A DNA stretch of 64,000 nt from Luteibacter sp. dw_328 (GTDB lineage: Bacteria; Pseudomonadota; Gammaproteobacteria; Xanthomonadales; Rhodanobacteraceae). Below, one piece after another: positions 1 through 64,000 of this stretch (the stretch's first letter is position 1; each line of letters opens with the position of its first letter). The notes beneath the pieces are model-generated. The model made no database searches and was not told the origin of the DNA. It saw nothing but the letters and a program-made list of their open reading frames with translations. Location of the stretch: NCBI RefSeq assembly GCF_018449605.1, contig NZ_JAAVUW010000005.1:124001-188000 (forward strand), written 5' to 3'. Both the position numbers and the translations under genes were made by a program.

Positions 1-399
1 CCGAGTGACGTCAAGCTGCAGACGTCGCTGGCCTTCGCCTTCCTGGCGATCTGCCTGTGTAACGTCGTTGGTTTGCTACTGGCGAAGTTTCTTCGCCGCG
101 GCGGCGAAATCGGTTTGCGACGCGCGATGGGTGCGACTCGCCGCGCCGTGTTCACGCAGTGCCTGGTTGAGGCGGGCGTGATCGGTGTCCTCGGCGGGCT
201 CGGCGGCCTTCTCCTTACCGTGCTCGGGCTCTGGCTTGTTCGTCGACAGCCGCTTCCCTATGCCGACTTCGTCCATCTCGACGTATCGATGTTCGTGGTT
301 ACGCTCCTGATCTCCGTAGGAGCGAGCCTGCTCGCGGGCCTGTTGCCCGCTGCGCGCGCCAGCCTGGTCGAGCCGGCCCTGCAGCTGAAGGTGCTTTGA
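1..399 (+). CDS. ABC transporter permease, C-terminal part (MacB/FtsX type)
   Basis: The reading frame is open from the first base, so the gene begins upstream of the window and only the last ~132 residues are present. They contain the FtsX-type permease end: a membrane segment, a short basic loop with the motif GLRRAMGATRRAV, and two further hydrophobic segments. This loop is typical of MacB-like permeases, where it couples to the ATPase. The stop lies one base before the next ATG, and that gene is also a permease, so the two are co-transcribed and probably form a heterodimeric transporter. The ATPase gene is expected just upstream. The substrate (macrolide, peptide or lipoprotein) cannot be told. 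Confidence 0.85.
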   Translation, partial: PSDVKLQTSLAFAFLAICLCNVVGLLLAKFLRRGGEIGLRRAMGATRRAVFTQCLVEAGVIGVLGGLGGLLLTVLGLWLVRRQPLPYADFVHLDVSMFVVTLLISVGASLLAGLLPAARASLVEPALQLKVL

Positions 400-400
400 C

Positions 401-1624
401 ATGGGTAACCCGCAGATCCAGCCCGTTCTCGCCGCACTGCGCAAGCACCGCATAGCGACGATCGTCATCGCATGGGAGATTGCACTGGCGTGTGCCGTGC
501 TATGCAACGCGTGCTTCCTGATTGCTGGCCGCGTCCAGGCCATGCACGTGCAGAGCGGTGTCGATGAACATGCGCTGGGTACTATCAAACTCGAGGGCTT
601 CGAACCACAGCAGGCGAACGACCTCAACGCGCGCGTGGTCGCTGGATTGCGCGCGGTGCCCGGCGTGCAGTCGGTCAGCACGGTAAGCGCGGTACCTTTC
701 GGAGAGCCCGGCGTCATCGCTGGTGTCCACCTCGATGCGGCCGGGCAGCAATTCGGTGGCGTCGTCGATTTCTACGTAGCGGGTCCCGGTGCAGCAAAGG
801 CGATGGGGCTTCGGCCACTGACCGGACGCATGCCCGCACCGGACGAGTACATGCCGGTGGCGCAAATCGTTCCGAATGAAGCCCCGATCGTGATAACACG
901 CGTTCTGGCGGAGCATTTCTGGCCCGGCCAGGATCCGCTCGACAAGATGCTCTGGAGTATGGACACCCACTTTCGTGTCGTCGGTGTCGTCGATCATCTG
1001 ACGATTCCGCAACCCGGTGCCGGCGAAGAGAAGGATGCGGACTGGTCGATCCTCGTGCCGGCCATGCCGGGTCCGCAGTTCGCCGGGAAATATCTCTTGC
1101 AAGCGAGCCCCGAGGACCTGCCACGCGTCATGCGCGATGCACGGACCGCCGTCCTCAAGATCGCCCCGGATGCGGTTCTCGACCTGGCACAGAGCCGGAC
1201 CGTCGACGAACTCCGTGAGACATTTTTCCTCAACGACCGCGTCATGACGGGGTTGCTGATCGCCGTCATCGTCGCGCTGCTCGGCACGACCGCACTGGGC
1301 ATCGTGGGACTGGCGAGTTTCTGGGTCGCACAACGCCGCCGACAGATCGGTGTCCGTCGCGCGCTCGGCGCGACGCGTGGAGACATCCTGCGTTACTTTC
1401 AGATCGAGAACTTCCTCATCGTCACGTTCGGCATCGCCCTGGGCATGATCCTGGCGTATGCGATCAACATGATCCTGATGAGCTTCTACGAGTTGCCGAG
1501 GCTGCCGTTCTGGTATCTGCCGGTCGGCGCGCTGGTGCTGTGGGTTCTCGGACAGCTGGCCGTGCTGGCGCCGGCCATGCGAGCAGCGGCGGTTCCGCCG
1601 GTGGCGGCCATACGATCCCTGTAG
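401..1624 (+). CDS. ABC transporter permease (MacB/FtsX family)
   Basis: The 407-residue protein has the MacB architecture: one N-terminal membrane helix (about residues 17-39), a periplasmic domain of ~230 residues (MacB-PCD type), then three C-terminal helices (about 283-400). The cytoplasmic loop contains RRRQIGVRRALGATRGDI, the same coupling-loop signature as the permease fragment just upstream. The two genes are one base apart and form an operon. Such pairs use ATP hydrolysis by a partner ATPase to move substrates from the periplasm outward or to transmit force across the inner membrane. No substrate can be assigned. It is a complete permease of ordinary length. Confidence 0.88.
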   Translation: MGNPQIQPVLAALRKHRIATIVIAWEIALACAVLCNACFLIAGRVQAMHVQSGVDEHALGTIKLEGFEPQQANDLNARVVAGLRAVPGVQSVSTVSAVPFGEPGVIAGVHLDAAGQQFGGVVDFYVAGPGAAKAMGLRPLTGRMPAPDEYMPVAQIVPNEAPIVITRVLAEHFWPGQDPLDKMLWSMDTHFRVVGVVDHLTIPQPGAGEEKDADWSILVPAMPGPQFAGKYLLQASPEDLPRVMRDARTAVLKIAPDAVLDLAQSRTVDELRETFFLNDRVMTGLLIAVIVALLGTTALGIVGLASFWVAQRRRQIGVRRALGATRGDILRYFQIENFLIVTFGIALGMILAYAINMILMSFYELPRLPFWYLPVGALVLWVLGQLAVLAPAMRAAAVPPVAAIRSL

Positions 1625-1627
1625 AGA

Positions 1628-3130
1628 TCAGAACCGCCGGTAATGCAACGCCTCGGCAAGGTGATGCTGCTCCACGCAACCCGCCCCGCCTTCGAGGTCG
1701 GCAATGGTACGCGCCACGCGCAATACCCGGTGATAAGCACGTGCCGACGCGCCAAGTTTCTCGACGGCACCTTCCAGCCACTCGCGTTCGGCCGGGGGCA
1801 GCGCGCAGTCACGTTCGAGGTTGACCACGCTCAAATCGGAGTTCGGCTGTCCGGCGCGAAGGAGTGCCTTTTCGCGCGCATTGATGACACGGCGGCGAAC
1901 GGTGGCGCTGTCGTCGTCATGCGGGCCGCGTGGCGCGGTGAGATCGGAAATCGGAACACGGGGCACTTCGACGCAGATATCGATGCGATCCAGCAGCGGC
2001 CCGGAAATGCGAGCGCGGTAACGCTGCACCTGGTCGGGTGTACATCGACAGTCGTGGGTCGGATCGCCGGCATAGCCACACGGGCAGGGATTCATCGCGG
2101 CGACAAGCTGGAATTCCGCAGGGAACGTGGACTGACGCGCGGCGCGAGAGATCACGATCTGTCCCGACTCGAGCGGCTCGCGCAGCACCTCGAGCACGTG
2201 TCGATTGAACTCGGGAAGCTCGTCCAGGAAGAGGACGCCGTTATGCGCCAGGGAGATTTCGCCCGGACGCGGCGACGAGCCACCACCGACCAGCGCCACG
2301 CCCGATGCGGTGTGGTGCGGCGCGCGAAAGGGACGGCGGCGCCAGCAATCCGGATCGATGGCTTCGTGGGATAGCGAACGGATGGCGCAGCTTTCCAGCG
2401 CCTCGGATTCGGTCATCGGTGGCAGGATGCCCGGCAGGCGCTCGGCGAGCATGGTCTTGCCCGTCCCGGGTGGACCGATCATCAGCAAGTGATGTCCGCC
2501 CGCCGCGGCGATCTCCAGGGCACGACGGGCCTGGTACTGTCCGCGCACGTCGCGCATGTCGGGCCCGCAGGTGGGCAGGTCGTAGAAATCGACCGCGGCG
2601 GCCGGCGCACCGAGGATGGCGTGGCCGCCGAGCCAGGCGCACACCTCGCCGAGGCTGTCGGCAAGGAGAACGTCGGCTTCACCGACCAGGGCCGCTTCCG
2701 CCGCATTGGCGCGGGGAACGACGATGCGCCGGCCGGCGCGACGCGCACGAATCAACGCGGGCAGGATGCCGGGGACGGCGCGTAACTCGCCCGACAGGGC
2801 CAGCTCGCCAAGGAACTCGCAGTCGTCGAGACGCTCGCGCGGAACCTGCGAACCGGCGGCGAGGATCCCAAGGGCGATGGCGAGGTCGAACCGGCCGCCA
2901 TCTTTCGGCAACTCGGCCGGCGCCAGATTCACGGTGACGCGGCGGTTGGGGTATTCGAAGGCGGTGTTCTGGATGGCGACGCGGACACGGTCACGCGCTT
3001 CGCGCACAGACGAGTCGGGAAGCCCGACGATAGAGGTAGAAGGCAGTCCGCCGGACAGATGCACCTCGACGACGACCTGCGGCGCGGTGACCCCTTCCTG
3101 CGCCCGCGAGAGAGTGACGGCGAGGCTCAT
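1628..3130 (-). CDS. comM: YifB/ComM family AAA+ ATPase (Mg-chelatase-like)
   Basis: The 500-residue protein starts MSLAVTLSRAQEG and has the two-part ComM layout. An N-terminal Lon-S5-like/ChlI domain (about 1-180) precedes a AAA+ domain with Walker A GPPGTGKT (219-226) and a Walker B region GVLFLDEL near residue 300, plus the characteristic RAPHHTAS and MNPCPCGY motifs. In naturally transformable bacteria ComM is a hexameric helicase that promotes branch migration during integration of incoming DNA. dprA is in this same window, so two transformation factors are present, though both are also widespread in non-transformable species. It is convergent with the ABC permease gene, with only 3 bp between the stops. 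Confidence 0.93.
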   Translation of the reverse strand: MSLAVTLSRAQEGVTAPQVVVEVHLSGGLPSTSIVGLPDSSVREARDRVRVAIQNTAFEYPNRRVTVNLAPAELPKDGGRFDLAIALGILAAGSQVPRERLDDCEFLGELALSGELRAVPGILPALIRARRAGRRIVVPRANAAEAALVGEADVLLADSLGEVCAWLGGHAILGAPAAAVDFYDLPTCGPDMRDVRGQYQARRALEIAAAGGHHLLMIGPPGTGKTMLAERLPGILPPMTESEALESCAIRSLSHEAIDPDCWRRRPFRAPHHTASGVALVGGGSSPRPGEISLAHNGVLFLDELPEFNRHVLEVLREPLESGQIVISRAARQSTFPAEFQLVAAMNPCPCGYAGDPTHDCRCTPDQVQRYRARISGPLLDRIDICVEVPRVPISDLTAPRGPHDDDSATVRRRVINAREKALLRAGQPNSDLSVVNLERDCALPPAEREWLEGAVEKLGASARAYHRVLRVARTIADLEGGAGCVEQHHLAEALHYRRF

Positions 3131-3230
3131 GATGGGGGATATCGTAACGGGTAACGGATCCCGATCGCTGGCGAACTACCGTGATCCTGTAGGGATCGGG
3201 CTCGCATACGCACTCCTTGCGTCGACTGGG

Positions 3231-3283
3231 AAAATAACCGCCCCCGACCGCTCTCGGGGTGAGGGTGACGGATCGGGGGCGGT
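3231..3283 (-). terminator. Probable terminator downstream of ubiK
   Basis: An 11-bp perfect inverted repeat (arms 3237-3247 and 3273-3283, core CCGCCCCCGA) separates ubiK from comM. Read on the minus strand the second arm is followed by TATTTT, as in intrinsic terminators. The loop is long (25 nt), so efficiency is uncertain. Confidence 0.6.
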
Positions 3284-3303
3284 CCCGGGACGGTCGGCCG
3301 TCC

Positions 3304-3567
3304 TTATTGGCCAGGAGCCGCAGCGCTGACTTCCAGGTCGGCGAGGCGCTTTTCCAAAACTTCGAGCCGTTCACGCGTCCGCGCTAGAACCTGGCTCTGA
3401 ACATCGAATTCTTCTCGAGTAACGAGATCGAGGCGGCGTAGTCCCTGCGCCAGAATATCTTTGAAGTTGGCGTGCATATCCTCACGCGCTTGCGCCAACC
3501 CTGGCGGAACCAACGATGCCAACCGCTGTGCGAGTTGATCGATACCCTGCACATCCATCTTGCGCAC
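3304..3567 (-). CDS. ubiK: Ubiquinone biosynthesis accessory factor UbiK (BMFP family)
   Basis: The 87-residue protein belongs to the BMFP/YqiC family. It has an amphipathic N-terminal helix region (QGIDQLAQRLASLVPPGL) and a C-terminal leucine-heptad coiled coil (about 50-78) ending in a short Ala/Pro tail. UbiK forms a complex with the lipid-binding protein UbiJ and is needed for efficient aerobic ubiquinone synthesis; the family trimerises through the coiled coil and binds membranes. It is a single-gene unit divergent from glnB and followed by its own terminator. The length fits the family. Confidence 0.88.
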   Translation of the reverse strand: MRKMDVQGIDQLAQRLASLVPPGLAQAREDMHANFKDILAQGLRRLDLVTREEFDVQSQVLARTRERLEVLEKRLADLEVSAAAPGQ

Positions 3568-3598
3568 CCCGATGTCGTGAATGAAGTTTAGGTGATTG

Positions 3599-3654
3599 GT
3601 TTGTAGGCGCTATAGGCCTACGCCTACACGTAGTGTAGGGTTTTTCCTACAAAC
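3599..3654. promoter_or_regulatory. Nested TGTAGG/CCTACA palindromes between ubiK and glnB
   Basis: Within 56 bp there are several inverted repeats. TGTAGGCG (3602-3609) pairs with CGCCTACA (3621-3628). TAGGCCTA (3613-3620) is a perfect palindrome between them. TGTAGG (3634-3639) pairs with CCTACA (3646-3651). GTTTGTAGG (3599-3607) pairs with CCTACAAAC (3646-3654). The array lies in the 168-bp divergent region ~80 bp upstream of glnB. This density of one half-site suggests a protein-binding operator or a structured leader; the regulator is unknown. Confidence 0.5.
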
Positions 3655-3732
3655 ACCCCATGAAGACGCCCCGGGACCCGAATGGCACAATGGCCGTCCG
3701 CGCGCCGGCAAGCGGCTGCGCCCTAGGAGTGA

Positions 3733-4074
<342 letters not shown>

Positions 4075-4107
4075 GCGAGGGCGCCTGGAGGGGCCGGGGC
4101 CTAGGGC

Positions 4108-4638
4108 TCAGGCCGCCTGGGCCAGCCGCTTGTGGCGGCGGTGGTGGAACAGCACGCCCGCGTAGTACGCCATGTAATAGCCAAGGGTCAGGCCGATCAC
4201 CAACATGGTCAGCGGGCTGTTGCCCGGTGCCGGGGTATGGGCCGGCACGGCGGCCGCTCCATCGCTGAACATCGGCGCCAACACCAGGAAACGCCAGGCC
4301 ATGCGGCCGAGAAGCAGAGCCGTCAGCGCGGCGCCGATCCAGGGATTGGGAATGTAGAAGTCGGCGCCCTCGGCGTTCGACTCGAAACGGGTGAGGCGCA
4401 GGCCGACCAACGCCAGAGCGGCACCGACGACGAGGCCGCCCAGCGCGCCTTCGGCCAGGCGGATGTCTTGCAGGCCGGAGGTCAGCGTGAGGCAAGCAAA
4501 AACCGCGAAGATGGCGACGCGGATGCTCATGCGCTTTGTGCGAATCGGCTGACGACCGAAGCTGCCGCGAACACGGCGATAGACGGCGAAGGCCATCAGC
4601 GGGGCGACGATGAAGGGAACGACGGTCGGAGCCAGCAT
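4108..4638 (-). CDS. Hypothetical multi-spanning membrane protein (DUF1453/CcdC-like)
   Basis: The 176-residue protein has about five hydrophobic segments (roughly residues 4-20, 40-56, 65-82, 97-117 and 141-163). The last is followed by a cytoplasmic HHRRHKR tail. The segment NPWIGAALTALLLGRMAWR resembles the conserved core of CcdC/DUF1453 inner-membrane proteins, but I do not recognise a function. It stands alone, convergent with glnB (34 bp between stops). No catalytic motif is visible. Confidence 0.7.
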   Translation of the reverse strand: MLAPTVVPFIVAPLMAFAVYRRVRGSFGRQPIRTKRMSIRVAIFAVFACLTLTSGLQDIRLAEGALGGLVVGAALALVGLRLTRFESNAEGADFYIPNPWIGAALTALLLGRMAWRFLVLAPMFSDGAAAVPAHTPAPGNSPLTMLVIGLTLGYYMAYYAGVLFHHRRHKRLAQAA

Positions 4639-4719
4639 GGCGTAGGTCTCGGTAGTGGGACGGTGTGAGCTACGTTAGCGTCCGGGGCCGTGCCGATCGA
4701 GGGCTGACTGACAGGTGTT

Positions 4720-4741
4720 GGGGGTGACGGGTGTCACCCCC
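4720..4741. terminator. Hairpin downstream of gpmA
   Basis: A perfect 9-bp inverted repeat (GGGGGTGAC / GTCACCCCC, 4-nt loop) lies 8 bp after the gpmA stop. There is no clear T-run on the minus strand, so it is a likely mRNA 3' end or weak terminator. Confidence 0.5.
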
Positions 4742-4748
4742 GACCATT

Positions 4749-5483
4749 TTATTTGGCTTTGCCCTGATTCGCGACGGCGGCCATCTTGGCTTCGATCTCG
4801 GCCTGGTCGCCCAGGTAGTAGTGCTTGACGGGGTTGAGGTCGGCGTCGAACTCGTACACCAGCGGGATGCCGTTGGGAATGTTGAGCTCGGCGATGTCGT
4901 CGTCCGAAATACCGTCGAAGTACTTCACCAGGGCGCGCATCGAGTTGCCGTGAGCCGCCATGAGCACGCTGTTACCGGCGCGGATGGCCGGCGCCAGCAC
5001 GTCATGCCAGTAGGGCAGCACGCGGGCGACGGTGTCCTTCAGGCATTCGGTCAGGGGCACGTCGATGCCCTTGTAGCGATCGTCGTCGGCAAAGGATTTG
5101 GCACCCGCCTCGAGGGCCGGGGGCGGCGTGTCGTAGCTGCGCCGCCAGACGTGAACCTGTTCGTTGCCGTACTTCGCCGCCGTCTCGGCCTTGTTGAGGC
5201 CGGTCAGCGCGCCGTAGTGGCGTTCATTGAGACGCCAGTCGGTAACCACCGGGATCCACATCAGGTTCATCTCGTCCTGTACGTGCCAAAGCGTGCGCAC
5301 GGCACGCTTGAGATACGAGGTGTGGGCCAGGTTGAAGGTGAAACCGGCTTCCTTGAGCAGGCGGCCGGCCTCGCGGGCCTCGGCCACGCCCTGCTCGCTA
5401 AGGTCGACATCGGCCCAGCCGCTGAAGCGGTTTTCGAGGTTCCAGGCCGACTGGCCGTGGCGGATCATGACGAGCTTGTACAT
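4749..5483 (-). CDS. gpmA: 2,3-bisphosphoglycerate-dependent phosphoglycerate mutase
   Basis: This glycolytic/gluconeogenic enzyme interconverts 3- and 2-phosphoglycerate through a phosphohistidine. The N-terminal catalytic motif is [12 protein letters not shown] (His 9 from the start used here). [16 protein letters not shown] carries the acid/base glutamate region and [10 protein letters not shown] the second active-site histidine. The length of 244 residues matches dPGM (E. coli GpmA is ~250). I use the ATG at 5483 because the only upstream in-frame option, 9 bp away, is a TTG and neither has a strong Shine-Dalgarno. It is monocistronic. Confidence 0.95.
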
Positions 5484-5637
5484 GGCGTCCAACGATGGGG
5501 AGGAAAAAACCCATGGTGAAACCTGATCCCGGGGCCGTCAACTTGGTGCCTTTGGCGACCGTGTCATCAGTCACGCTAAACCTTGCGGCCGGCAGGTGCA
5601 TCCTAGGAGTCCTAGTCCACCCGTGGAGCAGCACACC

Positions 5638-6288
5638 ATGCGTCGTACCCTGATCTCGCTTCTCATCGCCCTTTCCGTATCCGGCGCCGCCCTGGCCGAC
5701 GACGACGTCAGCAAGGTCAACGGCACGGCCCAGGTCGAGGCCGGCCAGCACGCTGGCGACGTCCACACCGTCAATGGCTCGGTCCGTATCGGCGACAACG
5801 CCGTGGTGCAGAAGGCCAGTACGGTCAATGGCGCGGTCGAACTGGGCAAAAGCGCCACCGCGACCATCGTGAAGTCGGTCAACGGCGGACTGACCCTGCA
5901 CGAGAACTCACGCGTTTCCGACGAAGTCGAAACGGTGAACGGTCGCATCCTGCTTGAACGCGGCGCAGACGTGAAGGGCCAGCTGTCCAACGTCAACGGC
6001 GAGATCTCGCTCGAAGGCGCGCATGTCGGCGGCGGCATCGAAACCACGAACGCGGATGTCACCATCGGCGAAGGCTCGAAGGTCGAAGGTGGCCTGCTGG
6101 TCAAGAAGCCCTCGATGAGCTTCTTCAGCAGCAACGATCGCATCCCGAAAATCGTGATCGGCCCGCACGCCGTGGTGCAGGGCACCCTCTCCTTCCAGCG
6201 CGACGTCGAGCTGCACGTCAGCGATTCGGCGACGGTCGGCAAGATCGAAGGCGCGACGGCGAAGAAGTTCTCCGGCAGCGCCCCGTAA
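5638..6288 (+). CDS. Secreted VNG-repeat (beta-helix, bactofilin-like) protein
   Basis: The 216-residue protein has a cleavable signal peptide (MRRTLISLLIALSVSGAALA, cleavage about residue 20). It is followed by seven tandem ~18-residue repeats that each begin near a (K/T/S/N)VNG turn and contain alternating small/hydrophobic and Asp/Gly/Ser residues (about 24-150). The last repeat has decayed to TTNA. This periodicity is typical of a right-handed beta-helix; the register resembles bactofilins, but those are cytosolic, whereas this protein is exported. A C-terminal part continues with weaker repeats. The start at 5638 is chosen because it gives the signal peptide. The function is unknown; a periplasmic or surface structural role is inferred. 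Confidence 0.75.
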   Translation: MRRTLISLLIALSVSGAALADDDVSKVNGTAQVEAGQHAGDVHTVNGSVRIGDNAVVQKASTVNGAVELGKSATATIVKSVNGGLTLHENSRVSDEVETVNGRILLERGADVKGQLSNVNGEISLEGAHVGGGIETTNADVTIGEGSKVEGGLLVKKPSMSFFSSNDRIPKIVIGPHAVVQGTLSFQRDVELHVSDSATVGKIEGATAKKFSGSAP

Positions 6289-6299
6289 GCGAGGCGCTC

Positions 6300-6384
6300 T
6301 GTAGGAGCCGATTCATCGGCGATCCCGCGGCAGCGGGACAGGGGTGGGGCAAGCACCCCCATCGCCGATGAATCGGCTCCTACA
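6300..6384. repeat. REP-like palindromic element
   Basis: Two 24-base arms (6300-6323 and 6361-6384) are perfect reverse complements; they begin TGTAGGAGCCGATTCATCGG and end with its complement. The 37-nt middle has its own GC hairpins (CCCGC/GCGGG; GGGGTG/CACCCC). One arm recurs identically at 19342-19365. This is the organisation of REP/BIME-type extragenic palindromes. It sits between the VNG-repeat gene and hemF, which are convergent, so it may also act as a bidirectional terminator. Confidence 0.8.
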
Positions 6385-6401
6385 CGAGCACCGAGGGGTC
6401 G

Positions 6402-8103
<1,702 letters not shown>

Positions 8104-8223
8104 AGGGAATGGCGTTGCGGGAAGACCCGCAGTCTGTGCCATTCGCTCTCGGGGGTGCAATCGGCCGAGCCGGTACCCGGCGTTCACGAGACGCTACCAG
8201 CCAAAAAGGATAGGCTCGCGCGT

Positions 8224-9426
8224 ATGCCCCATCCCATGCCTCCGCTTTCCATTCGCGCGTACACCGCCACTTCAGCCCTGGGCCGCGGGCTAGATGCCCA
8301 CGCCGACGCCCTGCGCTCCTCACGGGGCGGCCTTTCCCCCAACGACTTCAGTTCGGCGCCGCTCGACTGCTGGATCGGCCGCGTGGCCGGCCTGGAGGAC
8401 GAGCCACTGCCGGCGGAACTTGCCCAATGGGAGTGCCGCAACAACCGGCTGGCCTGGGTGGCACTGACCCAGGACGGCTTCATGGACGCGGTACGCGACG
8501 CACGTGAGCGCTATGGCGCGTCCCGGGTGGCCGTGCTGCTCGGCACGTCCACCTCCAGTATCGGCGCGACCGAGGAAGGCTACCGGCGTCTCGATCATGG
8601 CCGCATGCCGGAGGACCTGCATCGCCCTGTCCTGCATACCCCGCATTCGCTCGCGGGCTTCGTCGCCGCCGCGTTCGATCTCGAAGGGCCCTGCCTGACG
8701 GTGGCCACCGCGTGTTCGTCGAGCGCAAAAGTCTTCGGCAACGCCGAACGCATGATCCGACTCGGCCTGATCGACGCAGCGGTGGTCGGTGGCACCGATA
8801 CGCTGTGCGACAGCGTGCTGTTCGGCTTCAATTCGCTGGAGCTGGTTTCCGGTGAACCCTGCCGCCCTTTCGACGCGAACCGCAGTGGCATCTCGATCGG
8901 CGAAGCGGCCGGCTTTGCCTTGCTCGAGCGTGTGACCGATGGCAGTACGGGACCGCTTCTGATCGGCTACGGCGAAGCCAGCGACGCACACCACATGTCC
9001 ACGCCGCATCCGGAAGGCCTCGGCGCGGAGATCGCCTTGCGTGATGCGCTCGCCCGGGCTGGCATCGAAGCGGGCGATGTCGACTACATCAACCTGCACG
9101 GCACGGCGAGCCAGAAGAACGACGATGTCGAAGCCGCCCTTGTCGCCCGCAGCTTTCCTGCTACGACACGCGCGAGTTCGACGAAGGGCTTTACCGGTCA
9201 CACGCTTGGTGCGGCGGGCATGCTCGAGGCTGCGATCACCCTGCTCGCCATGCGGGACGGGCATGTTCCGGCAAACCTCGGCGCCACGACACCGGATCCG
9301 CTGTGCGGGCCGCAGATGGCCTGGACAGCCGAGCAGCGCGAGGTACGCATCGCGCTGAGCAACTCGTTCGGCTTCGGAGGGAACAATGCCTGCCTCGCGT
9401 TCGCCCGCGTGGGAGAGCCCGCATGA
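8224..9426 (+). CDS. Beta-ketoacyl-ACP synthase of xanthomonadin/aryl-polyene locus
   Basis: The 400-residue thiolase-fold condensing enzyme carries a complete Cys-His-His triad: Cys164 (TVATACSSSAKV), His292 (NLHGTASQKND) and His326 (STKGFTGHTLGAAG). It also has the C-terminal NSFGFGGNNA motif. It would extend an aryl-primed polyketide chain with malonyl-ACP. The next gene overlaps its stop by ATGA and encodes a chain-length-factor-like partner, so the two likely form the KS/CLF heterodimer found in aryl-polyene pathways. ATG at 8224 and an in-frame ATG at 8236 are both possible. This is the first gene of a tightly packed plus-strand set (8224-12610). Confidence 0.88.
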   Translation: MPHPMPPLSIRAYTATSALGRGLDAHADALRSSRGGLSPNDFSSAPLDCWIGRVAGLEDEPLPAELAQWECRNNRLAWVALTQDGFMDAVRDARERYGASRVAVLLGTSTSSIGATEEGYRRLDHGRMPEDLHRPVLHTPHSLAGFVAAAFDLEGPCLTVATACSSSAKVFGNAERMIRLGLIDAAVVGGTDTLCDSVLFGFNSLELVSGEPCRPFDANRSGISIGEAAGFALLERVTDGSTGPLLIGYGEASDAHHMSTPHPEGLGAEIALRDALARAGIEAGDVDYINLHGTASQKNDDVEAALVARSFPATTRASSTKGFTGHTLGAAGMLEAAITLLAMRDGHVPANLGATTPDPLCGPQMAWTAEQREVRIALSNSFGFGGNNACLAFARVGEPA

Positions 9427-10223
9427 GCGCTGCGCTGAGTGTGTGGGTAAAGGGCGTCGGCTTATGGGCGCCAGGCGCCGCGGACTGGCACGCGTTCTGC
9501 GAGATTGTCGCCGGTCGCGATGCGCCGGGCACGGAAGGGCGACCGATGGCGGATGTCCTTCCGCCCAACGAACGCCGGCGCGCACCGGAAAGCGTGCTTC
9601 TGGCCGCCGCCGTCGCCGGCCAGGCGGTCAGGATGAGTGGTCTCGAGGCGGCGGCTCTGCCCTGCGTCTTCGCTTCGGCGCACGGTGACCAGGCCATCAC
9701 CGATTACATGTGCGCGACACTCGCCGATACGCCGACCGAACTGTCGCCGACGAAGTTCCATAACTCAGTGCACAACGCGCCAGCCGGCTACTGGACGATC
9801 GCCACGCACTGCCACGCGAGCTCGAGTGCCGTGTCCGGCGGCGAGACGACATTCGGTGCCGGATTGCTCGAGGCGGCGACGCTCGCCGTGGCCGACGACC
9901 GCGACGTCCTGCTTGCCAGCTACGACATTGCCGGCGTGGGACCGCTCGGTGAGATGACGGCCACCACCGGGCCCTTTGCGATCGCCCTGGTGCTTTCGCC
10001 GCGAGCCGATGCGACAGCCGTACGCCTCGACATCACACCTTCGCCAGGAAACAGCGGCAGCCAGCCCACGGGCGACGCCTGGCTGGACAGCGTCGCCGCC
10101 AGCAATCCATCGGCGCAGGCGATCCCTTTGGCACACGCCCTTGCGTTGGCGCGCTCCACCGCGCTACGCGTCGCCGCGGCGCGTGAACTCGATATCCATG
10201 TCGACGTGGAGCTCGCTGCGTGA
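9423..10223 (+). CDS. Ketosynthase chain-length-factor-like protein (pigment locus)
   Basis: The 266-residue protein resembles the N-terminal half of ketosynthases (Ketoacyl-synt_2-like) with the motifs ASAHGDQAITDYMC, KFHNSVHNAPAGYWTIATHC and HASSSAVSGGETTFGAG. It is too short for a full ketosynthase and lacks the HGT and GHT histidine regions. It is therefore read as the partner (chain-length factor) of the ketosynthase it overlaps (ATGA at 9423). The next gene overlaps its stop too, as GTGA. The role in fixing polyene length is inferred from aryl-polyene systems. Confidence 0.8.
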   Translation: MSAALSVWVKGVGLWAPGAADWHAFCEIVAGRDAPGTEGRPMADVLPPNERRRAPESVLLAAAVAGQAVRMSGLEAAALPCVFASAHGDQAITDYMCATLADTPTELSPTKFHNSVHNAPAGYWTIATHCHASSSAVSGGETTFGAGLLEAATLAVADDRDVLLASYDIAGVGPLGEMTATTGPFAIALVLSPRADATAVRLDITPSPGNSGSQPTGDAWLDSVAASNPSAQAIPLAHALALARSTALRVAAARELDIHVDVELAA

Positions 10224-10996
10224 ACGCAAACGCCGAACGCTGCTGTGTCCTGATTCCCTGCCTCAACGAAGAGGGCGCGATCGGGCGGGTGGTGGGCGAA
10301 GCGCTCGCGCTGGGACTACCCGTCATCGTCGTTGACGACGGATCGAACGATCGGACGCCCGATATCGTCAGCGCCCTGCCCGTCACCCTGCTGCGTCACG
10401 CGACGCGCCGTGGCAAGGGCGAAGCCTTGCGCACCGGTTTTCGTGAAGTGCTTCGCCAGGGATTCGCTGCCGTGGTCACCATGGACGGCGATGGCCAGCA
10501 CCTTGCGTCCGACATCCCCGCCATCCTCGCGGCGAGCCGGGAGTATCCCGGAAGCATCGTCATCGGGGCTCGCATACTCGACCGCCACCAGCAACCCCCC
10601 GGTCGTCGCCGCGCCAACGCGGTCGCCGATTGGGGGATTTCCTGCGCCTGTGCGCAACCCATCGCGGATACACAGAGCGGACAGCGTCTGTATCCGCGCG
10701 CTGTCCTCGACCTGGTCGATATTCCCGCCGAGCATTTCGTCTTCGAGGCCGCCCTGCTCATCACTGCCTGTCGTGAACGTGGCACGCGCGTGGTCTCGGT
10801 GCCGATCGCTTCCCGTTACGAGGGCGACTTCAGGGTCAGCCATTTCAACCCTGTGCGTGATGTCACCCGGATAACGGTGTACACCGTGGGCCGGGTGTTT
10901 CACTACGGCAATTTCCTTGCAAGCTACCGACGCTCACGTTCGGCGCCGACGATCGTCGGCGCCACCGAATCGGCCGAGCCACGCACCGCACACTGA
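10220..10996 (+). CDS. Family 2 glycosyltransferase (pigment locus)
   Basis: The 258-residue GT-A enzyme has IPCLNEEGAIGRVV at the N-terminus, VVDDGSNDRT for the nucleotide-sugar site and the DxD region TMDGDGQHLASD near residues 90-100. It resembles polyprenyl-phosphate mannosyl/glucosyltransferases in its first 200 residues, but lacks C-terminal membrane helices. It starts at a GTG (10220) that overlaps the preceding stop, showing translational coupling with the ketosynthase partner. In this locus it probably glycosylates or transfers a headgroup to the polyene; the donor and acceptor are unknown. Confidence 0.85.
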   Translation: MNANAERCCVLIPCLNEEGAIGRVVGEALALGLPVIVVDDGSNDRTPDIVSALPVTLLRHATRRGKGEALRTGFREVLRQGFAAVVTMDGDGQHLASDIPAILAASREYPGSIVIGARILDRHQQPPGRRRANAVADWGISCACAQPIADTQSGQRLYPRAVLDLVDIPAEHFVFEAALLITACRERGTRVVSVPIASRYEGDFRVSHFNPVRDVTRITVYTVGRVFHYGNFLASYRRSRSAPTIVGATESAEPRTAH

Positions 10997-11011
10997 CACC
11001 CGAGGTGAAAC

Positions 11012-12610
11012 ATGGATCGTAAGCCGCACGACGCCGTCATCCTGGGAGGAGGCCTTGCCGGGCTCTCCCTCGCCATGCAGTTGAAGGGTGAATACCCGGA
11101 CATGGACATCGTGGTGCTCGAACGCCAGGCGCGCCCCCTGCCCGAGGCCGCGCACAAGGTGGGCGAATCGACCGTGGAGATCGCGGCGCATTACTTCGCC
11201 GACACACTTGGCCTCCGCGACCACCTCGAAAGCTCGCACATCCGCAAGTTCGGATTCCGGTTCTTCTTCTCCGAAGGCAAGGACGATCTCGCCGATGTGA
11301 CCGAGCTTGGCGTCAGCGCCGTCCTGCCGACGCCTAGCTACCAGATCGACCGCGGTATCCTCGAGAACTATCTCGGTGACGAGGCACGCCGTCGTGGCAT
11401 CGACTTCCGCGACGGCGTGACCGTACGTGGGTTCGACATAGGCGCGGGCGAGGCACCCCACACCGTTCGTGCTCGCGCGCAGGACGGCAGCGAAACCGTG
11501 CTGCAATCACGCTGGCTGCTCGATGCTTCCGGTCGCGCAGGCTTGATCCGGCGCAAGTTCGACTTCACGCGCGACAACGGCCATCATGCAAACGCCGTCT
11601 GGTTCCGGATCGATGACCGCCTGGAGATCGATGGCTGGTGTGACGATGCGGAATGGAAGGAACGTTGCCGGCCGCCCGAGCGCTGGCGTTCGACGAACCA
11701 TCTCTGCGGGCCAGGCTACTGGGTGTGGTTGATTCCGCTTTCCTCCGGCGCGCATTCGGTTGGCATCGTCGCCGATGCAGCCATGCATCCGATCGAAAAG
11801 ATGAAGACCTTCGACCTAGCCGTGCAGTGGCTCGAGGAACACCAGCCACTGGTTGCCCGGCAAGTGGTCAAGCGTCGTGAGAAGCTGCTGGATTTCGCCT
11901 TTTTCCGCAACTTCTCCTACAGCTGCTCCCGTATGTTCTCCTCGGATCGCTGGGCTCTCACTGGCGAAGCCGGCGCCTTCCTCGACCCCTTCTATTCCCC
12001 CGGCAGCGACTTCATCGCCATCGCCAACACGTACATCACGTTGCTGATCGGTCATGACCGTCGCGGCGAGAACGTGGCACCGCACGCGCGTCTCTACGAG
12101 CGGCTGTTCTTCTCCTTCTACGAAGGCACGTTGAAGATGTACCGCGGTCAGTACAACCTCTTCGGCGACGCGGAAGTACTGCCGATCAAGGTGATCTGGG
12201 ATTACGCGTACTACTGGGGCGTGCTCTGCCAGATCGTCTTCCAGAAGCGCCTTGGCGACAGCGCCTTCATCGCCAGGATGAGCGACGAACTGATCGCCGC
12301 GACCGAGTTGAACACGAAGGTGCAGGCATTCTTCCAGCCGTGGCACGTCGTGTCGGACGGACGCAATCGCAGGGTCATGCTCGACCAGCGCGATCTCGCG
12401 TGGTTCGCCGACATGAACAGCACGCTGCACGACGCGTTGGACGACGACACACTCGCGGAACGACTGCGCGAGAACGTCAGGATGATGCGCCTGCTCGCCG
12501 CGAGCATTGTCGAACGTGCGGTGGACGATCATCCCTCATTGCTCGAGGCGGCGGGCGATCTGGTCGACGTCGAAGGCGAGCGCACGGAACTGTTCGCGAG
12601 GGTTGCCTGA
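11012..12610 (+). CDS. FAD-dependent halogenase homologue (tryptophan-halogenase superfamily) in pigment locus
   Basis: The 532-residue flavoprotein has an N-terminal dinucleotide-binding motif (GGGLAGLSLAMQLK, residues 12-25). The conserved halogenase lysine is Lys79 in HIRKFGFRF, the same residue number as in PrnA and RebH. The halogenase WxWxIP motif is WVWLIP (237-242), and the FAD/halide-side motif is FLDPFYSPGSDF. These argue for halogenation rather than simple monooxygenation. Xanthomonadins are known brominated aryl polyenes, so bromination of the aryl head is the likely role. A reduced-flavin supplier is not adjacent. It is the last gene of the plus-strand pigment set. Confidence 0.85.
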   Translation: MDRKPHDAVILGGGLAGLSLAMQLKGEYPDMDIVVLERQARPLPEAAHKVGESTVEIAAHYFADTLGLRDHLESSHIRKFGFRFFFSEGKDDLADVTELGVSAVLPTPSYQIDRGILENYLGDEARRRGIDFRDGVTVRGFDIGAGEAPHTVRARAQDGSETVLQSRWLLDASGRAGLIRRKFDFTRDNGHHANAVWFRIDDRLEIDGWCDDAEWKERCRPPERWRSTNHLCGPGYWVWLIPLSSGAHSVGIVADAAMHPIEKMKTFDLAVQWLEEHQPLVARQVVKRREKLLDFAFFRNFSYSCSRMFSSDRWALTGEAGAFLDPFYSPGSDFIAIANTYITLLIGHDRRGENVAPHARLYERLFFSFYEGTLKMYRGQYNLFGDAEVLPIKVIWDYAYYWGVLCQIVFQKRLGDSAFIARMSDELIAATELNTKVQAFFQPWHVVSDGRNRRVMLDQRDLAWFADMNSTLHDALDDDTLAERLRENVRMMRLLAASIVERAVDDHPSLLEAAGDLVDVEGERTELFARVA

Positions 12611-12743
12611 GTCGCGGGTTCTGAGACGGCGCCGGCACAGACTGCTCTGGTCGGCCTGGAGGGGCGGTCAGGCTCCTCATCAGTCCCCTTTCGCGAGACC
12701 CTCCGGGCCGGCAATTTCTGTGCGACGCATGACCCGTGGAGCA

Positions 12744-13208
12744 TCAACGACTGGCGGTTGGACACACAGGCGCGTACTTATGATCGTAGTCATAGCGATA
12801 CTTGTGGATTAAGGCGTACCAACTGCGGTCGGCTTCAGGCACTACGGCGTCGATCTTGCTTTCCGCTTCATCGAGCGTCGGCCTGGCGACTGACATCGTC
12901 TTCCCAACCACCGCCGCGTCTCGATCCTTCAGGATGATCTCGATCTGCTCGATGGCAGCGACGGTCGCGTCCTTATGTTTCAGCGCCTCGTTCTTCTTCT
13001 TGTCATTGATGGTGTTGTAGAACTTGTCGCATACAGGCTGCGCGGATTCCGAAAGCCCCGCGTCGTCGGACGTATCGGATGCCTGCGCGACTGACGCTGA
13101 GGTCGATGGAAGCAGACCGTCGACATGACTGCTGGCTATAGCGGTGCCATTCAACAAGGCGCCAGCGACGATGCTGGAAAAGACCAGACCAGAAATCATT
13201 CTGCTCAT
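12744..13208 (-). CDS. Secreted protein of unknown function inside the pigment locus
   Basis: The 154-residue protein has a signal peptide (MSRMISGLVFSSIVAGALLNG, cleavage about residue 25). A Ser/Thr/Ala/Asp-rich linker follows, then a helical region (about 60-145) with two cysteines, PVCDKFYNT and APVCPTASR, placed to form one disulfide across the domain. There is no recognisable family and no catalytic motif. It lies downstream of the minus-strand dehydratase gene (117 bp apart) and converges with the halogenase gene. Exported small proteins in polyene loci may help carry or anchor the pigment at the outer membrane, but that is inference. Confidence 0.7.
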   Translation of the reverse strand: MSRMISGLVFSSIVAGALLNGTAIASSHVDGLLPSTSASVAQASDTSDDAGLSESAQPVCDKFYNTINDKKKNEALKHKDATVAAIEQIEIILKDRDAAVVGKTMSVARPTLDEAESKIDAVVPEADRSWYALIHKYRYDYDHKYAPVCPTASR

Positions 13209-13324
13209 TGCATTTCTCCTGAAATGAAAGCGTTGCGTCCGTGTACGCGCATGAGTATTCGTCGCCCCTTTATTGGAGGCAATATATCTTTGGTTGTAGG
13301 CGCAGATCCGCTACCGGAATGCTG

Positions 13325-13768
13325 TCAGCGAGACGGATGGATGACCGCAGCGCGTCCCGAGGCGAGCTCCTCGCCGCTGTGCAAGACGCGAAACAGATAC
13401 TGCGCACCGTTCTCGTCAGCGATCAGGCACTCGGCGTAAACGTCGAGTACGCCTTCCCGATTATCGATCCGCTGTGCGGAGAGTTTCACCCCGCGCAGAC
13501 TCACCAGCATGCCGGGCCGAGGGGCCGTCTCGCCACGCTCGCGTCCGCGCAAGGCACCATGCACCGCCATGGCCTGGGCGCCATACTCGGCGAGGTGGAC
13601 AGCGTGCAGTCCGCGCTCACTCCGCAAGGGATGAGTGTCGAGCACGTGACTGACGCTCGTCGCATGAATCGACGTGTCGTCCCACGAGAGAACGCCGTCG
13701 AGCAGGCACATATCGCCGGCATGGGGAATGAGGTCGATGAAGTCAGTCTTGGCGAGCATGGTGGCCAT
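13325..13768 (-). CDS. 3-hydroxyacyl-ACP dehydratase, hotdog fold (ApeP/XanG type)
   Basis: The 147-residue hotdog protein has the dehydratase N-terminal motif DLIPHAGDMCLLDGVLSWD, carrying the active-site histidine. VHLAEYGAQAMAVHGAL carries the acidic residue on the long helix, and the C-terminal strand region is QYLFRVLHSG. It matches the aryl-polyene ApeP-like dehydratases that remove water during each chain-extension cycle. It is the third dehydratase/acyltransferase-type gene read on the minus strand and follows the acyltransferase gene by 29 bp. Confidence 0.82.
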   Translation of the reverse strand: MATMLAKTDFIDLIPHAGDMCLLDGVLSWDDTSIHATSVSHVLDTHPLRSERGLHAVHLAEYGAQAMAVHGALRGRERGETAPRPGMLVSLRGVKLSAQRIDNREGVLDVYAECLIADENGAQYLFRVLHSGEELASGRAAVIHPSR

Positions 13769-13797
13769 GAAGATAGAGGATCTACGCAGCGTCCGGA

Positions 13798-14751
13798 TCA
13801 GGCGTCTGGCTGGCCGGACGCATGAACGGCCCCAACGCCAGCCGACTCGTCGGCAGGGGTGGTTTCTTGCCAGAAGTCGTAGAAATTGAACCAGTTGAAG
13901 GGATAGACGCGAGCGTAGTGCTCGAGACGCGCCGCAAAACGACCGATAACGGCATCCAGCTCCAGCTTCCGGTTCGCACGCGGAATATCGATGCCGTCGG
14001 AGAACGCTTCGAAGATGAGCTTGTAACGGTTACCGCCCAGATAGATGCCCATGCACAGCACCACGGGGATCTTCAGCGCCGATGCCAGGAGCCACGGGCC
14101 GGCGGGAAACGGCGCGGGCGTGCCCAGGAACGGCAGCATTCGCGTGGTCTCGTTCTGATGGCCCCGATCGGCCAGCAAGGCCACCATGCCGCCCTGCTGC
14201 GTGCTTTCCGCCATTGCCAGGGCAACCGACGTGCCGCCGAGCGCGGCGTCGATGACTGCTGCGCCAACGTCTGGCGCCAGGGCTTCGAGTATGGCCGTGA
14301 GTGCAGGGGTCTTCTGTTTGTCGAGCACCACACGCAGGGGCACGTCGGGACGACGACCACCGAGCGCGCGCAGCGCCTCAAAACTTCCCTGGTGCGAGCC
14401 GATCAGCAGCACGCCCTGACGCGCGTCGAGATAGTTATCGAGGATGGCCAGGCCCTCGACATCGACAACGAAGTCGCGCTCGCCGTGGGCGAGGAAAAAC
14501 AGGCGATCGAGCAGGGTCGCCGCGAACATGTGGATGTGGTGGAAAACATCCCATGAGGTCACGGGGCGATTGAGTACCCGCGCGAGGTAACGGCGCGAAG
14601 CATCCCGCTCGTCGGCACGACGCAGGAAGAAATAGAACGTGATGGGATACAGCAGCAGGCGCGCGACGGGGCGGCCGAGGCGCAGCGCAATGGTGCGAAT
14701 CACCCAGATGGCGAACAACCCACCGCCTTCGCGCTGCTTCCAGTGGCTCAT
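13798..14751 (-). CDS. LpxL/HtrB-like acyltransferase (pigment locus)
   Basis: The 317-residue member of the lysophospholipid/lipid A acyltransferase family has the H-x4-E catalytic motif in IGSHQGSFEALRAL and an N-terminal membrane-associating region (AIWVIRTIALRLGRPVARLL). Further conserved blocks are ALLADRGHQNETTR and the LGTPAPFPAGP substrate-side loop. In aryl-polyene loci such enzymes esterify the polyene to a lipid or glycerol anchor. It overlaps the start of the upstream hotdog gene by 4 bp, so translation is coupled. Confidence 0.85.
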   Translation of the reverse strand: MSHWKQREGGGLFAIWVIRTIALRLGRPVARLLLYPITFYFFLRRADERDASRRYLARVLNRPVTSWDVFHHIHMFAATLLDRLFFLAHGERDFVVDVEGLAILDNYLDARQGVLLIGSHQGSFEALRALGGRRPDVPLRVVLDKQKTPALTAILEALAPDVGAAVIDAALGGTSVALAMAESTQQGGMVALLADRGHQNETTRMLPFLGTPAPFPAGPWLLASALKIPVVLCMGIYLGGNRYKLIFEAFSDGIDIPRANRKLELDAVIGRFAARLEHYARVYPFNWFNFYDFWQETTPADESAGVGAVHASGQPDA

Positions 14752-15062
14752 GCGGTCGCTTCCAGGGTGCCGCGCAGCAAGAGGTCGGCGCCGCGACGAA
14801 TCGTGAAGCGATAGCGTGAATCGGCCAGGGCGATCAGTTCCAGCTCGGCGTCTTCATCCGGCAGCAGGGGCGCCAGGAACTTCGCGTCGATCACCTGGCG
14901 CACGCCAGCCATGCGCCAGTCACGCAGTGCCTCAGCGGCCTGCTCGATCAGGAGCACGCCGGCGACGATGGGCCGCCCCGGAAAGTGACCGGCAAAGCTC
15001 GGGTGTGCCGCGTCGAAGCGCAGCGGGCGAACGTAGGACGCGATGTCGGCGGTGTCGGTCAA
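14748..15062 (-). CDS. Short hotdog-fold dehydratase (ApeI/FabZ-like)
   Basis: The 104-residue hotdog protein has HPSFAGHFPGRPIVAGVLLIE near the N-terminus, which is the FabA/FabZ active-site signature (H-x-x-F-x-G-H-F-P) with its histidine. Only the first half of a FabZ chain is matched, as in the short ApeI-like dehydratases of polyene pathways. It lies 102 bp downstream of the carrier protein gene on the same strand and overlaps the acyltransferase gene by 4 bp. Confidence 0.8.
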   Translation of the reverse strand: MTDTADIASYVRPLRFDAAHPSFAGHFPGRPIVAGVLLIEQAAEALRDWRMAGVRQVIDAKFLAPLLPDEDAELELIALADSRYRFTIRRGADLLLRGTLEATA

Positions 15063-15164
15063 CAGCTGGCTCCGGGCCTGGTCGGGAACGGCGGCGCGTC
15101 GGTCGCCGCCCCTGTGTCTGCGCGCAGCAGAACACGTCGGGGGCGAGTGCGACCTGAACGACCG

Positions 15165-15437
15165 TCAGGCCGTGGCGCGATGCTGTTCGATATGCTCCGA
15201 GAGCAACCGAAGGTTCGTGAAGATGGTGCGATTGTCCGGGTTGTCGGACTTCAGCTGGAAGCCGTAACGCTTGGACACGGCCAGCGCGATTTCCAGCGCA
15301 TCGATCGAGTCCAGACCGAGGTCGCCGCCGAACAGGGGCGCCTCGGGATCGATGTCACCCGGTTTCACGGCCTCGAGGTTGAGGCTCGTGACGATCAGTT
15401 CTGCCAGTTCTTTCTGTGCTGCGGTTTGCGTTGCCAT
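15165..15437 (-). CDS. Acyl carrier protein (aryl-polyene type)
   Basis: The 90-residue carrier protein has the phosphopantetheine site in LGLDSIDALE (Ser44). Acidic helix II and a C-terminal helix follow. The start at 15437 (MATQTAAQKE) has GGAAAGA at the right distance; the longer open frame upstream is not needed. It would carry the aryl starter and growing polyene, working with the ketosynthase pair and dehydratases of this locus. It is the first gene of the minus-strand pigment set and is divergent from xanB2, with a 177-bp region between them that must hold both promoters. Confidence 0.88.
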   Translation of the reverse strand: MATQTAAQKELAELIVTSLNLEAVKPGDIDPEAPLFGGDLGLDSIDALEIALAVSKRYGFQLKSDNPDNRTIFTNLRLLSEHIEQHRATA

Positions 15438-15614
15438 GTGGTCTTTCCAGGTCCCGGATATACCTGCCTCCCCCCGGATGGCAGCGACCGGGCAGATTAC
15501 CACAGAGCCGTTCGCCGACCGTTCGCAGCCGTTCAGCGTCGTGAAGCGACCGGGTCCACACGCCGCGCTGACAACGGAACGATATGATGGCCCTGACGAC
15601 TACCGGAATACCCG

Positions 15615-16601
15615 ATGCCCCCAGGCAGTGAAATGCGCGAGCGCTCGCCGCTCACCGCCCCTCCCGCGCCCACGGTGACCTACCGGACTCTTCCCGGCGC
15701 GTTATCCCGCGGCACGCTCGCCGCCTTCGGCTTCGGCCGTCAAGCTGCCGACCATGACGATCCACGCTGGCTGCGCGTTGCCCTTGAACCGCTGGGCTCC
15801 GGCCTGGAGGAGGTCTGGGAAGTCGATGCGGAGGTGACCTGCGGCCGCGATGGCGACTTGCGCTGGTCGCGGGGCGGAGGCTGGTTGTTCGTCGCGGTGG
15901 AGTGCCGGGAGAGCGATCACGGTGGCACCGAGGCGGCGGCGGACCACGCCTACGGGCTGCTGTCGCGGTTCGTCGCGGCCTGCGATGAGCGCCATGTGCA
16001 ACGCATCTGGAATTACCTCGACGCCATCAACGAAGGATCGGGTGACGACGAGCGCTACAAGCGTTTCTGCACAGGCCGGATTCGCGGCATGGGTGACGTC
16101 TTCGCCCAGGGCTTTCCGGCCGCCACGGCGATCGGGCACCACGGGGATCCGGGCCTGTTGCAGGTTTACCTGCTCGCCACGGACCGACCCGGCACGCGTG
16201 TGGAGAATCCACGTCAGGTCAGCGCCTGGCGTTACCCCCGTCAGTACGGTCGTACGCCGCCGAGCTTCGCACGCGCCACGTTACTGCCGGCCGACGACGT
16301 ACTGGCAATCTCGGGGACGGCGGCGGTCGTCGGCCACGCGTCGGCGCACGCGGGCGACATGGCGGCTCAGCTGGGCGAGACGTTGCGGAACCTCGATATG
16401 TTGCTGGTGACCAGCGGGCTTCCCGCCGGTTTCGATCGACTGGCCCCGCTGAAGGTCTATGTGCGACATCCCCAGGACGAACCGGTGGTTCGCGCCTTCG
16501 CCGCGCGGCACCTTCCGGACGCGCCGCTGCTGCTGGTCCATGGCGATATCTGCCGCTCCGAGTTGCTCGTTGAAATCGATGGCTGGCGCTACCGGGCCTG
16601 A
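15615..16601 (+). CDS. xanB2: Chorismatase / hydroxybenzoate synthase (XanB2 type)
   Basis: The 328-residue protein is of the Hyg5/FkbO/XanB2 chorismatase family. Conserved blocks are QRIWNYLDAINEGSGDDERY, FCTGRIRG, FPAATAIGHHGD, QVSAWRYPRQYGRTPPSFAR and the C-terminal CRSELLVEIDG. In Xanthomonas XanB2 cleaves chorismate to 3- and 4-hydroxybenzoate, feeding xanthomonadin and ubiquinone synthesis respectively. Placement beside the carrier protein and ketosynthase genes supports a supply role for the aryl starter. An alternative ATG lies six codons in. A ubiC gene is not seen in the window. Confidence 0.9.
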   Translation: MPPGSEMRERSPLTAPPAPTVTYRTLPGALSRGTLAAFGFGRQAADHDDPRWLRVALEPLGSGLEEVWEVDAEVTCGRDGDLRWSRGGGWLFVAVECRESDHGGTEAAADHAYGLLSRFVAACDERHVQRIWNYLDAINEGSGDDERYKRFCTGRIRGMGDVFAQGFPAATAIGHHGDPGLLQVYLLATDRPGTRVENPRQVSAWRYPRQYGRTPPSFARATLLPADDVLAISGTAAVVGHASAHAGDMAAQLGETLRNLDMLLVTSGLPAGFDRLAPLKVYVRHPQDEPVVRAFAARHLPDAPLLLVHGDICRSELLVEIDGWRYRA

Positions 16602-16627
16602 TCGGCTTTCCTGATCGGGCCTGGGTG

Positions 16628-18007
16628 TCAGGACTTCTTCGTTGGACGCTGCCAGCCGTCGATCACGGTCTGGCGGGCGCGCGAGAGGGTCAGCGCCTCC
16701 GGCGGGGCATCCTTGGTGATCACCGAACCCGCGCCGATCGTGGCGCCGTCATGCAGGGTCACAGGCGCGACCAGGGAACTGTTCGAGCCGACGAAAACAC
16801 GATCGCCGATGGTGGTGCGGCTCTTGTTCACGCCGTCGTAATTGCAGGTGATGGTGCCCGCGCCGATGTTGACTTTGCTACCGATGACCGTGTCGCCGAG
16901 GTAGCTCAGGTGGTTGGCCTTCGAGCCTTCGGCGATCACCGCGTTCTTCGTCTCGACGAAATTTCCGATGTGCACGCCGGCGGCGAGATCGGTTCCCGGG
17001 CGCAGGCGCGCGAAAGGTCCGATGGTGCAAGGACCATGCGTCACCACGCCATCGAGGTCGCAGTGTGCGAGCACCACCGTGCCCGCCGCCAGCGTCGCGT
17101 TACGAACGCGCGTGAAGGGCCCGATACGCACCTCGTCGCCCAGTGAAACCTCGCCTTCGAAGATGACGTTGACGTCGATCTCGATGTCACGTCCCGTGGT
17201 GACCTTGCCGCGCACATCGAGCCGTGTCGGATCGGCGAGGCGCACTCCCGCGAGCGCGAGTTCACGCGCCATGCGTTCGCGATACGACGCTTCCAGACCG
17301 GCCAGTTGCCACGGATCGTTGGCACCCGACGCTTCAACCGGGTCGCAGTCCACGCATATGGCGGGCGTGCCTTCGGCCGAAGCCATCTCGAAGACATCGG
17401 TAAGGTAGTACTCGCCTTGCGCATTGCTGTTGCCGAGTCGCTGCGTCCACGCCAGCAGGCGCGCCGCGTCGCCGGCCACAATGCCGGTATTGACCAGGTC
17501 GATGGCGCGCTGCGCCGCGCTCGCATCCTTTTCCTCGACGATGTGACGCACGTTTCCCGTCGCATCGAGGACCACCCGCCCGTAGCCCCGGGGCTCGGCC
17601 AGCCGCGTGGCGAGCATCGCGAGGCCCTCGCCAGCCTGCGCAAGCGCGGCAAGCGTTTCGCCGCGGATCAGCGGGACATCGCCGTAGAGGATGAGCACGC
17701 GCCCCTCCAGGTTTCCGGCGGCTTGCAAGGCCTCGAGAGCCGTGCGCACGGCATGACCGGTACCGAGACGCTCGCGCTGCTCGATCCACCCCAGCGCGCC
17801 GTCGGCGGCGTAGGCCGCGCGCACCTGCTCACCGTTATGTCCGTAGACGACATGCACGCCGACGGGGTCGAGCGAACGCGCCGCTTCGATCACGTGGGAA
17901 AGCAGCGGCCGCCCGGCCAGCGGCATGAGCACCTTGGCGGACGCGGACTTCATCCGTTTGCCTTCACCCGCGGCGAGAATCAGGACATGAAGGGGCGTGG
18001 CGGTCAT
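16628..18007 (-). CDS. glmU: Bifunctional GlmU (GlcN-1-P acetyltransferase / UDP-GlcNAc pyrophosphorylase)
   Basis: The 459-residue enzyme makes UDP-GlcNAc for peptidoglycan and LPS. The N-terminal uridylyltransferase domain (about 1-230) has the [13 protein letters not shown] motif. The C-terminal left-handed beta-helix acetyltransferase domain (about 250-459) has hexapeptide repeats and the catalytic block [11 protein letters not shown] (His acting as base). The length equals the family norm (E. coli 456). It is single in this orientation: glmS is not adjacent in the window, and the next gene on the strand is a DUF748 gene. Confidence 0.96.
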
Positions 18008-18075
18008 GGGGGCTCTTGCCTGGCGTTAAGGAGAGGGCCGCACTGTCGCGCGTTTCATCGCCCCTGCCAAGTCGG

Positions 18076-19152
18076 CTACTTGTCGTCTGGCCGATGGGTA
18101 AGGTGTTCGAGGTTGGGCTTATAGGCCTCGACGAACGCATTGCGCAGGATGCCGATGATCGCATCCGAGGCGGACATGTTCTTGTCGCCGATGGTGCCGG
18201 AAATGGTCACGCGCGTCGCGAACTGGTCCTTCGACTGGTTCTTGAAGACCTTTGTGACACCTTCGGCCAGGGCCTCGTACGCCAGCTTGACCGGGCCCTT
18301 GTGATCCTGCTCCACGTCCTGTTTCCAGCTGAAGATCTGCAGCCCATGGAACAGCGGCTTTGCGTACCCATTGAGCTTGCGATCCTTCGCTTGCAACTCC
18401 ATGACGAAGTCGCCTTCACCGCCGGCGAAGTCGAGGCCGGAATAGGCACGCGCGAGATCGTTTGCCTTGACCAGCTTGATGTTGCGGATGCTCAGTTCGT
18501 AGTGGAAATCGCCCAGGCGTTCGAGCGGGTCGAACTCCGCGGTCGTCTCCAGCGGTGCGTCGCCCAATACCTTGGCGGTTGCATGCATGTGGGCCACGCG
18601 CGACCCACCTTCACGCTGCACGTTGGTCAGGTTGGTGGCGGTGCCGTTGACGTCAGTCATCTTCAGGTCGACCTTGGGGCTCGAAATGAAGTTGTGGAAG
18701 GTCACGGTGCCATTGAAGACGTTCACCTCCTCGAGGCGCGTCGGAACCAGCGCTTTCAAGGGTGTGCGCCAGTCGACGCCCTTACCGGTCTGCGTATCGC
18801 CCTCGCCCTTGCCGTCGACGAAGTTCACCACCGGATCGAAGAAGTCGATCTTGCCGCGAAGCCGCCCTTTGACCAGCGACGTGTTGCTCAGCGAGATCTC
18901 CGCGCGTGCCGTTTCGAACAGCGGCACGGGCAGCTTGCCGTCCGTCTTGGTCACGGTCATCCGGTCGATCGTATAGGCACCGCGCCACAGGTGGATGTCG
19001 ATGTCCTCGATGTGGCCTGCGTAGTTCCCCATCTTGGCCAGGCGGCCGTTGAGGTAGTTGAGCACCACATACGGAAGGGCGATCCGCGCGGCGATCAGCA
19101 CGACGGCGATGGCGCCGATGATCCAGAGGCTGCGGCGATAGCGGGTGTGCAT
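18076..19152 (-). CDS. DUF748/AsmA-like periplasmic protein
   Basis: The 358-residue protein has an N-terminal membrane anchor (SLWIIGAIAVVLIAARIALP, about 8-28) and a periplasmic AsmA/DUF748-type domain with repeated beta segments (HLWRGAYTIDRMTVTKT, FFDPVVNFVDG, LEEVNVFNGTVTFHNF). AsmA-like proteins form beta-groove structures and many take part in phospholipid traffic to the outer membrane, but this short DUF748 form is unassigned. It is monocistronic between glmU and the atp operon. No enzyme motif is seen. Confidence 0.8.
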   Translation of the reverse strand: MHTRYRRSLWIIGAIAVVLIAARIALPYVVLNYLNGRLAKMGNYAGHIEDIDIHLWRGAYTIDRMTVTKTDGKLPVPLFETARAEISLSNTSLVKGRLRGKIDFFDPVVNFVDGKGEGDTQTGKGVDWRTPLKALVPTRLEEVNVFNGTVTFHNFISSPKVDLKMTDVNGTATNLTNVQREGGSRVAHMHATAKVLGDAPLETTAEFDPLERLGDFHYELSIRNIKLVKANDLARAYSGLDFAGGEGDFVMELQAKDRKLNGYAKPLFHGLQIFSWKQDVEQDHKGPVKLAYEALAEGVTKVFKNQSKDQFATRVTISGTIGDKNMSASDAIIGILRNAFVEAYKPNLEHLTHRPDDK

Positions 19153-19298
19153 GGTGGTCGGGTACCGGGGGACGACCGGGGTAGTGTGGCTTGTTCAGGA
19201 TCACAGGCACATGAAGGCCGACGGCTTCCAGACGGAGCATTCTTTGGCACCTCGCCCCTCGCGGCTCTGCACCTAACTCCGGGCATTCCGCGATGAAC

Positions 19299-19329
19299 AA
19301 AAAAAACCGGCGCTGTGAGGCGCCGGTTT
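19299..19329 (-). terminator. Terminator of the atp operon
   Basis: A 10-bp perfect stem (AAACCGGCGC / GCGCCGGTTT, 6-nt loop) is followed on the minus strand by a run of eight T. It lies 57 bp after the atpC stop, making it a textbook intrinsic terminator for the operon. Confidence 0.88.
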
Positions 19330-19341
19330 CCTTTGAAGAGC

Positions 19342-19365
19342 ATCGCCGATGAATCGGCTCCTACA
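19342..19365. repeat. Single copy of the REP-like 24-mer
   Basis: This is identical over all 24 bases to the right arm of the palindrome at 6361-6384 (core GATGAATCGGCTCCTACA). It lies between atpC and its terminator. Only one arm is present here, so it is a solo element. Confidence 0.78.
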
Positions 19366-19385
19366 GGGGTGCAGGGGGCTCGCTG

Positions 19386-19811
19386 TTAGTGCTTGAGGGT
19401 CTTGCGCATGCGCTCGAGGGCCTGCAGCTGGGCCAGGGCCTCGGCGAGCTTGGCCTGGGCCTCGGCGACGTCCAGCGTCTCGCCACGGTTGGAAAGGGCG
19501 GCTTCGGCCTCGCCCTTCGCCTTCAGGGCGGCGGCTTCGTCGAGATCGGCCGCGCGAACGGCCGTGTCGGCGAGGATCGTCACGACCTGCGGCTGCACCT
19601 CGAGGATGCCGCCGGAGACGTAGAACTGCTGGCGCTCACCGCCGGCAGCAACCACGTCCACGTGGCCCGGCTTGAGGCGGGTGATCAGCGGCGCGTGACG
19701 CGGCGCGATACCCAGCTCGCCGAGCTCACCGGTGGCGACCACGAGCGTGGCTTCGCCGGAGTAGATCTCGGCTTCGGCGCTGACAATGTCGACGCGAATG
19801 GTGTGGGTCAT
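19386..19811 (-). CDS. atpC: ATP synthase epsilon subunit
   Basis: The 141-residue central-stalk subunit of F1 has an N-terminal beta-barrel ([19 protein letters not shown], with [17 protein letters not shown]) and a C-terminal helical hairpin (about 88-141, RMRKTLKH end) that can inhibit ATP hydrolysis. It is the last gene of the operon, 40 bp after atpD, and is followed by the terminator at 19299-19329. Length is normal. Confidence 0.96.
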
Positions 19812-19851
19812 GGGTTTGTCTTCCTAGGTAAGGAGTGGGGAAAGAAGGCGC

Positions 19852-22249
<2,398 letters not shown>

Positions 22250-22325
22250 GGCTTACTCGTCTGTAAAGGGTGACGCCAGGTGTTCCACGCGGCGGGCGAT
22301 GTCGCCCGCCGCGCGTGTCTCGCTA

Positions 22326-23876
<1,551 letters not shown>

Positions 23877-23898
23877 GGTTGCCTTCCCTTAATTCGTA

Positions 23899-24432
23899 TC
23901 AGTGCGTCAGCGCGCTGGCCAGCCGCTGCAGGCGGCCGCGCGCGGAACCGTCGATGACCTGCTCGCCGGTGTCGATGACGACACCACCAAGCAGCGCCGG
24001 ATCGACGTGCGTATCCAGTTCGATCTCGCGCCTGAAGCGACGCTTCAGCGAGGCGCGCAGCAGGTCCGCCTGCGCCGTATCGAGATCCAGTGCGCTCGTG
24101 ACCTTGACCTTCAGGGTCTGCTCCGACTCTCGCTTGTAGTCGTCGTAGAGCGCCGCGATTTCCGGCAACAGCACGAGACGGCCGTTTTCCGCCAGCTCGG
24201 CGAGAAAGTTCGCGAAGGGCGTATCGGTGGCCATGTCCTGCGGAAGGTGCAGTGCAACCAGTTGCGCCGGCAACACGCGCGGGTCGTTGGTCAGGCCGGC
24301 AACGCGCGGGTCCTCCGCGACGATGGCCGCGAAGCTCAGCGCATGGGACCAGCCGGCGAGCGAACCCGACGCATGCGCCACTTCGAAAGCGGCGCGTGCG
24401 TAGGGACGAGCGAGGGTGAGCGCCTGGGCCAT
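23899..24432 (-). CDS. atpH: ATP synthase delta subunit
   Basis: The 177-residue F1 peripheral-stalk subunit (OSCP family) joins alpha to the b subunits. Its N-terminal helical domain starts MAQALTLARPYARAAFEVA, and the C-terminal motif is DPALLGGVVIDTGEQVIDGSA. It starts 2 bp after the atpF stop, so the two are translationally coupled. Confidence 0.95.
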   Translation of the reverse strand: MAQALTLARPYARAAFEVAHASGSLAGWSHALSFAAIVAEDPRVAGLTNDPRVLPAQLVALHLPQDMATDTPFANFLAELAENGRLVLLPEIAALYDDYKRESEQTLKVKVTSALDLDTAQADLLRASLKRRFRREIELDTHVDPALLGGVVIDTGEQVIDGSARGRLQRLASALTH

Positions 24433-24434
24433 GA

Positions 24435-24905
24435 TCAGATCTCGGCGGCGAGTTGGTCGAGCAGCGCCCTGTGGGCCGCCGGATCGATTTCACGCTGCAC
24501 GATCTTCTCCGCGCCACGCACGGCGAGGGCGCCGACCTGTTCGCGAAGCTGTTCACGGGCACGCTGGGCCATCGAGGCGATCTCGTCCTGGGCCTGGGCC
24601 TTCAGACGGTTGATCTCACCGGTGGCTTCGGCGCGGGCCTTCTCGAGAAGCTGGTTGGCCTGCTGCTGGGCCTTGTCGATGATCTCGGTCGCCTGGAGGC
24701 GAGCCTGCTTGATCTCGACAGCGACCTTGGCGTCGGCATCCTTCAGCTCGGCACGAGCACGCTCGGCCGCGGCGAGCCCTTCGGCCACCTTCTTCTGGCG
24801 TTCTTCGATGGCACCGTTGAGCTGGGGCCAGATGAACTTGGTGGTGAACCAGACCAGGATCGCAAAAGAGATCATCTGGCCCAGGAAGGTCATGTTAATT
24901 TCCAT
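24435..24905 (-). CDS. atpF: ATP synthase subunit b
   Basis: The 156-residue peripheral-stalk subunit has one N-terminal membrane helix ([20 protein letters not shown]) followed by a long charged coiled coil rich in Ala/Glu/Lys (about 30-150). Length matches E. coli b (156). It sits between atpE and atpH in the canonical order. Confidence 0.95.
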
Positions 24906-24986
24906 GATCTCTCCAAAGACTCCGAACGCTGGGGTACTGACGGTCGCCGTGGCCTTGCGGCCACGGCGACGAAGACAAACGCTTGC

Positions 24987-25292
<306 letters not shown>

Positions 25293-25351
25293 TTAAAGGT
25301 TGGTGTGAAACGAAACAGAATGGATTGAACGTCTAACGTCGGTGCGGTGAG

Positions 25352-26194
<843 letters not shown>

Positions 26195-26560
26195 TCAACC
26201 CTTGAATCTGAATGCAAATACATTGACCGCGAAGGCCGCTACCAGTCCCGCTATCGCGGGCAAGGGTGGCAGCTTCCACTGAACCAGAATGAGCGCCAGT
26301 CCGCCGATGAGGACGATCCAGCGAAGGATCATGCCCACGAGAAAGCGAACGAACGTTGCTCCCGCACCTCCCAGCGCACTGAACGCCCGCGCAGCGAGCA
26401 GCGCGGTGGCGATAGCGACGATCAGGGCACCGGCAAAGGCAGCCAGACCGGCCGGACGCCCCTGCAGGAGAAATGCGAGCCCGGCAATGACGGCCACCAC
26501 CAGCTGCGCGAAAACGACGCGCATGGCGAGATGACGACCGGCTGCAAGACTGTTGAGCAA
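26195..26560 (-). CDS. atpI: ATP synthase subunit I
   Basis: The 121-residue protein has four hydrophobic segments and the AtpI pattern (FLLQGRPAGLAAFAGALIVA; VRFLVGMILRWIVLIGGL). AtpI proteins help assemble the c-ring and may carry Mg2+. It is the first gene of the operon, directly followed by atpB, with a good -10 box upstream. Confidence 0.88.
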   Translation of the reverse strand: MLNSLAAGRHLAMRVVFAQLVVAVIAGLAFLLQGRPAGLAAFAGALIVAIATALLAARAFSALGGAGATFVRFLVGMILRWIVLIGGLALILVQWKLPPLPAIAGLVAAFAVNVFAFRFKG

Positions 26561-26630
26561 CGCGAGGCTCCCGTGGTTTCGCTCGAAGGCGGCACCAGAT
26601 GGTTCAACGGGCCACGGTTTAATCTGGAAA

Positions 26631-26660
26631 AGTATACCAGTGCCGTAAACAGCGGGACAA
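26631..26660 (-). promoter_or_regulatory. Predicted sigma-70 promoter of the atp operon
   Basis: Read on the minus strand, TTGTCC (26655-26660) and TATACT (26631-26636) are 18 bp apart and ~70 bp upstream of atpI. The -10 box is one base from consensus. This is the only good match in the 169-bp gap before atpI. Confidence 0.6.
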
Positions 26661-26729
26661 GCGAAGAAAGGCCATAACCACCCGCCGGCGCGACATCCGT
26701 CGCGTCGTTGGCGAGGGAGCCGCGGTAGG

Positions 26730-27056
26730 TCAGGCCCGGGCGGGCTGACCTGCCAGTGCGCCGAGGGACGTGGCCGTCTCCACGGCTACATCGAATATGT
26801 CGCCGGCGGCGGACGCGGCGCGCTGTACACCTTCACGCTGCAGATCCCCACCGCGCGCCATCCACGCGCGCATCGCGCTCGCATCGGTCGCGGACATCGC
26901 GTCGGCCATCAGGCCGGTAGCTGCGCGAGCGTGACCCTCCAGGGCCTGGAGATGAAGATCGGCGACCCGCTCCATCCCACGCCAGGCAAGCGCCTGCGCG
27001 GCAGTAGCCTGTTCGACGAAACGGGCGAAATCGGCATAACCGCTTGCGTGAGACAT
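26730..27056 (-). CDS. Phasin-family protein
   Basis: The 108-residue helical, Ala-rich protein starts MSHASGYADFARFVEQATAAQ. It has the phasin-type pattern of an amphipathic helix with QALAWRGMERVADLHLQALE followed by an Ala/Met-rich helical part. Phasins coat polyhydroxyalkanoate granules, but Phasin_2-like proteins of this size also occur without PHA synthesis. No PHA synthase is in the window, so the role is open. The start at 27056 is chosen because the upstream frame lacks coding character. Confidence 0.65.
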   Translation of the reverse strand: MSHASGYADFARFVEQATAAQALAWRGMERVADLHLQALEGHARAATGLMADAMSATDASAMRAWMARGGDLQREGVQRAASAAGDIFDVAVETATSLGALAGQPARA

Positions 27057-27168
27057 CGATATGACCGTTGGGGAACGGGGAGGTGCCGGAGTGTAGACCC
27101 GTCTGCTGCAGCGCGGCAACAGCGAATTCCTGCGTAGGCAGCTTTTGCCTCTCGTACTGTTCCCGCGT

Positions 27169-27531
27169 TTACGCCATGTCGGCGGAAAACTCGGCGCCCG
27201 ACGTACATGTTTCATGGACCACGACTCGGGCCAGCCCGGGTACATCGACGCGAAGGCGCTCGAATATCCAGCGGGCGAGGTTCTCACTGGTGGGGTTATC
27301 GAGGCCTTCGATATCGTTGAGGTAGTGATGGTCGAGGCGATCGTAAAGCGGCTGGAAGCGTGCCTTCAGGTCGCCGAAATCCATGACCCAGCCGAAAACC
27401 GGGTCGATCGGACCGTCCACGTGCAGCTCTACGCGGAACGAATGCCCATGAAGTCGCGAGCATTTGTGCCCTTCGGGCACATTCGGCAGACGATGGGCCG
27501 CCTCGATGTTGAATGTCTTGAAGATGCGCAT
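27169..27531 (-). CDS. queD: 6-carboxytetrahydropterin synthase (QueD)
   Basis: The 120-residue PTPS/QueD enzyme converts dihydroneopterin triphosphate to 6-carboxytetrahydropterin in queuosine synthesis. Zinc ligands are visible as AAHRLP and CSRLHGHSF, with the catalytic cysteine just before the [11 protein letters not shown] and [11 protein letters not shown] supply the other catalytic residues. Length is typical. It is monocistronic and divergent from the LuxR-type gene (200 bp between starts). Confidence 0.93.
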
Positions 27532-27731
27532 GGGAGCCGGATCGAAGGAGTGACCGCCTATTGTAACGGACAGTTACGTAAACGATTTCCGTCAATGAGC
27601 CCTTCACGACCGGGTTCGCAGTTTTGCTTATGACGGGCGTGATCCTGCCGCTTTCATGGGATAACCATGGACCAGGTAACGACAAACGCGGAGCCGGGGG
27701 GCTTCGCCAACCACAGCAACCGGGAGGCTTC

Positions 27732-28349
27732 ATGAGCCTTGGACGTGGTTCGCCGGACAGCACGCTTCTTTGCGGGCTGGCCGAGGAAGTGCTCGCCGCC
27801 CTGCCCTGGCCCTGCGCGGTCTGGCAGCGTGACAGCGGGCGCGTGGTCATGGTCAACGGGGCCTTCCTCAGCGAGTTCGGCATCGGCCGCGGGCGCGCCG
27901 GGCCGGCGTGGATCGACAGCCACCTGGAACCGAGTGGTGACGCTGGCGAAGTGATCTTTCGTGACCGGCACGCTCCTGCCCGGCGCTTCCGCATGACGCG
28001 GCAGGCCATCGACGCACAGTCCGGCGCCTTCGAGGCTGTGTTCCTGATGCCCCTTCCCGAGGACGAGCCGGCCATTGACGAGCCAGCGTCAAACTCCGTG
28101 GCCTCATTGCGACCCGACGTCGGACTCACCCGCCGCGAGTCCCAGGTTCTCGACGGCATCATGCAGGGCAAGCTCAACAAGGTTATCGCCGGCGAGCTCA
28201 ATATCAGTCCGAAGACCGTCGAACTGCATCGGGCCAACCTCATGGCCAAGTTGCGGGTGCATAACGTGATCGAACTGGCTCGGGCGGTCCTGGATAATCC
28301 GCCCCGTGTCGAGGACGTGACCGAGGCCCACACCCTTCCGGCCGCATGA
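27732..28349 (+). CDS. PAS-like/LuxR-type transcriptional regulator
   Basis: The 205-residue regulator has an N-terminal sensor-like region (about 10-115) that reads as a PAS fold (WPCAVWQRDSGRVVMVNGAFL). The C-terminal LuxR/FixJ helix-turn-helix is LTRRESQVLDGIMQG with SPKTVELHRANLMAKL. There is no phospho-acceptor Asp receiver domain, so activation is not by classic phosphorylation. The start at 27732 is preceded by CGGGAGG. It is followed by a strong terminator. The target is unknown. Confidence 0.82.
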   Translation: MSLGRGSPDSTLLCGLAEEVLAALPWPCAVWQRDSGRVVMVNGAFLSEFGIGRGRAGPAWIDSHLEPSGDAGEVIFRDRHAPARRFRMTRQAIDAQSGAFEAVFLMPLPEDEPAIDEPASNSVASLRPDVGLTRRESQVLDGIMQGKLNKVIAGELNISPKTVELHRANLMAKLRVHNVIELARAVLDNPPRVEDVTEAHTLPAA

Positions 28350-28373
28350 CCCGTGACGGCGGGCAAGAAAAAA

Positions 28374-28404
28374 GCCGCGCCCAGGGGGCGCGGCCTTCTT
28401 TTTC
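28374..28404. terminator. Bidirectional terminator between the LuxR-type gene and tRNA-Met
   Basis: The 9-bp stem GCCGCGCCC / GGGCGCGGC is flanked by A-run and T-run on either side. Read forward it is followed by CTTCTTTTTCTT; read on the minus strand by six T. It serves the regulator gene on plus and the tRNA gene on minus. Confidence 0.88.
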
Positions 28405-28407
28405 TTC

Positions 28408-28484
28408 TGGTGGCTAGAGGCGGGCTCGAACCGCCGACCTCAGCATTATGAGTGCCGCGCTCTGACCAGCTGAGCTACCTAGCC
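28408..28484 (-). tRNA. tRNA-Met (CAT), elongator type
   Basis: A 77-nt cloverleaf with an encoded CCA is read on the minus strand. It starts GGCTAGGTAGCTCAG, has the anticodon loop CTCATAA (CAT) and the T-loop TTCGAGC, and ends CTAGCCACCA. The acceptor start and anticodon-loop context closely follow E. coli elongator tRNA-Met rather than the initiator, which begins CGC and has a three-G:C anticodon stem. Confidence 0.93.
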
Positions 28485-28653
28485 GTGGAACCTGGTCGTT
28501 CGCGAGACGGGCTCACGAAGGCCGGGCAGTTTAATCGGCGCGGGCCTTCCGTTCAAGTGGCGCCTTGTACACGCTTCTCGCGGTGTGGTTGAATCGGCCG
28601 TATCGCGTGAATCCGGCCACCGCCGGCTGGCGCGGCACGTTCGCGGAGGGCGG

Positions 28654-29196
28654 ATGATCGACGCTGATGGCTATCGACCGAATGTGGGGATCGTTCTCCT
28701 CAACGGGGACGGCCGCCTGTTCTGGGCGCGCCGGGTGAATCGTGACGGCTGGCAGTTCCCCCAGGGAGGCATGCGCAGCGACGAAACGCCGTTGGAGGCG
28801 ATGTACCGCGAGCTGGAAGAAGAAACCGGTCTGCATGCCCACCATGTCGAAGTCCTGGCCGAAACCCGCGGCTGGCTGAAATACCGGCTGCCCAGCCGCT
28901 TTGTCCGCCATCACCAGCGGCCGACCTGCATTGGCCAGAAGCAGGTGTGGTTCCTGCTGCGGCTGACTGGCAGCGAGGACGCCCTGAAGCTCGACGCCTG
29001 CGACAAGCCCGAGTTCGACCTATGGCGATGGGTGGATTTCTGGTACCCGGCCAACCATGTCGTGAACTTCAAGCGGCAGGTTTACGAACGGGCCCTGCGC
29101 CAGTTCGCGCCCACCGTGGAAGTCACCTGCTCGGTCACGGTGGGCACCTGCCCCCAGGAAGCCGAGGCGCTGCGACTGGCCCGCGGCGGCGAATAA
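28654..29196 (+). CDS. rppH: RNA pyrophosphohydrolase
   Basis: The 180-residue Nudix hydrolase removes pyrophosphate from 5'-triphosphate mRNA ends, starting decay. It starts [17 protein letters not shown] with GGAGGG upstream. The Nudix box is [20 protein letters not shown] (G-x5-E-x7-R-E-U-x-E-E pattern). WQFPQGG and the C-terminal [21 protein letters not shown] match RppH. The first in-frame ATG upstream is not used because it has no family match. Confidence 0.94.
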
Positions 29197-29231
29197 CGTC
29201 CGGACATCCGCCGGTCTTCACAACTGTGTAG

Positions 29232-29263
29232 TTGACAATCGTTCGCATTCGTATTCGAATGCG
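29232..29263 (+). promoter_or_regulatory. Promoter and Fur-like site of bfd
   Basis: TTGACA (29232-29237) and TCGAAT (29255-29260) are 17 bp apart. Overlapping them, 29234-29252 matches the 19-bp Fur consensus at about 11 positions. A perfect 8+4+8 palindrome (CGCATTCG / CGAATGCG, 29244-29263) ends 5 bp before the start codon. The layout suggests iron-dependent repression, as usual for bfd. Confidence 0.5.
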
Positions 29264-29268
29264 CACCC

Positions 29269-29472
29269 ATGTACATCTGTATGTGCAACGCCGTCACCGA
29301 TCACGCCATCCGCCGCGCCGCGGCCGAGGGCGTGGAATCGTTCGCCCAGCTTCAGGCCCGCACCGGCTGCTCGGATTGCTGCGGAGCCTGCGAACCGGAA
29401 GCCCGCCAGTGCCTGCGCGAGGCCGTCGAACAGACGCGGTCGGTTCTGACCTTCCTGCCGACTCCTGCCTGA
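29269..29472 (+). CDS. bfd: Bacterioferritin-associated ferredoxin
   Basis: The 67-residue [2Fe-2S] BFD domain has ligands Cys4, Cys6, Cys38 and Cys41 (CMC ... CCGAC), matching E. coli Bfd positions exactly. Bfd donates electrons to haem of bacterioferritin to release stored iron. bfr follows 105 bp downstream in the same direction. The upstream Fur-like site is consistent with iron control. Confidence 0.92.
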   Translation: MYICMCNAVTDHAIRRAAAEGVESFAQLQARTGCSDCCGACEPEARQCLREAVEQTRSVLTFLPTPA

Positions 29473-29577
29473 GCGCTTTCGTAGCGTATTCGCGGACGCG
29501 AACCGTCTTCATTCTCGTTTCGTCACGCCCTTTCGCGGCGACGTATAGTCGAGGCTGAACACTCAGGGAGACCCCTC

Positions 29578-30057
29578 ATGAAGGGCGACGCAAAGGTCAT
29601 CGAATTCCTCAACAAGGTGCTCTACAACGAGCTCGCCGCGATCAACCAGTACTTCCTGCATTACAGGATGTTCAAGGACTGGGGCTACAACGAACTCGCC
29701 AAGCACGAGTACGAAGAGTCGATCGAGGAGATGAAGCATGCGGACAAACTGATCGAGCGGATCCTCTTCCTCGACGGCCTGCCGAACCTTCAGCACCTGG
29801 GCAAGCTGCGCATCGGCGAAAACGTGGTTGAGGCCCTCCAGGGCGACCTCGACCTCGAGATGATCGCGACCAAGGATCTGCGCGAAGCCATTGCCTACAG
29901 CGAAGGCATCCACGATTTCGTCAGCCGCGACCTGTTCAAGTTCATCCTTGGTCAGGAAGAAGAGCACATCGACTGGCTCGAGACGCAGTTCAGCCTTATC
30001 TCGGACATCGGTCCCGAGCGCTACATGCTGAGCAAGGTCGGGAAGCTGTCGGACTGA
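29578..30057 (+). CDS. bfr: Bacterioferritin
   Basis: The 159-residue ferritin-like protein stores iron in a 24-mer. It has ferroxidase ligands Glu18, Glu51 and His54 in LYNELAAI and [11 protein letters not shown], a second Glu/His set in GQEEEHIDW, and the haem-binding Met52. Length matches E. coli Bfr (158). It is followed by a terminator and preceded by bfd. Confidence 0.96.
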
Positions 30058-30080
30058 GCGCCGCCTGATCGATCCTAGAA

Positions 30081-30104
30081 AAGCCGCCGTGAGGCGGCTT
30101 TTTT
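30081..30104 (+). terminator. bfr terminator
   Basis: The 8-bp stem AAGCCGCC / GGCGGCTT with a GTGA loop is followed by TTTT. It starts 23 bp after the bfr stop. Confidence 0.88.
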
Positions 30105-30181
30105 GTGAGCGGGTCGGTTGACCCTGAAGGGAGGGGCGGGCTATACCATCCGGCCTTCACGCCTTCTCCACGGAATCGTCC

Positions 30182-30925
30182 ATGGCCCCCAGGCATCCGC
30201 CGCGATTCGTCGTGCGCACCCTCGCCGACACCGTTCGTGAGGGCCGCAAGCGCGTCATGCTGCTTGGCGGCTGGGCGGCCAGCCTGGTCGTCGTCGGGTT
30301 GCTCGCCTGGATGCTGGGTGGCCACGCCCCCGCGGCGGTGGCGAACCGGAGCGGTACCCGCGCCCTGGGCGCCGAGAACGAGGATCTGCGCCAGCAGGTC
30401 GCGAACCTGCAGCGCGCAGGCCAGGTCGCCGGCATTGCCGCGAAAGAGCTGAAGCGAAACCTGGCCGAGCGCGACGAAGAAATCAGCGGGCTGCGCACAG
30501 ACCTCGCGTTTTACTCGCGCCTTGTCGGCGGAAACGGCCAACGCGATGGCCTGAAGGTCCAGGGGGCCCGGACCGAGCCGGTGAAGGGTTCGCCCAATGG
30601 CTGGAACCTCGTGATCACCCTGACCCAGAACGCGCGGCGTGGCGACGTGCTCAAAGGCAGCCTGACCCTGGCCGTGGAAGGTATCCAGGGCAACAAGGTC
30701 GCGACGCTCGAAGGCGCGACCTTAGGTCAGGCCACGTCCTCCCAGAGCCTTGCGTTCTCCTTCAAGTATTTCCAGCAGATCCAGGGGAGCTTCACCCTGC
30801 CGGCCGGGTTCAAGCCGACACGCCTGCGCATCGTCGCCAGCGCCGAAGGCGAGGAGCCGGTCACCAGTACGATTCCCTGGGAAGATGCCACCCGAAACGA
30901 TGAGGTCAACCATGTTCAGCAGTAA
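30182..30925 (+). CDS. DUF6776-type membrane-anchored protein
   Basis: The 247-residue protein has one N-terminal membrane helix (MLLGGWAASLVVVGLLAWML, about 26-45) and then a coiled coil (about 60-108, NEDLRQQVANLQR and ELKRNLAERDEEISGL). A beta-rich C-terminal domain (about 110-240) follows. It matches the uncharacterised DUF6776 layout. It overlaps the start of the bactofilin gene by 14 bp, so the two are translationally coupled and may work together at the inner membrane. Confidence 0.75.
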   Translation: MAPRHPPRFVVRTLADTVREGRKRVMLLGGWAASLVVVGLLAWMLGGHAPAAVANRSGTRALGAENEDLRQQVANLQRAGQVAGIAAKELKRNLAERDEEISGLRTDLAFYSRLVGGNGQRDGLKVQGARTEPVKGSPNGWNLVITLTQNARRGDVLKGSLTLAVEGIQGNKVATLEGATLGQATSSQSLAFSFKYFQQIQGSFTLPAGFKPTRLRIVASAEGEEPVTSTIPWEDATRNDEVNHVQQ

Positions 30926-31346
30926 CCGGAAGAACCAGGCTCCCTCGGTCGGTGCCCCCGCCACCAGCCTGATCGCACGCGGCGTCACCATTCGCGGCGA
31001 CGTGCAATTCAGCGGCACCCTGCACCTGGACGGCGTGGTGGAAGGGTCGGTGCACGCGGATCCTGGTGGCGACGGCGTACTCACCATCAGTGAGACGGGA
31101 CGGGTTATCGGTCGCATCGAGGTACCGCACGCCGTGATCAACGGCGGCGTGACGGGCGATATCGAGGTGTCGGAGCGCCTGGAACTGGCCCCGCTGGCCC
31201 GGATCGATGGCGACGTTCAATACCAGGTGCTGGAAATGACCGCCGGCGCCCAGGTCAACGGCAAAATGATCCATCGCGCCCCGGCCACGGTCCGGCAGCT
31301 GGCCCAGGCCGCCATCGAGGCGGCCCCGGTGCCCGCCGAGGCTTGA
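30912..31346 (+). CDS. Bactofilin
   Basis: The 144-residue polymer-forming cytoskeletal protein has a central beta-helix (about 18-115) of glycine/hydrophobic repeats ([40 protein letters not shown]). It has short disordered ends and no signal peptide. Bactofilins build membrane-bound filaments that place cell-wall enzymes. It starts inside the DUF6776 gene; erpA follows 22 bp later. Confidence 0.9.
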
Positions 31347-31368
31347 CCTGCCGCCGAACGGCGCCATT

Positions 31369-31755
31369 ATGGGTGGCATGAACAACCCCTTCCCCATGGC
31401 GCCGTCCCCGGACTACCGGTCCGCTGGTGCGCCTCTGATCTTCACCGAGGCCGCTGCCCGCAAGGTGCACCAGCTGATCGAGGAAGAAGGCAATCCCGGC
31501 CTCAAGCTGCGCGTGTACATCAGCGGCGGCGGTTGCTCGGGCTTCCAATACGGCTTCACCTTCGACGAAGACCAGGCCGAAGACGACCTCGCGGTCTCGC
31601 GCGAAGGTGTGACGCTCGTCGTCGATCCCCTGTCGCTGCAGTACCTCACGGGCGCGGAGATCGATTACGCGGAGTCCTTCAGCGGCTCCCAGTTCGTCAT
31701 CCGCAATCCGAATGCGAAGACGACCTGCGGTTGCGGCTCGTCATTCAGCGCATGA
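31369..31755 (+). CDS. erpA: Iron-sulfur cluster insertion protein ErpA
   Basis: The 128-residue A-type carrier has the three conserved cysteines: one in [12 protein letters not shown] and two in the C-terminal TTCGCGSSF. ErpA passes [4Fe-4S]/[2Fe-2S] clusters to target enzymes such as IspG. The N-terminus has several Met codons (residues 1, 4, 10), so the exact start is uncertain. It lies beside the iron genes bfd-bfr but in a separate transcription unit. Confidence 0.92.
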
Positions 31756-31768
31756 GCGGCTGCACGGC

Positions 31769-32758
31769 GTGACGATCGAGCAGGAGCGTGACCGGGCCGT
31801 GGCCGTGCGCGCTCGCGAGAACGTCTTCGCGGGCATCGACATCGACCGCATGGCGGAGCGGCGTGACGATCGACTCTGGGTCGAGGAACTCGAACGCAAC
31901 GCGAGCAGCCGCTTCCTTGTCCTCGACAGCGATGGCCAGGCCTTCGCGTGCCGCGACGACGATGCGCCGCGATGGATGGCACCCGCCGTGCGCAGCGAGC
32001 GTTTCGGCGATATTCCCGCCACGTTTCTCGGACTTTCCGCGGACATCGCATGGTTCGCGCTCGTCGTGGACGAAGCGCAGGCCGAGATCTTCACGACGCT
32101 GACCGGCTCGCGCCGCGTGTCGCTGCGCGAGGCGGGCCTCGTGTTCTCCGCGTTCGACGCGGGCCTGTTCGCCTTCGCCAAGGGCATCACCCATTGGCAG
32201 CGCCAAACCCGGTTCTGCAGCCAGTGCGGTGCGCCGACCCTCGTGGTCGCTGCCGGCCATCGCGTGCAATGCACGAATCCCGATGGCGCTCACATGCATT
32301 TCCCGCGTACCGACGCCGCGATCATCGTGATCGTCGAAGACGGTGATCGCTGCCTGCTCGGTCGCCAGCGCGGATGGCCCGCCGGACGCTATTCCACGCT
32401 GGCGGGCTTCATCGAACCGGGCGAGTCGCTGGAAGACGCCGTGCGACGCGAAGTGCGCGAAGAGTCCGGCATCGAAGTGCTGCATGCGACCTACCACTCA
32501 TCACAGCCCTGGCCGCTGCCAGCGTCCTTGATGGTCGGCTTCACCGCGACCGCGAAGACGCGCGAGATCCACCTGCGCGACGACGAACTCGAAGACGCAC
32601 GCTGGTTCTCCGTGGACGATATCGTGACCGGCATGGCCACGGGCGCGCTCGGCGTACCGCCGCCGCTTTCCGTGTCCTACCGACTGATCGAGCACTGGCT
32701 TGGCCTGCGCGGCATCAGCCTCGATGAACTCATCGCGAGTGCGCCGCCCCGGGGCTGA
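31769..32758 (+). CDS. nudC: NAD+ diphosphatase / NADH pyrophosphatase
   Basis: The ~329-residue Nudix enzyme hydrolyses NAD(H) and removes NAD caps from RNA. It has an N-terminal domain (NVFAGIDIDR motif), a zinc-ribbon part (FCSQCGAP ... VQCTNPDGAHMHFPR) and a Nudix box GFIEPGESLEDAVRREVREE. The SQPWPLPASLMVGF motif is the NudC hallmark (SQPWPFPxS). Only three of the four usual zinc cysteines are seen. A GTG start at 31769, 13 bp after erpA, gives the family length; upstream initiation cannot be excluded. Confidence 0.88.
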   Translation: MTIEQERDRAVAVRARENVFAGIDIDRMAERRDDRLWVEELERNASSRFLVLDSDGQAFACRDDDAPRWMAPAVRSERFGDIPATFLGLSADIAWFALVVDEAQAEIFTTLTGSRRVSLREAGLVFSAFDAGLFAFAKGITHWQRQTRFCSQCGAPTLVVAAGHRVQCTNPDGAHMHFPRTDAAIIVIVEDGDRCLLGRQRGWPAGRYSTLAGFIEPGESLEDAVRREVREESGIEVLHATYHSSQPWPLPASLMVGFTATAKTREIHLRDDELEDARWFSVDDIVTGMATGALGVPPPLSVSYRLIEHWLGLRGISLDELIASAPPRG

Positions 32759-32799
32759 TCCCCTACAATCGGGGCATCGACCAGCGGATCGCGCTCGCC

Positions 32800-33666
32800 A
32801 TGGCTCTACGTCTCCTCGCCGTTCTCATCGCCCTCGTCATTGTCTGGAGCGTGCCGCAGCTTGCGCGGTGGCGTGACGACCGCTGGTTTCGCGGCTGGGT
32901 AAATCGCCTGGGCGACACCTCCGGCCCCGGCCGCGTCGCTGTCATCCTGCTCGTGCCCGTCGTCGCCGCTGCGATCTTCGCCGGCCTGCTTGCCTCCCTT
33001 CCCTTCTTCGACCTTGCGTGGCTGGTCTTCTCGATCGCCGTGCTGGTCTACGCACTGGGCCCGCGTGAGATCGAAACCGACATCGATGCCATCCTGCGCG
33101 CGCCCGATACGCTGCGCCGCGACGAAGCGATGGCCGGTCTGCGTCACGACGAGGAAGCATTGACCTGGTTCGCTCCAGCGCTCGTCGAGGCAGCGTTCTA
33201 CGGCGCCCTTCGCCGCCGGTTCGGTGTGCTGCTCTGGTTTCTTCTCCTCGGCCCGGCCGGCGGCCTCGGCTACCGGTTGGCGCAGATCCTCAGCCGCGAC
33301 GCTTCGCTCGCGCTCGACAGCGCCAGCCGCACGGCTGCGCAGCGCGTCGGCGATGCGCTGGACTGGATTCCCGCCCACCTCATGGTCTTCGCCATGGCCC
33401 TGGTCTCGGATTTCGACGCCGTGATCGGTGCGTGGAAACAGTGGCACCACACGTCGGGAAGCCCGCGTTCGCGTCTTGACCCGGATTTCCTCGGTGCGGT
33501 CGCTCGCGCCGGTGTCGATGCCGACGTCGAGGCTGGCGACGGCTACGTCCAGGACGTCAGCGACCCGGTCGCCGAACTCGAAGATGCGCGACGGGTGATC
33601 CGCCGCGTACTCATCGTCTGGCTTGCCGTCGTCGCCGTGATCGTGCTCGCCGCCTGGGTCGCCTGA
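32800..33666 (+). CDS. ampE: AmpE-like inner-membrane protein
   Basis: The 288-residue protein has four or five membrane helices (about 4-20, 47-66, 70-90, 138-162 and 265-287). The AmpE-type pattern includes WFAPALVEAAFYGALRRRFGVLLWFLLLGPAGGLGYRL. AmpE is related to CobD/CbiB and is encoded with AmpD in the enteric beta-lactamase regulatory locus, but its own role is unclear. ampD is not adjacent here. The stop lies 1 bp before the convergent MFS-acyltransferase gene. Confidence 0.82.
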   Translation: MALRLLAVLIALVIVWSVPQLARWRDDRWFRGWVNRLGDTSGPGRVAVILLVPVVAAAIFAGLLASLPFFDLAWLVFSIAVLVYALGPREIETDIDAILRAPDTLRRDEAMAGLRHDEEALTWFAPALVEAAFYGALRRRFGVLLWFLLLGPAGGLGYRLAQILSRDASLALDSASRTAAQRVGDALDWIPAHLMVFAMALVSDFDAVIGAWKQWHHTSGSPRSRLDPDFLGAVARAGVDADVEAGDGYVQDVSDPVAELEDARRVIRRVLIVWLAVVAVIVLAAWVA

Positions 33667-33667
33667 C

Positions 33668-35542
33668 TCAGGCCTTGTCGCCGCGAAGCTCGCCCACCCG
33701 CGCTTCCAGCACGATCGCATTCGCCTCGCCCGCCGGTAGCGGTGAGCCGCCCACCAGCTCGATCCTCGACCAGAAGCGCCGCGGCAGACGTGAGCGGCGC
33801 AGCGCGCTGTCGTGCCGGCTGAAGATGCTGCCCCACATGCCCCGCAGCGCCAGTGGCACGACGGGCACCGGCCGTCGCGCAAGAATCTGGTCGACGCCCG
33901 GACGGAACGTCGCGATGCCCCCATCCTTGGTCAGGCCCCCTTCGGGGAAAATGCAGACCACCTCGCCCGCGGCCAGCGCCTCGTCGATGAGTTCGAACGC
34001 CCGCGCCAGCTGTGCGGCGTCCTCGTTGCGTCCGGCAATCGGGATCGCCTTCGCGGTCCGGAAGACAAAGTTCAACACCGGGATGTTGAAGATCTTGTAG
34101 TACATGACGAAGCGCATGGGCCGACGCACGCTGGCCATGAGGATCAGCGGATCCATGAAGCTCACGTGGTTGCAGACCACCAGCGCGGCGCCTTCGTCCG
34201 GCACGTTCTTCAGCCCGTCCACGCGCACGCGATAAAGCGTATGCACGAGGATCCAGGTGATGAACCGCATCATGAACTCGGGGACCAGCGTGAAGATATA
34301 CACCGCGACGGCGATGTTGATCAGGCCGGTGACGAGGAAGATCGTCGGCACGCTGAAGCCGAGCGCCGTGAGGCCAATGCCGAACCCCGACGCAATGCAG
34401 ATGAGCAGCGCATTCACGATGTTGTTGCCGGCGATGATGCGCGACAGGCGTTCCCGTGGGGCGCGGCTCTGCACGAAGGCGAACAACGGCACCACGTAGA
34501 AACCCGCGAACGCGCCGATCATGGTGAGGTCCAGCGCGACCCGCCACGCACCCGGCGCCATTAGAAAGGCGGTCCAGCTGAGGGTCGTGCCTGCCGGTAC
34601 GAGCGGATGCGCGAAGAACAGGTCGACCGCGAACACGGTCAGGCCGAAGGCACCGATCGGCACGAGACCGATTTCCACCCGCTTGCCGGAGAGCCGCTCG
34701 CAGAGCAGCGAGCCGATACCGGTGCCGATGGAGAACAGCGTGAGCGCCAGCGTGTTCACCGAGCCGTCGCCGCTGAGCACGTGACGCGTGTAATTCGGCA
34801 GCTGCGCGATCATCACGGTGCCGAAGAACCAGAACCAGGAAATACCAAGCACCGCGTTGAAGATGGCGCGGTCCTCGTGGGTGAGCTTGAGCACACGCCA
34901 GGTTTCGCTTAGAGGATTCCAGTTGAATTTCAATGTCGGCGCCGTGGCTGGCGCAGCGGGAATGGAGCGGCTTACGAAGTAGCCGGTCACGGCAATCGCG
35001 ATGGTCGTCAGCGACGCCGCCAACGTGCCATAGCCCGCGATCAGCATCAGCGAGTTGCCGACAATCATGCCGACCAGCATGGCCAGCTGCGTGCCCATCT
35101 CGACCAGCGCATTGCCGCCGACCAGTTCATCGCGCTGGAGGGCCTGCGGCAGGATCGAATACTTGATGGGCCCGAACATGGTCGAGTGCATGCCCATCAG
35201 GAACAACACCACGAGCAGCAATGAAATGTGGTGCGTGAAGAAGCCTATCGCGGCCACGACCATCGCCGCGATCTCGAATAGCTTCACGTAACGAATGAGT
35301 CGCGTCTTCTCGAACTTCTCCGCGATCTGCCCGGCCGTCGCGGAGAAAAGGAAATACGGAAGGATGAACAGCGCAGGCGCGAGGTTCGTGTAGAGCGACA
35401 CCTGTGCGTCGGGCAAGGCCATCTGGAAGGCGACCAGCATGACCATCGCATTGCGAAATGCGTTGTCGTTGAACGCGCCGAGCGCCTGCGTCCAGAAGAA
35501 GGGCGCAAAGCGGCGCGTGCCGAGAAGTTTGAACTGGGACAT
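33668..35542 (-). CDS. MFS transporter fused to PlsC-type acyltransferase
   Basis: The 624-residue two-domain protein has an N-terminal 12-helix MFS transporter (about 1-415) starting MSQFKLLGTRRFAPFFWTQA, LplT-like. The C-terminal 1-acyl-glycerol-3-phosphate acyltransferase (about 420-624) has the motifs CNHVSFMDP (H-x4-D) and FPEGGLTKDGG. The combination matches lysophospholipid flippase plus reacylation as in LplT-Aas, minus the Aas AMP-ligase domain. The likely role is uptake and repair of lysophospholipid in the inner membrane. It is convergent with ampE. Confidence 0.88.
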   Translation of the reverse strand: MSQFKLLGTRRFAPFFWTQALGAFNDNAFRNAMVMLVAFQMALPDAQVSLYTNLAPALFILPYFLFSATAGQIAEKFEKTRLIRYVKLFEIAAMVVAAIGFFTHHISLLLVVLFLMGMHSTMFGPIKYSILPQALQRDELVGGNALVEMGTQLAMLVGMIVGNSLMLIAGYGTLAASLTTIAIAVTGYFVSRSIPAAPATAPTLKFNWNPLSETWRVLKLTHEDRAIFNAVLGISWFWFFGTVMIAQLPNYTRHVLSGDGSVNTLALTLFSIGTGIGSLLCERLSGKRVEIGLVPIGAFGLTVFAVDLFFAHPLVPAGTTLSWTAFLMAPGAWRVALDLTMIGAFAGFYVVPLFAFVQSRAPRERLSRIIAGNNIVNALLICIASGFGIGLTALGFSVPTIFLVTGLINIAVAVYIFTLVPEFMMRFITWILVHTLYRVRVDGLKNVPDEGAALVVCNHVSFMDPLILMASVRRPMRFVMYYKIFNIPVLNFVFRTAKAIPIAGRNEDAAQLARAFELIDEALAAGEVVCIFPEGGLTKDGGIATFRPGVDQILARRPVPVVPLALRGMWGSIFSRHDSALRRSRLPRRFWSRIELVGGSPLPAGEANAIVLEARVGELRGDKA

Positions 35543-35600
35543 TCCGTGACCACCCACCGTTTATTCGCGGTGAGTGTACCCGAGCCCCCGTAGGGTGCGG

Positions 35601-36884
35601 TCAGCCCCGCGCCAGAGCGCGATGGGCGATGTCGTGGCGATAGAACGCGCCCTCGAAGCGCACGGTCGCCAGCGCGGCATAGGCTGCCGCGCGAGCGGCG
35701 GCGAGGTCGTCGCCGATGGCACAGACCGTAAGGACGCGACCGCCGGCGGTGACCGCCCGCCCATCCGCGGCGAGCGCGCTGCCTGCGTGGAAGACTTTGA
35801 CGTTCGCACCAAAATCGGCATCCGCGCCTTCAATCGCGTCTCCCGCACGCACCTTGCCGGGATACCCGCCGGCGGCGAGCACGACGCCGAGCGAAGGGCG
35901 CGCATCCCATTCGGCGCGTACCGCCGTGACATCGCCGTCCAGCGCCGCCTCGATGAGGTCGACGAGATCGGAGGTGAGGCGAAGCATGATCGGCTGCGTC
36001 TCGGGGTCACCGAAGCGCACGTTGAACTCGATCACCTTGGCCACGCCGGCCTTGTCGATCATCAGGCCCGCATAGAGGAATCCGGTGAAGGGGGCGCCGT
36101 CGGCCGCCATGCCGTCGAGCGTCGGCTGGATGATCTCGCGCATGACACGGGCAGAAACCGCGTAAGTCACGACGGGCGCGGGCGAATAGGCACCCATGCC
36201 GCCCGTATTCGGACCCAGGTCGCCATCGTCACGACGCTTGTGGTCCTGACTGGTCGCCATCGGCAACGCGTGCTTGCCATCGGCGATGACGATGAAGCTG
36301 GCTTCCTCGCCGTCGAGGAATTCCTCAATCACCACGCGCGACGATGCGTCGCCGAAGGCCTGCTGGCCGAGCATGTCTTCCAGCGCCGCCTCGGCCTCGT
36401 CCAGGCTCATCGCCACGACGACGCCCTTGCCGGCCGCAAGGCCGTCGGCCTTGATGACGATGGGCGCTCCGGTCTGGCGCACGTGAGCAAGCGCCGGCGC
36501 CAGTTCGGTGAATACGGCGTAGTGCGCGGTCGGAATACGGTGGCGGGCCAGGAAGTCCTTCGCGAAGGCCTTGCTGCCTTCTAGCTGGGCCGCCTTGGCG
36601 GTGGGTCCGAAACAGCGCAGGCCTTCGGCGGTGAAGCGATCCACCACACCGGCGACCAGCGGCACTTCCGGCCCGACGACCGTGAGCTCGACGCCCTCAC
36701 TTTTTGCCAGGGCCAGCAAGCCTTCGATATCGGTCACGGCCACGCGCGCGTTGCGCAGCCCCGGTTCCTTCGCGGTACCCGCATTGCCCGGCGCCACGAT
36801 CACCTCGTCCACGCGGGCGGACTGAGCGAGCTTCCAGGCCAGCGCGTGTTCGCGACCGCCGCCGCCGATAACGAGGACTTTCAT
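35601..36884 (-). CDS. purD: Phosphoribosylamine-glycine ligase
   Basis: The 427-residue ATP-grasp enzyme of purine synthesis (GAR synthetase) has MKVLVIGGGGREHALAWKL at the N-terminus, the ATP-grasp lid region KADGLAAGKGVVVA, and the metal/ATP site FNVRFGDPETQ. Length equals E. coli PurD (429). purH is not adjacent. The next gene downstream on the strand is the MFS-acyltransferase fusion, with 58 bp between. Confidence 0.96.
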   Translation of the reverse strand: MKVLVIGGGGREHALAWKLAQSARVDEVIVAPGNAGTAKEPGLRNARVAVTDIEGLLALAKSEGVELTVVGPEVPLVAGVVDRFTAEGLRCFGPTAKAAQLEGSKAFAKDFLARHRIPTAHYAVFTELAPALAHVRQTGAPIVIKADGLAAGKGVVVAMSLDEAEAALEDMLGQQAFGDASSRVVIEEFLDGEEASFIVIADGKHALPMATSQDHKRRDDGDLGPNTGGMGAYSPAPVVTYAVSARVMREIIQPTLDGMAADGAPFTGFLYAGLMIDKAGVAKVIEFNVRFGDPETQPIMLRLTSDLVDLIEAALDGDVTAVRAEWDARPSLGVVLAAGGYPGKVRAGDAIEGADADFGANVKVFHAGSALAADGRAVTAGGRVLTVCAIGDDLAAARAAAYAALATVRFEGAFYRHDIAHRALARG

Positions 36885-36939
36885 GGGGTGTCTCCAGGCT
36901 TTGAACCCGGCATTCTACCCGGCGCCACGGAGGGCGCGC

Positions 36940-38304
36940 TCAGCGAATGCCGAGCAATTCGATAAGCTGCGCGCGCGGCAGCTTACCGGTCTCGTTGCGC
37001 GGCAGCGCGTCGACCAGGCGCAGGGGCCGGGGCAAGAACACCGGATCCATCGCGTGGCGCAGCGCGTTGAGCACGGCGTCAATGGTCAGCGTGGGTGCGA
37101 CGACGAGGCCGGCAATGCGGCGAATGCCCGCTGCATCGCCGTCGTCCAGCTGGAACAGCACGCCGTCTTCCACACCATCGATAGCGAGCAGACGACGGTT
37201 GAGGTCGCCCAGCGAAGCCCGCTTGCCTGCGATCTCGAGTAGATCGGTGTTGCGCCCGCGAAGACGGAAACGGCGCCCTTCGTCGTGCAGCGAAACGATA
37301 TCGGCCAGGGCGATGGGCTCGGCCAGTTGCGGCGCATCGACCAGCGTGCCGTCCGGCTGCGGATGCAGCACCACGCCGTCGTAGAGCTGCCAATCCTCGT
37401 CGACGGCCGTGCGCCGGCTGGCGAACACGCAGGTTTCGGTGGAGCCAAAGACCTCGTGCAACGGCGCGCCGAAACGCTGTTCAGCTGACGTGGCCAGCTC
37501 GACCGGCATGGGCGCCGTTGCCGAAACAAAGGCCGCCAGCGGCGGCAGGCTGACACCGGATTCAATCAGCGCACGAAGGTGCACCGGCGTCGTCACCAGG
37601 ACGCGCGGTTTGGGCAACGAAGCCAGTGCGCTCGCCACGTCCGCCGGGAAGAAGGGCCGGCCCGCATGCACGCTCACATCGGAAAGCAGGGGCATCAGCA
37701 CGGACATCTCCATGCCGTACATGTGCTGGGGCGGCACCGTGGCGACGACATGGAACGCGTCGCCGATGGCCAAACCGAGCATGGCGGCATTGCCCGCGTT
37801 GCTGGCGACGAAACTGCCCCACGTCTTCACGTTCGGCTTGGGCTTGCCGGTCGACCCGGAGGTGTAGCCGATCGCGACCACCGCATCGGCTGGCACCGAC
37901 GGGATGCCGCCACAGGCCGGCAGCACGTCGTCCAGCTCCGGCATGCGGAGGTAGCCGGGGGGTGCGGGCGACAGGTCGAGCTCACCGATGGCATAGGCAC
38001 CGGGATGATTCGCCATGACTTCATCGACGGCGTGGGGTGCGCGCGAGGGTGGCAGCAGGTTGGTCTGGCCACGCACCACGAGGGCCGCGAAGGCGACGAG
38101 GAAGGCGTAGCGGTCTTCGCAAAGATTGACCGCGCTGTCGGCTTCGGGAAGCTTCGCCGCCACCTGGTGTACGTGGCCGAGGAAGGTCGCCGCCGTCACG
38201 GCATGCCCGTCGCGCCACGCGACCACGCGGGAAGGCGGGCCGACAAGCAACGGCAACGGCGAGGCGCCCGGGCGCCCGGAAATCTCGGAATGGACGATCG
38301 ACAA
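36940..38304 (-). CDS. AMP ligase of the aryl-polyene/xanthomonadin type
   Basis: The 454-residue adenylate-forming protein has the P-loop-like motif AIGYTSGSTGKPKPN, the region VATVPPQHMYGMEMSVLMPL, the A5-like motif VFGSTETCV, and the C-terminal catalytic lysine region NETGKLPRAQ. The short chain and VPPQHMYG/RPFFPAD blocks match the ligases that load hydroxybenzoate on the polyene carrier protein. A TTG start at 38304 has GGGGGAG at 7-nt spacing and sits 16 bp after tsaC; the longer frame overlaps tsaC. It lies 20 kb from the rest of the pigment genes. Confidence 0.82.
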   Translation of the reverse strand: MSIVHSEISGRPGASPLPLLVGPPSRVVAWRDGHAVTAATFLGHVHQVAAKLPEADSAVNLCEDRYAFLVAFAALVVRGQTNLLPPSRAPHAVDEVMANHPGAYAIGELDLSPAPPGYLRMPELDDVLPACGGIPSVPADAVVAIGYTSGSTGKPKPNVKTWGSFVASNAGNAAMLGLAIGDAFHVVATVPPQHMYGMEMSVLMPLLSDVSVHAGRPFFPADVASALASLPKPRVLVTTPVHLRALIESGVSLPPLAAFVSATAPMPVELATSAEQRFGAPLHEVFGSTETCVFASRRTAVDEDWQLYDGVVLHPQPDGTLVDAPQLAEPIALADIVSLHDEGRRFRLRGRNTDLLEIAGKRASLGDLNRRLLAIDGVEDGVLFQLDDGDAAGIRRIAGLVVAPTLTIDAVLNALRHAMDPVFLPRPLRLVDALPRNETGKLPRAQLIELLGIR

Positions 38305-38320
38305 CGGCTTACTCCCCCTC

Positions 38321-38890
38321 TCAGGCGCGGATGATAGCGCCGCTGAGGGCGTCACGGATGGTGGTGGGCCGCTCCTGGTCACCGAGTGCCGCGTCGAGCG
38401 CACCGTCAAGGCGATCACCGAAGTAACGTTCCAGCGTGGCAACGTCTCGCGCCGGTGCGTCCCCGTGGGGGTTGGCGCTGGTGGAGACCAGCGGGGCACC
38501 GAAGGCGCGGCACAGCGCGGCCGCGGGGGCGTGCGCGGTCACGCGCAGGGCAATGCCGGCATGCGCGCCAGCCACCCAGTCAGGAACATGGCCGCTACGC
38601 GGAAAAATCCAGGTATGGGGCCCGGGCCACGAGGCGCGGACCTCGTCGAGCACGGCCGGCGGCACAGCAGCCAGGTCGATATAGGGCGCGATCTGCTCGA
38701 AGTCGGCGGCGATGAGCAGCACGCCCTGCGTCGCGGGGCGACCCTTCAATGCGAAGAGGCGATCGAAGGCATCACGATCATGCGGATCGCAGCCAAGGCC
38801 ATACACGGCCTCGGTGGGGTAGCCGAGAACGCCACCGCCGCGCACGAGCGCGGCAGCGGCGTCGACCGTGGCCGTAGTGAAGCGGCGCAT
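38321..38890 (-). CDS. tsaC: Threonylcarbamoyl-AMP synthase (Sua5/YrdC/TsaC family)
   Basis: The 189-residue enzyme makes threonylcarbamoyl-adenylate for t6A37 in ANN-decoding tRNAs. Conserved motifs are LGYPTEAVYGLGCDP and the C-terminal PLVSTSANPHG. Length matches TsaC (190) rather than the longer Sua5. It lies 1 bp after topA and 16 bp before the AMP ligase, so it is clearly in an operon with both. Confidence 0.93.
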   Translation of the reverse strand: MRRFTTATVDAAAALVRGGGVLGYPTEAVYGLGCDPHDRDAFDRLFALKGRPATQGVLLIAADFEQIAPYIDLAAVPPAVLDEVRASWPGPHTWIFPRSGHVPDWVAGAHAGIALRVTAHAPAAALCRAFGAPLVSTSANPHGDAPARDVATLERYFGDRLDGALDAALGDQERPTTIRDALSGAIIRA

Positions 38891-38891
38891 G

Positions 38892-41405
38892 TCAGTCGAC
38901 GGACGGGGAAACCGACTTGGCGGCGGCGGTCTTGGCTGGCGCCTTCTTGGCCGCCGCCTTCTTCGTCGCTGCCTTCTTGGTGGCGGTCTTCTTCACCGCC
39001 GTTTTCTTCACGGCTGTCTTCTTGGCCGTGGCGTCCTTCGGTGCAGCGACTTTCTTCGTCGCCGCCTTCTTGGCCGCGGCTTTCTTGGTGGCCGTCTTCT
39101 TTGCCGCCTTTCCCCCACGCGGCTTCTTGATCGGCGCGGCCGCAAGGAGCTCGATGCACTCGGGCAGGGTCAGCGTCTTCGGCTCGCGGTCCTTCGGGAT
39201 GCGCGCGTTCTTTTCGCCGTCGGTGATATACGGGCCATAGCGGCCGTTGAGCACCTGAATGTCGTTACCGAAGTCGGTGATGATGCGGTTGGCGATGGCC
39301 TCGAGCTTCTCCTGCACCAGTTGGAGCGCGCGCGGCAGCTCGATGGTGTACGGGTCGTCCTCGGGCTTGAGCGAGGCATAGGTACTGCCCTGCTTCACGA
39401 AAGGACCAAAGCGGCCGACGCCGACGGTGATGTCTTCACCCGCCTCGGACTGGCCGAGGTTGCGCGGCAGCTTGAACAGCTCCATCGCATCCTCGAGCGT
39501 GATGGTGTGCATGCTCTGGCCGGGGCGCAGGCTGGCGTAGGTCGGCTTGGCCTCGTCGTCCTTGGTGCCGATCTGCGCGTAGGCACCGTAGCGGCCCAGA
39601 CGCACCGAGACCGGTTTGCCGCTCTTGGGATCTTCGCCGAGTTCGCGCGCTCCGGTGGCCTCGTTGCGATCGACCGATTCGGTCTTGTCGTCCACGAGGG
39701 TCTTGAATGGCAGCCAGAAACGTTCGAGCAGCGGCACCCAGGCTTCTTCGCCGCGGCTCACCGCGTCGAGTTCGTCTTCGAGGCGGGCGGTGAAGTCGTA
39801 ATCCACGTACTGGGCGAAATGACCGGAGAGGAACTGGCTTACGGCACGACCGACGTCCGTTGGACGAAAGCGACGGCTCTCCAGGAGCACGTACTCACGG
39901 CTGAGCAGCACCTGGATGATGCTTGCGTAAGTGGAAGGGCGACCGATGCCGTATTCCTCGAGCGTCTTGACCAGGCTGGCTTCGGAGAAGCGCGGCGGCG
40001 GCTCGGTGAAATGCTGGTCGGCCACGACGGCGGCCACGGGCACGACATCGCCCTGGGCCAGGCGCGGCAGGCGGCGCTGCTCGTCGTCGTCCTCGGTTTT
40101 CTGGTCCTTGCCTTCCTCGTACACGGCGAGGAAGCCCGGATCGATCACGGTGGTACCGGTGGCGCGGAACGCCGACTCACCGACCGGGAACTCCACCGAG
40201 ACGGTGTTGAGCGTGGCATGGACCATCTGGCAGGCGACGGTGCGCTTCCAGATCAGCTCGTAGAGCTTGCGCTGGTCGTCGTTGAGGAACGACGCCACGG
40301 TGCGCGGCATGTGCATGGCCGAGGTGGGTCGAATCGCCTCATGCGCTTCCTGGGCGTTCTTGGACTTGGACTTGTAGACCTGGACGGCGTCGGGCAAGGC
40401 ACCCTTGCCGTATTCGCGCGCGATGAGTTCGCGCAGCTCGGTCACGGCGTCGTCGGACAAGGCCACCGAATCGGTACGCATGTAGCTGATCAGGCCGACG
40501 TTGCCTTCGCTGCCGAGCGCCACGCCCTCGTAGAGACCCTGGGCCACGCGCATGGTGCGACTGGTCGAGAAGCCGAGCTTGCGGGCGGCTTCCTGCTGCA
40601 GCGTGGACGTGGTGAACGGCGGCGCCGGGCGACGCTTGCGCTCGCGGCTGGTGACTTCGCCGACCGTGAACTTGCCGGCGGCCGCCTTCTCCAGCGCCGC
40701 GCGGGCGGCCGTGGCATCGGCCTCGTTGGTCAGGTCGAACTGTTCGAACTTCTTGCCGTCGAGCTTGACCAGCCGGGCGTCGAAATCACCCTGCGGATGG
40801 GCCATGTTGGCCTGGATGGTCCAGTACTCGCGGGCCGTGAAGGCTTCGATCTCCAGCTCGCGCTCGACGATCATGCGCAGGGCCGGCGACTGCACGCGTC
40901 CTGCCGAGAGACCGCGCTGCACCTTGCGCCAGAGCACCGGAGAGAGGTTGAAGCCGACCAGGTAGTCGAGGGCGCGACGGGCCTGCTGGGCATCGACGAG
41001 GTCGTGGGACAGCTTGCGCGGATTGGCGACGGCTTCCTTGATGGCGCGAGGGGTGATCTCGCTGAAGACGACGCGTTGGACGTCCTTGCCTTCAAGAAGG
41101 CCACGCTCGCGGAGGATTTCGCTGATGTGCCAGGAGATCGCCTCACCTTCGCGATCCAAGTCGGTCGCGAGATAGATGCTGGTCGCTACCTTCGCCGCCT
41201 TGGCAATGGCGTCGACGTGTTTCTCGTTCCGGTCGATGACCTCGTAGGCCATGGCGAAGCCATGGTCGGGGTCGACCGCGCCCTCCTTCGGTCGCAGGTC
41301 GCGCACGTGGCCATACGACGCCAGCACCTGGAAGTCGGGTCCCAGGTACTTGTTGATCGTCTTGGCCTTGGCCGGCGATTCGACGATGAGGAGGTTCTTA
41401 GCCAT
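38892..41405 (-). CDS. topA: DNA topoisomerase I (type IA) with lysine-rich tail
   Basis: The 837-residue enzyme relaxes negative supercoils. The toprim motif is TDLDREGEA (81-89), with the active-site Tyr308 in GLISYMRTDS. Instead of Cys4 zinc fingers the C-terminus has four toprim-C repeats of the GRYGPY(I/V) type (about 560-745). The last ~75 residues are a histone H1-like tail of KKAA/KKTA repeats. Such tails occur in other Xanthomonadales TopA. It is the upstream partner of tsaC. Confidence 0.95.
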   Translation of the reverse strand: MAKNLLIVESPAKAKTINKYLGPDFQVLASYGHVRDLRPKEGAVDPDHGFAMAYEVIDRNEKHVDAIAKAAKVATSIYLATDLDREGEAISWHISEILRERGLLEGKDVQRVVFSEITPRAIKEAVANPRKLSHDLVDAQQARRALDYLVGFNLSPVLWRKVQRGLSAGRVQSPALRMIVERELEIEAFTAREYWTIQANMAHPQGDFDARLVKLDGKKFEQFDLTNEADATAARAALEKAAAGKFTVGEVTSRERKRRPAPPFTTSTLQQEAARKLGFSTSRTMRVAQGLYEGVALGSEGNVGLISYMRTDSVALSDDAVTELRELIAREYGKGALPDAVQVYKSKSKNAQEAHEAIRPTSAMHMPRTVASFLNDDQRKLYELIWKRTVACQMVHATLNTVSVEFPVGESAFRATGTTVIDPGFLAVYEEGKDQKTEDDDEQRRLPRLAQGDVVPVAAVVADQHFTEPPPRFSEASLVKTLEEYGIGRPSTYASIIQVLLSREYVLLESRRFRPTDVGRAVSQFLSGHFAQYVDYDFTARLEDELDAVSRGEEAWVPLLERFWLPFKTLVDDKTESVDRNEATGARELGEDPKSGKPVSVRLGRYGAYAQIGTKDDEAKPTYASLRPGQSMHTITLEDAMELFKLPRNLGQSEAGEDITVGVGRFGPFVKQGSTYASLKPEDDPYTIELPRALQLVQEKLEAIANRIITDFGNDIQVLNGRYGPYITDGEKNARIPKDREPKTLTLPECIELLAAAPIKKPRGGKAAKKTATKKAAAKKAATKKVAAPKDATAKKTAVKKTAVKKTATKKAATKKAAAKKAPAKTAAAKSVSPSVD

Positions 41406-41505
41406 GCGTTAGTCGGTTCCGAAGTCCGTCGGGGCGAGTGAACCCCAGCGTATGTATATATTTAGTTGGAAACATATCGCCGTGACGGCTGTCAAGCGTC
41501 GGCGA

Positions 41506-42645
41506 TCAGACCACACGCTGATAGCGGTTCCCGGGCAGGGAGGCAACCTCGCCCTCGAGCTCAAGCATCAGAAGCATCGAAGACAGTGCGCCAGCGGTGA
41601 AGCCCGTCGTACCGATCAGGGCGTCCAAAGAGGCGGGATCGTAACCCATGGCGTCGAGAAGGCGGCGATATTCGTCATCCTGGCGCCAGTCGAAGGGGCC
41701 AGTCTTGCGCCGTCCCACTGCCGGACCGGCCTCGGAGCCCGCTAGCCGGGCCCGCAGTTCGGCGCCCAGCTCGACCGCTGCAGGGCCCAGCACACCTAGA
41801 ATCTCATCGGCGCGCTGGACCAGACGGGCGCCTTCAGCGATCAGAGCGTGACAGCCTTCGGCCAACGCATTGTGAATGGAGCCCGGAAGGGCGAATACCT
41901 CGCGGCCCTGTTCCCCGGCAACCCGGGCGGTAATCAACGAGCCGGAGCGCAATCCCGCCTCGATGACCAGGACGCCCAGACTGAGGCCGGCAATGATCCG
42001 GTTGCGCTGCGGAAAGTGCTGCGGCTGTGACGCCACGCCCGGTGGGTATTCGCTCACGATGGCGCCATGAGCGGCGATTCTCTGTGCCAGCGCGTGGTGC
42101 TTGGGCGGATAGACCCGATCCGGACCGGTACCGATGACCGCGATGGTGGGCTCGCCGGCGTCCAGTGCCGCCTCGTGGGCGGCTCCGTCGACGCCGTCGG
42201 CCATGCCGCTGGTAACCAGAAGGCCACCCACGGCCAGCGCTTCGGCAAAGCGCCTTGCGTTGGCAAGGCCTGGCGCCTGGGCCCGGCGGGCCCCCACGAT
42301 GGCGACCTGCGGGCGCAGGAGCAGCGACGCGTCGCCTTTGACGAAGAGGGCGGCCGGCGGATCGGGGATAGCCTCCAGTTGCGGCGGGAAATCCTCGTCT
42401 GTGCACAGCAACAGACGCTGGTCGTCAGCTGCCAGCCAGGCGAGATCGCGCGCGAGGGTGGCCTCGTCGGGCGCGGCGATCCATCCACGCCCTTCGGCGG
42501 TGAGCGAACCCCCGTGCTGAACCAGCCAGCGCAGCAAAGGGACGGCACCGCCCCGGCTCACCAGGCCCTCGCGCAGGCGACGGGCATTCATGCCCGGGGT
42601 ACGCAGGAGGATCAGCCACTCACGGAGGTCGTCGGAATTGATCAT
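41506..42645 (-). CDS. dprA: DNA processing protein DprA/Smf
   Basis: The 379-residue DprA has a short N-terminal helical part (LLRTPGMNARRLREGL), a Rossmann-like domain (about 110-300; VGARRAQAPGLANARRFAEAL, SGMADGVDGAAH, QRNRIIAGLS) and a C-terminal winged-helix domain (DALIGTTGFTAGALSSML). DprA loads RecA on incoming single-stranded DNA during transformation. The start at 42645 is chosen since the longer frame has no family match. The smg/DUF494 gene that often lies between dprA and topA is absent. Confidence 0.94.
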   Translation of the reverse strand: MINSDDLREWLILLRTPGMNARRLREGLVSRGGAVPLLRWLVQHGGSLTAEGRGWIAAPDEATLARDLAWLAADDQRLLLCTDEDFPPQLEAIPDPPAALFVKGDASLLLRPQVAIVGARRAQAPGLANARRFAEALAVGGLLVTSGMADGVDGAAHEAALDAGEPTIAVIGTGPDRVYPPKHHALAQRIAAHGAIVSEYPPGVASQPQHFPQRNRIIAGLSLGVLVIEAGLRSGSLITARVAGEQGREVFALPGSIHNALAEGCHALIAEGARLVQRADEILGVLGPAAVELGAELRARLAGSEAGPAVGRRKTGPFDWRQDDEYRRLLDAMGYDPASLDALIGTTGFTAGALSSMLLMLELEGEVASLPGNRYQRVV

Positions 42646-42685
42646 CCGGCCAGTGTAGAGGCCCGACCCGCTGCCCGCGGAAGTG

Positions 42686-42714
42686 GAAACGGCCGCCCAG
42701 GAGGCGGCCGTTTC
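42686..42714. terminator. Hairpin between the LysM gene and dprA
   Basis: A 12-bp perfect stem (GAAACGGCCGCC / GGCGGCCGTTTC, 5-nt loop) lies 55 bp after the LysM gene stop. No long T-run follows on either strand, so it is a probable but not certain terminator. Confidence 0.6.
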
Positions 42715-42768
42715 ATCGTCGTTGCCAGCAAGCCCGCCCCCACTACAGGTAGGCACAGGCCGAGCACG

Positions 42769-43926
42769 TCACTCGGGAAGGGTGAGCTTGTCGCCCTTCT
42801 TGAGCGGACGCAGCGCGTCCATGACCAGGGCGTAGCTGACGTGGTCGAACGTACGGAAGACCATGACATGACCGCCGTATTCGTCGGGCAGCTGCACCTT
42901 GGGCGAGGTATCGCGGCGATTGTAGTTGCCGGACACTTCATCGGGGATCTTGTCGCCCTGGGACATCACGGTGAACGTCGTGCCGTTGTCGATGCCGTCC
43001 GCCGTACCTGCGGAAATCGAGACCACCTGACGGCTGCCGACACCATTGAGCGCGTCCGTATAGCCGATCACCCGGGGATCCGCCGGCATGGCCTTGGGCG
43101 CATGCGGGTAGAAATACGGGTCGTACGGCTTGTCGTCGACCTGCATCAGGCGATCGCCCTTGCGAACCTCGAGGGTCGAATCGACGAGGATCAGGCTGGC
43201 AACCTCGCCGTTGGTGGCGATGACCTCGGCGGTACCGATGACGGAGACCTCGACGCCCTGGTCGGTGCCCCGGCCGTTGTGGGTGTCGTGGGCCGTATCC
43301 TCGCGCCACGGACCCGGCGCCATGGAGGCGTCGCTGTCGAGCTCGTCGGCCACGAACGAACCGTGCTCACGATTGCCGACATTGTCGATGTTGCCGGTGT
43401 CGCCACCGTGGTCACGGAAGCGGTTGGTCGGCCGTACGATCGCCCAACGCTGACCCGGCGCCGCCGAATCGAGGTTCTTGGCGTAGATCTTGTAGCCGGG
43501 CGTGCCGCGGAGATGGTTTTCCTCGAACCCGATCAGGTACGGCGATTGCTCGACCGCGTCGGCGTCCATGACACGCATTTCCTTCAGGAACATACGCAGG
43601 TCGGCAAGCGGGATGGCCGTGACGGCGTCGCCCTCGGTACGCACCCGCGGCTGGAGGCCGAGATGCGGGTTGCCGCTACCGTTCATGGAAAGGTTGAGCA
43701 CGTCACCCGGGTAGATCAGGTGCGGGTTCTGGACCTGCGGGTTGGCCTGCCAGATTTCCGGCCAGAGCCATGGCTTGCTCAGAAAGCGCGCCGAAATGTC
43801 CCACAGCGTGTCGCCCTTGCGCACCGTATAGGTGTCCGGGTGATTGGGACGGAGCTGGGCCGCGGCGGCATAAACGGCCACGGTAAAAAACATGCCGCCC
43901 AGCAGCATGGCGAACTTCTTGATCAT
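42769..43926 (-). CDS. LysM domain periplasmic protein
   Basis: The 385-residue exported protein has a signal peptide ([20 protein letters not shown], cleavage about residue 22) and one LysM domain (32-79, [16 protein letters not shown] and IYPGDVLNL) for peptidoglycan binding. A ~300-residue beta-rich C-terminal domain with no catalytic motif I can see follows. It belongs to the LysM family found next to dprA in Xanthomonadales and other gammaproteobacteria. It is divergent from def (206 bp). Confidence 0.88.
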
Positions 43927-44132
43927 GCGGGATTTCCCCCTTCCCCGGTGCTGTCGCGAGTGTAACTGAATCGTTAACGGGCACAATACGTCCGGATGCT
44001 CGCCCGGCCCCTGGTGCGCGCGTAGAATACGGGGCCATCCTACAGGGTCGCGCTGCTTGGATTTCGCCGACTTGCCCGCATTTTTCCAGGCAAGACGCGC
44101 CACAGTGGCCCGTAAACGTTCAAGGTGACACC

Positions 44133-44636
44133 GTGTCCACCCTACCCATCCTGGAATTTCCCGACCCGCGCCTGCGCACCGTCGCCGCCCCGGTCACCGT
44201 GTTCGACGACGAACTGAAGCAGTTCGTGGCCGACATGTACGAAACCATGTACGCCGCCAATGGCGTCGGCCTGGCCGCCACCCAGGTGAACGTGCACAAG
44301 CGCGTCCTGGTCGCGGACATGAGCGACGACCGCGACCAGCCCATGGTGCTGATCAATCCCGAAATCCTCGAGAAGGACGGCCAGCAGGTCTACCAGGAAG
44401 GCTGCCTGTCGTTCCCGGGCATCTACGCCGATGTGACCCGCGCGCTGCACGTCAAGGTCCGTGCGCAGGACGCCTCGGGCGCCGAGATCATGGTGGATGT
44501 GGAGGGCCCCCTGGCCGTCTGCATCCAGCACGAGATGGATCACCTCGCCGGCAAGGTCTTCGTCGACTACCTATCGCCGCTCAAGCGCGGCATGCTCCTG
44601 AAGCGGATGGACAAGCAGCGCAAGGCAAGCGCCTGA
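44133..44636 (+). CDS. def: Peptide deformylase
   Basis: The 167-residue Fe/Zn enzyme removes the formyl group from nascent proteins. Motif 1 is GVGLAATQ, motif 2 is EGCLSFPG (metal Cys) and motif 3 is [12 protein letters not shown] (metal His pair). It starts at a GTG with AAGGTGA upstream. fmt follows 8 bp later, so it is the usual def-fmt-rsmB operon. Length equals E. coli Def (169). Confidence 0.96.
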
Positions 44637-44644
44637 GCGCGCCG

Positions 44645-45583
44645 GTGCGTCCCCTGCGCGTGGTGTTCGCCGGAACGCCCGACTTCTCCGTCGCCTGCCT
44701 TGAAGCCTGCCGCGCCAGCGGCGCCGAGGTCGTGGCCGTCTACACCCAGCCCGATCGCCCGGCCGGACGCGGGCGCAAGCTTGCCGCCAGCCCGGTCAAG
44801 GCGGCGGCGCTTGCCGCCGGCATCCCCGTGGAGCAGCCGGAGTCGTTCAAGGCGGAAGCCGATCGCGATCGCCTGGCCGCGTACGCGCCCGACCTGATGG
44901 TCGTGGTGGCGTATGGCCTGATCCTGCCGCGCAAGGTGCTCGCCATTCCCCGGCTCGGCTGCTGGAACGTGCACGCCTCCCTGCTGCCGCGCTGGCGCGG
45001 AGCCGCGCCGATCCAGCGGGCCATCCTGGCCGGTGACGACGAGTCCGGTGTCGATCTCATGCAGATGGAAGCGGGCCTGGATACCGGCCCCGTCCTCATC
45101 GAGCGCCGCACCCCCATTGCCGCTGACGAAACCGGCGGCAGCCTGCACGACCGTCTTTCCTTCCTGGGCGCGGACGCCCTTGCGGAGGGTCTTCGCCGCA
45201 TCATGGCCGGCGAAACGCTGGCCCCACGCATCCAGGCCGAAGCGGGCGTCGAGTACGCCCACAAACTCGACAAGGCGGAGGCCCGGCTGGATTTCCAGCT
45301 TCCGGCCATCGCCCTCGAGCGAAAGGTACGGGCGTTCAACCCGTGGCCGGTTGCCGAGGCCGATGTCGCCGGTGAGCGCCTCCGCATCTGGTCGGCACGC
45401 GCACTCGATCTTGCGTCCGGCGCCGAGCCGGGCCAGGTCGTCGCCGCGACCCGCGACGGCATCGACATCGCCTGCGCCGGTGGCACGCTGCGCCTCACGA
45501 CCGTGCAGCGCCCCGGCGGACGCCCGATTGGCGCTGCCGACTACCTCAACGCCCGGCCGGAACTGAAGCAGGCTGCCTCGTGA
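44645..45583 (+). CDS. fmt: Methionyl-tRNA formyltransferase
   Basis: The 312-residue enzyme formylates initiator Met-tRNA. It has the folate-site block [19 protein letters not shown] (Asn/His) and the catalytic Asp in LDTGPVL. A GTG start at 44645 is 9 bp after the def stop; the stop overlaps the rsmB GTG. Length matches E. coli Fmt (315). Confidence 0.96.
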
Positions 45584-46884
45584 ACAAGCCGATTTCGGTT
45601 CGCGCCCTGGCCGCCGAAGCACTGGCCGACATCGCCTTGCGGGGCCACTCGCTACGCGAGGTGGCCGATCGCGCCTTTCCCCGTCTCCCGGACTCACGCG
45701 ATCGCGCACTGCTCACCGCCCTGCTCAATGAGGGCGCGCGCTGGTGGCCACGATTCGACGCAGCGATCGACCGGCTTCTGGACAAGTCGATCCGGCGCAA
45801 CGATCCGGTGATCCACGCGCTCCTCGTCATCGGACTGATCCAGCTGGAAGTACTCGAGTTGCCGGCCTATGCCGCCGTCGCGGCCACGGTGGAGGCCGTG
45901 CGCGAATTGCGCCGCCCGCGGCTTGCAGGGCTGGTCAATGCGGTACTGCGGCGCTGGCAGCGCGAACGCGAGACCCTGAATGTGGCGCTGGATGCCACGC
46001 CGGCGACGCGTCATGCGCACCCCGCCTGGCTCGCCGACGCGATTGCCCGCGACTGGCCCGGCCAGGCGGAAGAGATCATGGCGGCGGCGAACCAGGAGCC
46101 GCCACTGATGCTTCGCGTCAATCGCAACCGCGCGACCCGCGAGGAAGTCATCGGCCGCCTGACGGGCGCCGGCCTCACGGTCGAACTTCATCCCTGGCTG
46201 GCCGATGCCCTGGTGTTGCCGCACAGTACCGAAGTCACCCGCCTTCCCGGCTTTACTCAAGGCGACTTCGCGGTTCAGGACGGCGCCGCCCAGGTACCTG
46301 CGGATCTTCTCGACCTTGCCGATGGCCAGCGTGTGCTCGATGCCTGCGCCGCACCTGGCGGCAAGGCCTGCCACGCACTGGAGCGGGCGAATGTCCGCCT
46401 GGTCGCCGTCGAATCCGAAGCGAAGCGGGTCCCGCGGATACGCCAGAACCTCGAGCGCCTCGGCCTGCGGGCCGAGGTGATCGTGGGCGACGCGGGAGAT
46501 GCCTCCGGCTGGTGGGACGGCAAGTCGTTCGACCGGATCATGATCGATGCGCCGTGCTCGGCGACGGGCGTTATCCGCCGCCGGCCCGACGTCCGCCTGC
46601 ATCGACGCGGCGCGGATATTCCCACGCTGATCGCCCAGCAGGAACGTATCCTGGCCGCCTGCTGGGACCTGCTGGTCCCTGGCGGCCGTCTGCTTTACGT
46701 GACCTGTTCCATCCTCCGCGCCGAGAACGAAGGCGTCGTCGGAGCGTTCGTCGCCAGCCGGACTGATGTGGATGTCATGCCGTTAGCACTGCAAGCGGGT
46801 CGTGCCGCCGGTATCGGCTGGCAGATTCTCCCGGGCGAGGGCGATCTCGACGGCATGTACTACGCCTTGCTGCGTAAGCGGTGA
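45580..46884 (+). CDS. rsmB: 16S rRNA m5C967 methyltransferase RsmB
   Basis: The 434-residue protein has an N-terminal NusB-like RNA-binding domain (about 1-140) and a C-terminal SAM-dependent methyltransferase. The SAM loop is [12 protein letters not shown]. The motif IV cysteine is in [10 protein letters not shown], and the motif VI catalytic cysteine is in VTCSIL. A GTG start overlaps the fmt stop (GTGA). This is the third gene of the def-fmt-rsmB operon. Confidence 0.95.
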
Positions 46885-46919
46885 TGTAACATCTCAGGTA
46901 ATTCGCATGGAAGTTATGC

Positions 46920-48194
46920 ATGACTGCAGCCACTCCGGCCGCTGATCCGACACGTTCCTGGCGAACGCTTCTCCTGAGCGCTCTCGTGGCGATCATTCCG
47001 ATTGCCGTGTCCGTTCCCTGGAAGGCCAAGGCCTTGCCGATCCTGGCGTTGGTGATCACGGGCGCCTTCCTGCTGGTGTCGCGCGCGGAGACCCGTCTGC
47101 GCTACCGGGTGGCGTGGACGATCGTCGCCATTTGCCTGCTGCGTTTCGCCTATGCCGTTTTCAATATCGGCTTCCACCACCTGGGCTGGAACGAGCTCGA
47201 CCTTCCCGCGCAGACCCTGGTGTTCCTCGTCACCGCAGCGGCATTTACCGGGCGCCTGCATTGGCGCGGCATCTGGACGTTCTTCGCGGTGACCACGCTT
47301 GTGCTCGGTGGATCGTGCATCGTCCAGCATCACCTCATGGGCGTGGAACGCGCTTACGGAATCAACGGCGGCGAGTGGAGCGCCATCGAGTTCACCATGG
47401 TCACGCTGTGCATGACCCTGTTCTCGATTATCCGGTTGATCGAGCCACGGATCGTGACAGGCGAGCGCTGGCTGCACGCCATCGCCGTCGCCGTGGGCGT
47501 CTACGGGGCGATCCTGACCCAGAGCCGCGGCCCGATGCTGGCCTTCATACCTTCCCTGCTCATTGTCATCGCGGTGCACGTGCGCCGTACCGGGCAGTGG
47601 CGTGGTGCGCTGATCTTCGTAGGCGTGCTGGTCGTCGGGGTCGCGACCACCACGACCGCGCTGGACCATCAGGTGATCCAGCGGTTCAGCCAGGTCAGCA
47701 GCGAGATGTCCACCTTCAGCAAGGACAACAACGTCGGCGCGGTTCGCGAGCGCATGGCGATGTGGCAGTCCGCCTGGGACGCGTTCAGCGAGCATCCCAT
47801 CGCGGGCGTCGGCGTGGATCAGTTCGGCGCGTACACCCGCGCCCGCATCGCCGATGGCGAAGCCAACCAGGCCATCGCCAAATATGACCATCCGCACAAC
47901 GAATACCTGGAGGCGGCAGCCACCGGTGGCATACCGTCGCTGATCATCGTGCTGCTCCTGTTCGCCCTGCCGGCGGTCCACTTTGTCCGTCGCCTCGGTG
48001 ACCGGGACGAATGGGTGGCGACCCTGGCCACGGCCGGCCTCGCGGTGGTCACGATGTACGTGCTTTCGGCCATGACCGACAACGTGTTCTACCGGGCCAT
48101 GCCGCATTCGTTCTTCCTGTTCCTCGTGCTCGGCTTCGTCATGGCCACGGCACTGCCGTCGGCGGGACGACGCGACGCCCTCGCGAGCGCCTGA
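46920..48194 (+). CDS. O-antigen ligase family protein
   Basis: The 424-residue protein has about 11-12 membrane helices and the Wzy/WaaL-type domain. The large periplasmic loop carries SRGPMLAFIP, and later HPIAGVGVDQFGAYTRARIA and YDHPHNEYLEAAA (conserved His). It could be the ligase joining O-antigen to lipid A-core or a polymerase; with only core-type glycosyltransferases beside it, WaaL is more likely. It starts 35 bp after rsmB, and a glycosyltransferase follows within 3 bp. Confidence 0.82.
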   Translation: MTAATPAADPTRSWRTLLLSALVAIIPIAVSVPWKAKALPILALVITGAFLLVSRAETRLRYRVAWTIVAICLLRFAYAVFNIGFHHLGWNELDLPAQTLVFLVTAAAFTGRLHWRGIWTFFAVTTLVLGGSCIVQHHLMGVERAYGINGGEWSAIEFTMVTLCMTLFSIIRLIEPRIVTGERWLHAIAVAVGVYGAILTQSRGPMLAFIPSLLIVIAVHVRRTGQWRGALIFVGVLVVGVATTTTALDHQVIQRFSQVSSEMSTFSKDNNVGAVRERMAMWQSAWDAFSEHPIAGVGVDQFGAYTRARIADGEANQAIAKYDHPHNEYLEAAATGGIPSLIIVLLLFALPAVHFVRRLGDRDEWVATLATAGLAVVTMYVLSAMTDNVFYRAMPHSFFLFLVLGFVMATALPSAGRRDALASA

Positions 48195-48196
48195 CC

Positions 48197-49165
48197 GTGC
48201 GCATTCACCTGCTCGCCTGGGACAACCAGCGCGGCCTCTCTCACGACATCCGCGTCGTCGAAGACGCCCTGCGCGAGCTCGGTCACGAGGTCACCGTTTC
48301 CCGCCTGGGCTCGCGCCGGCATGACGGCGCCTGGAAACTTCGCGGCATGCGCTTGCGCATGCTGTTGGGCGCCCCGCGTTTCGACATCAACCTCTCGCTC
48401 GAACATGTGCGCCCCGCGAGTTTCGGACTGGCGCGCCGCAACCTGCTGATGCCCAATCCGGAATGGGTATCGGCGCGCGGCCGGCGCTACCTGGAGCGAT
48501 ACGACGCCCTGCTGACCAAGACCCACGAGGCCACACGGATCTTCACCGACCTTGGCCTGCGCGCGCTGGAAGTCGGCTTTCGCAGCCGCGACCGTTACGA
48601 CGCCACGGTCCCGCGGGATGCCAGCGGGTTTCTGCACGCCGCGGGCTCGAGCCAGCTGAAAGGAACGACACGGCTAATCGAGGTGTGGAAGCGCCACCCG
48701 GAGTGGCCCATGCTCACCGTGCTTCGCGGTGGCCCCACGGCCGAAGATGAAGGCGGCGCGACCAACCTGCGCATCGTGCGCGAACACCTGCCGGATGCCG
48801 AGGTGCGCCGCCTGCAGAACGCGTGCGCGTTTCACCTGTGCCTGTCGCAGACCGAAGGCTGGGGCCACTACCTGGTCGAGGCGATGAGCTGTGCCGCCGT
48901 CGTACTGAGCTGCGATGGCGCGCCGATGAACCAGATGATCGACGCCAGCCGCGGCTTGCCCGTGCAGGCGACCGAAGGCGAGGCCTTCCACCTCGCACGC
49001 ACGTGGCAGTTCGACGAATCCGCGCTCGAGCAAGCGGTGGAACGTGCGATCGCCATGTCCGCCGCGGAGCGGGAGATGCTCGGCGCCAACGCGCGTGGCT
49101 GGTACCTCGACAACGAGGCCAGCTTCACCGCGCGCCTGGGTGCGGCGCTGGACGCCTTACGCTGA
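48197..49165 (+). CDS. Glycosyltransferase (GT-B fold)
   Basis: The 322-residue GT-B type protein has the C-terminal nucleotide-sugar domain HLCLSQTEGWGHYLVEAMSC. The conserved E-x7-E-like pattern lies in the Glu-rich stretch, preceded by LHAAGSSQLKGTTRLIEVWK. A GTG start at 48197 lies 3 bp after the ligase gene, so it is an operon. It probably acts in LPS core or exopolysaccharide assembly; the sugar is unknown. Its 3' end overlaps the convergent glycosyltransferase by 9 bp. Confidence 0.82.
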   Translation: MRIHLLAWDNQRGLSHDIRVVEDALRELGHEVTVSRLGSRRHDGAWKLRGMRLRMLLGAPRFDINLSLEHVRPASFGLARRNLLMPNPEWVSARGRRYLERYDALLTKTHEATRIFTDLGLRALEVGFRSRDRYDATVPRDASGFLHAAGSSQLKGTTRLIEVWKRHPEWPMLTVLRGGPTAEDEGGATNLRIVREHLPDAEVRRLQNACAFHLCLSQTEGWGHYLVEAMSCAAVVLSCDGAPMNQMIDASRGLPVQATEGEAFHLARTWQFDESALEQAVERAIAMSAAEREMLGANARGWYLDNEASFTARLGAALDALR

Positions 49166-49987
49166 AGCGGGGCGTGCGTCCGGTGGCGGCGTAGCGAACT
49201 CCGCCAGATGCTGGTCCACACCGATCTCACACCGAACCAGGCCGAGCCGTCGCGTTTCGTCGAGGATGCGGTCGTTCGGGTTATCGACGATGTTCTTCCG
49301 TGTGCGGTGGTACAGGTGCGTGGCGAGGGCGCTGAAGCGCAGGTCACGACGCTGCAGACCGGCATGGAACGCACGCGTGACCAGCTCGGTATCCTCACGG
49401 CCCCAGCCGGTCATTCCTTCGTTGAACCCGTTCAGCGCAAGCAGGTCCTCGCGCCAGAAGCCCATGTTGCAGCTCTTGATGCCGCGCGTTTTCTGACTTG
49501 GTTTCGCGTACCAGCGCGCCAGCCACGGCATGCGCAAGGTATGGCGACGACGCTCGATGCCCGGCGTGAAAAACGTGGCGCGGACGGATTCGTCGGCGAG
49601 CATGCGGCGGGTCAAGGCTTCGTCGCTGAGGACGCGCGAACCTTGCACGTAGCAGCCCCGCGTCGCGAAGGCTTCGTGGTCGGCAACGAAATGCGGCTCG
49701 GCCACCATGTCGCCGTCCAGGATGATGATGTAATCGCCCGAGGCGGCGGCGATGGCGCGATTGCGCGCGCGGCTCATGCGCGCACCGTCGTCGGGTTGCC
49801 AGAGGTGCACCAGTCGCACCGGGAACGTCGCGGCCACCCGCTCGATAACGCGACGCGTCTCGTCGGTCGAACCATCATCGGTAACGATGACCTCGTCGGG
49901 CAGGCGGGTCTGCCGGGCCAGCGATTCGAGCACGCGCTCGAGAGCGGCGGGCCAGTTGTAGGTGATGATGGCGACGGTCATACGCAT
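49157..49987 (-). CDS. Family 2 glycosyltransferase (GT-A, galactosyltransferase-like C-terminus)
   Basis: The 276-residue GT-A enzyme has MTVAIITYNWPAALERVLES, VTDDGSTDETRRVI, the DxD motif IILDGDMVAEPH, and the C-terminal FNEGMTGWGREDTELVTRAF of GT2/7C chondroitin-like transferases. It is the only minus-strand gene in the envelope block and overlaps the end of its plus-strand neighbour. A role in LPS/polysaccharide synthesis is inferred. Confidence 0.85.
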   Translation of the reverse strand: MRMTVAIITYNWPAALERVLESLARQTRLPDEVIVTDDGSTDETRRVIERVAATFPVRLVHLWQPDDGARMSRARNRAIAAASGDYIIILDGDMVAEPHFVADHEAFATRGCYVQGSRVLSDEALTRRMLADESVRATFFTPGIERRRHTLRMPWLARWYAKPSQKTRGIKSCNMGFWREDLLALNGFNEGMTGWGREDTELVTRAFHAGLQRRDLRFSALATHLYHRTRKNIVDNPNDRILDETRRLGLVRCEIGVDQHLAEFATPPPDARPASA

Positions 49988-50061
49988 GGAGGCAAAGGAT
50001 AACGGGAACGCCTTAACCCTGCCCGGTCCGGGCCCGCGGGCGATTCGGTTAGACTTTCCCG

Positions 50062-50895
50062 ATGGCGAGCCTCCCCCTGACCCTTGTAGTGATCACCTAT
50101 AACGAGGCGCATACGATCGCCCGCTGCCTGGACAGCGTGCCGTTTGCGGCCGAAAAGGTGGTTGTCGACAGCGGCAGCACCGACGACACCGTGGCGATCG
50201 CACAGGCGCACGGGGCGCGCGTGGTTCACCAGGACTGGCTCGGCTTCGGGCCGCAACGAAACTTCGCCACCACCCAGGCCAGCCACGACTGGCTGCTTGC
50301 CCTGGATGCCGACGAATTCCTCTCGCCGGAGCTCGCCGCCGAGCTGGAAGCGGCCTTGCCCGCCCTCCAGGCCAGTGCGGACGCTGCGGCCTTCCTGCGC
50401 CGACGCACCATCTACATGGGCGCACCGATGCGCTGGTACCGCCCGGCGATGGGCGAGAAGATGGCTCGCCTGTGGCACCGCGGTCGGGCCCGCTGGACGG
50501 ATGCGCGCGTGCACGAGTCGCTGCGTTTCGACGGCCCCGCACGTACGCTTCGCGCCCCGTTCGACCACGTGAACAACCCCAGCCTGGTCGAGAAACAGCT
50601 GAAAGTGCTGCGTTATTCCGAACTGAAGTGCCGCGACTGGTCCGACAAAGGCAAGTCGCCGCGCATGTGGCAGACGCCGTTTGTCTTCATGCTCGCCTTC
50701 ATCAAGGATTATGTCTTCCGCCTCGCGATGTTCGACGGCTGGCGCGGATTCATCATCGCCCAGACCGCCGCCAGCTACGCGGTTTACAAGCGCATGCGTT
50801 ACTACGAAATGCGGCACAACCCTGCCTCGCGTGAATCCGCCGCCACGGCCCTGCACCGTCACGGCTTGGACCGTGGCTCGGAAACCTCCACATGA
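50062..50895 (+). CDS. LPS-core type family 2 glycosyltransferase (WaaE/KdtX-like)
   Basis: The 277-residue GT-A enzyme starts MASLPLTLVVITYNEAHTI. It has VVDSGSTDDTVAIA, the DxD motif LALDADEFLSPEL and the LPS-type ARVHESLRFDG. The C-terminal tail has a membrane-associating region (FMLAFIKDYVFRLAMFDGW). It resembles WaaE-type beta-1,4-glucosyltransferases of the LPS inner core. It overlaps the next gene by 4 bp. Confidence 0.85.
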   Translation: MASLPLTLVVITYNEAHTIARCLDSVPFAAEKVVVDSGSTDDTVAIAQAHGARVVHQDWLGFGPQRNFATTQASHDWLLALDADEFLSPELAAELEAALPALQASADAAAFLRRRTIYMGAPMRWYRPAMGEKMARLWHRGRARWTDARVHESLRFDGPARTLRAPFDHVNNPSLVEKQLKVLRYSELKCRDWSDKGKSPRMWQTPFVFMLAFIKDYVFRLAMFDGWRGFIIAQTAASYAVYKRMRYYEMRHNPASRESAATALHRHGLDRGSETST

Positions 50896-51923
50896 AGAAG
50901 CACTATCTCCTCTACGGCTCGGAGCGCTATGCGCTGGCTATCCTGCGCCCGCTGCAGGACGCCATCCGTGCACGCGGCGACGAGGCGGCGTGGTTCTTCG
51001 ACGGCCCCGGCGGCGAAGACCTGGTGGCCGGCGAGACCTGGCTGCGCACGACGGAAGAAGTGCGCCGGTTCAATCCGATTGCGGTGGTCACCTCGAGCAA
51101 TGCCGTGCCGCATTTCTTTCCGGGCGTGAAGGTGGAGACCTTCCACGGCTTCAATGCCGGCAAGCCCCGGCACATTTATATCCGCGGTTTCTTCGACCTT
51201 TACTGCACCACCGGTCCGAAGGACACGAAGGCCTTTGGCGACATCGCCGCGCAGATGGACCATTTTGCGGTGAAGGAAACCGGCTGGCCCAAGCTCGACC
51301 CCTTCATGGGCGAGATGGGCGCGCGACCGGTACCTCCGCTGCGCCAGCCGCCAGTCATCCTCTATCACTCCACGTTCTCGCCCTCGTGGAGCGCCGCGGA
51401 GATCCTCTACGACAAGGTCCGTGAGCTTTCGCGCGACGGCCGTTACCGCTTCATCGTCACCTTCCACCCGAAGATGAACCCGGAAACCACGGCCAAGTAC
51501 CGCGCACTGGCGAACGAGCATCTGCGCTTCGCCGACGACGACAATATCCTCGACCTGTTCGGCCAGGCGGACATGATGTGCTCGGACACCTCGTCGGCGC
51601 TGAGTGAGTTCCTGCTCACCGGCAAACCGGTGGTGACCTTCAAGAACCGGGCGCCCGGTCCGCAGCTGATCGACATCGACGCCCCGGAGCAATTCGAACC
51701 GGCCATCGAGCGCGCGCTGGCCCGTTCGCCTGAGCTGATGAAGGCCATCGACGACTTCGGAGCCAGCATCCACCCCTACCGCGACGGCAAATCCAGCGAG
51801 CGGGTGCTCGATGCGATCGACCAGTTCATTGCCGAAGGCGGGCGTAACCGGCGGCGTAAGCCCCTCAATCTGTGGCGCAAACTGAAGATCCGACGACGCA
51901 TCGGCTATTGGGGCCCGGCCTGA
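50892..51923 (+). CDS. CDP-glycerol glycerophosphotransferase family protein
   Basis: The 343-residue TagB/TagF-like protein has the active-site histidine region VETFHGFNAGKPRHIYIRGF, VILYHSTFSPSWS and the C-terminal CDP-glycerol binding block ADMMCSDTSSALSEFLLTGKPV. It would transfer glycerol phosphate or a related polyol phosphate onto a carbohydrate. Start ATG overlaps the upstream glycosyltransferase, so it works on the same product. In a Gram-negative this suggests phosphate-linked decoration of core or O-antigen rather than teichoic acid. Confidence 0.85.
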   Translation: MKKHYLLYGSERYALAILRPLQDAIRARGDEAAWFFDGPGGEDLVAGETWLRTTEEVRRFNPIAVVTSSNAVPHFFPGVKVETFHGFNAGKPRHIYIRGFFDLYCTTGPKDTKAFGDIAAQMDHFAVKETGWPKLDPFMGEMGARPVPPLRQPPVILYHSTFSPSWSAAEILYDKVRELSRDGRYRFIVTFHPKMNPETTAKYRALANEHLRFADDDNILDLFGQADMMCSDTSSALSEFLLTGKPVVTFKNRAPGPQLIDIDAPEQFEPAIERALARSPELMKAIDDFGASIHPYRDGKSSERVLDAIDQFIAEGGRNRRRKPLNLWRKLKIRRRIGYWGPA

Positions 51924-52020
51924 CCGGCCGGGGCGTCCACGTTCTGGCGACGACCGGGGCGGTAGGAGTGGAGTCAGCCATTCCCCTGACCGTACGTTTA
52001 GAATTCATGATCCTTCAACG

Positions 52021-54000
52021 GTGACGACGCCCTTGTCCAATAGCGCCTATATCCGCTCGGAACATCTTCGTGCCCTCTGGCCCTGGCTGCCGCTGTGGTC
52101 GGTGATGGCCCTGCTCGCCATCTTCTCCCACGGCCCGATGCCGATGTTCTCCACGCGGACCCTCGCCGTGGCATGGGAGATGTGGGCGCACGGCCATTGG
52201 CTGGTGCCGCACATCAACGGCGATCCGTACAGCGAGAAAGTCCCCCTGCTGTTCTGGATGATCCATGCGGGCTGGGCCGTCTTCGGCGTCAACGACGTAT
52301 GGCCGCGGATCCTCGAGGTGATCTTTGGTGGCGCGCAGCTGGTGCTGGCGTCCGTCCTCGCCAGCCGGCTGTTTCCCACCCGCCCCTGGGTCGCCAAAGC
52401 CACGCCGTGGCTGTTGATGGCCTTTGCGTATGCCTTCCTGTTCGGCCTGCAGATCATGTACGAGGTGCTCCTCGTGGTCTGGGTGCTGGCGGCCCTGCTC
52501 TGCCTCACCCCCACGACCACCCGCGCCGAGCCGCGTTGGTGGCTGTTCGGCCTGATGGTCGGCCTCGGCCTGCTGACCAAGGGGCCGGTGATGGTGGTGC
52601 ACGTTCTGTTCCCGTTCCTGCTCGGACCGCTGTGGAACACCTGGGCACGCGACAACCGCGCGCGCTGGTACGGCTTCGGTGTGCTCGGTTTGCTGCTCGG
52701 CTTTGCCATCCTGCTGGCCTGGGCCATTCCCGCGGGACAGTCAGGCGGCGAAGCGTATCGCCAGCGCCTGTTCTTCACGCAGACCGCCGGACGCGTGGTG
52801 TCTGAACGTACCCAGGGGCTGCAGAATCATGCGCGGCCGGCCTGGTACTACCTGATCTACCTGCCGGTCATCGTGTTTCCGCTGAGCGGCTGGCTGCGTG
52901 GCATCGTGGCGTTGCCGATGACGCTGTTCCGCCGCCCCTGGCGCGTGGGCACGGTTGCGGCGCTGGTTGTCGCCGGCGTCGCCTTGCTCCTGTTGCTGGT
53001 TTCAGCAGCGGTCCCGCCGGTTGACGCACATGCGGACCAGATCCGCCGGGTGGTGGACCGGATCCTGCTGGTGCTGGTGCTGGTGCCCCTGTTCGTGGCG
53101 CTGGTGCGCCAGCCGCTCGAGTCGGGCCTGCAATTCCTCGTCGTCTGGTTGCTGCCTGCCCTGCTGACCTTCTCGCTGATCGGTGGCAAGCAGCTCTACT
53201 ACCTGCTGCCCGAGCTGGCTGGCGTGACCATGCTGGTGGCGGCCGCCGTGGCCGACCTGCGCGAACGCCACAAGGGACTCGCTGCGAGCTACGCCCTCGG
53301 CACGTGGCCGCTTTCGCTGGGCGCCTTCCTGCTCGCCATCGTGATGTTCGCCATGCCGGTGGTGGTGCCGACGCACTTCCCGGGCAACATCTGGCTGGTT
53401 GGGATGGCTCCCTACTCGCGCTTCTTCGGGGTCATTTTCGTCGTCCTCGGTGCCCTGCTCCTGCTGCGCGGCCGCGGTGAGATGCGCCGGCTGGCGTTCG
53501 CCGGACTGATCGGCACGGTGTCGCTCAATGCCTTGTTTACGATGGGCGTGTGGTATCGCTACGACCTCGCCCCGGCGTCGGCCTTCCTCGCCCAGGCCGA
53601 TGCCGCCGGGCGTCCCATCGGCAACCTGGGCACCGAGTACAACGGCCAGTACCACTTTGCCGGTCGCCTGATGCACCCCATCGCGCGCCTCAACGAATTG
53701 CCCGGCGCGGCCCCGCAGGCCGATGACGACGATGATGACGCCGCCGTCCATGACGGTGACAGCCTCGACGACTTCGCCAGACATCACCCCGATGGCCTCG
53801 TGGTGTCCTACGCCAAGCAGCCACCGGCGAATGCCTTCCGCTTCGCCCGACTGATCCAGCCTTCGCGCACCGGATGGCTGATGATCTGGGATGCCGCCAC
53901 GCTCAACGCCCTGCACATGGACCGTGTGCCGCCCGAGCCGAAGCAGGCGACGCTGCTTTATCCGCAGGATTACTGGCGCACGCGGACTGCGGCGCGATGA
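52021..54000 (+). CDS. GT39/ArnT-like membrane glycosyltransferase
   Basis: The 659-residue protein has ~12 membrane helices and the GT-C signature in the first periplasmic loop, PHINGDPYSEKVPLLFWM (with the acidic residue). It resembles ArnT/PMT-family transferases that use lipid-linked sugars. The C-terminal ~130 residues are soluble and contain a seven-residue Asp-rich run (ADDDDDDA) not typical of the family. It starts at a GTG and overlaps the TPR gene (ATGA). It is a likely sugar donor to lipid A or a glycan on the periplasmic side. Confidence 0.86.
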   Translation: MTTPLSNSAYIRSEHLRALWPWLPLWSVMALLAIFSHGPMPMFSTRTLAVAWEMWAHGHWLVPHINGDPYSEKVPLLFWMIHAGWAVFGVNDVWPRILEVIFGGAQLVLASVLASRLFPTRPWVAKATPWLLMAFAYAFLFGLQIMYEVLLVVWVLAALLCLTPTTTRAEPRWWLFGLMVGLGLLTKGPVMVVHVLFPFLLGPLWNTWARDNRARWYGFGVLGLLLGFAILLAWAIPAGQSGGEAYRQRLFFTQTAGRVVSERTQGLQNHARPAWYYLIYLPVIVFPLSGWLRGIVALPMTLFRRPWRVGTVAALVVAGVALLLLLVSAAVPPVDAHADQIRRVVDRILLVLVLVPLFVALVRQPLESGLQFLVVWLLPALLTFSLIGGKQLYYLLPELAGVTMLVAAAVADLRERHKGLAASYALGTWPLSLGAFLLAIVMFAMPVVVPTHFPGNIWLVGMAPYSRFFGVIFVVLGALLLLRGRGEMRRLAFAGLIGTVSLNALFTMGVWYRYDLAPASAFLAQADAAGRPIGNLGTEYNGQYHFAGRLMHPIARLNELPGAAPQADDDDDDAAVHDGDSLDDFARHHPDGLVVSYAKQPPANAFRFARLIQPSRTGWLMIWDAATLNALHMDRVPPEPKQATLLYPQDYWRTRTAAR

Positions 54001-54320
54001 CCGACCCCCTCGTCGAACGATTGCGCGCCCAGGTCGGCGGCGTTCGCGACGGGGCCTTGTTGCGCTTCTCCATCGGCAACGCGCATCTGGGCGATGGCGC
54101 CTATGCCGAGGCTGCCACCGCCTTCCGCGAAGCGCTGGGCTTCGATCCCGCCTATTCCGCGGCCTGGAAACTGCTGGGCAAGGCGCTGCTGGCGAAGGAC
54201 GACGAGGCTGGCGCCGCGGAGGCGTGGCGGCAGGGCATTACCGCGGCGACCGGCCGCGGCGATATGCAGGCGGCCAAGGAGATGACTGTCTTCCTCAAGC
54301 GCCTTTCGCGGAACGATTGA
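53997..54320 (+). CDS. Small TPR protein
   Basis: The 107-residue helical protein has two TPR-like repeats (RFSIGNAHLGDGAYAEAATAF and AWKLLGKALLAKDDEAGAAE, about 23-77), read as a protein-protein adaptor. ATGA overlap with the GT39 gene shows translational coupling. Its 3' end overlaps the convergent acyltransferase gene by 26 bp. The partner is unknown. Confidence 0.82.
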   Translation: MTDPLVERLRAQVGGVRDGALLRFSIGNAHLGDGAYAEAATAFREALGFDPAYSAAWKLLGKALLAKDDEAGAAEAWRQGITAATGRGDMQAAKEMTVFLKRLSRND

Positions 54321-55197
54321 TCCAGTACGGATTGCGACCGGACGCGTTGAAGCGCTTGTAGTGCCACTGGTACTGCGTGAAGGCGCGTTCCGCACACTGC
54401 TGCACACCGCGATTGAGCGCGGCGCAGGCCACGCCGAGGTCGGTACTGTCGATGCCTTCAGGGGCCGGCAGGACGTGGATGCGGAACCCGGCGCCCTCGG
54501 GCAAGCGCTCGGCGAAGCTGAATAGCACCGTGGCGCCCGTGCGCGCCGCCAGCCTTGGCAAGAGCACCATGGTTAAGGCTTCCACGCCGAAGAAAGGCGC
54601 GAACACACCCTCGCCTTCGCGGGGCCGCTGGTCCGGCAGGATGCCAACCGTGCCCCCGGCGGCAAGACGCTTGAACAGCGTGCGGACCCCGGCACCTTCG
54701 GCGCGCACCTGCTCCGGCGCGAGCTTGCCGCGCACCTTTCGGAGCAGCCCTTCGATCGCCGCGATACGCGGCGGCCGGTAAAGGATGGCCATGGGGGTCT
54801 TGCTGCAGAGCCAGTAATTGAGCAACTCCCAGCAGCCGAGATGGGGGGCGGCGACGATCACGCCCTTCCCCGACGCCAGCGCGGCGTCGAACAGCTCACC
54901 CCCCACGACCTCGCGGACCAGACCGAGCGAACGGTCGGCACCGGCGCCCCAGATGGCGGCGACCTCGGTCACCGACTTACCGGCCTCTTCCATCGTCTCT
55001 TCCAGGAGCGCGGCCCGTTCGGCGTCAGTCAGTCCGGGACGGGTCAGGCGCAGGTTCACGGCGGTGACATGGGTGCTGTGCGAGTGGGCACGCAACGCAC
55101 GCCGGCCCATCCAGGCGCCGACCGAGTGCACGGTCCGCAGCGAAAAAAGGCTGACCAGCCGGAGCAGGAGGTAAAGGAGGTAGATATCGGGACGCAT
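54295..55197 (-). CDS. Lysophospholipid/lipid A acyltransferase family protein (LpxL-like)
   Basis: The 300-residue LPLAT has the H-x4-E motif VAAPHLGCWELLNYW, LPDQRPREGEGVFAPFFG and a short N-terminal membrane segment. It belongs to the HtrB/LpxL/MsbB type that adds secondary acyl chains to lipid A. Its position beside LPS glycosyltransferases fits. It is convergent with the TPR gene and divergent from dtd (67 bp between starts). Confidence 0.88.
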   Translation of the reverse strand: MRPDIYLLYLLLRLVSLFSLRTVHSVGAWMGRRALRAHSHSTHVTAVNLRLTRPGLTDAERAALLEETMEEAGKSVTEVAAIWGAGADRSLGLVREVVGGELFDAALASGKGVIVAAPHLGCWELLNYWLCSKTPMAILYRPPRIAAIEGLLRKVRGKLAPEQVRAEGAGVRTLFKRLAAGGTVGILPDQRPREGEGVFAPFFGVEALTMVLLPRLAARTGATVLFSFAERLPEGAGFRIHVLPAPEGIDSTDLGVACAALNRGVQQCAERAFTQYQWHYKRFNASGRNPYWINRSAKGA

Positions 55198-55264
55198 CCG
55201 GAGAAGTGTACCGCCGCGTGCCGGCCTCCTTTAAGCTTGGCCGCCATCCGCCGTTAGCCTTCCC

Positions 55265-55708
55265 ATGATTGCAGTGATCCAGCGTGTGGAGTCCGCACGT
55301 GTCGATGTCGAGGGAGAAACCGTGGGTGCCATCGGCGCCGGCCTGCTCACGCTGGTCGCGGTCGAGCCGGGCGACGGTGAAGCCCAGTGCGTCCGCATGC
55401 TCGAGCGCCTTCGCGGTTACCGTGTGTTCTCCGACAGCGAGGGGAAAATGAACCTCAGCCTTGCCGATACCGAGGGCGGCCTGCTCCTGGTCAGCCAGTT
55501 CACCCTCGCCGCAGATACGCGCAAGGGCATGCGCCCCAGCTTCACCACGGCCGCGCCCCCGGCCGAAGCGAGCCGCTGGTTCGACCGCCTGGTCGAGCTG
55601 GCCCGCGCCGCCCACGGCCCGGGGGTGGAAATCGGACGCTTCGGTGCCCATATGAAGGTACATCTCATCAACGACGGTCCGGTCACCTTCCGCCTGGAGG
55701 TGCGCTGA
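55265..55708 (+). CDS. dtd: D-aminoacyl-tRNA deacylase
   Basis: The 147-residue Dtd hydrolyses D-aminoacyl-tRNA and Gly-tRNA-Ala. Conserved cross-subunit motifs are SQFTLAAD and NDGPVTF (the Gly-Pro motif). Length matches E. coli Dtd (145). It starts [18 protein letters not shown]. It is monocistronic upstream of rpoD. Confidence 0.95.
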
Positions 55709-55887
55709 GGCGTCCTTACGAGGGTCCATGGCCCTTTTTCCTCCTCATCGCGACGCTGACGCCCGGCCGGAAACGGCCATATGGCGCGATTCTTGCGTCC
55801 CCTCGATGAGCCCGATCCACTTGAAAACTGGTCAAAAAATCATCAAATGACTATACTGATCGGTTCCTGTAACCCGCGGCGGTCGGC

Positions 55888-57757
<1,870 letters not shown>

Positions 57758-57759
<2 letters not shown>

Positions 57760-57802
57760 TCGGTTTTGACATCTGGTTAGACGAAAACGCCCGCGCAAGC
57801 GG
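57758..57802 (+). repeat. Direct repeat copy A (rpoD stop/terminator)
   Basis: This ~45-bp sequence begins inside the rpoD TGA and runs through CTGGTTAG into the terminator stem. It matches 59852-59895 at roughly 85% of positions by eye, with differences in three short patches. The two copies bracket the toxin-antitoxin pair. Confidence 0.72.
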
Positions 57803-57810
57803 GCGTTTTC
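57783..57810 (+). terminator. rpoD terminator
   Basis: A 12-bp perfect stem (GAAAACGCCCGC / GCGGGCGTTTTC, GCAA loop) is followed by TTTT. It lies 23 bp after the rpoD stop. Confidence 0.9.
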
Positions 57811-57900
57811 TTTTGGCCCCATGAAATTTATCGAACTATCAATAACTTATTTTTTCAGGCATCTTTCAGACGTCAACCCGTCTGTTCAGTTCTTTACTCT

Positions 57901-57929
57901 GTTCGCGTTACGTGAACATAATTAATTAT
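57901..57929. promoter_or_regulatory. AT-rich palindromes upstream of the AbiEi-like antitoxin
   Basis: GTTC/GAAC half-sites are arranged 57901-57917, and a perfect palindrome ATAATTAATTAT lies at 57918-57929, 18 bp before the ATG. AbiEi-type antitoxins repress their own promoter by binding inverted repeats, so this is the likely operator. The leader is clearly more AT-rich than neighbouring DNA. Confidence 0.5.
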
Positions 57930-57947
57930 TGAACACGGAGCCGCCCC

Positions 57948-59006
57948 ATGAATGAAGATGAGCTCATCCATTGTGCCGTTGCCGCAGTCCGGGTGACGAC
58001 CGGCCTCGACTTCTCGGTAGTCGCTGCCGAGGCGACGAGTGTTGCCCAGAAGGGCTACAGAACCGACGCATTCCTGGATCTGGATCTTCCGGACGGGCAC
58101 AGGCGTTTCATTGCCGAATGCAAGTCGCGGGTCGACAGGACATCCATGCTCTTGCAGGTGAAGTCCCAACTGGACGCCGTTCGGTCAACCGCTTTGCCCC
58201 TCTTGGTCACGCATCGCATGTCCGCCAACATGCTGGACCAGTGCCGACAGATCGGACTGAATGTCATCGATGCGGCGGGAAACTGCTACCTCGAGGACAA
58301 GGGTCTCTTCGTGTTCGTCAAAGGCAACAAGCTACCTGATGACGCGCCAAGCGTACCGACCGATTACCGCGGTGGCACCAGCTATGGATCGCTCCGCCTC
58401 ATCTTTGCCCTGATCTGCAAGCCCGAACTGCTGGGGGCGTCGTACAGGGAACTGGTCAGCGTCTCAGGAATTTCCCTCGGCTCAGTCGGCTGGATCTTCA
58501 ACGATCTCGAATTACGAGGGCTCGTTTCGCAACGCGACGGCAACAAGCGACGCCACTTTCTGGACCTGCCTCGTCTTCAGGAAGAATGGGCAGCCAATTA
58601 CACCCACAAACTGAAGCCTCGACTCAAAACACAGCGGTTCAGCGCCCCAGAAACCGTAGCGAACTGGTGGCAGCGAGCGACAAGCTTTCGGGGTGATTTC
58701 TTGTGGGGCGGCGAAGTAGCAGCCGCTATTCTAGACGGACACTTGAAGCCGATTACAGCGACGCTCTACACGAAGCGACACTGGGACAAGACGGCCATCG
58801 CAGGGCTTGTCCAGCAACACAAACTCCGCGCCGACCACGAGGGCACAATCGAGATTGTCGAATCGTTCTGGAGCTTCGACAACGAGCAGACGGCACGCGG
58901 ACTCGTACCATCGTTATTGATTTATGCAGATCTGCTCGCGCTTCTGGATCCGCGAGCCGCCGAAGCAGCCGACGAACTCAGGGAACGTCATCTTCATCAT
59001 GCGTAA
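57948..59006 (+). CDS. Type IV toxin-antitoxin system AbiEi-family antitoxin
   Basis: The 352-residue protein has an N-terminal domain with the block DLDLPDGHRRFIAECKSRVD (nuclease-like E-C-K). A winged-helix DNA-binding region follows (about 150-205; SYRELVSVSGISLGSVGWIF and LRGLVSQRDGNKRRHFLDL), then a C-terminal domain (about 225-345) with WGGEVAAAILDG and HWDKTAIAGLVQQ, as in AbiEi/AbiGi antitoxins. It neutralises the toxin partner and represses the operon. It overlaps the toxin start by 8 bp. Base composition is visibly lower in GC than rpoD. Confidence 0.86.
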   Translation: MNEDELIHCAVAAVRVTTGLDFSVVAAEATSVAQKGYRTDAFLDLDLPDGHRRFIAECKSRVDRTSMLLQVKSQLDAVRSTALPLLVTHRMSANMLDQCRQIGLNVIDAAGNCYLEDKGLFVFVKGNKLPDDAPSVPTDYRGGTSYGSLRLIFALICKPELLGASYRELVSVSGISLGSVGWIFNDLELRGLVSQRDGNKRRHFLDLPRLQEEWAANYTHKLKPRLKTQRFSAPETVANWWQRATSFRGDFLWGGEVAAAILDGHLKPITATLYTKRHWDKTAIAGLVQQHKLRADHEGTIEIVESFWSFDNEQTARGLVPSLLIYADLLALLDPRAAEAADELRERHLHHA

Positions 59007-59874
59007 GTTGCCGAAAGATCGCCCCCTCGACCCGCTAAGTCTCGATATTCTCAGAGCCGTAAACTCAAGTGCACACGCGTTGAATGTACCCGTCATGCTC
59101 GTGGGGGCAACGGCGCGGGACATCATGCTTACGTTCCTGCACGACATTCCTGCTCGCAGGGCCACTGAGGACATGGACTTCGCTTTGGCCGTACCCAATT
59201 GGGAAGCATTCGAAAACGTGGCGCGGGCGTTGACTGACGACCCCAGGTTCACCATGGACAAATCTATGGCCCACCGCATCTTATTCCGCTACTCGGACAC
59301 ACTGCCTTCTCGGAGTGTCGATGTAGTCCCCTACGGTGCGGGGGTCGGCGGCGAGGTTTTCCGCTGGCCAAAGAACGACGACATCGAAATGAACGTGGCT
59401 GGTTACGAAGATGCGGCGAGAGCCGCTGAGTTAGTTGGGCTTGCGTCGGACTTAGATTTTCACGTGGTGACCTTGCCCGGCCTCACCTTGCTCAAGTACT
59501 TCGCATGGGTCGATCGCCGAACCACAACGCACAAGGACGCCTTCGATTTAGCCCTCATACTTCGTCAATATGGAGACGCAGGCAACCACGAGAGACTGTT
59601 TGGCGAAGCCATTGACCTCCTGGGTGCGGTCGAATTCGATCTGGACCGGGCATCACCAAGACTGCTTGGGCGGGATGTTGCAGGGCTCTGTTCCGGCGCG
59701 TCCCATGAGCGCCTGGCATCGCTACTTGCGGACTTTCGACTCATGGACGCGCTAGCGCTAGACATGGTTCGGGCCGGGGGCACCGATTCGACCGATGCCG
59801 GGCAGGCGCTTATCGGCGAGTTTCGAGCGGGCTTTCACTGGCGTTTGACTGGATCGGTAGCGACACCTGGTTAG
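58999..59874 (+). CDS. AbiEii/AbiGii-family nucleotidyltransferase toxin
   Basis: The 291-residue protein is of the DNA polymerase beta superfamily. The nucleotidyltransferase signature is VGATARDIML with downstream ATEDMDFAL, giving the Asp pair for metal binding. A later helical part (LPGLTLLKYFAWVDRRTTTHKDAFDLALIL) carries the conserved lysine/Asp block. Such toxins (for example AbiEii, MenT) transfer nucleotides to tRNA or other targets and stop growth. The last ~7 codons and the stop lie in a copy of the rpoD terminator repeat. The start at 58999 overlaps the antitoxin. Confidence 0.86.
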   Translation: MRKLPKDRPLDPLSLDILRAVNSSAHALNVPVMLVGATARDIMLTFLHDIPARRATEDMDFALAVPNWEAFENVARALTDDPRFTMDKSMAHRILFRYSDTLPSRSVDVVPYGAGVGGEVFRWPKNDDIEMNVAGYEDAARAAELVGLASDLDFHVVTLPGLTLLKYFAWVDRRTTTHKDAFDLALILRQYGDAGNHERLFGEAIDLLGAVEFDLDRASPRLLGRDVAGLCSGASHERLASLLADFRLMDALALDMVRAGGTDSTDAGQALIGEFRAGFHWRLTGSVATPG

Positions 59875-59895
59875 CTGAAAACGCCCGCGTAAGCG
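59852..59895 (+). repeat. Direct repeat copy B (end of toxin gene)
   Basis: This is the counterpart of 57758-57802. It shares GATCGGT, the GACA-C-TGGTTAG block and the AAAACGCCCGCG-AAGCGG stem. The toxin stop TAG (59872-59874) is the same TAG that lies non-coding in copy A. Confidence 0.72.
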
Positions 59896-59906
59896 GTCTT
59901 TTTTTT
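59877..59906 (+). terminator. Terminator of the toxin-antitoxin operon
   Basis: This is a degenerate relative of the rpoD terminator: CCGC/GCGG core stem with a GTAA loop, followed by eight T. The stem is shorter than in copy A, but the T-run is longer. Confidence 0.7.
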
Positions 59907-59991
59907 GGAGGGGGCTGTCGCCTGGCCGGGCCTTGGCAAGCCTTGCAGCCATGCGGTGTAATGCTGGCCAGGGATCAGGGGGTACATCGCT

Positions 59992-60249
59992 ATGGATATG
60001 TCACGCAGGCACGCCGATGGCCTCGCTCAGGCGCGCCGCGCACTCATGGCCAGGGGTCTCGACGACGAGAAGCTGTCGAGATGCATCTGTAAAAAAACCA
60101 GCGGATCGTCCGTCCTCGACTCGGTGACGCTCGCCTGGTCCAAGGGCTGGCGCTTCGACACGTCCGCTTGCCCGCGGGGAAAAGACGAGACGACCTACAG
60201 GATCGTCGTGCCGATTATCTTTTCGCTCGGATTTGGCAAGACTTTCTAG
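59992..60249 (+). CDS. Small hypothetical protein
   Basis: The 85-residue product starts MDMSRRHADGLAQARRALMA. It has an Arg/Ala-rich helix and then a beta-like part with two cysteines close together (CIC) and one more (SACPRG). There is no signal peptide or recognised family. It follows the toxin-antitoxin operon by 117 bp and precedes a small membrane protein by 28 bp. It could also be a decayed fragment. Confidence 0.5.
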   Translation: MDMSRRHADGLAQARRALMARGLDDEKLSRCICKKTSGSSVLDSVTLAWSKGWRFDTSACPRGKDETTYRIVVPIIFSLGFGKTF

Positions 60250-60277
60250 GGTGGTCGAACGGACGGGAGAAGGCTCA

Positions 60278-60640
60278 ATGGATGGTTTGTCGGCTAAAGA
60301 CATCGTTGGCGTGATCCTGGGGATCGCCTTCCTCGTGGTGATTGTGTTTATGCGTGGAAGTTCGTCGCGCCGGCAACCCAATGACACGTTTTTCAACTGC
60401 TGGCGCTGTAAGGCACTCACGCCGCACAACCAGCGCACGATTGAAGCGTGGCGTAACGAGAAGACTCACTTCTTCTGTGGGGCCTGCCATACCAAGTGGC
60501 TGCAGTCTCATCCTGCGCCGCCTGGACAGGCACGACCGGCCAAAGAGTACAGACCACGAAGGAGGTCGAGTCCCGTGGGAACTCTCGTGGCGCTCGGGGC
60601 CGTCATGGTGATCAGCGCTATCGCTCGTTCGTGCTCATAA
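60278..60640 (+). CDS. Small membrane protein with zinc-ribbon motif
   Basis: The 120-residue protein has an N-terminal membrane helix (VGVILGIAFLVVIVFM) and a Cys4 zinc-ribbon-like pair, CWRC and CGAC, 27 residues apart. A basic linker and a second hydrophobic segment follow at the C-terminus (LVALGAVMVISAIA). The start at 60278 lies near GGGAGAAGG. The family is not recognised. It lies 15 bp upstream of the next gene and is probably co-transcribed with it. Confidence 0.62.
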   Translation: MDGLSAKDIVGVILGIAFLVVIVFMRGSSSRRQPNDTFFNCWRCKALTPHNQRTIEAWRNEKTHFFCGACHTKWLQSHPAPPGQARPAKEYRPRRRSSPVGTLVALGAVMVISAIARSCS

Positions 60641-60654
60641 GGATTCCCGACACC

Positions 60655-61170
60655 ATGCGAATCGCGCAATTCCTCTTTGGCGACTCTCCGGCCGCCTTTC
60701 CGACCGACCTCTCGCTGGACGAATCGATCCGTCGCTTGTCTTCCGTCGTGGAGAAAGATGGCTTCCTCTCGGGCCTGCGCACGCACGAGGGGCAACGTGT
60801 CTTCGGGAGTGTCACTCAACGACGCGTACGTCTGACATGGGTGACGCCCTTTGTGAGCAACGTTTATCGGCCGCGCTTTGTCGGTCGCTTCGTAGCCGTA
60901 GGCGATAAGACGGTGTTGGTGGGTAAATTCGGCGTCTTGCCCGTGGTGAGAGCCTGGGCTTGTGTCTTCGCTATGGCCGGCATGCTTGGCGCGGGCATCG
61001 TCGCCTCTCAAGCGAACCCTGGCTTGTACCCACGTCTGGTTCTGTTGCTGGTGGCGATCGGCGTCAGCATGGTGGGTTTCGCCGCGGTCCGCCTGTCCCA
61101 ATGGCTGACAGGAGGCGTTCGGCGGGACCTGGCGACGTTCATCACTTCAAGTCTCTCGGGCAAAGGCTGA
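60655..61170 (+). CDS. Hypothetical protein with two membrane helices
   Basis: The 171-residue protein starts MRIAQFLFGDSPAAFPTDLS. The N-terminal half reads as soluble beta-type sequence (VFGSVTQRRVRLTWVTPFV). Two membrane helices follow (about 98-118 and 126-146). The order suggests a cytoplasmic domain anchored by a hairpin. No known family. It is part of the accessory small-gene run. Confidence 0.62.
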   Translation: MRIAQFLFGDSPAAFPTDLSLDESIRRLSSVVEKDGFLSGLRTHEGQRVFGSVTQRRVRLTWVTPFVSNVYRPRFVGRFVAVGDKTVLVGKFGVLPVVRAWACVFAMAGMLGAGIVASQANPGLYPRLVLLLVAIGVSMVGFAAVRLSQWLTGGVRRDLATFITSSLSGKG

Positions 61171-61253
61171 TCGCTCGCGCTGTGCAGCAGGGTGGCATCT
61201 CGCACTTTCTTGCGATCTAATGTGCACCGGGGAATCAACAGGGACATACCAGG

Positions 61254-61778
61254 ATGAAATGGATCTTCCGCTTCGTCGTGCTCGTAGTCGTCGTCTATGG
61301 GGGCCAGACTGCTTTCCGCCAGATCAGCCTCGCCCATGAGCGATATGAGCTCCGCAAGCAAGTACAAGCGCAGATAGAAGCCCTCCCGGCCGCCCAACGG
61401 CGAGCGGCGGCGCTCGGGGTCTATCTCAGCTTCTACTGGTCGGGTTCGAATCTGCTGCCCACCGTTTGCAAGAAGGAAGGCGTCGACCTGTCCGACTACC
61501 AGAGGGCCTACGCCGACCGTTACGCAGCCGAGCATGACCGTGTTCGTGCTGCCTACCGAAGTGTCGGTGGTAGCGAGCAAGCGATTATCTCCGCCCTCTC
61601 GGCGGGGAGCAGCGACGTCTTCAAGAAGGCATTACTGCGTGCTGCCGATATATCGCACAGTGGCGACAGCATGGCCGACGGCTGCCGGGCCATCCTGAAG
61701 AAGCAGGACAAGGTTCTGGACAGGATGAACTTTGCCGAGACCTTTCCCTATGTGTGGGGTGTCGCCGACGTTCGCTGA
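61254..61778 (+). CDS. Hypothetical periplasmic anchored protein
   Basis: The 174-residue protein has an N-terminal signal anchor (FRFVVLVVVVYGGQ, about 5-18) and a helical periplasmic part. This has two cysteines (VCKKEGVDL; DGCRAIL) that could form a disulfide. There is no enzyme motif or known family. It is the last of the four small plus-strand genes after the toxin-antitoxin operon; a GC hairpin follows 18 bp later. Confidence 0.65.
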   Translation: MKWIFRFVVLVVVVYGGQTAFRQISLAHERYELRKQVQAQIEALPAAQRRAAALGVYLSFYWSGSNLLPTVCKKEGVDLSDYQRAYADRYAAEHDRVRAAYRSVGGSEQAIISALSAGSSDVFKKALLRAADISHSGDSMADGCRAILKKQDKVLDRMNFAETFPYVWGVADVR

Positions 61779-61796
61779 CACCGCGGCGTCGCATGA

Positions 61797-61824
61797 GACA
61801 ACGCCCGCTTGAGCGGGCGTTGTC
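61797..61824. terminator. Hairpin between convergent genes
   Basis: A 12-bp perfect stem (GACAACGCCCGC / GCGGGCGTTGTC, TTGA loop) lies between the stops at 61778 (plus) and 61846 (minus). The core resembles the rpoD terminator stem, but no T-run follows, so it is a probable bidirectional 3' end. Confidence 0.65.
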
Positions 61825-61845
61825 GGCCGAACTGTTGCTCTTGGC

Positions 61846-62076
61846 TTAGCGGTGGTAAGCCGGGCGGTGCGCCGGATGGTGACGCGGCGGCGGACGGTGG
61901 TACGGACGGTGGTGGACCGGCCGGTGGTGATAGCGGTGATGCACCGGGCGATGGTGGACCGGGCGGTGATGCACCGGGTGATGCACGACTTCTCCGCGAC
62001 GCGACTGCGCCATCGACAGTGCTGGCATCGCCAGTGCCGTAACGGCCAGCGCAATGGCAATCAAAAGCTTCTTCAT
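61846..62076 (-). CDS. Small histidine-rich secreted protein
   Basis: The 76-residue preprotein has a clear signal peptide (MKKLLIAIALAVTALAMPAL, cleavage after SMA or AQ). The mature part is almost entirely HHRPV/HHRP repeats (about 20 His in ~50 residues), ending HHPAHRPAYHR. The start at 62076 has AAGGGGGG upstream. The repeat DNA is a run of GGTGGT-type triplets. Such peptides bind Ni, Cu or Zn; a periplasmic metal buffer is likely, but there is no named family. Confidence 0.72.
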   Translation of the reverse strand: MKKLLIAIALAVTALAMPALSMAQSRRGEVVHHPVHHRPVHHRPVHHRYHHRPVHHRPYHRPPPRHHPAHRPAYHR

Positions 62077-62235
62077 GACCCCCCCTTGCTTGTAGGAAAC
62101 GCGGCAAGCATGCGGGGAGCATGCTGAACTGTCGACCTTTTTTACGGCTCGTATCGTCACGCCCCCTTTCCGCGCCATGTGGGCCTTCACCCATCGTCGA
62201 ATGGGCATCCATTGGTTACACTTGGCACCGCGTAT

Positions 62236-62311
62236 GGGCCTATAGCTCAATGGTTAGAGCAGAGGACTCATAATCCTTTGGTTCCAGGTTCGAGTCCTGG
62301 TGGGCCCACCA
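62236..62311 (+). tRNA. tRNA-Ile2 (CAT, lysidine-modified)
   Basis: A 76-nt cloverleaf with encoded CCA starts GGGCCTATAGCTCAATGG and has the anticodon loop CTCATAA (CAT), ending GGGCCCACCA. The body follows E. coli tRNA-Ile2 (ileX type) rather than Met, so TilS would convert C34 to lysidine to read AUA. A tRNA-like remnant follows ~50 bp downstream. Confidence 0.9.
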
Positions 62312-62357
62312 AGCGCGCGGCGTGCCACGGCGTCGCATGCGCGATCCACCATAGTTT

Positions 62358-62470
62358 GGTCAATTTGGCCAAGCGTCGACGCACGTCCACCAAGTTTGCC
62401 CCCGCTGGCACGACTGGAAATCAGGCATACGCGCAGCCTGTAGCTGGTTCGAATCCCACCTTCTTCGCCA
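62358..62470 (+). pseudogene. Decayed tRNA-Ser(GGA)-like sequence
   Basis: The 3' end has T-arm/acceptor geometry: T-loop TTCGAAT, five-base CCCAC, seven-base CTTCTTC, discriminator G and CCA (62468-62470). Upstream, CTGGAAA fits a Ser(GGA) anticodon loop and TGGCCAAGCGTCGACGCACG resembles a tRNA-Ser D-arm, but ~25 bases of extra sequence separate them and the 5' acceptor is not recognisable. It is read as a dead tRNA or the remains of an attachment site; a chance match to part of a tRNA cannot be excluded. Confidence 0.45.
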
Positions 62471-62483
62471 GCTACGCAATTAC

Positions 62484-62508
62484 GCCCTAATTTCGTGGGC
62501 TTTTTTTT
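62484..62508 (+). terminator. Terminator after the tRNA remnant
   Basis: A short GCCC/GGGC stem (loop TAATTTCGT) is followed by eight T. It could terminate the tRNA-Ile2 transcript. Stem is weak but the T-run is long. Confidence 0.55.
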
Positions 62509-62770
62509 GTGCGCACAGTCATACGGCACCTGCTGACGAACAGCTGGAACTCGTTCATCGCGCGCTTCGCGTTGGGGATCGAATATGCCGCATGCGGCAG
62601 ATGGGAAAAGGCGCGGACTCCGGTCTGGTTGACCGTCAATTCCGGTTCTCGCTGAGTGTCCGGCTGGAGCTGACCAAGGGGCGCGGGCGAGCGCTTATGG
62701 CTATAGTCTGAGAGATCCGCTTATGACCCGATCGGACACTTAACCTCGCATTCGTCCAAGGACCGTAACC
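62509..62770. other. Intergenic region, no gene seen
   Basis: About 260 bp between the terminator and the next gene. I see no supported coding frame, RNA gene or repeat beyond a short CCGCATGCGG palindrome. It is part of the ~460-bp gap after tRNA-Ile2. Confidence 0.6.
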
Positions 62771-63205
62771 ATGCTTCCCGATGATGTCGCCCGAGAAATA
62801 GCACGCCGTTTCAGCGAAGCATCCGACCAGTGCGGAAAATCACTTCGGGTGGTCATGACCCACCAAAGCCTCGGCCAGGTCAAGGTCTATGGGAAGCTCG
62901 TTGGTAACTTCATGGGACACAGCTACACCAATGTACTCGCGCCGATCTGGCACGCAAATCCGGGTTTGGCACCGGTAGAAATGCAGACTCCATATGTCGC
63001 GCCGAAGGCGGAGCTTGCCCCGGAATCGAGAGAGGCGCTGGAGGCATTTCTGATGGCCGCTCGCTCCAGTATTGAGTTTACGAAGCAGCACATTCCAGAA
63101 GACCAGCAAAAATCCTTGTTCGCTTACGGCGGTATGGAAGAAGTCGTAGAGGCCGCTGATGCAATTGCTGCCTTTCTGGCGGAGCCTCGCTTCAAAGACG
63201 ACTGA
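62771..63205 (+). CDS. Hypothetical protein
   Basis: The 144-residue soluble protein starts MLPDDVAREIARRFSEASDQ and has a mixed alpha/beta composition, with an acidic helical C-terminal half (EALEAFLMAARSSIEFTKQH; EEVVEAADAIAAFLAEP). There is no signal, membrane segment or known family. It stands alone between the tRNA remnant and the multicopper oxidase gene. Confidence 0.62.
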   Translation: MLPDDVAREIARRFSEASDQCGKSLRVVMTHQSLGQVKVYGKLVGNFMGHSYTNVLAPIWHANPGLAPVEMQTPYVAPKAELAPESREALEAFLMAARSSIEFTKQHIPEDQQKSLFAYGGMEEVVEAADAIAAFLAEPRFKDD

Positions 63206-63282
63206 TGTCCTGAACTGAAACATCCTTGTCATTCAGGCGACCTACGGTTGGTTGCTCGACAGGCAATCAGCGGTAATCTCCC

Positions 63283-64000
63283 ATGGATAATTCCCGACGC
63301 CGTTTCCTCGGCGTCGCCGGCGGATTCGCCGGTGCATGCGTTTTCGTCGATGCATGGCGCGTGGCCCAGGCGATGGAGTCGCCGATGGCCATGCCGATGA
63401 CGCAACGGATGGCCATGCCGGCCCTGGCCGCGCCGAACGTGCCGCTGGTGAACCCGGTGACCATGGCAAGGTTCGTCGATGTCCTGCCGGTGCCACCGAT
63501 CGCCTTGCCCACGGGCAAGCGTACCCACGCCGCGTTCGGAGGCCGGGAGCTGCCGCTCTACCGCATGCCGATGCGGGCATTCAGTGCCAGGGTGCACCGG
63601 GATCTGCCGCCGACACCGCAATGGGGTTACGCAGGGTCTACGCCGGGCCCCACGATTGTGACGCGCCGTGGCGAGCCGGTACTCGTGGAATGGGCCAACG
63701 AGCTTCCCACCCGGCATTTCCTGCCCATTGATCACGGTATTCATGGCGCGGAGAGATCCAAACCCGACGTTCGCACCATCACCCATGTGCACGGTGCGCG
63801 CGTTTCCGCGCCGAACGACGGTTGGCCTGAAGACTGGTACGTGCCCGGTAAATCGGTGACCGCCCTTTACCCGGGTGACCAGGACGCCACCACCTTGTGG
63901 TACCACGATCACGCCATGGGCATCACGCGGCTGAACATCTACGCGGGCCTGTTCGGCAGCTTCCATGTGCACGACGACGACGAGCAGGCCCTGGGTTTGC
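63283..64000 (+). CDS. Multicopper oxidase, Tat-exported, N-terminal part
   Basis: The frame starts at 63283 (MDNSRRRFLGVAGGFAGACV) and stays open to the window end, giving 239 residues. A Tat signal (SRRRFLG) precedes a Met-rich stretch (MESPMAMPMTQRMAMP, about 31-46). Two of the copper HxH motifs are present: HVHGARVS and WYHDHAMG, in the order expected for cupredoxin domain 1 of CotA/bilirubin-oxidase-like enzymes. The type 1 and remaining trinuclear ligands lie beyond the window. The enzyme may oxidise Cu(I) or phenolics. Confidence 0.85.
   Translation, partial: MDNSRRRFLGVAGGFAGACVFVDAWRVAQAMESPMAMPMTQRMAMPALAAPNVPLVNPVTMARFVDVLPVPPIALPTGKRTHAAFGGRELPLYRMPMRAFSARVHRDLPPTPQWGYAGSTPGPTIVTRRGEPVLVEWANELPTRHFLPIDHGIHGAERSKPDVRTITHVHGARVSAPNDGWPEDWYVPGKSVTALYPGDQDATTLWYHDHAMGITRLNIYAGLFGSFHVHDDDEQALGL

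Follow-up and report, generated by a model that had tools for sequence, protein, structure and literature searches.

A flavin-dependent halogenase-like protein encoded in the xanthomonadin-type aryl-polyene locus of Luteibacter sp. dw_328 is a candidate pigment-tailoring enzyme

The window analysed is a stretch of 64,000 nucleotides from Luteibacter sp. dw_328 (contig NZ_JAAVUW010000005.1, positions 124,001 to 188,000). It contains a xanthomonadin-type aryl-polyene locus in which four genes follow each other on the same strand in the order KS-CLF-GT2-HAL. The beta-ketoacyl-ACP synthase gene (KS; 8236-9426, +, its start being picked from the conserved extent) encodes a protein matching PF00109 and PF02801, with PRK09185 above cut-off. 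It is overlapped by the gene of a chain-length-factor-like protein (CLF; 9423-10223, +), identified by PF13723 on a longer ORF (9303-10223) and by the genome survey. CLF is in turn overlapped by a GT2 glycosyltransferase gene (10220-10996, +; PF00535, 73.9 bits). A spacer of 15 bases separates the GT2 stop at 10996 from HAL (11012-12610, +), the fourth gene, which encodes a flavin-dependent halogenase-like protein recognised by its ORF, motifs, Pfam and PDB matches and structural model. KS, CLF, GT2 and HAL would form a single transcript. Beyond HAL lie genes for an ApeP-like dehydratase (13325-13768, -; PF22817, 32.3 bits), an LpxL-type acyltransferase (AT; 13798-14751, -; PF03279, 38 bits), a FabA/ApeI-like dehydratase (14748-15062, -; PF07977 and PF22818, both below cut-offs, conserved in the locus) and an acyl carrier protein (ACP; 15165-15503, -; PF00550, 34 bits), followed by a XanB2-type chorismatase (3-/4-hydroxybenzoate; 15615-16601, +) with PF21168 above cut-off and TIGR04444 at 186.8 bits, below the cut-off of 325. 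The preliminary description had proposed a halogenase-like enzyme in an aryl-polyene operon with a GT2 gene, and the gene content bears this out, with KS, CLF and GT2 upstream and the dehydratases, ACP, AT and XanB2 around. Luteibacter genomes with xanthomonadin-type clusters are described in the available parts of PMC9965599 and PMC11165876.

An unassigned ORF of 154 aa (12744-13208, -) lies between HAL and ApeP. The spacing between ApeP and AT is 29 bases in the window; in the related locus of G010 this place is taken by an ORF of 811 residues (L121:6765-9200, -), absent from the window, which by its position is perhaps a pigment exporter. The host genome also contains a weaker second CLF-like match (G000:C15:474435-474986, 35%, 2.1e-14), possibly the trace of another aryl-polyene or fatty-acid cluster of the kind listed for Luteibacter mycovicinus.

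HAL (H-type) is an intact flavoprotein ORF of 532 codons from ATG, with 0 internal stops. Its 532-residue product matched PF04820 (Trp_halogenase, 43.9 bits) and PF01494 (FAD_binding_3, 36.7 bits), both above cut-offs. The top NCBIfam model was the chloramphenicol halogenase CmlS; because the score of 76 bits is far below the cut-off of 900 bits, HAL is to be seen as a relative of CmlS and not as CmlS. The single-sequence matches among PDB sequences were 3nix, CmlS (8.3e-17), CndH and PltA. Four motifs were located in the translation: the FAD dinucleotide motif GxGxxG (GGGLAG, residues 12-17; 11045-11062, +), a lysine aligned with the catalytic lysine of halogenases (K79; 11246-11248, +), the WxWxIP motif (WVWLIP, residues 237-242; 11720-11737, +) and, by alignment, an Fx.Px.Sx.G motif with a proline at position 330 (FLDPFYSPG, residues 323-331; 11978-12004, +). 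The lysine at 79 and WVWLIP at 237-242 were thus read where they had been claimed. The last motif belongs to the stretch F323-LDPFYSPGSDF-334, of which FYSPGSDF covers residues 327-334; Fx.Px.Sx.G is described as a halogenase motif in the accessible text of PMC8407142.

The conservation of these motifs was analysed in an alignment of 108 H-type rows, which represent 97 distinct sequences (two collections both supplied 11 of the genomes). A non-seeded search contributed 28 of the distinct sequences and a scan that used G[AVL]FLDPFY or WDY[ASC]YYW as seeds contributed 80, with 11 common to both. Across all rows, 83 of the 532 columns of HAL were invariant, including G12, G14, G17, K49, K79, W237, W239, I241, P242, F323, P326, Y328, S329, P330 and G331. 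Conservation in F323-Y328 and W396-W402 was partly selected for, since the scan was seeded on those motifs; K79, WxWxIP and P330 lie outside the seeds and were kept as well in each of the 28 distinct sequences that the non-seeded search gave. As judged by alignment, the motifs of HAL are not due to chance. The lysine at position 79 was found in 12/12 H rows and 0/9 monooxygenases, in 7/8 solved references (the eighth, CtcP, was misaligned there and has a lysine under K79 in the HMMER alignment), and in 7/7 rows of XanB1-type proteins. The latter have about 430 aa, are encoded beside XanB2, are typically 24-32% identical to H and mostly have a canonical SSG loop. The link that had been drawn from K79 and WxWxIP to halogenation stood in so far as both aligned with halogenases, but they appear to be class-level marks, common to the XanB1-type paralogue.

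The closest named relatives of HAL were from Luteibacter, with 94% identity in Luteibacter sp. OK325 and 73-82% in nine more records (two of them MAGs), and the gene was present in 21 of 23 Luteibacter genomes, the host genome counted. Five Xanthomonas records encoded H-type proteins 54-55% identical to HAL, and orthologues adjoining KS-CLF were found in Xanthomonas, Variovorax and Steroidobacter relatives. Neighbours were recorded in 80 named H loci with flanks of up to 10 kb. Because many flanks were cut, the counts are lower bounds: CLF in at least 74 loci, KS in at least 72, GT2 in at least 55, XanB2 in at least 30 and XanB1-like genes in at least 12 (ten at least 44% identical to the query and two, L082 and L111, at 31%). 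CLF was upstream of HAL on the same strand in 74/80 loci; of the remaining six, L036, L066, L069 and L080 had less than 2.3 kb upstream, and L078 and L100 are real exceptions. The order KS-CLF-GT2-HAL-ApeP was found in all five Xanthomonas loci, and Variovorax-type loci were mostly KS-CLF-HAL without GT2. On these comparisons HAL is assigned as the Luteibacter orthologue of the halogenase H of Xanthomonas xanthomonadin clusters, an ordinary and well-supported case; it is ordinary as a gene because the xanthomonadin-cluster halogenase is already annotated in print, as the consulted passages of PMC3691225 and PMC3838355 indicate.

Across the class, sampled evenly with 369 genomes, 8 genomes had H-type genes and 67 had XanB2, and all 8 H genomes contained XanB2; with the host genome left out the figure was 7/7 (hypergeometric P 4.5e-6, kinship not corrected). 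The two genes were not close to each other, 0/8 H genes lying within 2 kb of XanB2 (3/8 on contigs without XanB2). Weaker halogenase-like matches (24-32%) were found in 47/369 genomes, 26 of which contained XanB2; in 17 of the 47 the match lay within 2 kb of XanB2, and 16 of these 17 genomes were without H. The XanB1-type label was given to these 17 because of where they lie; the 30 that remain may be halogenase-like proteins of other kinds. Further samples contained H-type genes in 9/21 genomes (family f154), 0/38 genomes (family f147) and 1/3 genomes (a small order).

Two of the 23 Luteibacter genomes (G016 and G018) were without HAL and kept the other 11 query genes of the window locus in order (hemF, DUF218, KS, CLF, GT2, ApeP, AT, ApeI, ACP, XanB2 and glmU). 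The KS-CLF-GT2-to-XanB2 set was also kept without HAL in G023 (same family) and in G025 and G036 (same order), and in G025 a XanB1-type gene was present; G024 lacked HAL together with KS and CLF in that stretch. The place of HAL is occupied in G016 by an ORF of 429 residues, transporter-like by eye, and in G018 by about 230 bases between matched stretches. A search for HAL remnants in the gaps of five HAL-less loci (L115-L119) gave no convincing match (best E 2.7). Within the G018 gap (L116:11546-11780), an inverted repeat resembling a REP element was read by eye; its core was not enriched in the window (6 matches versus 4.8 expected). Since the gene can be missing alone, HAL fits tailoring and not chain assembly, and it looks like a tailoring step of the pigment pathway. 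This fits what the available part of PMC3691225 reports: two Xanthomonas clusters contain a halogenase gene, which is missing from Lysobacter enzymogenes and Xylella, and the L. enzymogenes pigment gave no bromine isotope ions.

The position of H among flavoproteins was analysed by profile, fold and tree. A family profile made of 42 sequences (HAL itself plus sequences from 41 of the 80 named loci) had 19 matches among solved sequences at E<=1e-6, of which 18 were named halogenases (CmlS as alkylhalidase, ChlB4 by name); the sole non-halogenase was 3nix, named as a flavoprotein/dehydrogenase. Matches with E from 7e-26 to 2e-7 included CmlS (the top match, 7.3e-26), PltA, ChlB4, FasV, Bmp2, CndH, CtcP, Mpy16, MalA' (1.5e-13), RadH and PltM, with tryptophan halogenases starting at 8.4e-6 and monooxygenases at 7.7e-5. 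In keeping with the distance from indole halogenases proposed earlier, CmlS, 3nix, PltA, ChlB4, FasV, Bmp2 and CndH, in this order, came ahead of tryptophan halogenases such as PrnA and RebH; the tree has H outside them. MalA' acts on an indole alkaloid, and because it also matches, the substrate class is not readable from the matches.

The AlphaFold2 model of HAL had a mean pLDDT of 92.5. Among the best 50 Foldseek rows listed, rows 1-45 were halogenases or 3nix, the top match being CtcP (7.6e-23), and VibMO1 and KMO came 46th and 47th. VIA-align ranked halogenases and 3nix as entries 1-18 (Z 26.8-29.4), the first monooxygenase being PqsL (Z 25.7) and CmlS coming 48th (Z 24.6). The predicted fold is thus halogenase-like, but with the best Z of 29.4 against 25.7 and CmlS in 48th place, fold alone splits halogenases from monooxygenases modestly. 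A tree of 36 rows, from which the XanB1-type row of L054 (cut by its contig) was left out, placed H in a clade of its own (100/100) on a long branch (2.18), and no solved or characterised member was found in this clade. The other halogenases were grouped without H (84/74), a branching order that is unsure because the tree tool warned of long branches meeting. The phylogeny suggested as a check did not put HAL among plain monooxygenases. Collectively, sequence, predicted fold and tree indicate that HAL belongs with the flavin-dependent halogenases, apart from nine monooxygenases of the host genome.

The carrier-bound halogenases PltA, CndH, Mpy16, Bmp2 and ChlB4 have the same FAD-binding fold as HAL, and all of these except Bmp2 were seen to have the lysine, WxWxIP and Fx.Px.Sx.G as in HAL. 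They differ in that their identity to HAL is about 15-22% and their loop reads S-G or Y-G where HAL has P-G, and the 84/74 grouping in the tree leaves H outside them. CmlS and CtcP belong to pathways different from that of HAL and have Q-G and R-G at the P330 position. The tryptophan halogenases PrnA, RebH and BrvH, whose catalytic lysine is described in PMC5945002 as far as its text was available, share the S-x-G core with HAL; their profile matches to the HAL family are weak. The claim that the halide-side motif is unlike that of indole or tryptophan halogenases held on comparison of DPFYSPG in HAL with EPLESTG in a Trp-halogenase-family protein of the host (L150), whose Glu and Thr correspond to Tyr328 and Pro330. 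The essential glutamate of tryptophan halogenases (PrnA E346) would accordingly be missing in H, which has Y328 in all 108 rows, an equivalence read from the motif. L150 is encoded by a separate gene of the host genome (G000:C1:598829-600229, 427 bits for PF04820) and has WIWDIG in place of WxWxIP; its nearest solved match was 2pyx, with PrnA and RebH further down.

Xanthomonadin I carries two bromines, on the aryl ring and at the chain end. With a probability of about 0.65, we propose that HAL is an FADH2-dependent halogenase decorating the xanthomonadin-type aryl polyene of the neighbouring type II PKS, most likely by brominating the ACP-bound aryl polyene as a tailoring enzyme. We infer the catalysis, the bromide, the ACP-bound substrate and the site and number of halogens; the ACP and KS-CLF in the locus are a circumstantial pointer to a carrier-bound substrate. 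An unlinked flavin reductase would supply FADH2, which would react with O2 to give a C4a-hydroperoxide. This would oxidise a halide, probably bromide, to hypohalous acid, which could pass through a tunnel near W237-P242 and F323-G331 to K79. The lysine would then place the hypohalous acid so that it attacks the ACP-bound intermediate at an electron-rich carbon of the aryl or polyene part. Points that speak against this proposal are P330, the long branch of the H clade, the modest split by fold, the closer match of XanB1-type proteins to known halogenases, the additional Trp-halogenase-family gene (L150) of the host, and the non-brominated pigment of Azoarcus BH72 despite an annotated halogenase. 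No experimental test of HAL or H activity was found in the literature searched.

An active pigment-pathway halogenase might instead use a free small substrate (3-hydroxybenzoate not yet loaded, or pigment after release) or might use chloride. Among the top structural neighbours of HAL were CtcP and PltM, both of which take free substrates, and XanB2 next door makes free 3-HBA. CmlS, the best profile match, is listed as variant A in a table of the PMC8407142 excerpt. Against this reading, CLF precedes HAL in 74 of the 80 loci, no H gene of the class sample was near XanB2 (0/8 within 2 kb, 3/8 on contigs without XanB2), and xanthomonadins are described as brominated in the available parts of PMC3691225 and PMC3949708. 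We regard this alternative as unlikely.

A second alternative concerns the XanB1-type flavoprotein, which is found in the same loci as H. This paralogue could be the pigment brominase, with H performing other flavin chemistry such as hydroxylation or polyene-end oxidation. The XanB1-type protein has the lysine, WxWxIP and mostly an SSG loop, and it matches solved halogenases far better than H does (the G025 copy matched FasV at 5.9e-64, versus 8.3e-17 for H with CmlS). In H, the halide-contact position is held by proline without exception. All seven XanB1-type rows fell with solved halogenases in the tree, six of them forming a single clade and L111 joining 3nix. A XanB1-type gene was at or beside XanB2 in L096, L101, L104, L071, L052 and L118. 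Among the Xanthomonas loci, L096 and L101 have this gene in addition to H and L109 and L110 have neither it nor XanB2 within the available stretch; the L105 locus contains H together with XanB2, and its flank is free of XanB1-type genes, which argues against the paralogue as brominase. Two further results point the same way: a search of the host Luteibacter genome for a XanB1-type match returned none, and 16 of the 17 genomes with a weaker halogenase-like gene within 2 kb of XanB2 lack H.

The published pigments bear on the same question. In the consulted text of PMC3838355, the cluster of X. axonopodis pv. manihotis is annotated with both halogenase H and XanB1 (putative reductase/halogenase). 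Steroidobacter cummioxidans 35Y is described with a dibrominated pigment (PMC5979037, excerpt); H is present in its relatives Steroidobacter sp. (L082) and Peristeroidobacter soli (L111), the 35Y genome itself being outside our set. In Azoarcus BH72, arcA (azo3921) is an annotated halogenase gene adjoining the XanB2 gene arcB, and arcuflavin is non-brominated according to the available part of PMC3949708. By gene order, arcA is more likely XanB1-type, because a position within 2 kb of XanB2 was seen for 17/47 weaker halogenase-like genes and for 0/8 H genes. In that case XanB1-type proteins would not give bromine by themselves, which suggests that XanB1 is insufficient and favours H; if arcA is H, the argument reverses. 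A XanB1-type brominase is on this evidence improbable, and the literature searched gave no experimental answer on which enzyme brominates xanthomonadins. The question is directly testable in Luteibacter, an environmental genus that offers a clean test case with one H-type gene, no XanB1-type match and two relatives lacking only HAL of the pathway set.

That HAL is a plain FAD monooxygenase or reductase merely resembling halogenases is very improbable: the overall fold is the same (PqsL and PHBH at Z of about 25 against a best of 29.4) and FAD_binding_3 also exceeds its Pfam cut-off, but nine FAD monooxygenases of the host genome formed another clade (100/100) and are without K79, WxWxIP and Fx.Px.Sx.G, all present in HAL.

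Returning to HAL as a putative brominating halogenase, its proline 330 would bear on how such enzymes bind and choose halide. All 97 distinct H homologues have Pro at this position, and 16 of 17 other halogenase-like proteins scanned have Ser, the remaining one having Pro. The scan of loci gave 120 distinct halogenase-like ORFs, of which 102 read Tyr-Ser-Pro, 16 Phe-Ser-Ser and 2 others had Pro. The solved halogenases that were compared carry S, Q, T, R or Y here. The halide of RebH is held by the backbone NH of T359 and G360, as the accessible part of PMC5945002 describes, and T359 would be the x of S-x-G, hence the equivalent of P330. A proline without this NH implies that the halide site is rebuilt or that halide binding is weaker. 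P330 also aligns with Y302 of Bmp2, which is changed to Ser in a triple mutant (from the structure title, the numbering offset being deduced); this mutant proceeds less far than the wild type, according to a review (PMC8407142, excerpt).

The two further proline cases are a Gloeothece relative of H (L149) and a XanB1-like ORF in L122 (G390). We considered that proline at 330 might be found only in H among halogenases, and rejected this because of the L122 ORF, which has 460 residues with WSWQIP and FVDPMLSPG and does not belong to the H clade, although H is present in its genome too. Proline 330 thus appears typical of H and not exclusive to it. It is conceivable, though rather doubtful, that the H-type proteins form a halogenase subfamily of their own, dedicated to bromide through a halide site rebuilt by P330 and halogenating the ACP-bound chain on its aryl ring as well as on its polyene; the proline of the L122 ORF lowers the odds. 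The subfamily may reach beyond aryl polyenes, because in Janthinobacterium an SPG-type relative lies in the vicinity of a type I PKS and in Gloeothece another one adjoins hpaB. Both of these distant relatives are plasmid genes, L148 of Janthinobacterium at 39.9% and L149 of the cyanobacterium Gloeothece at 34.9%.
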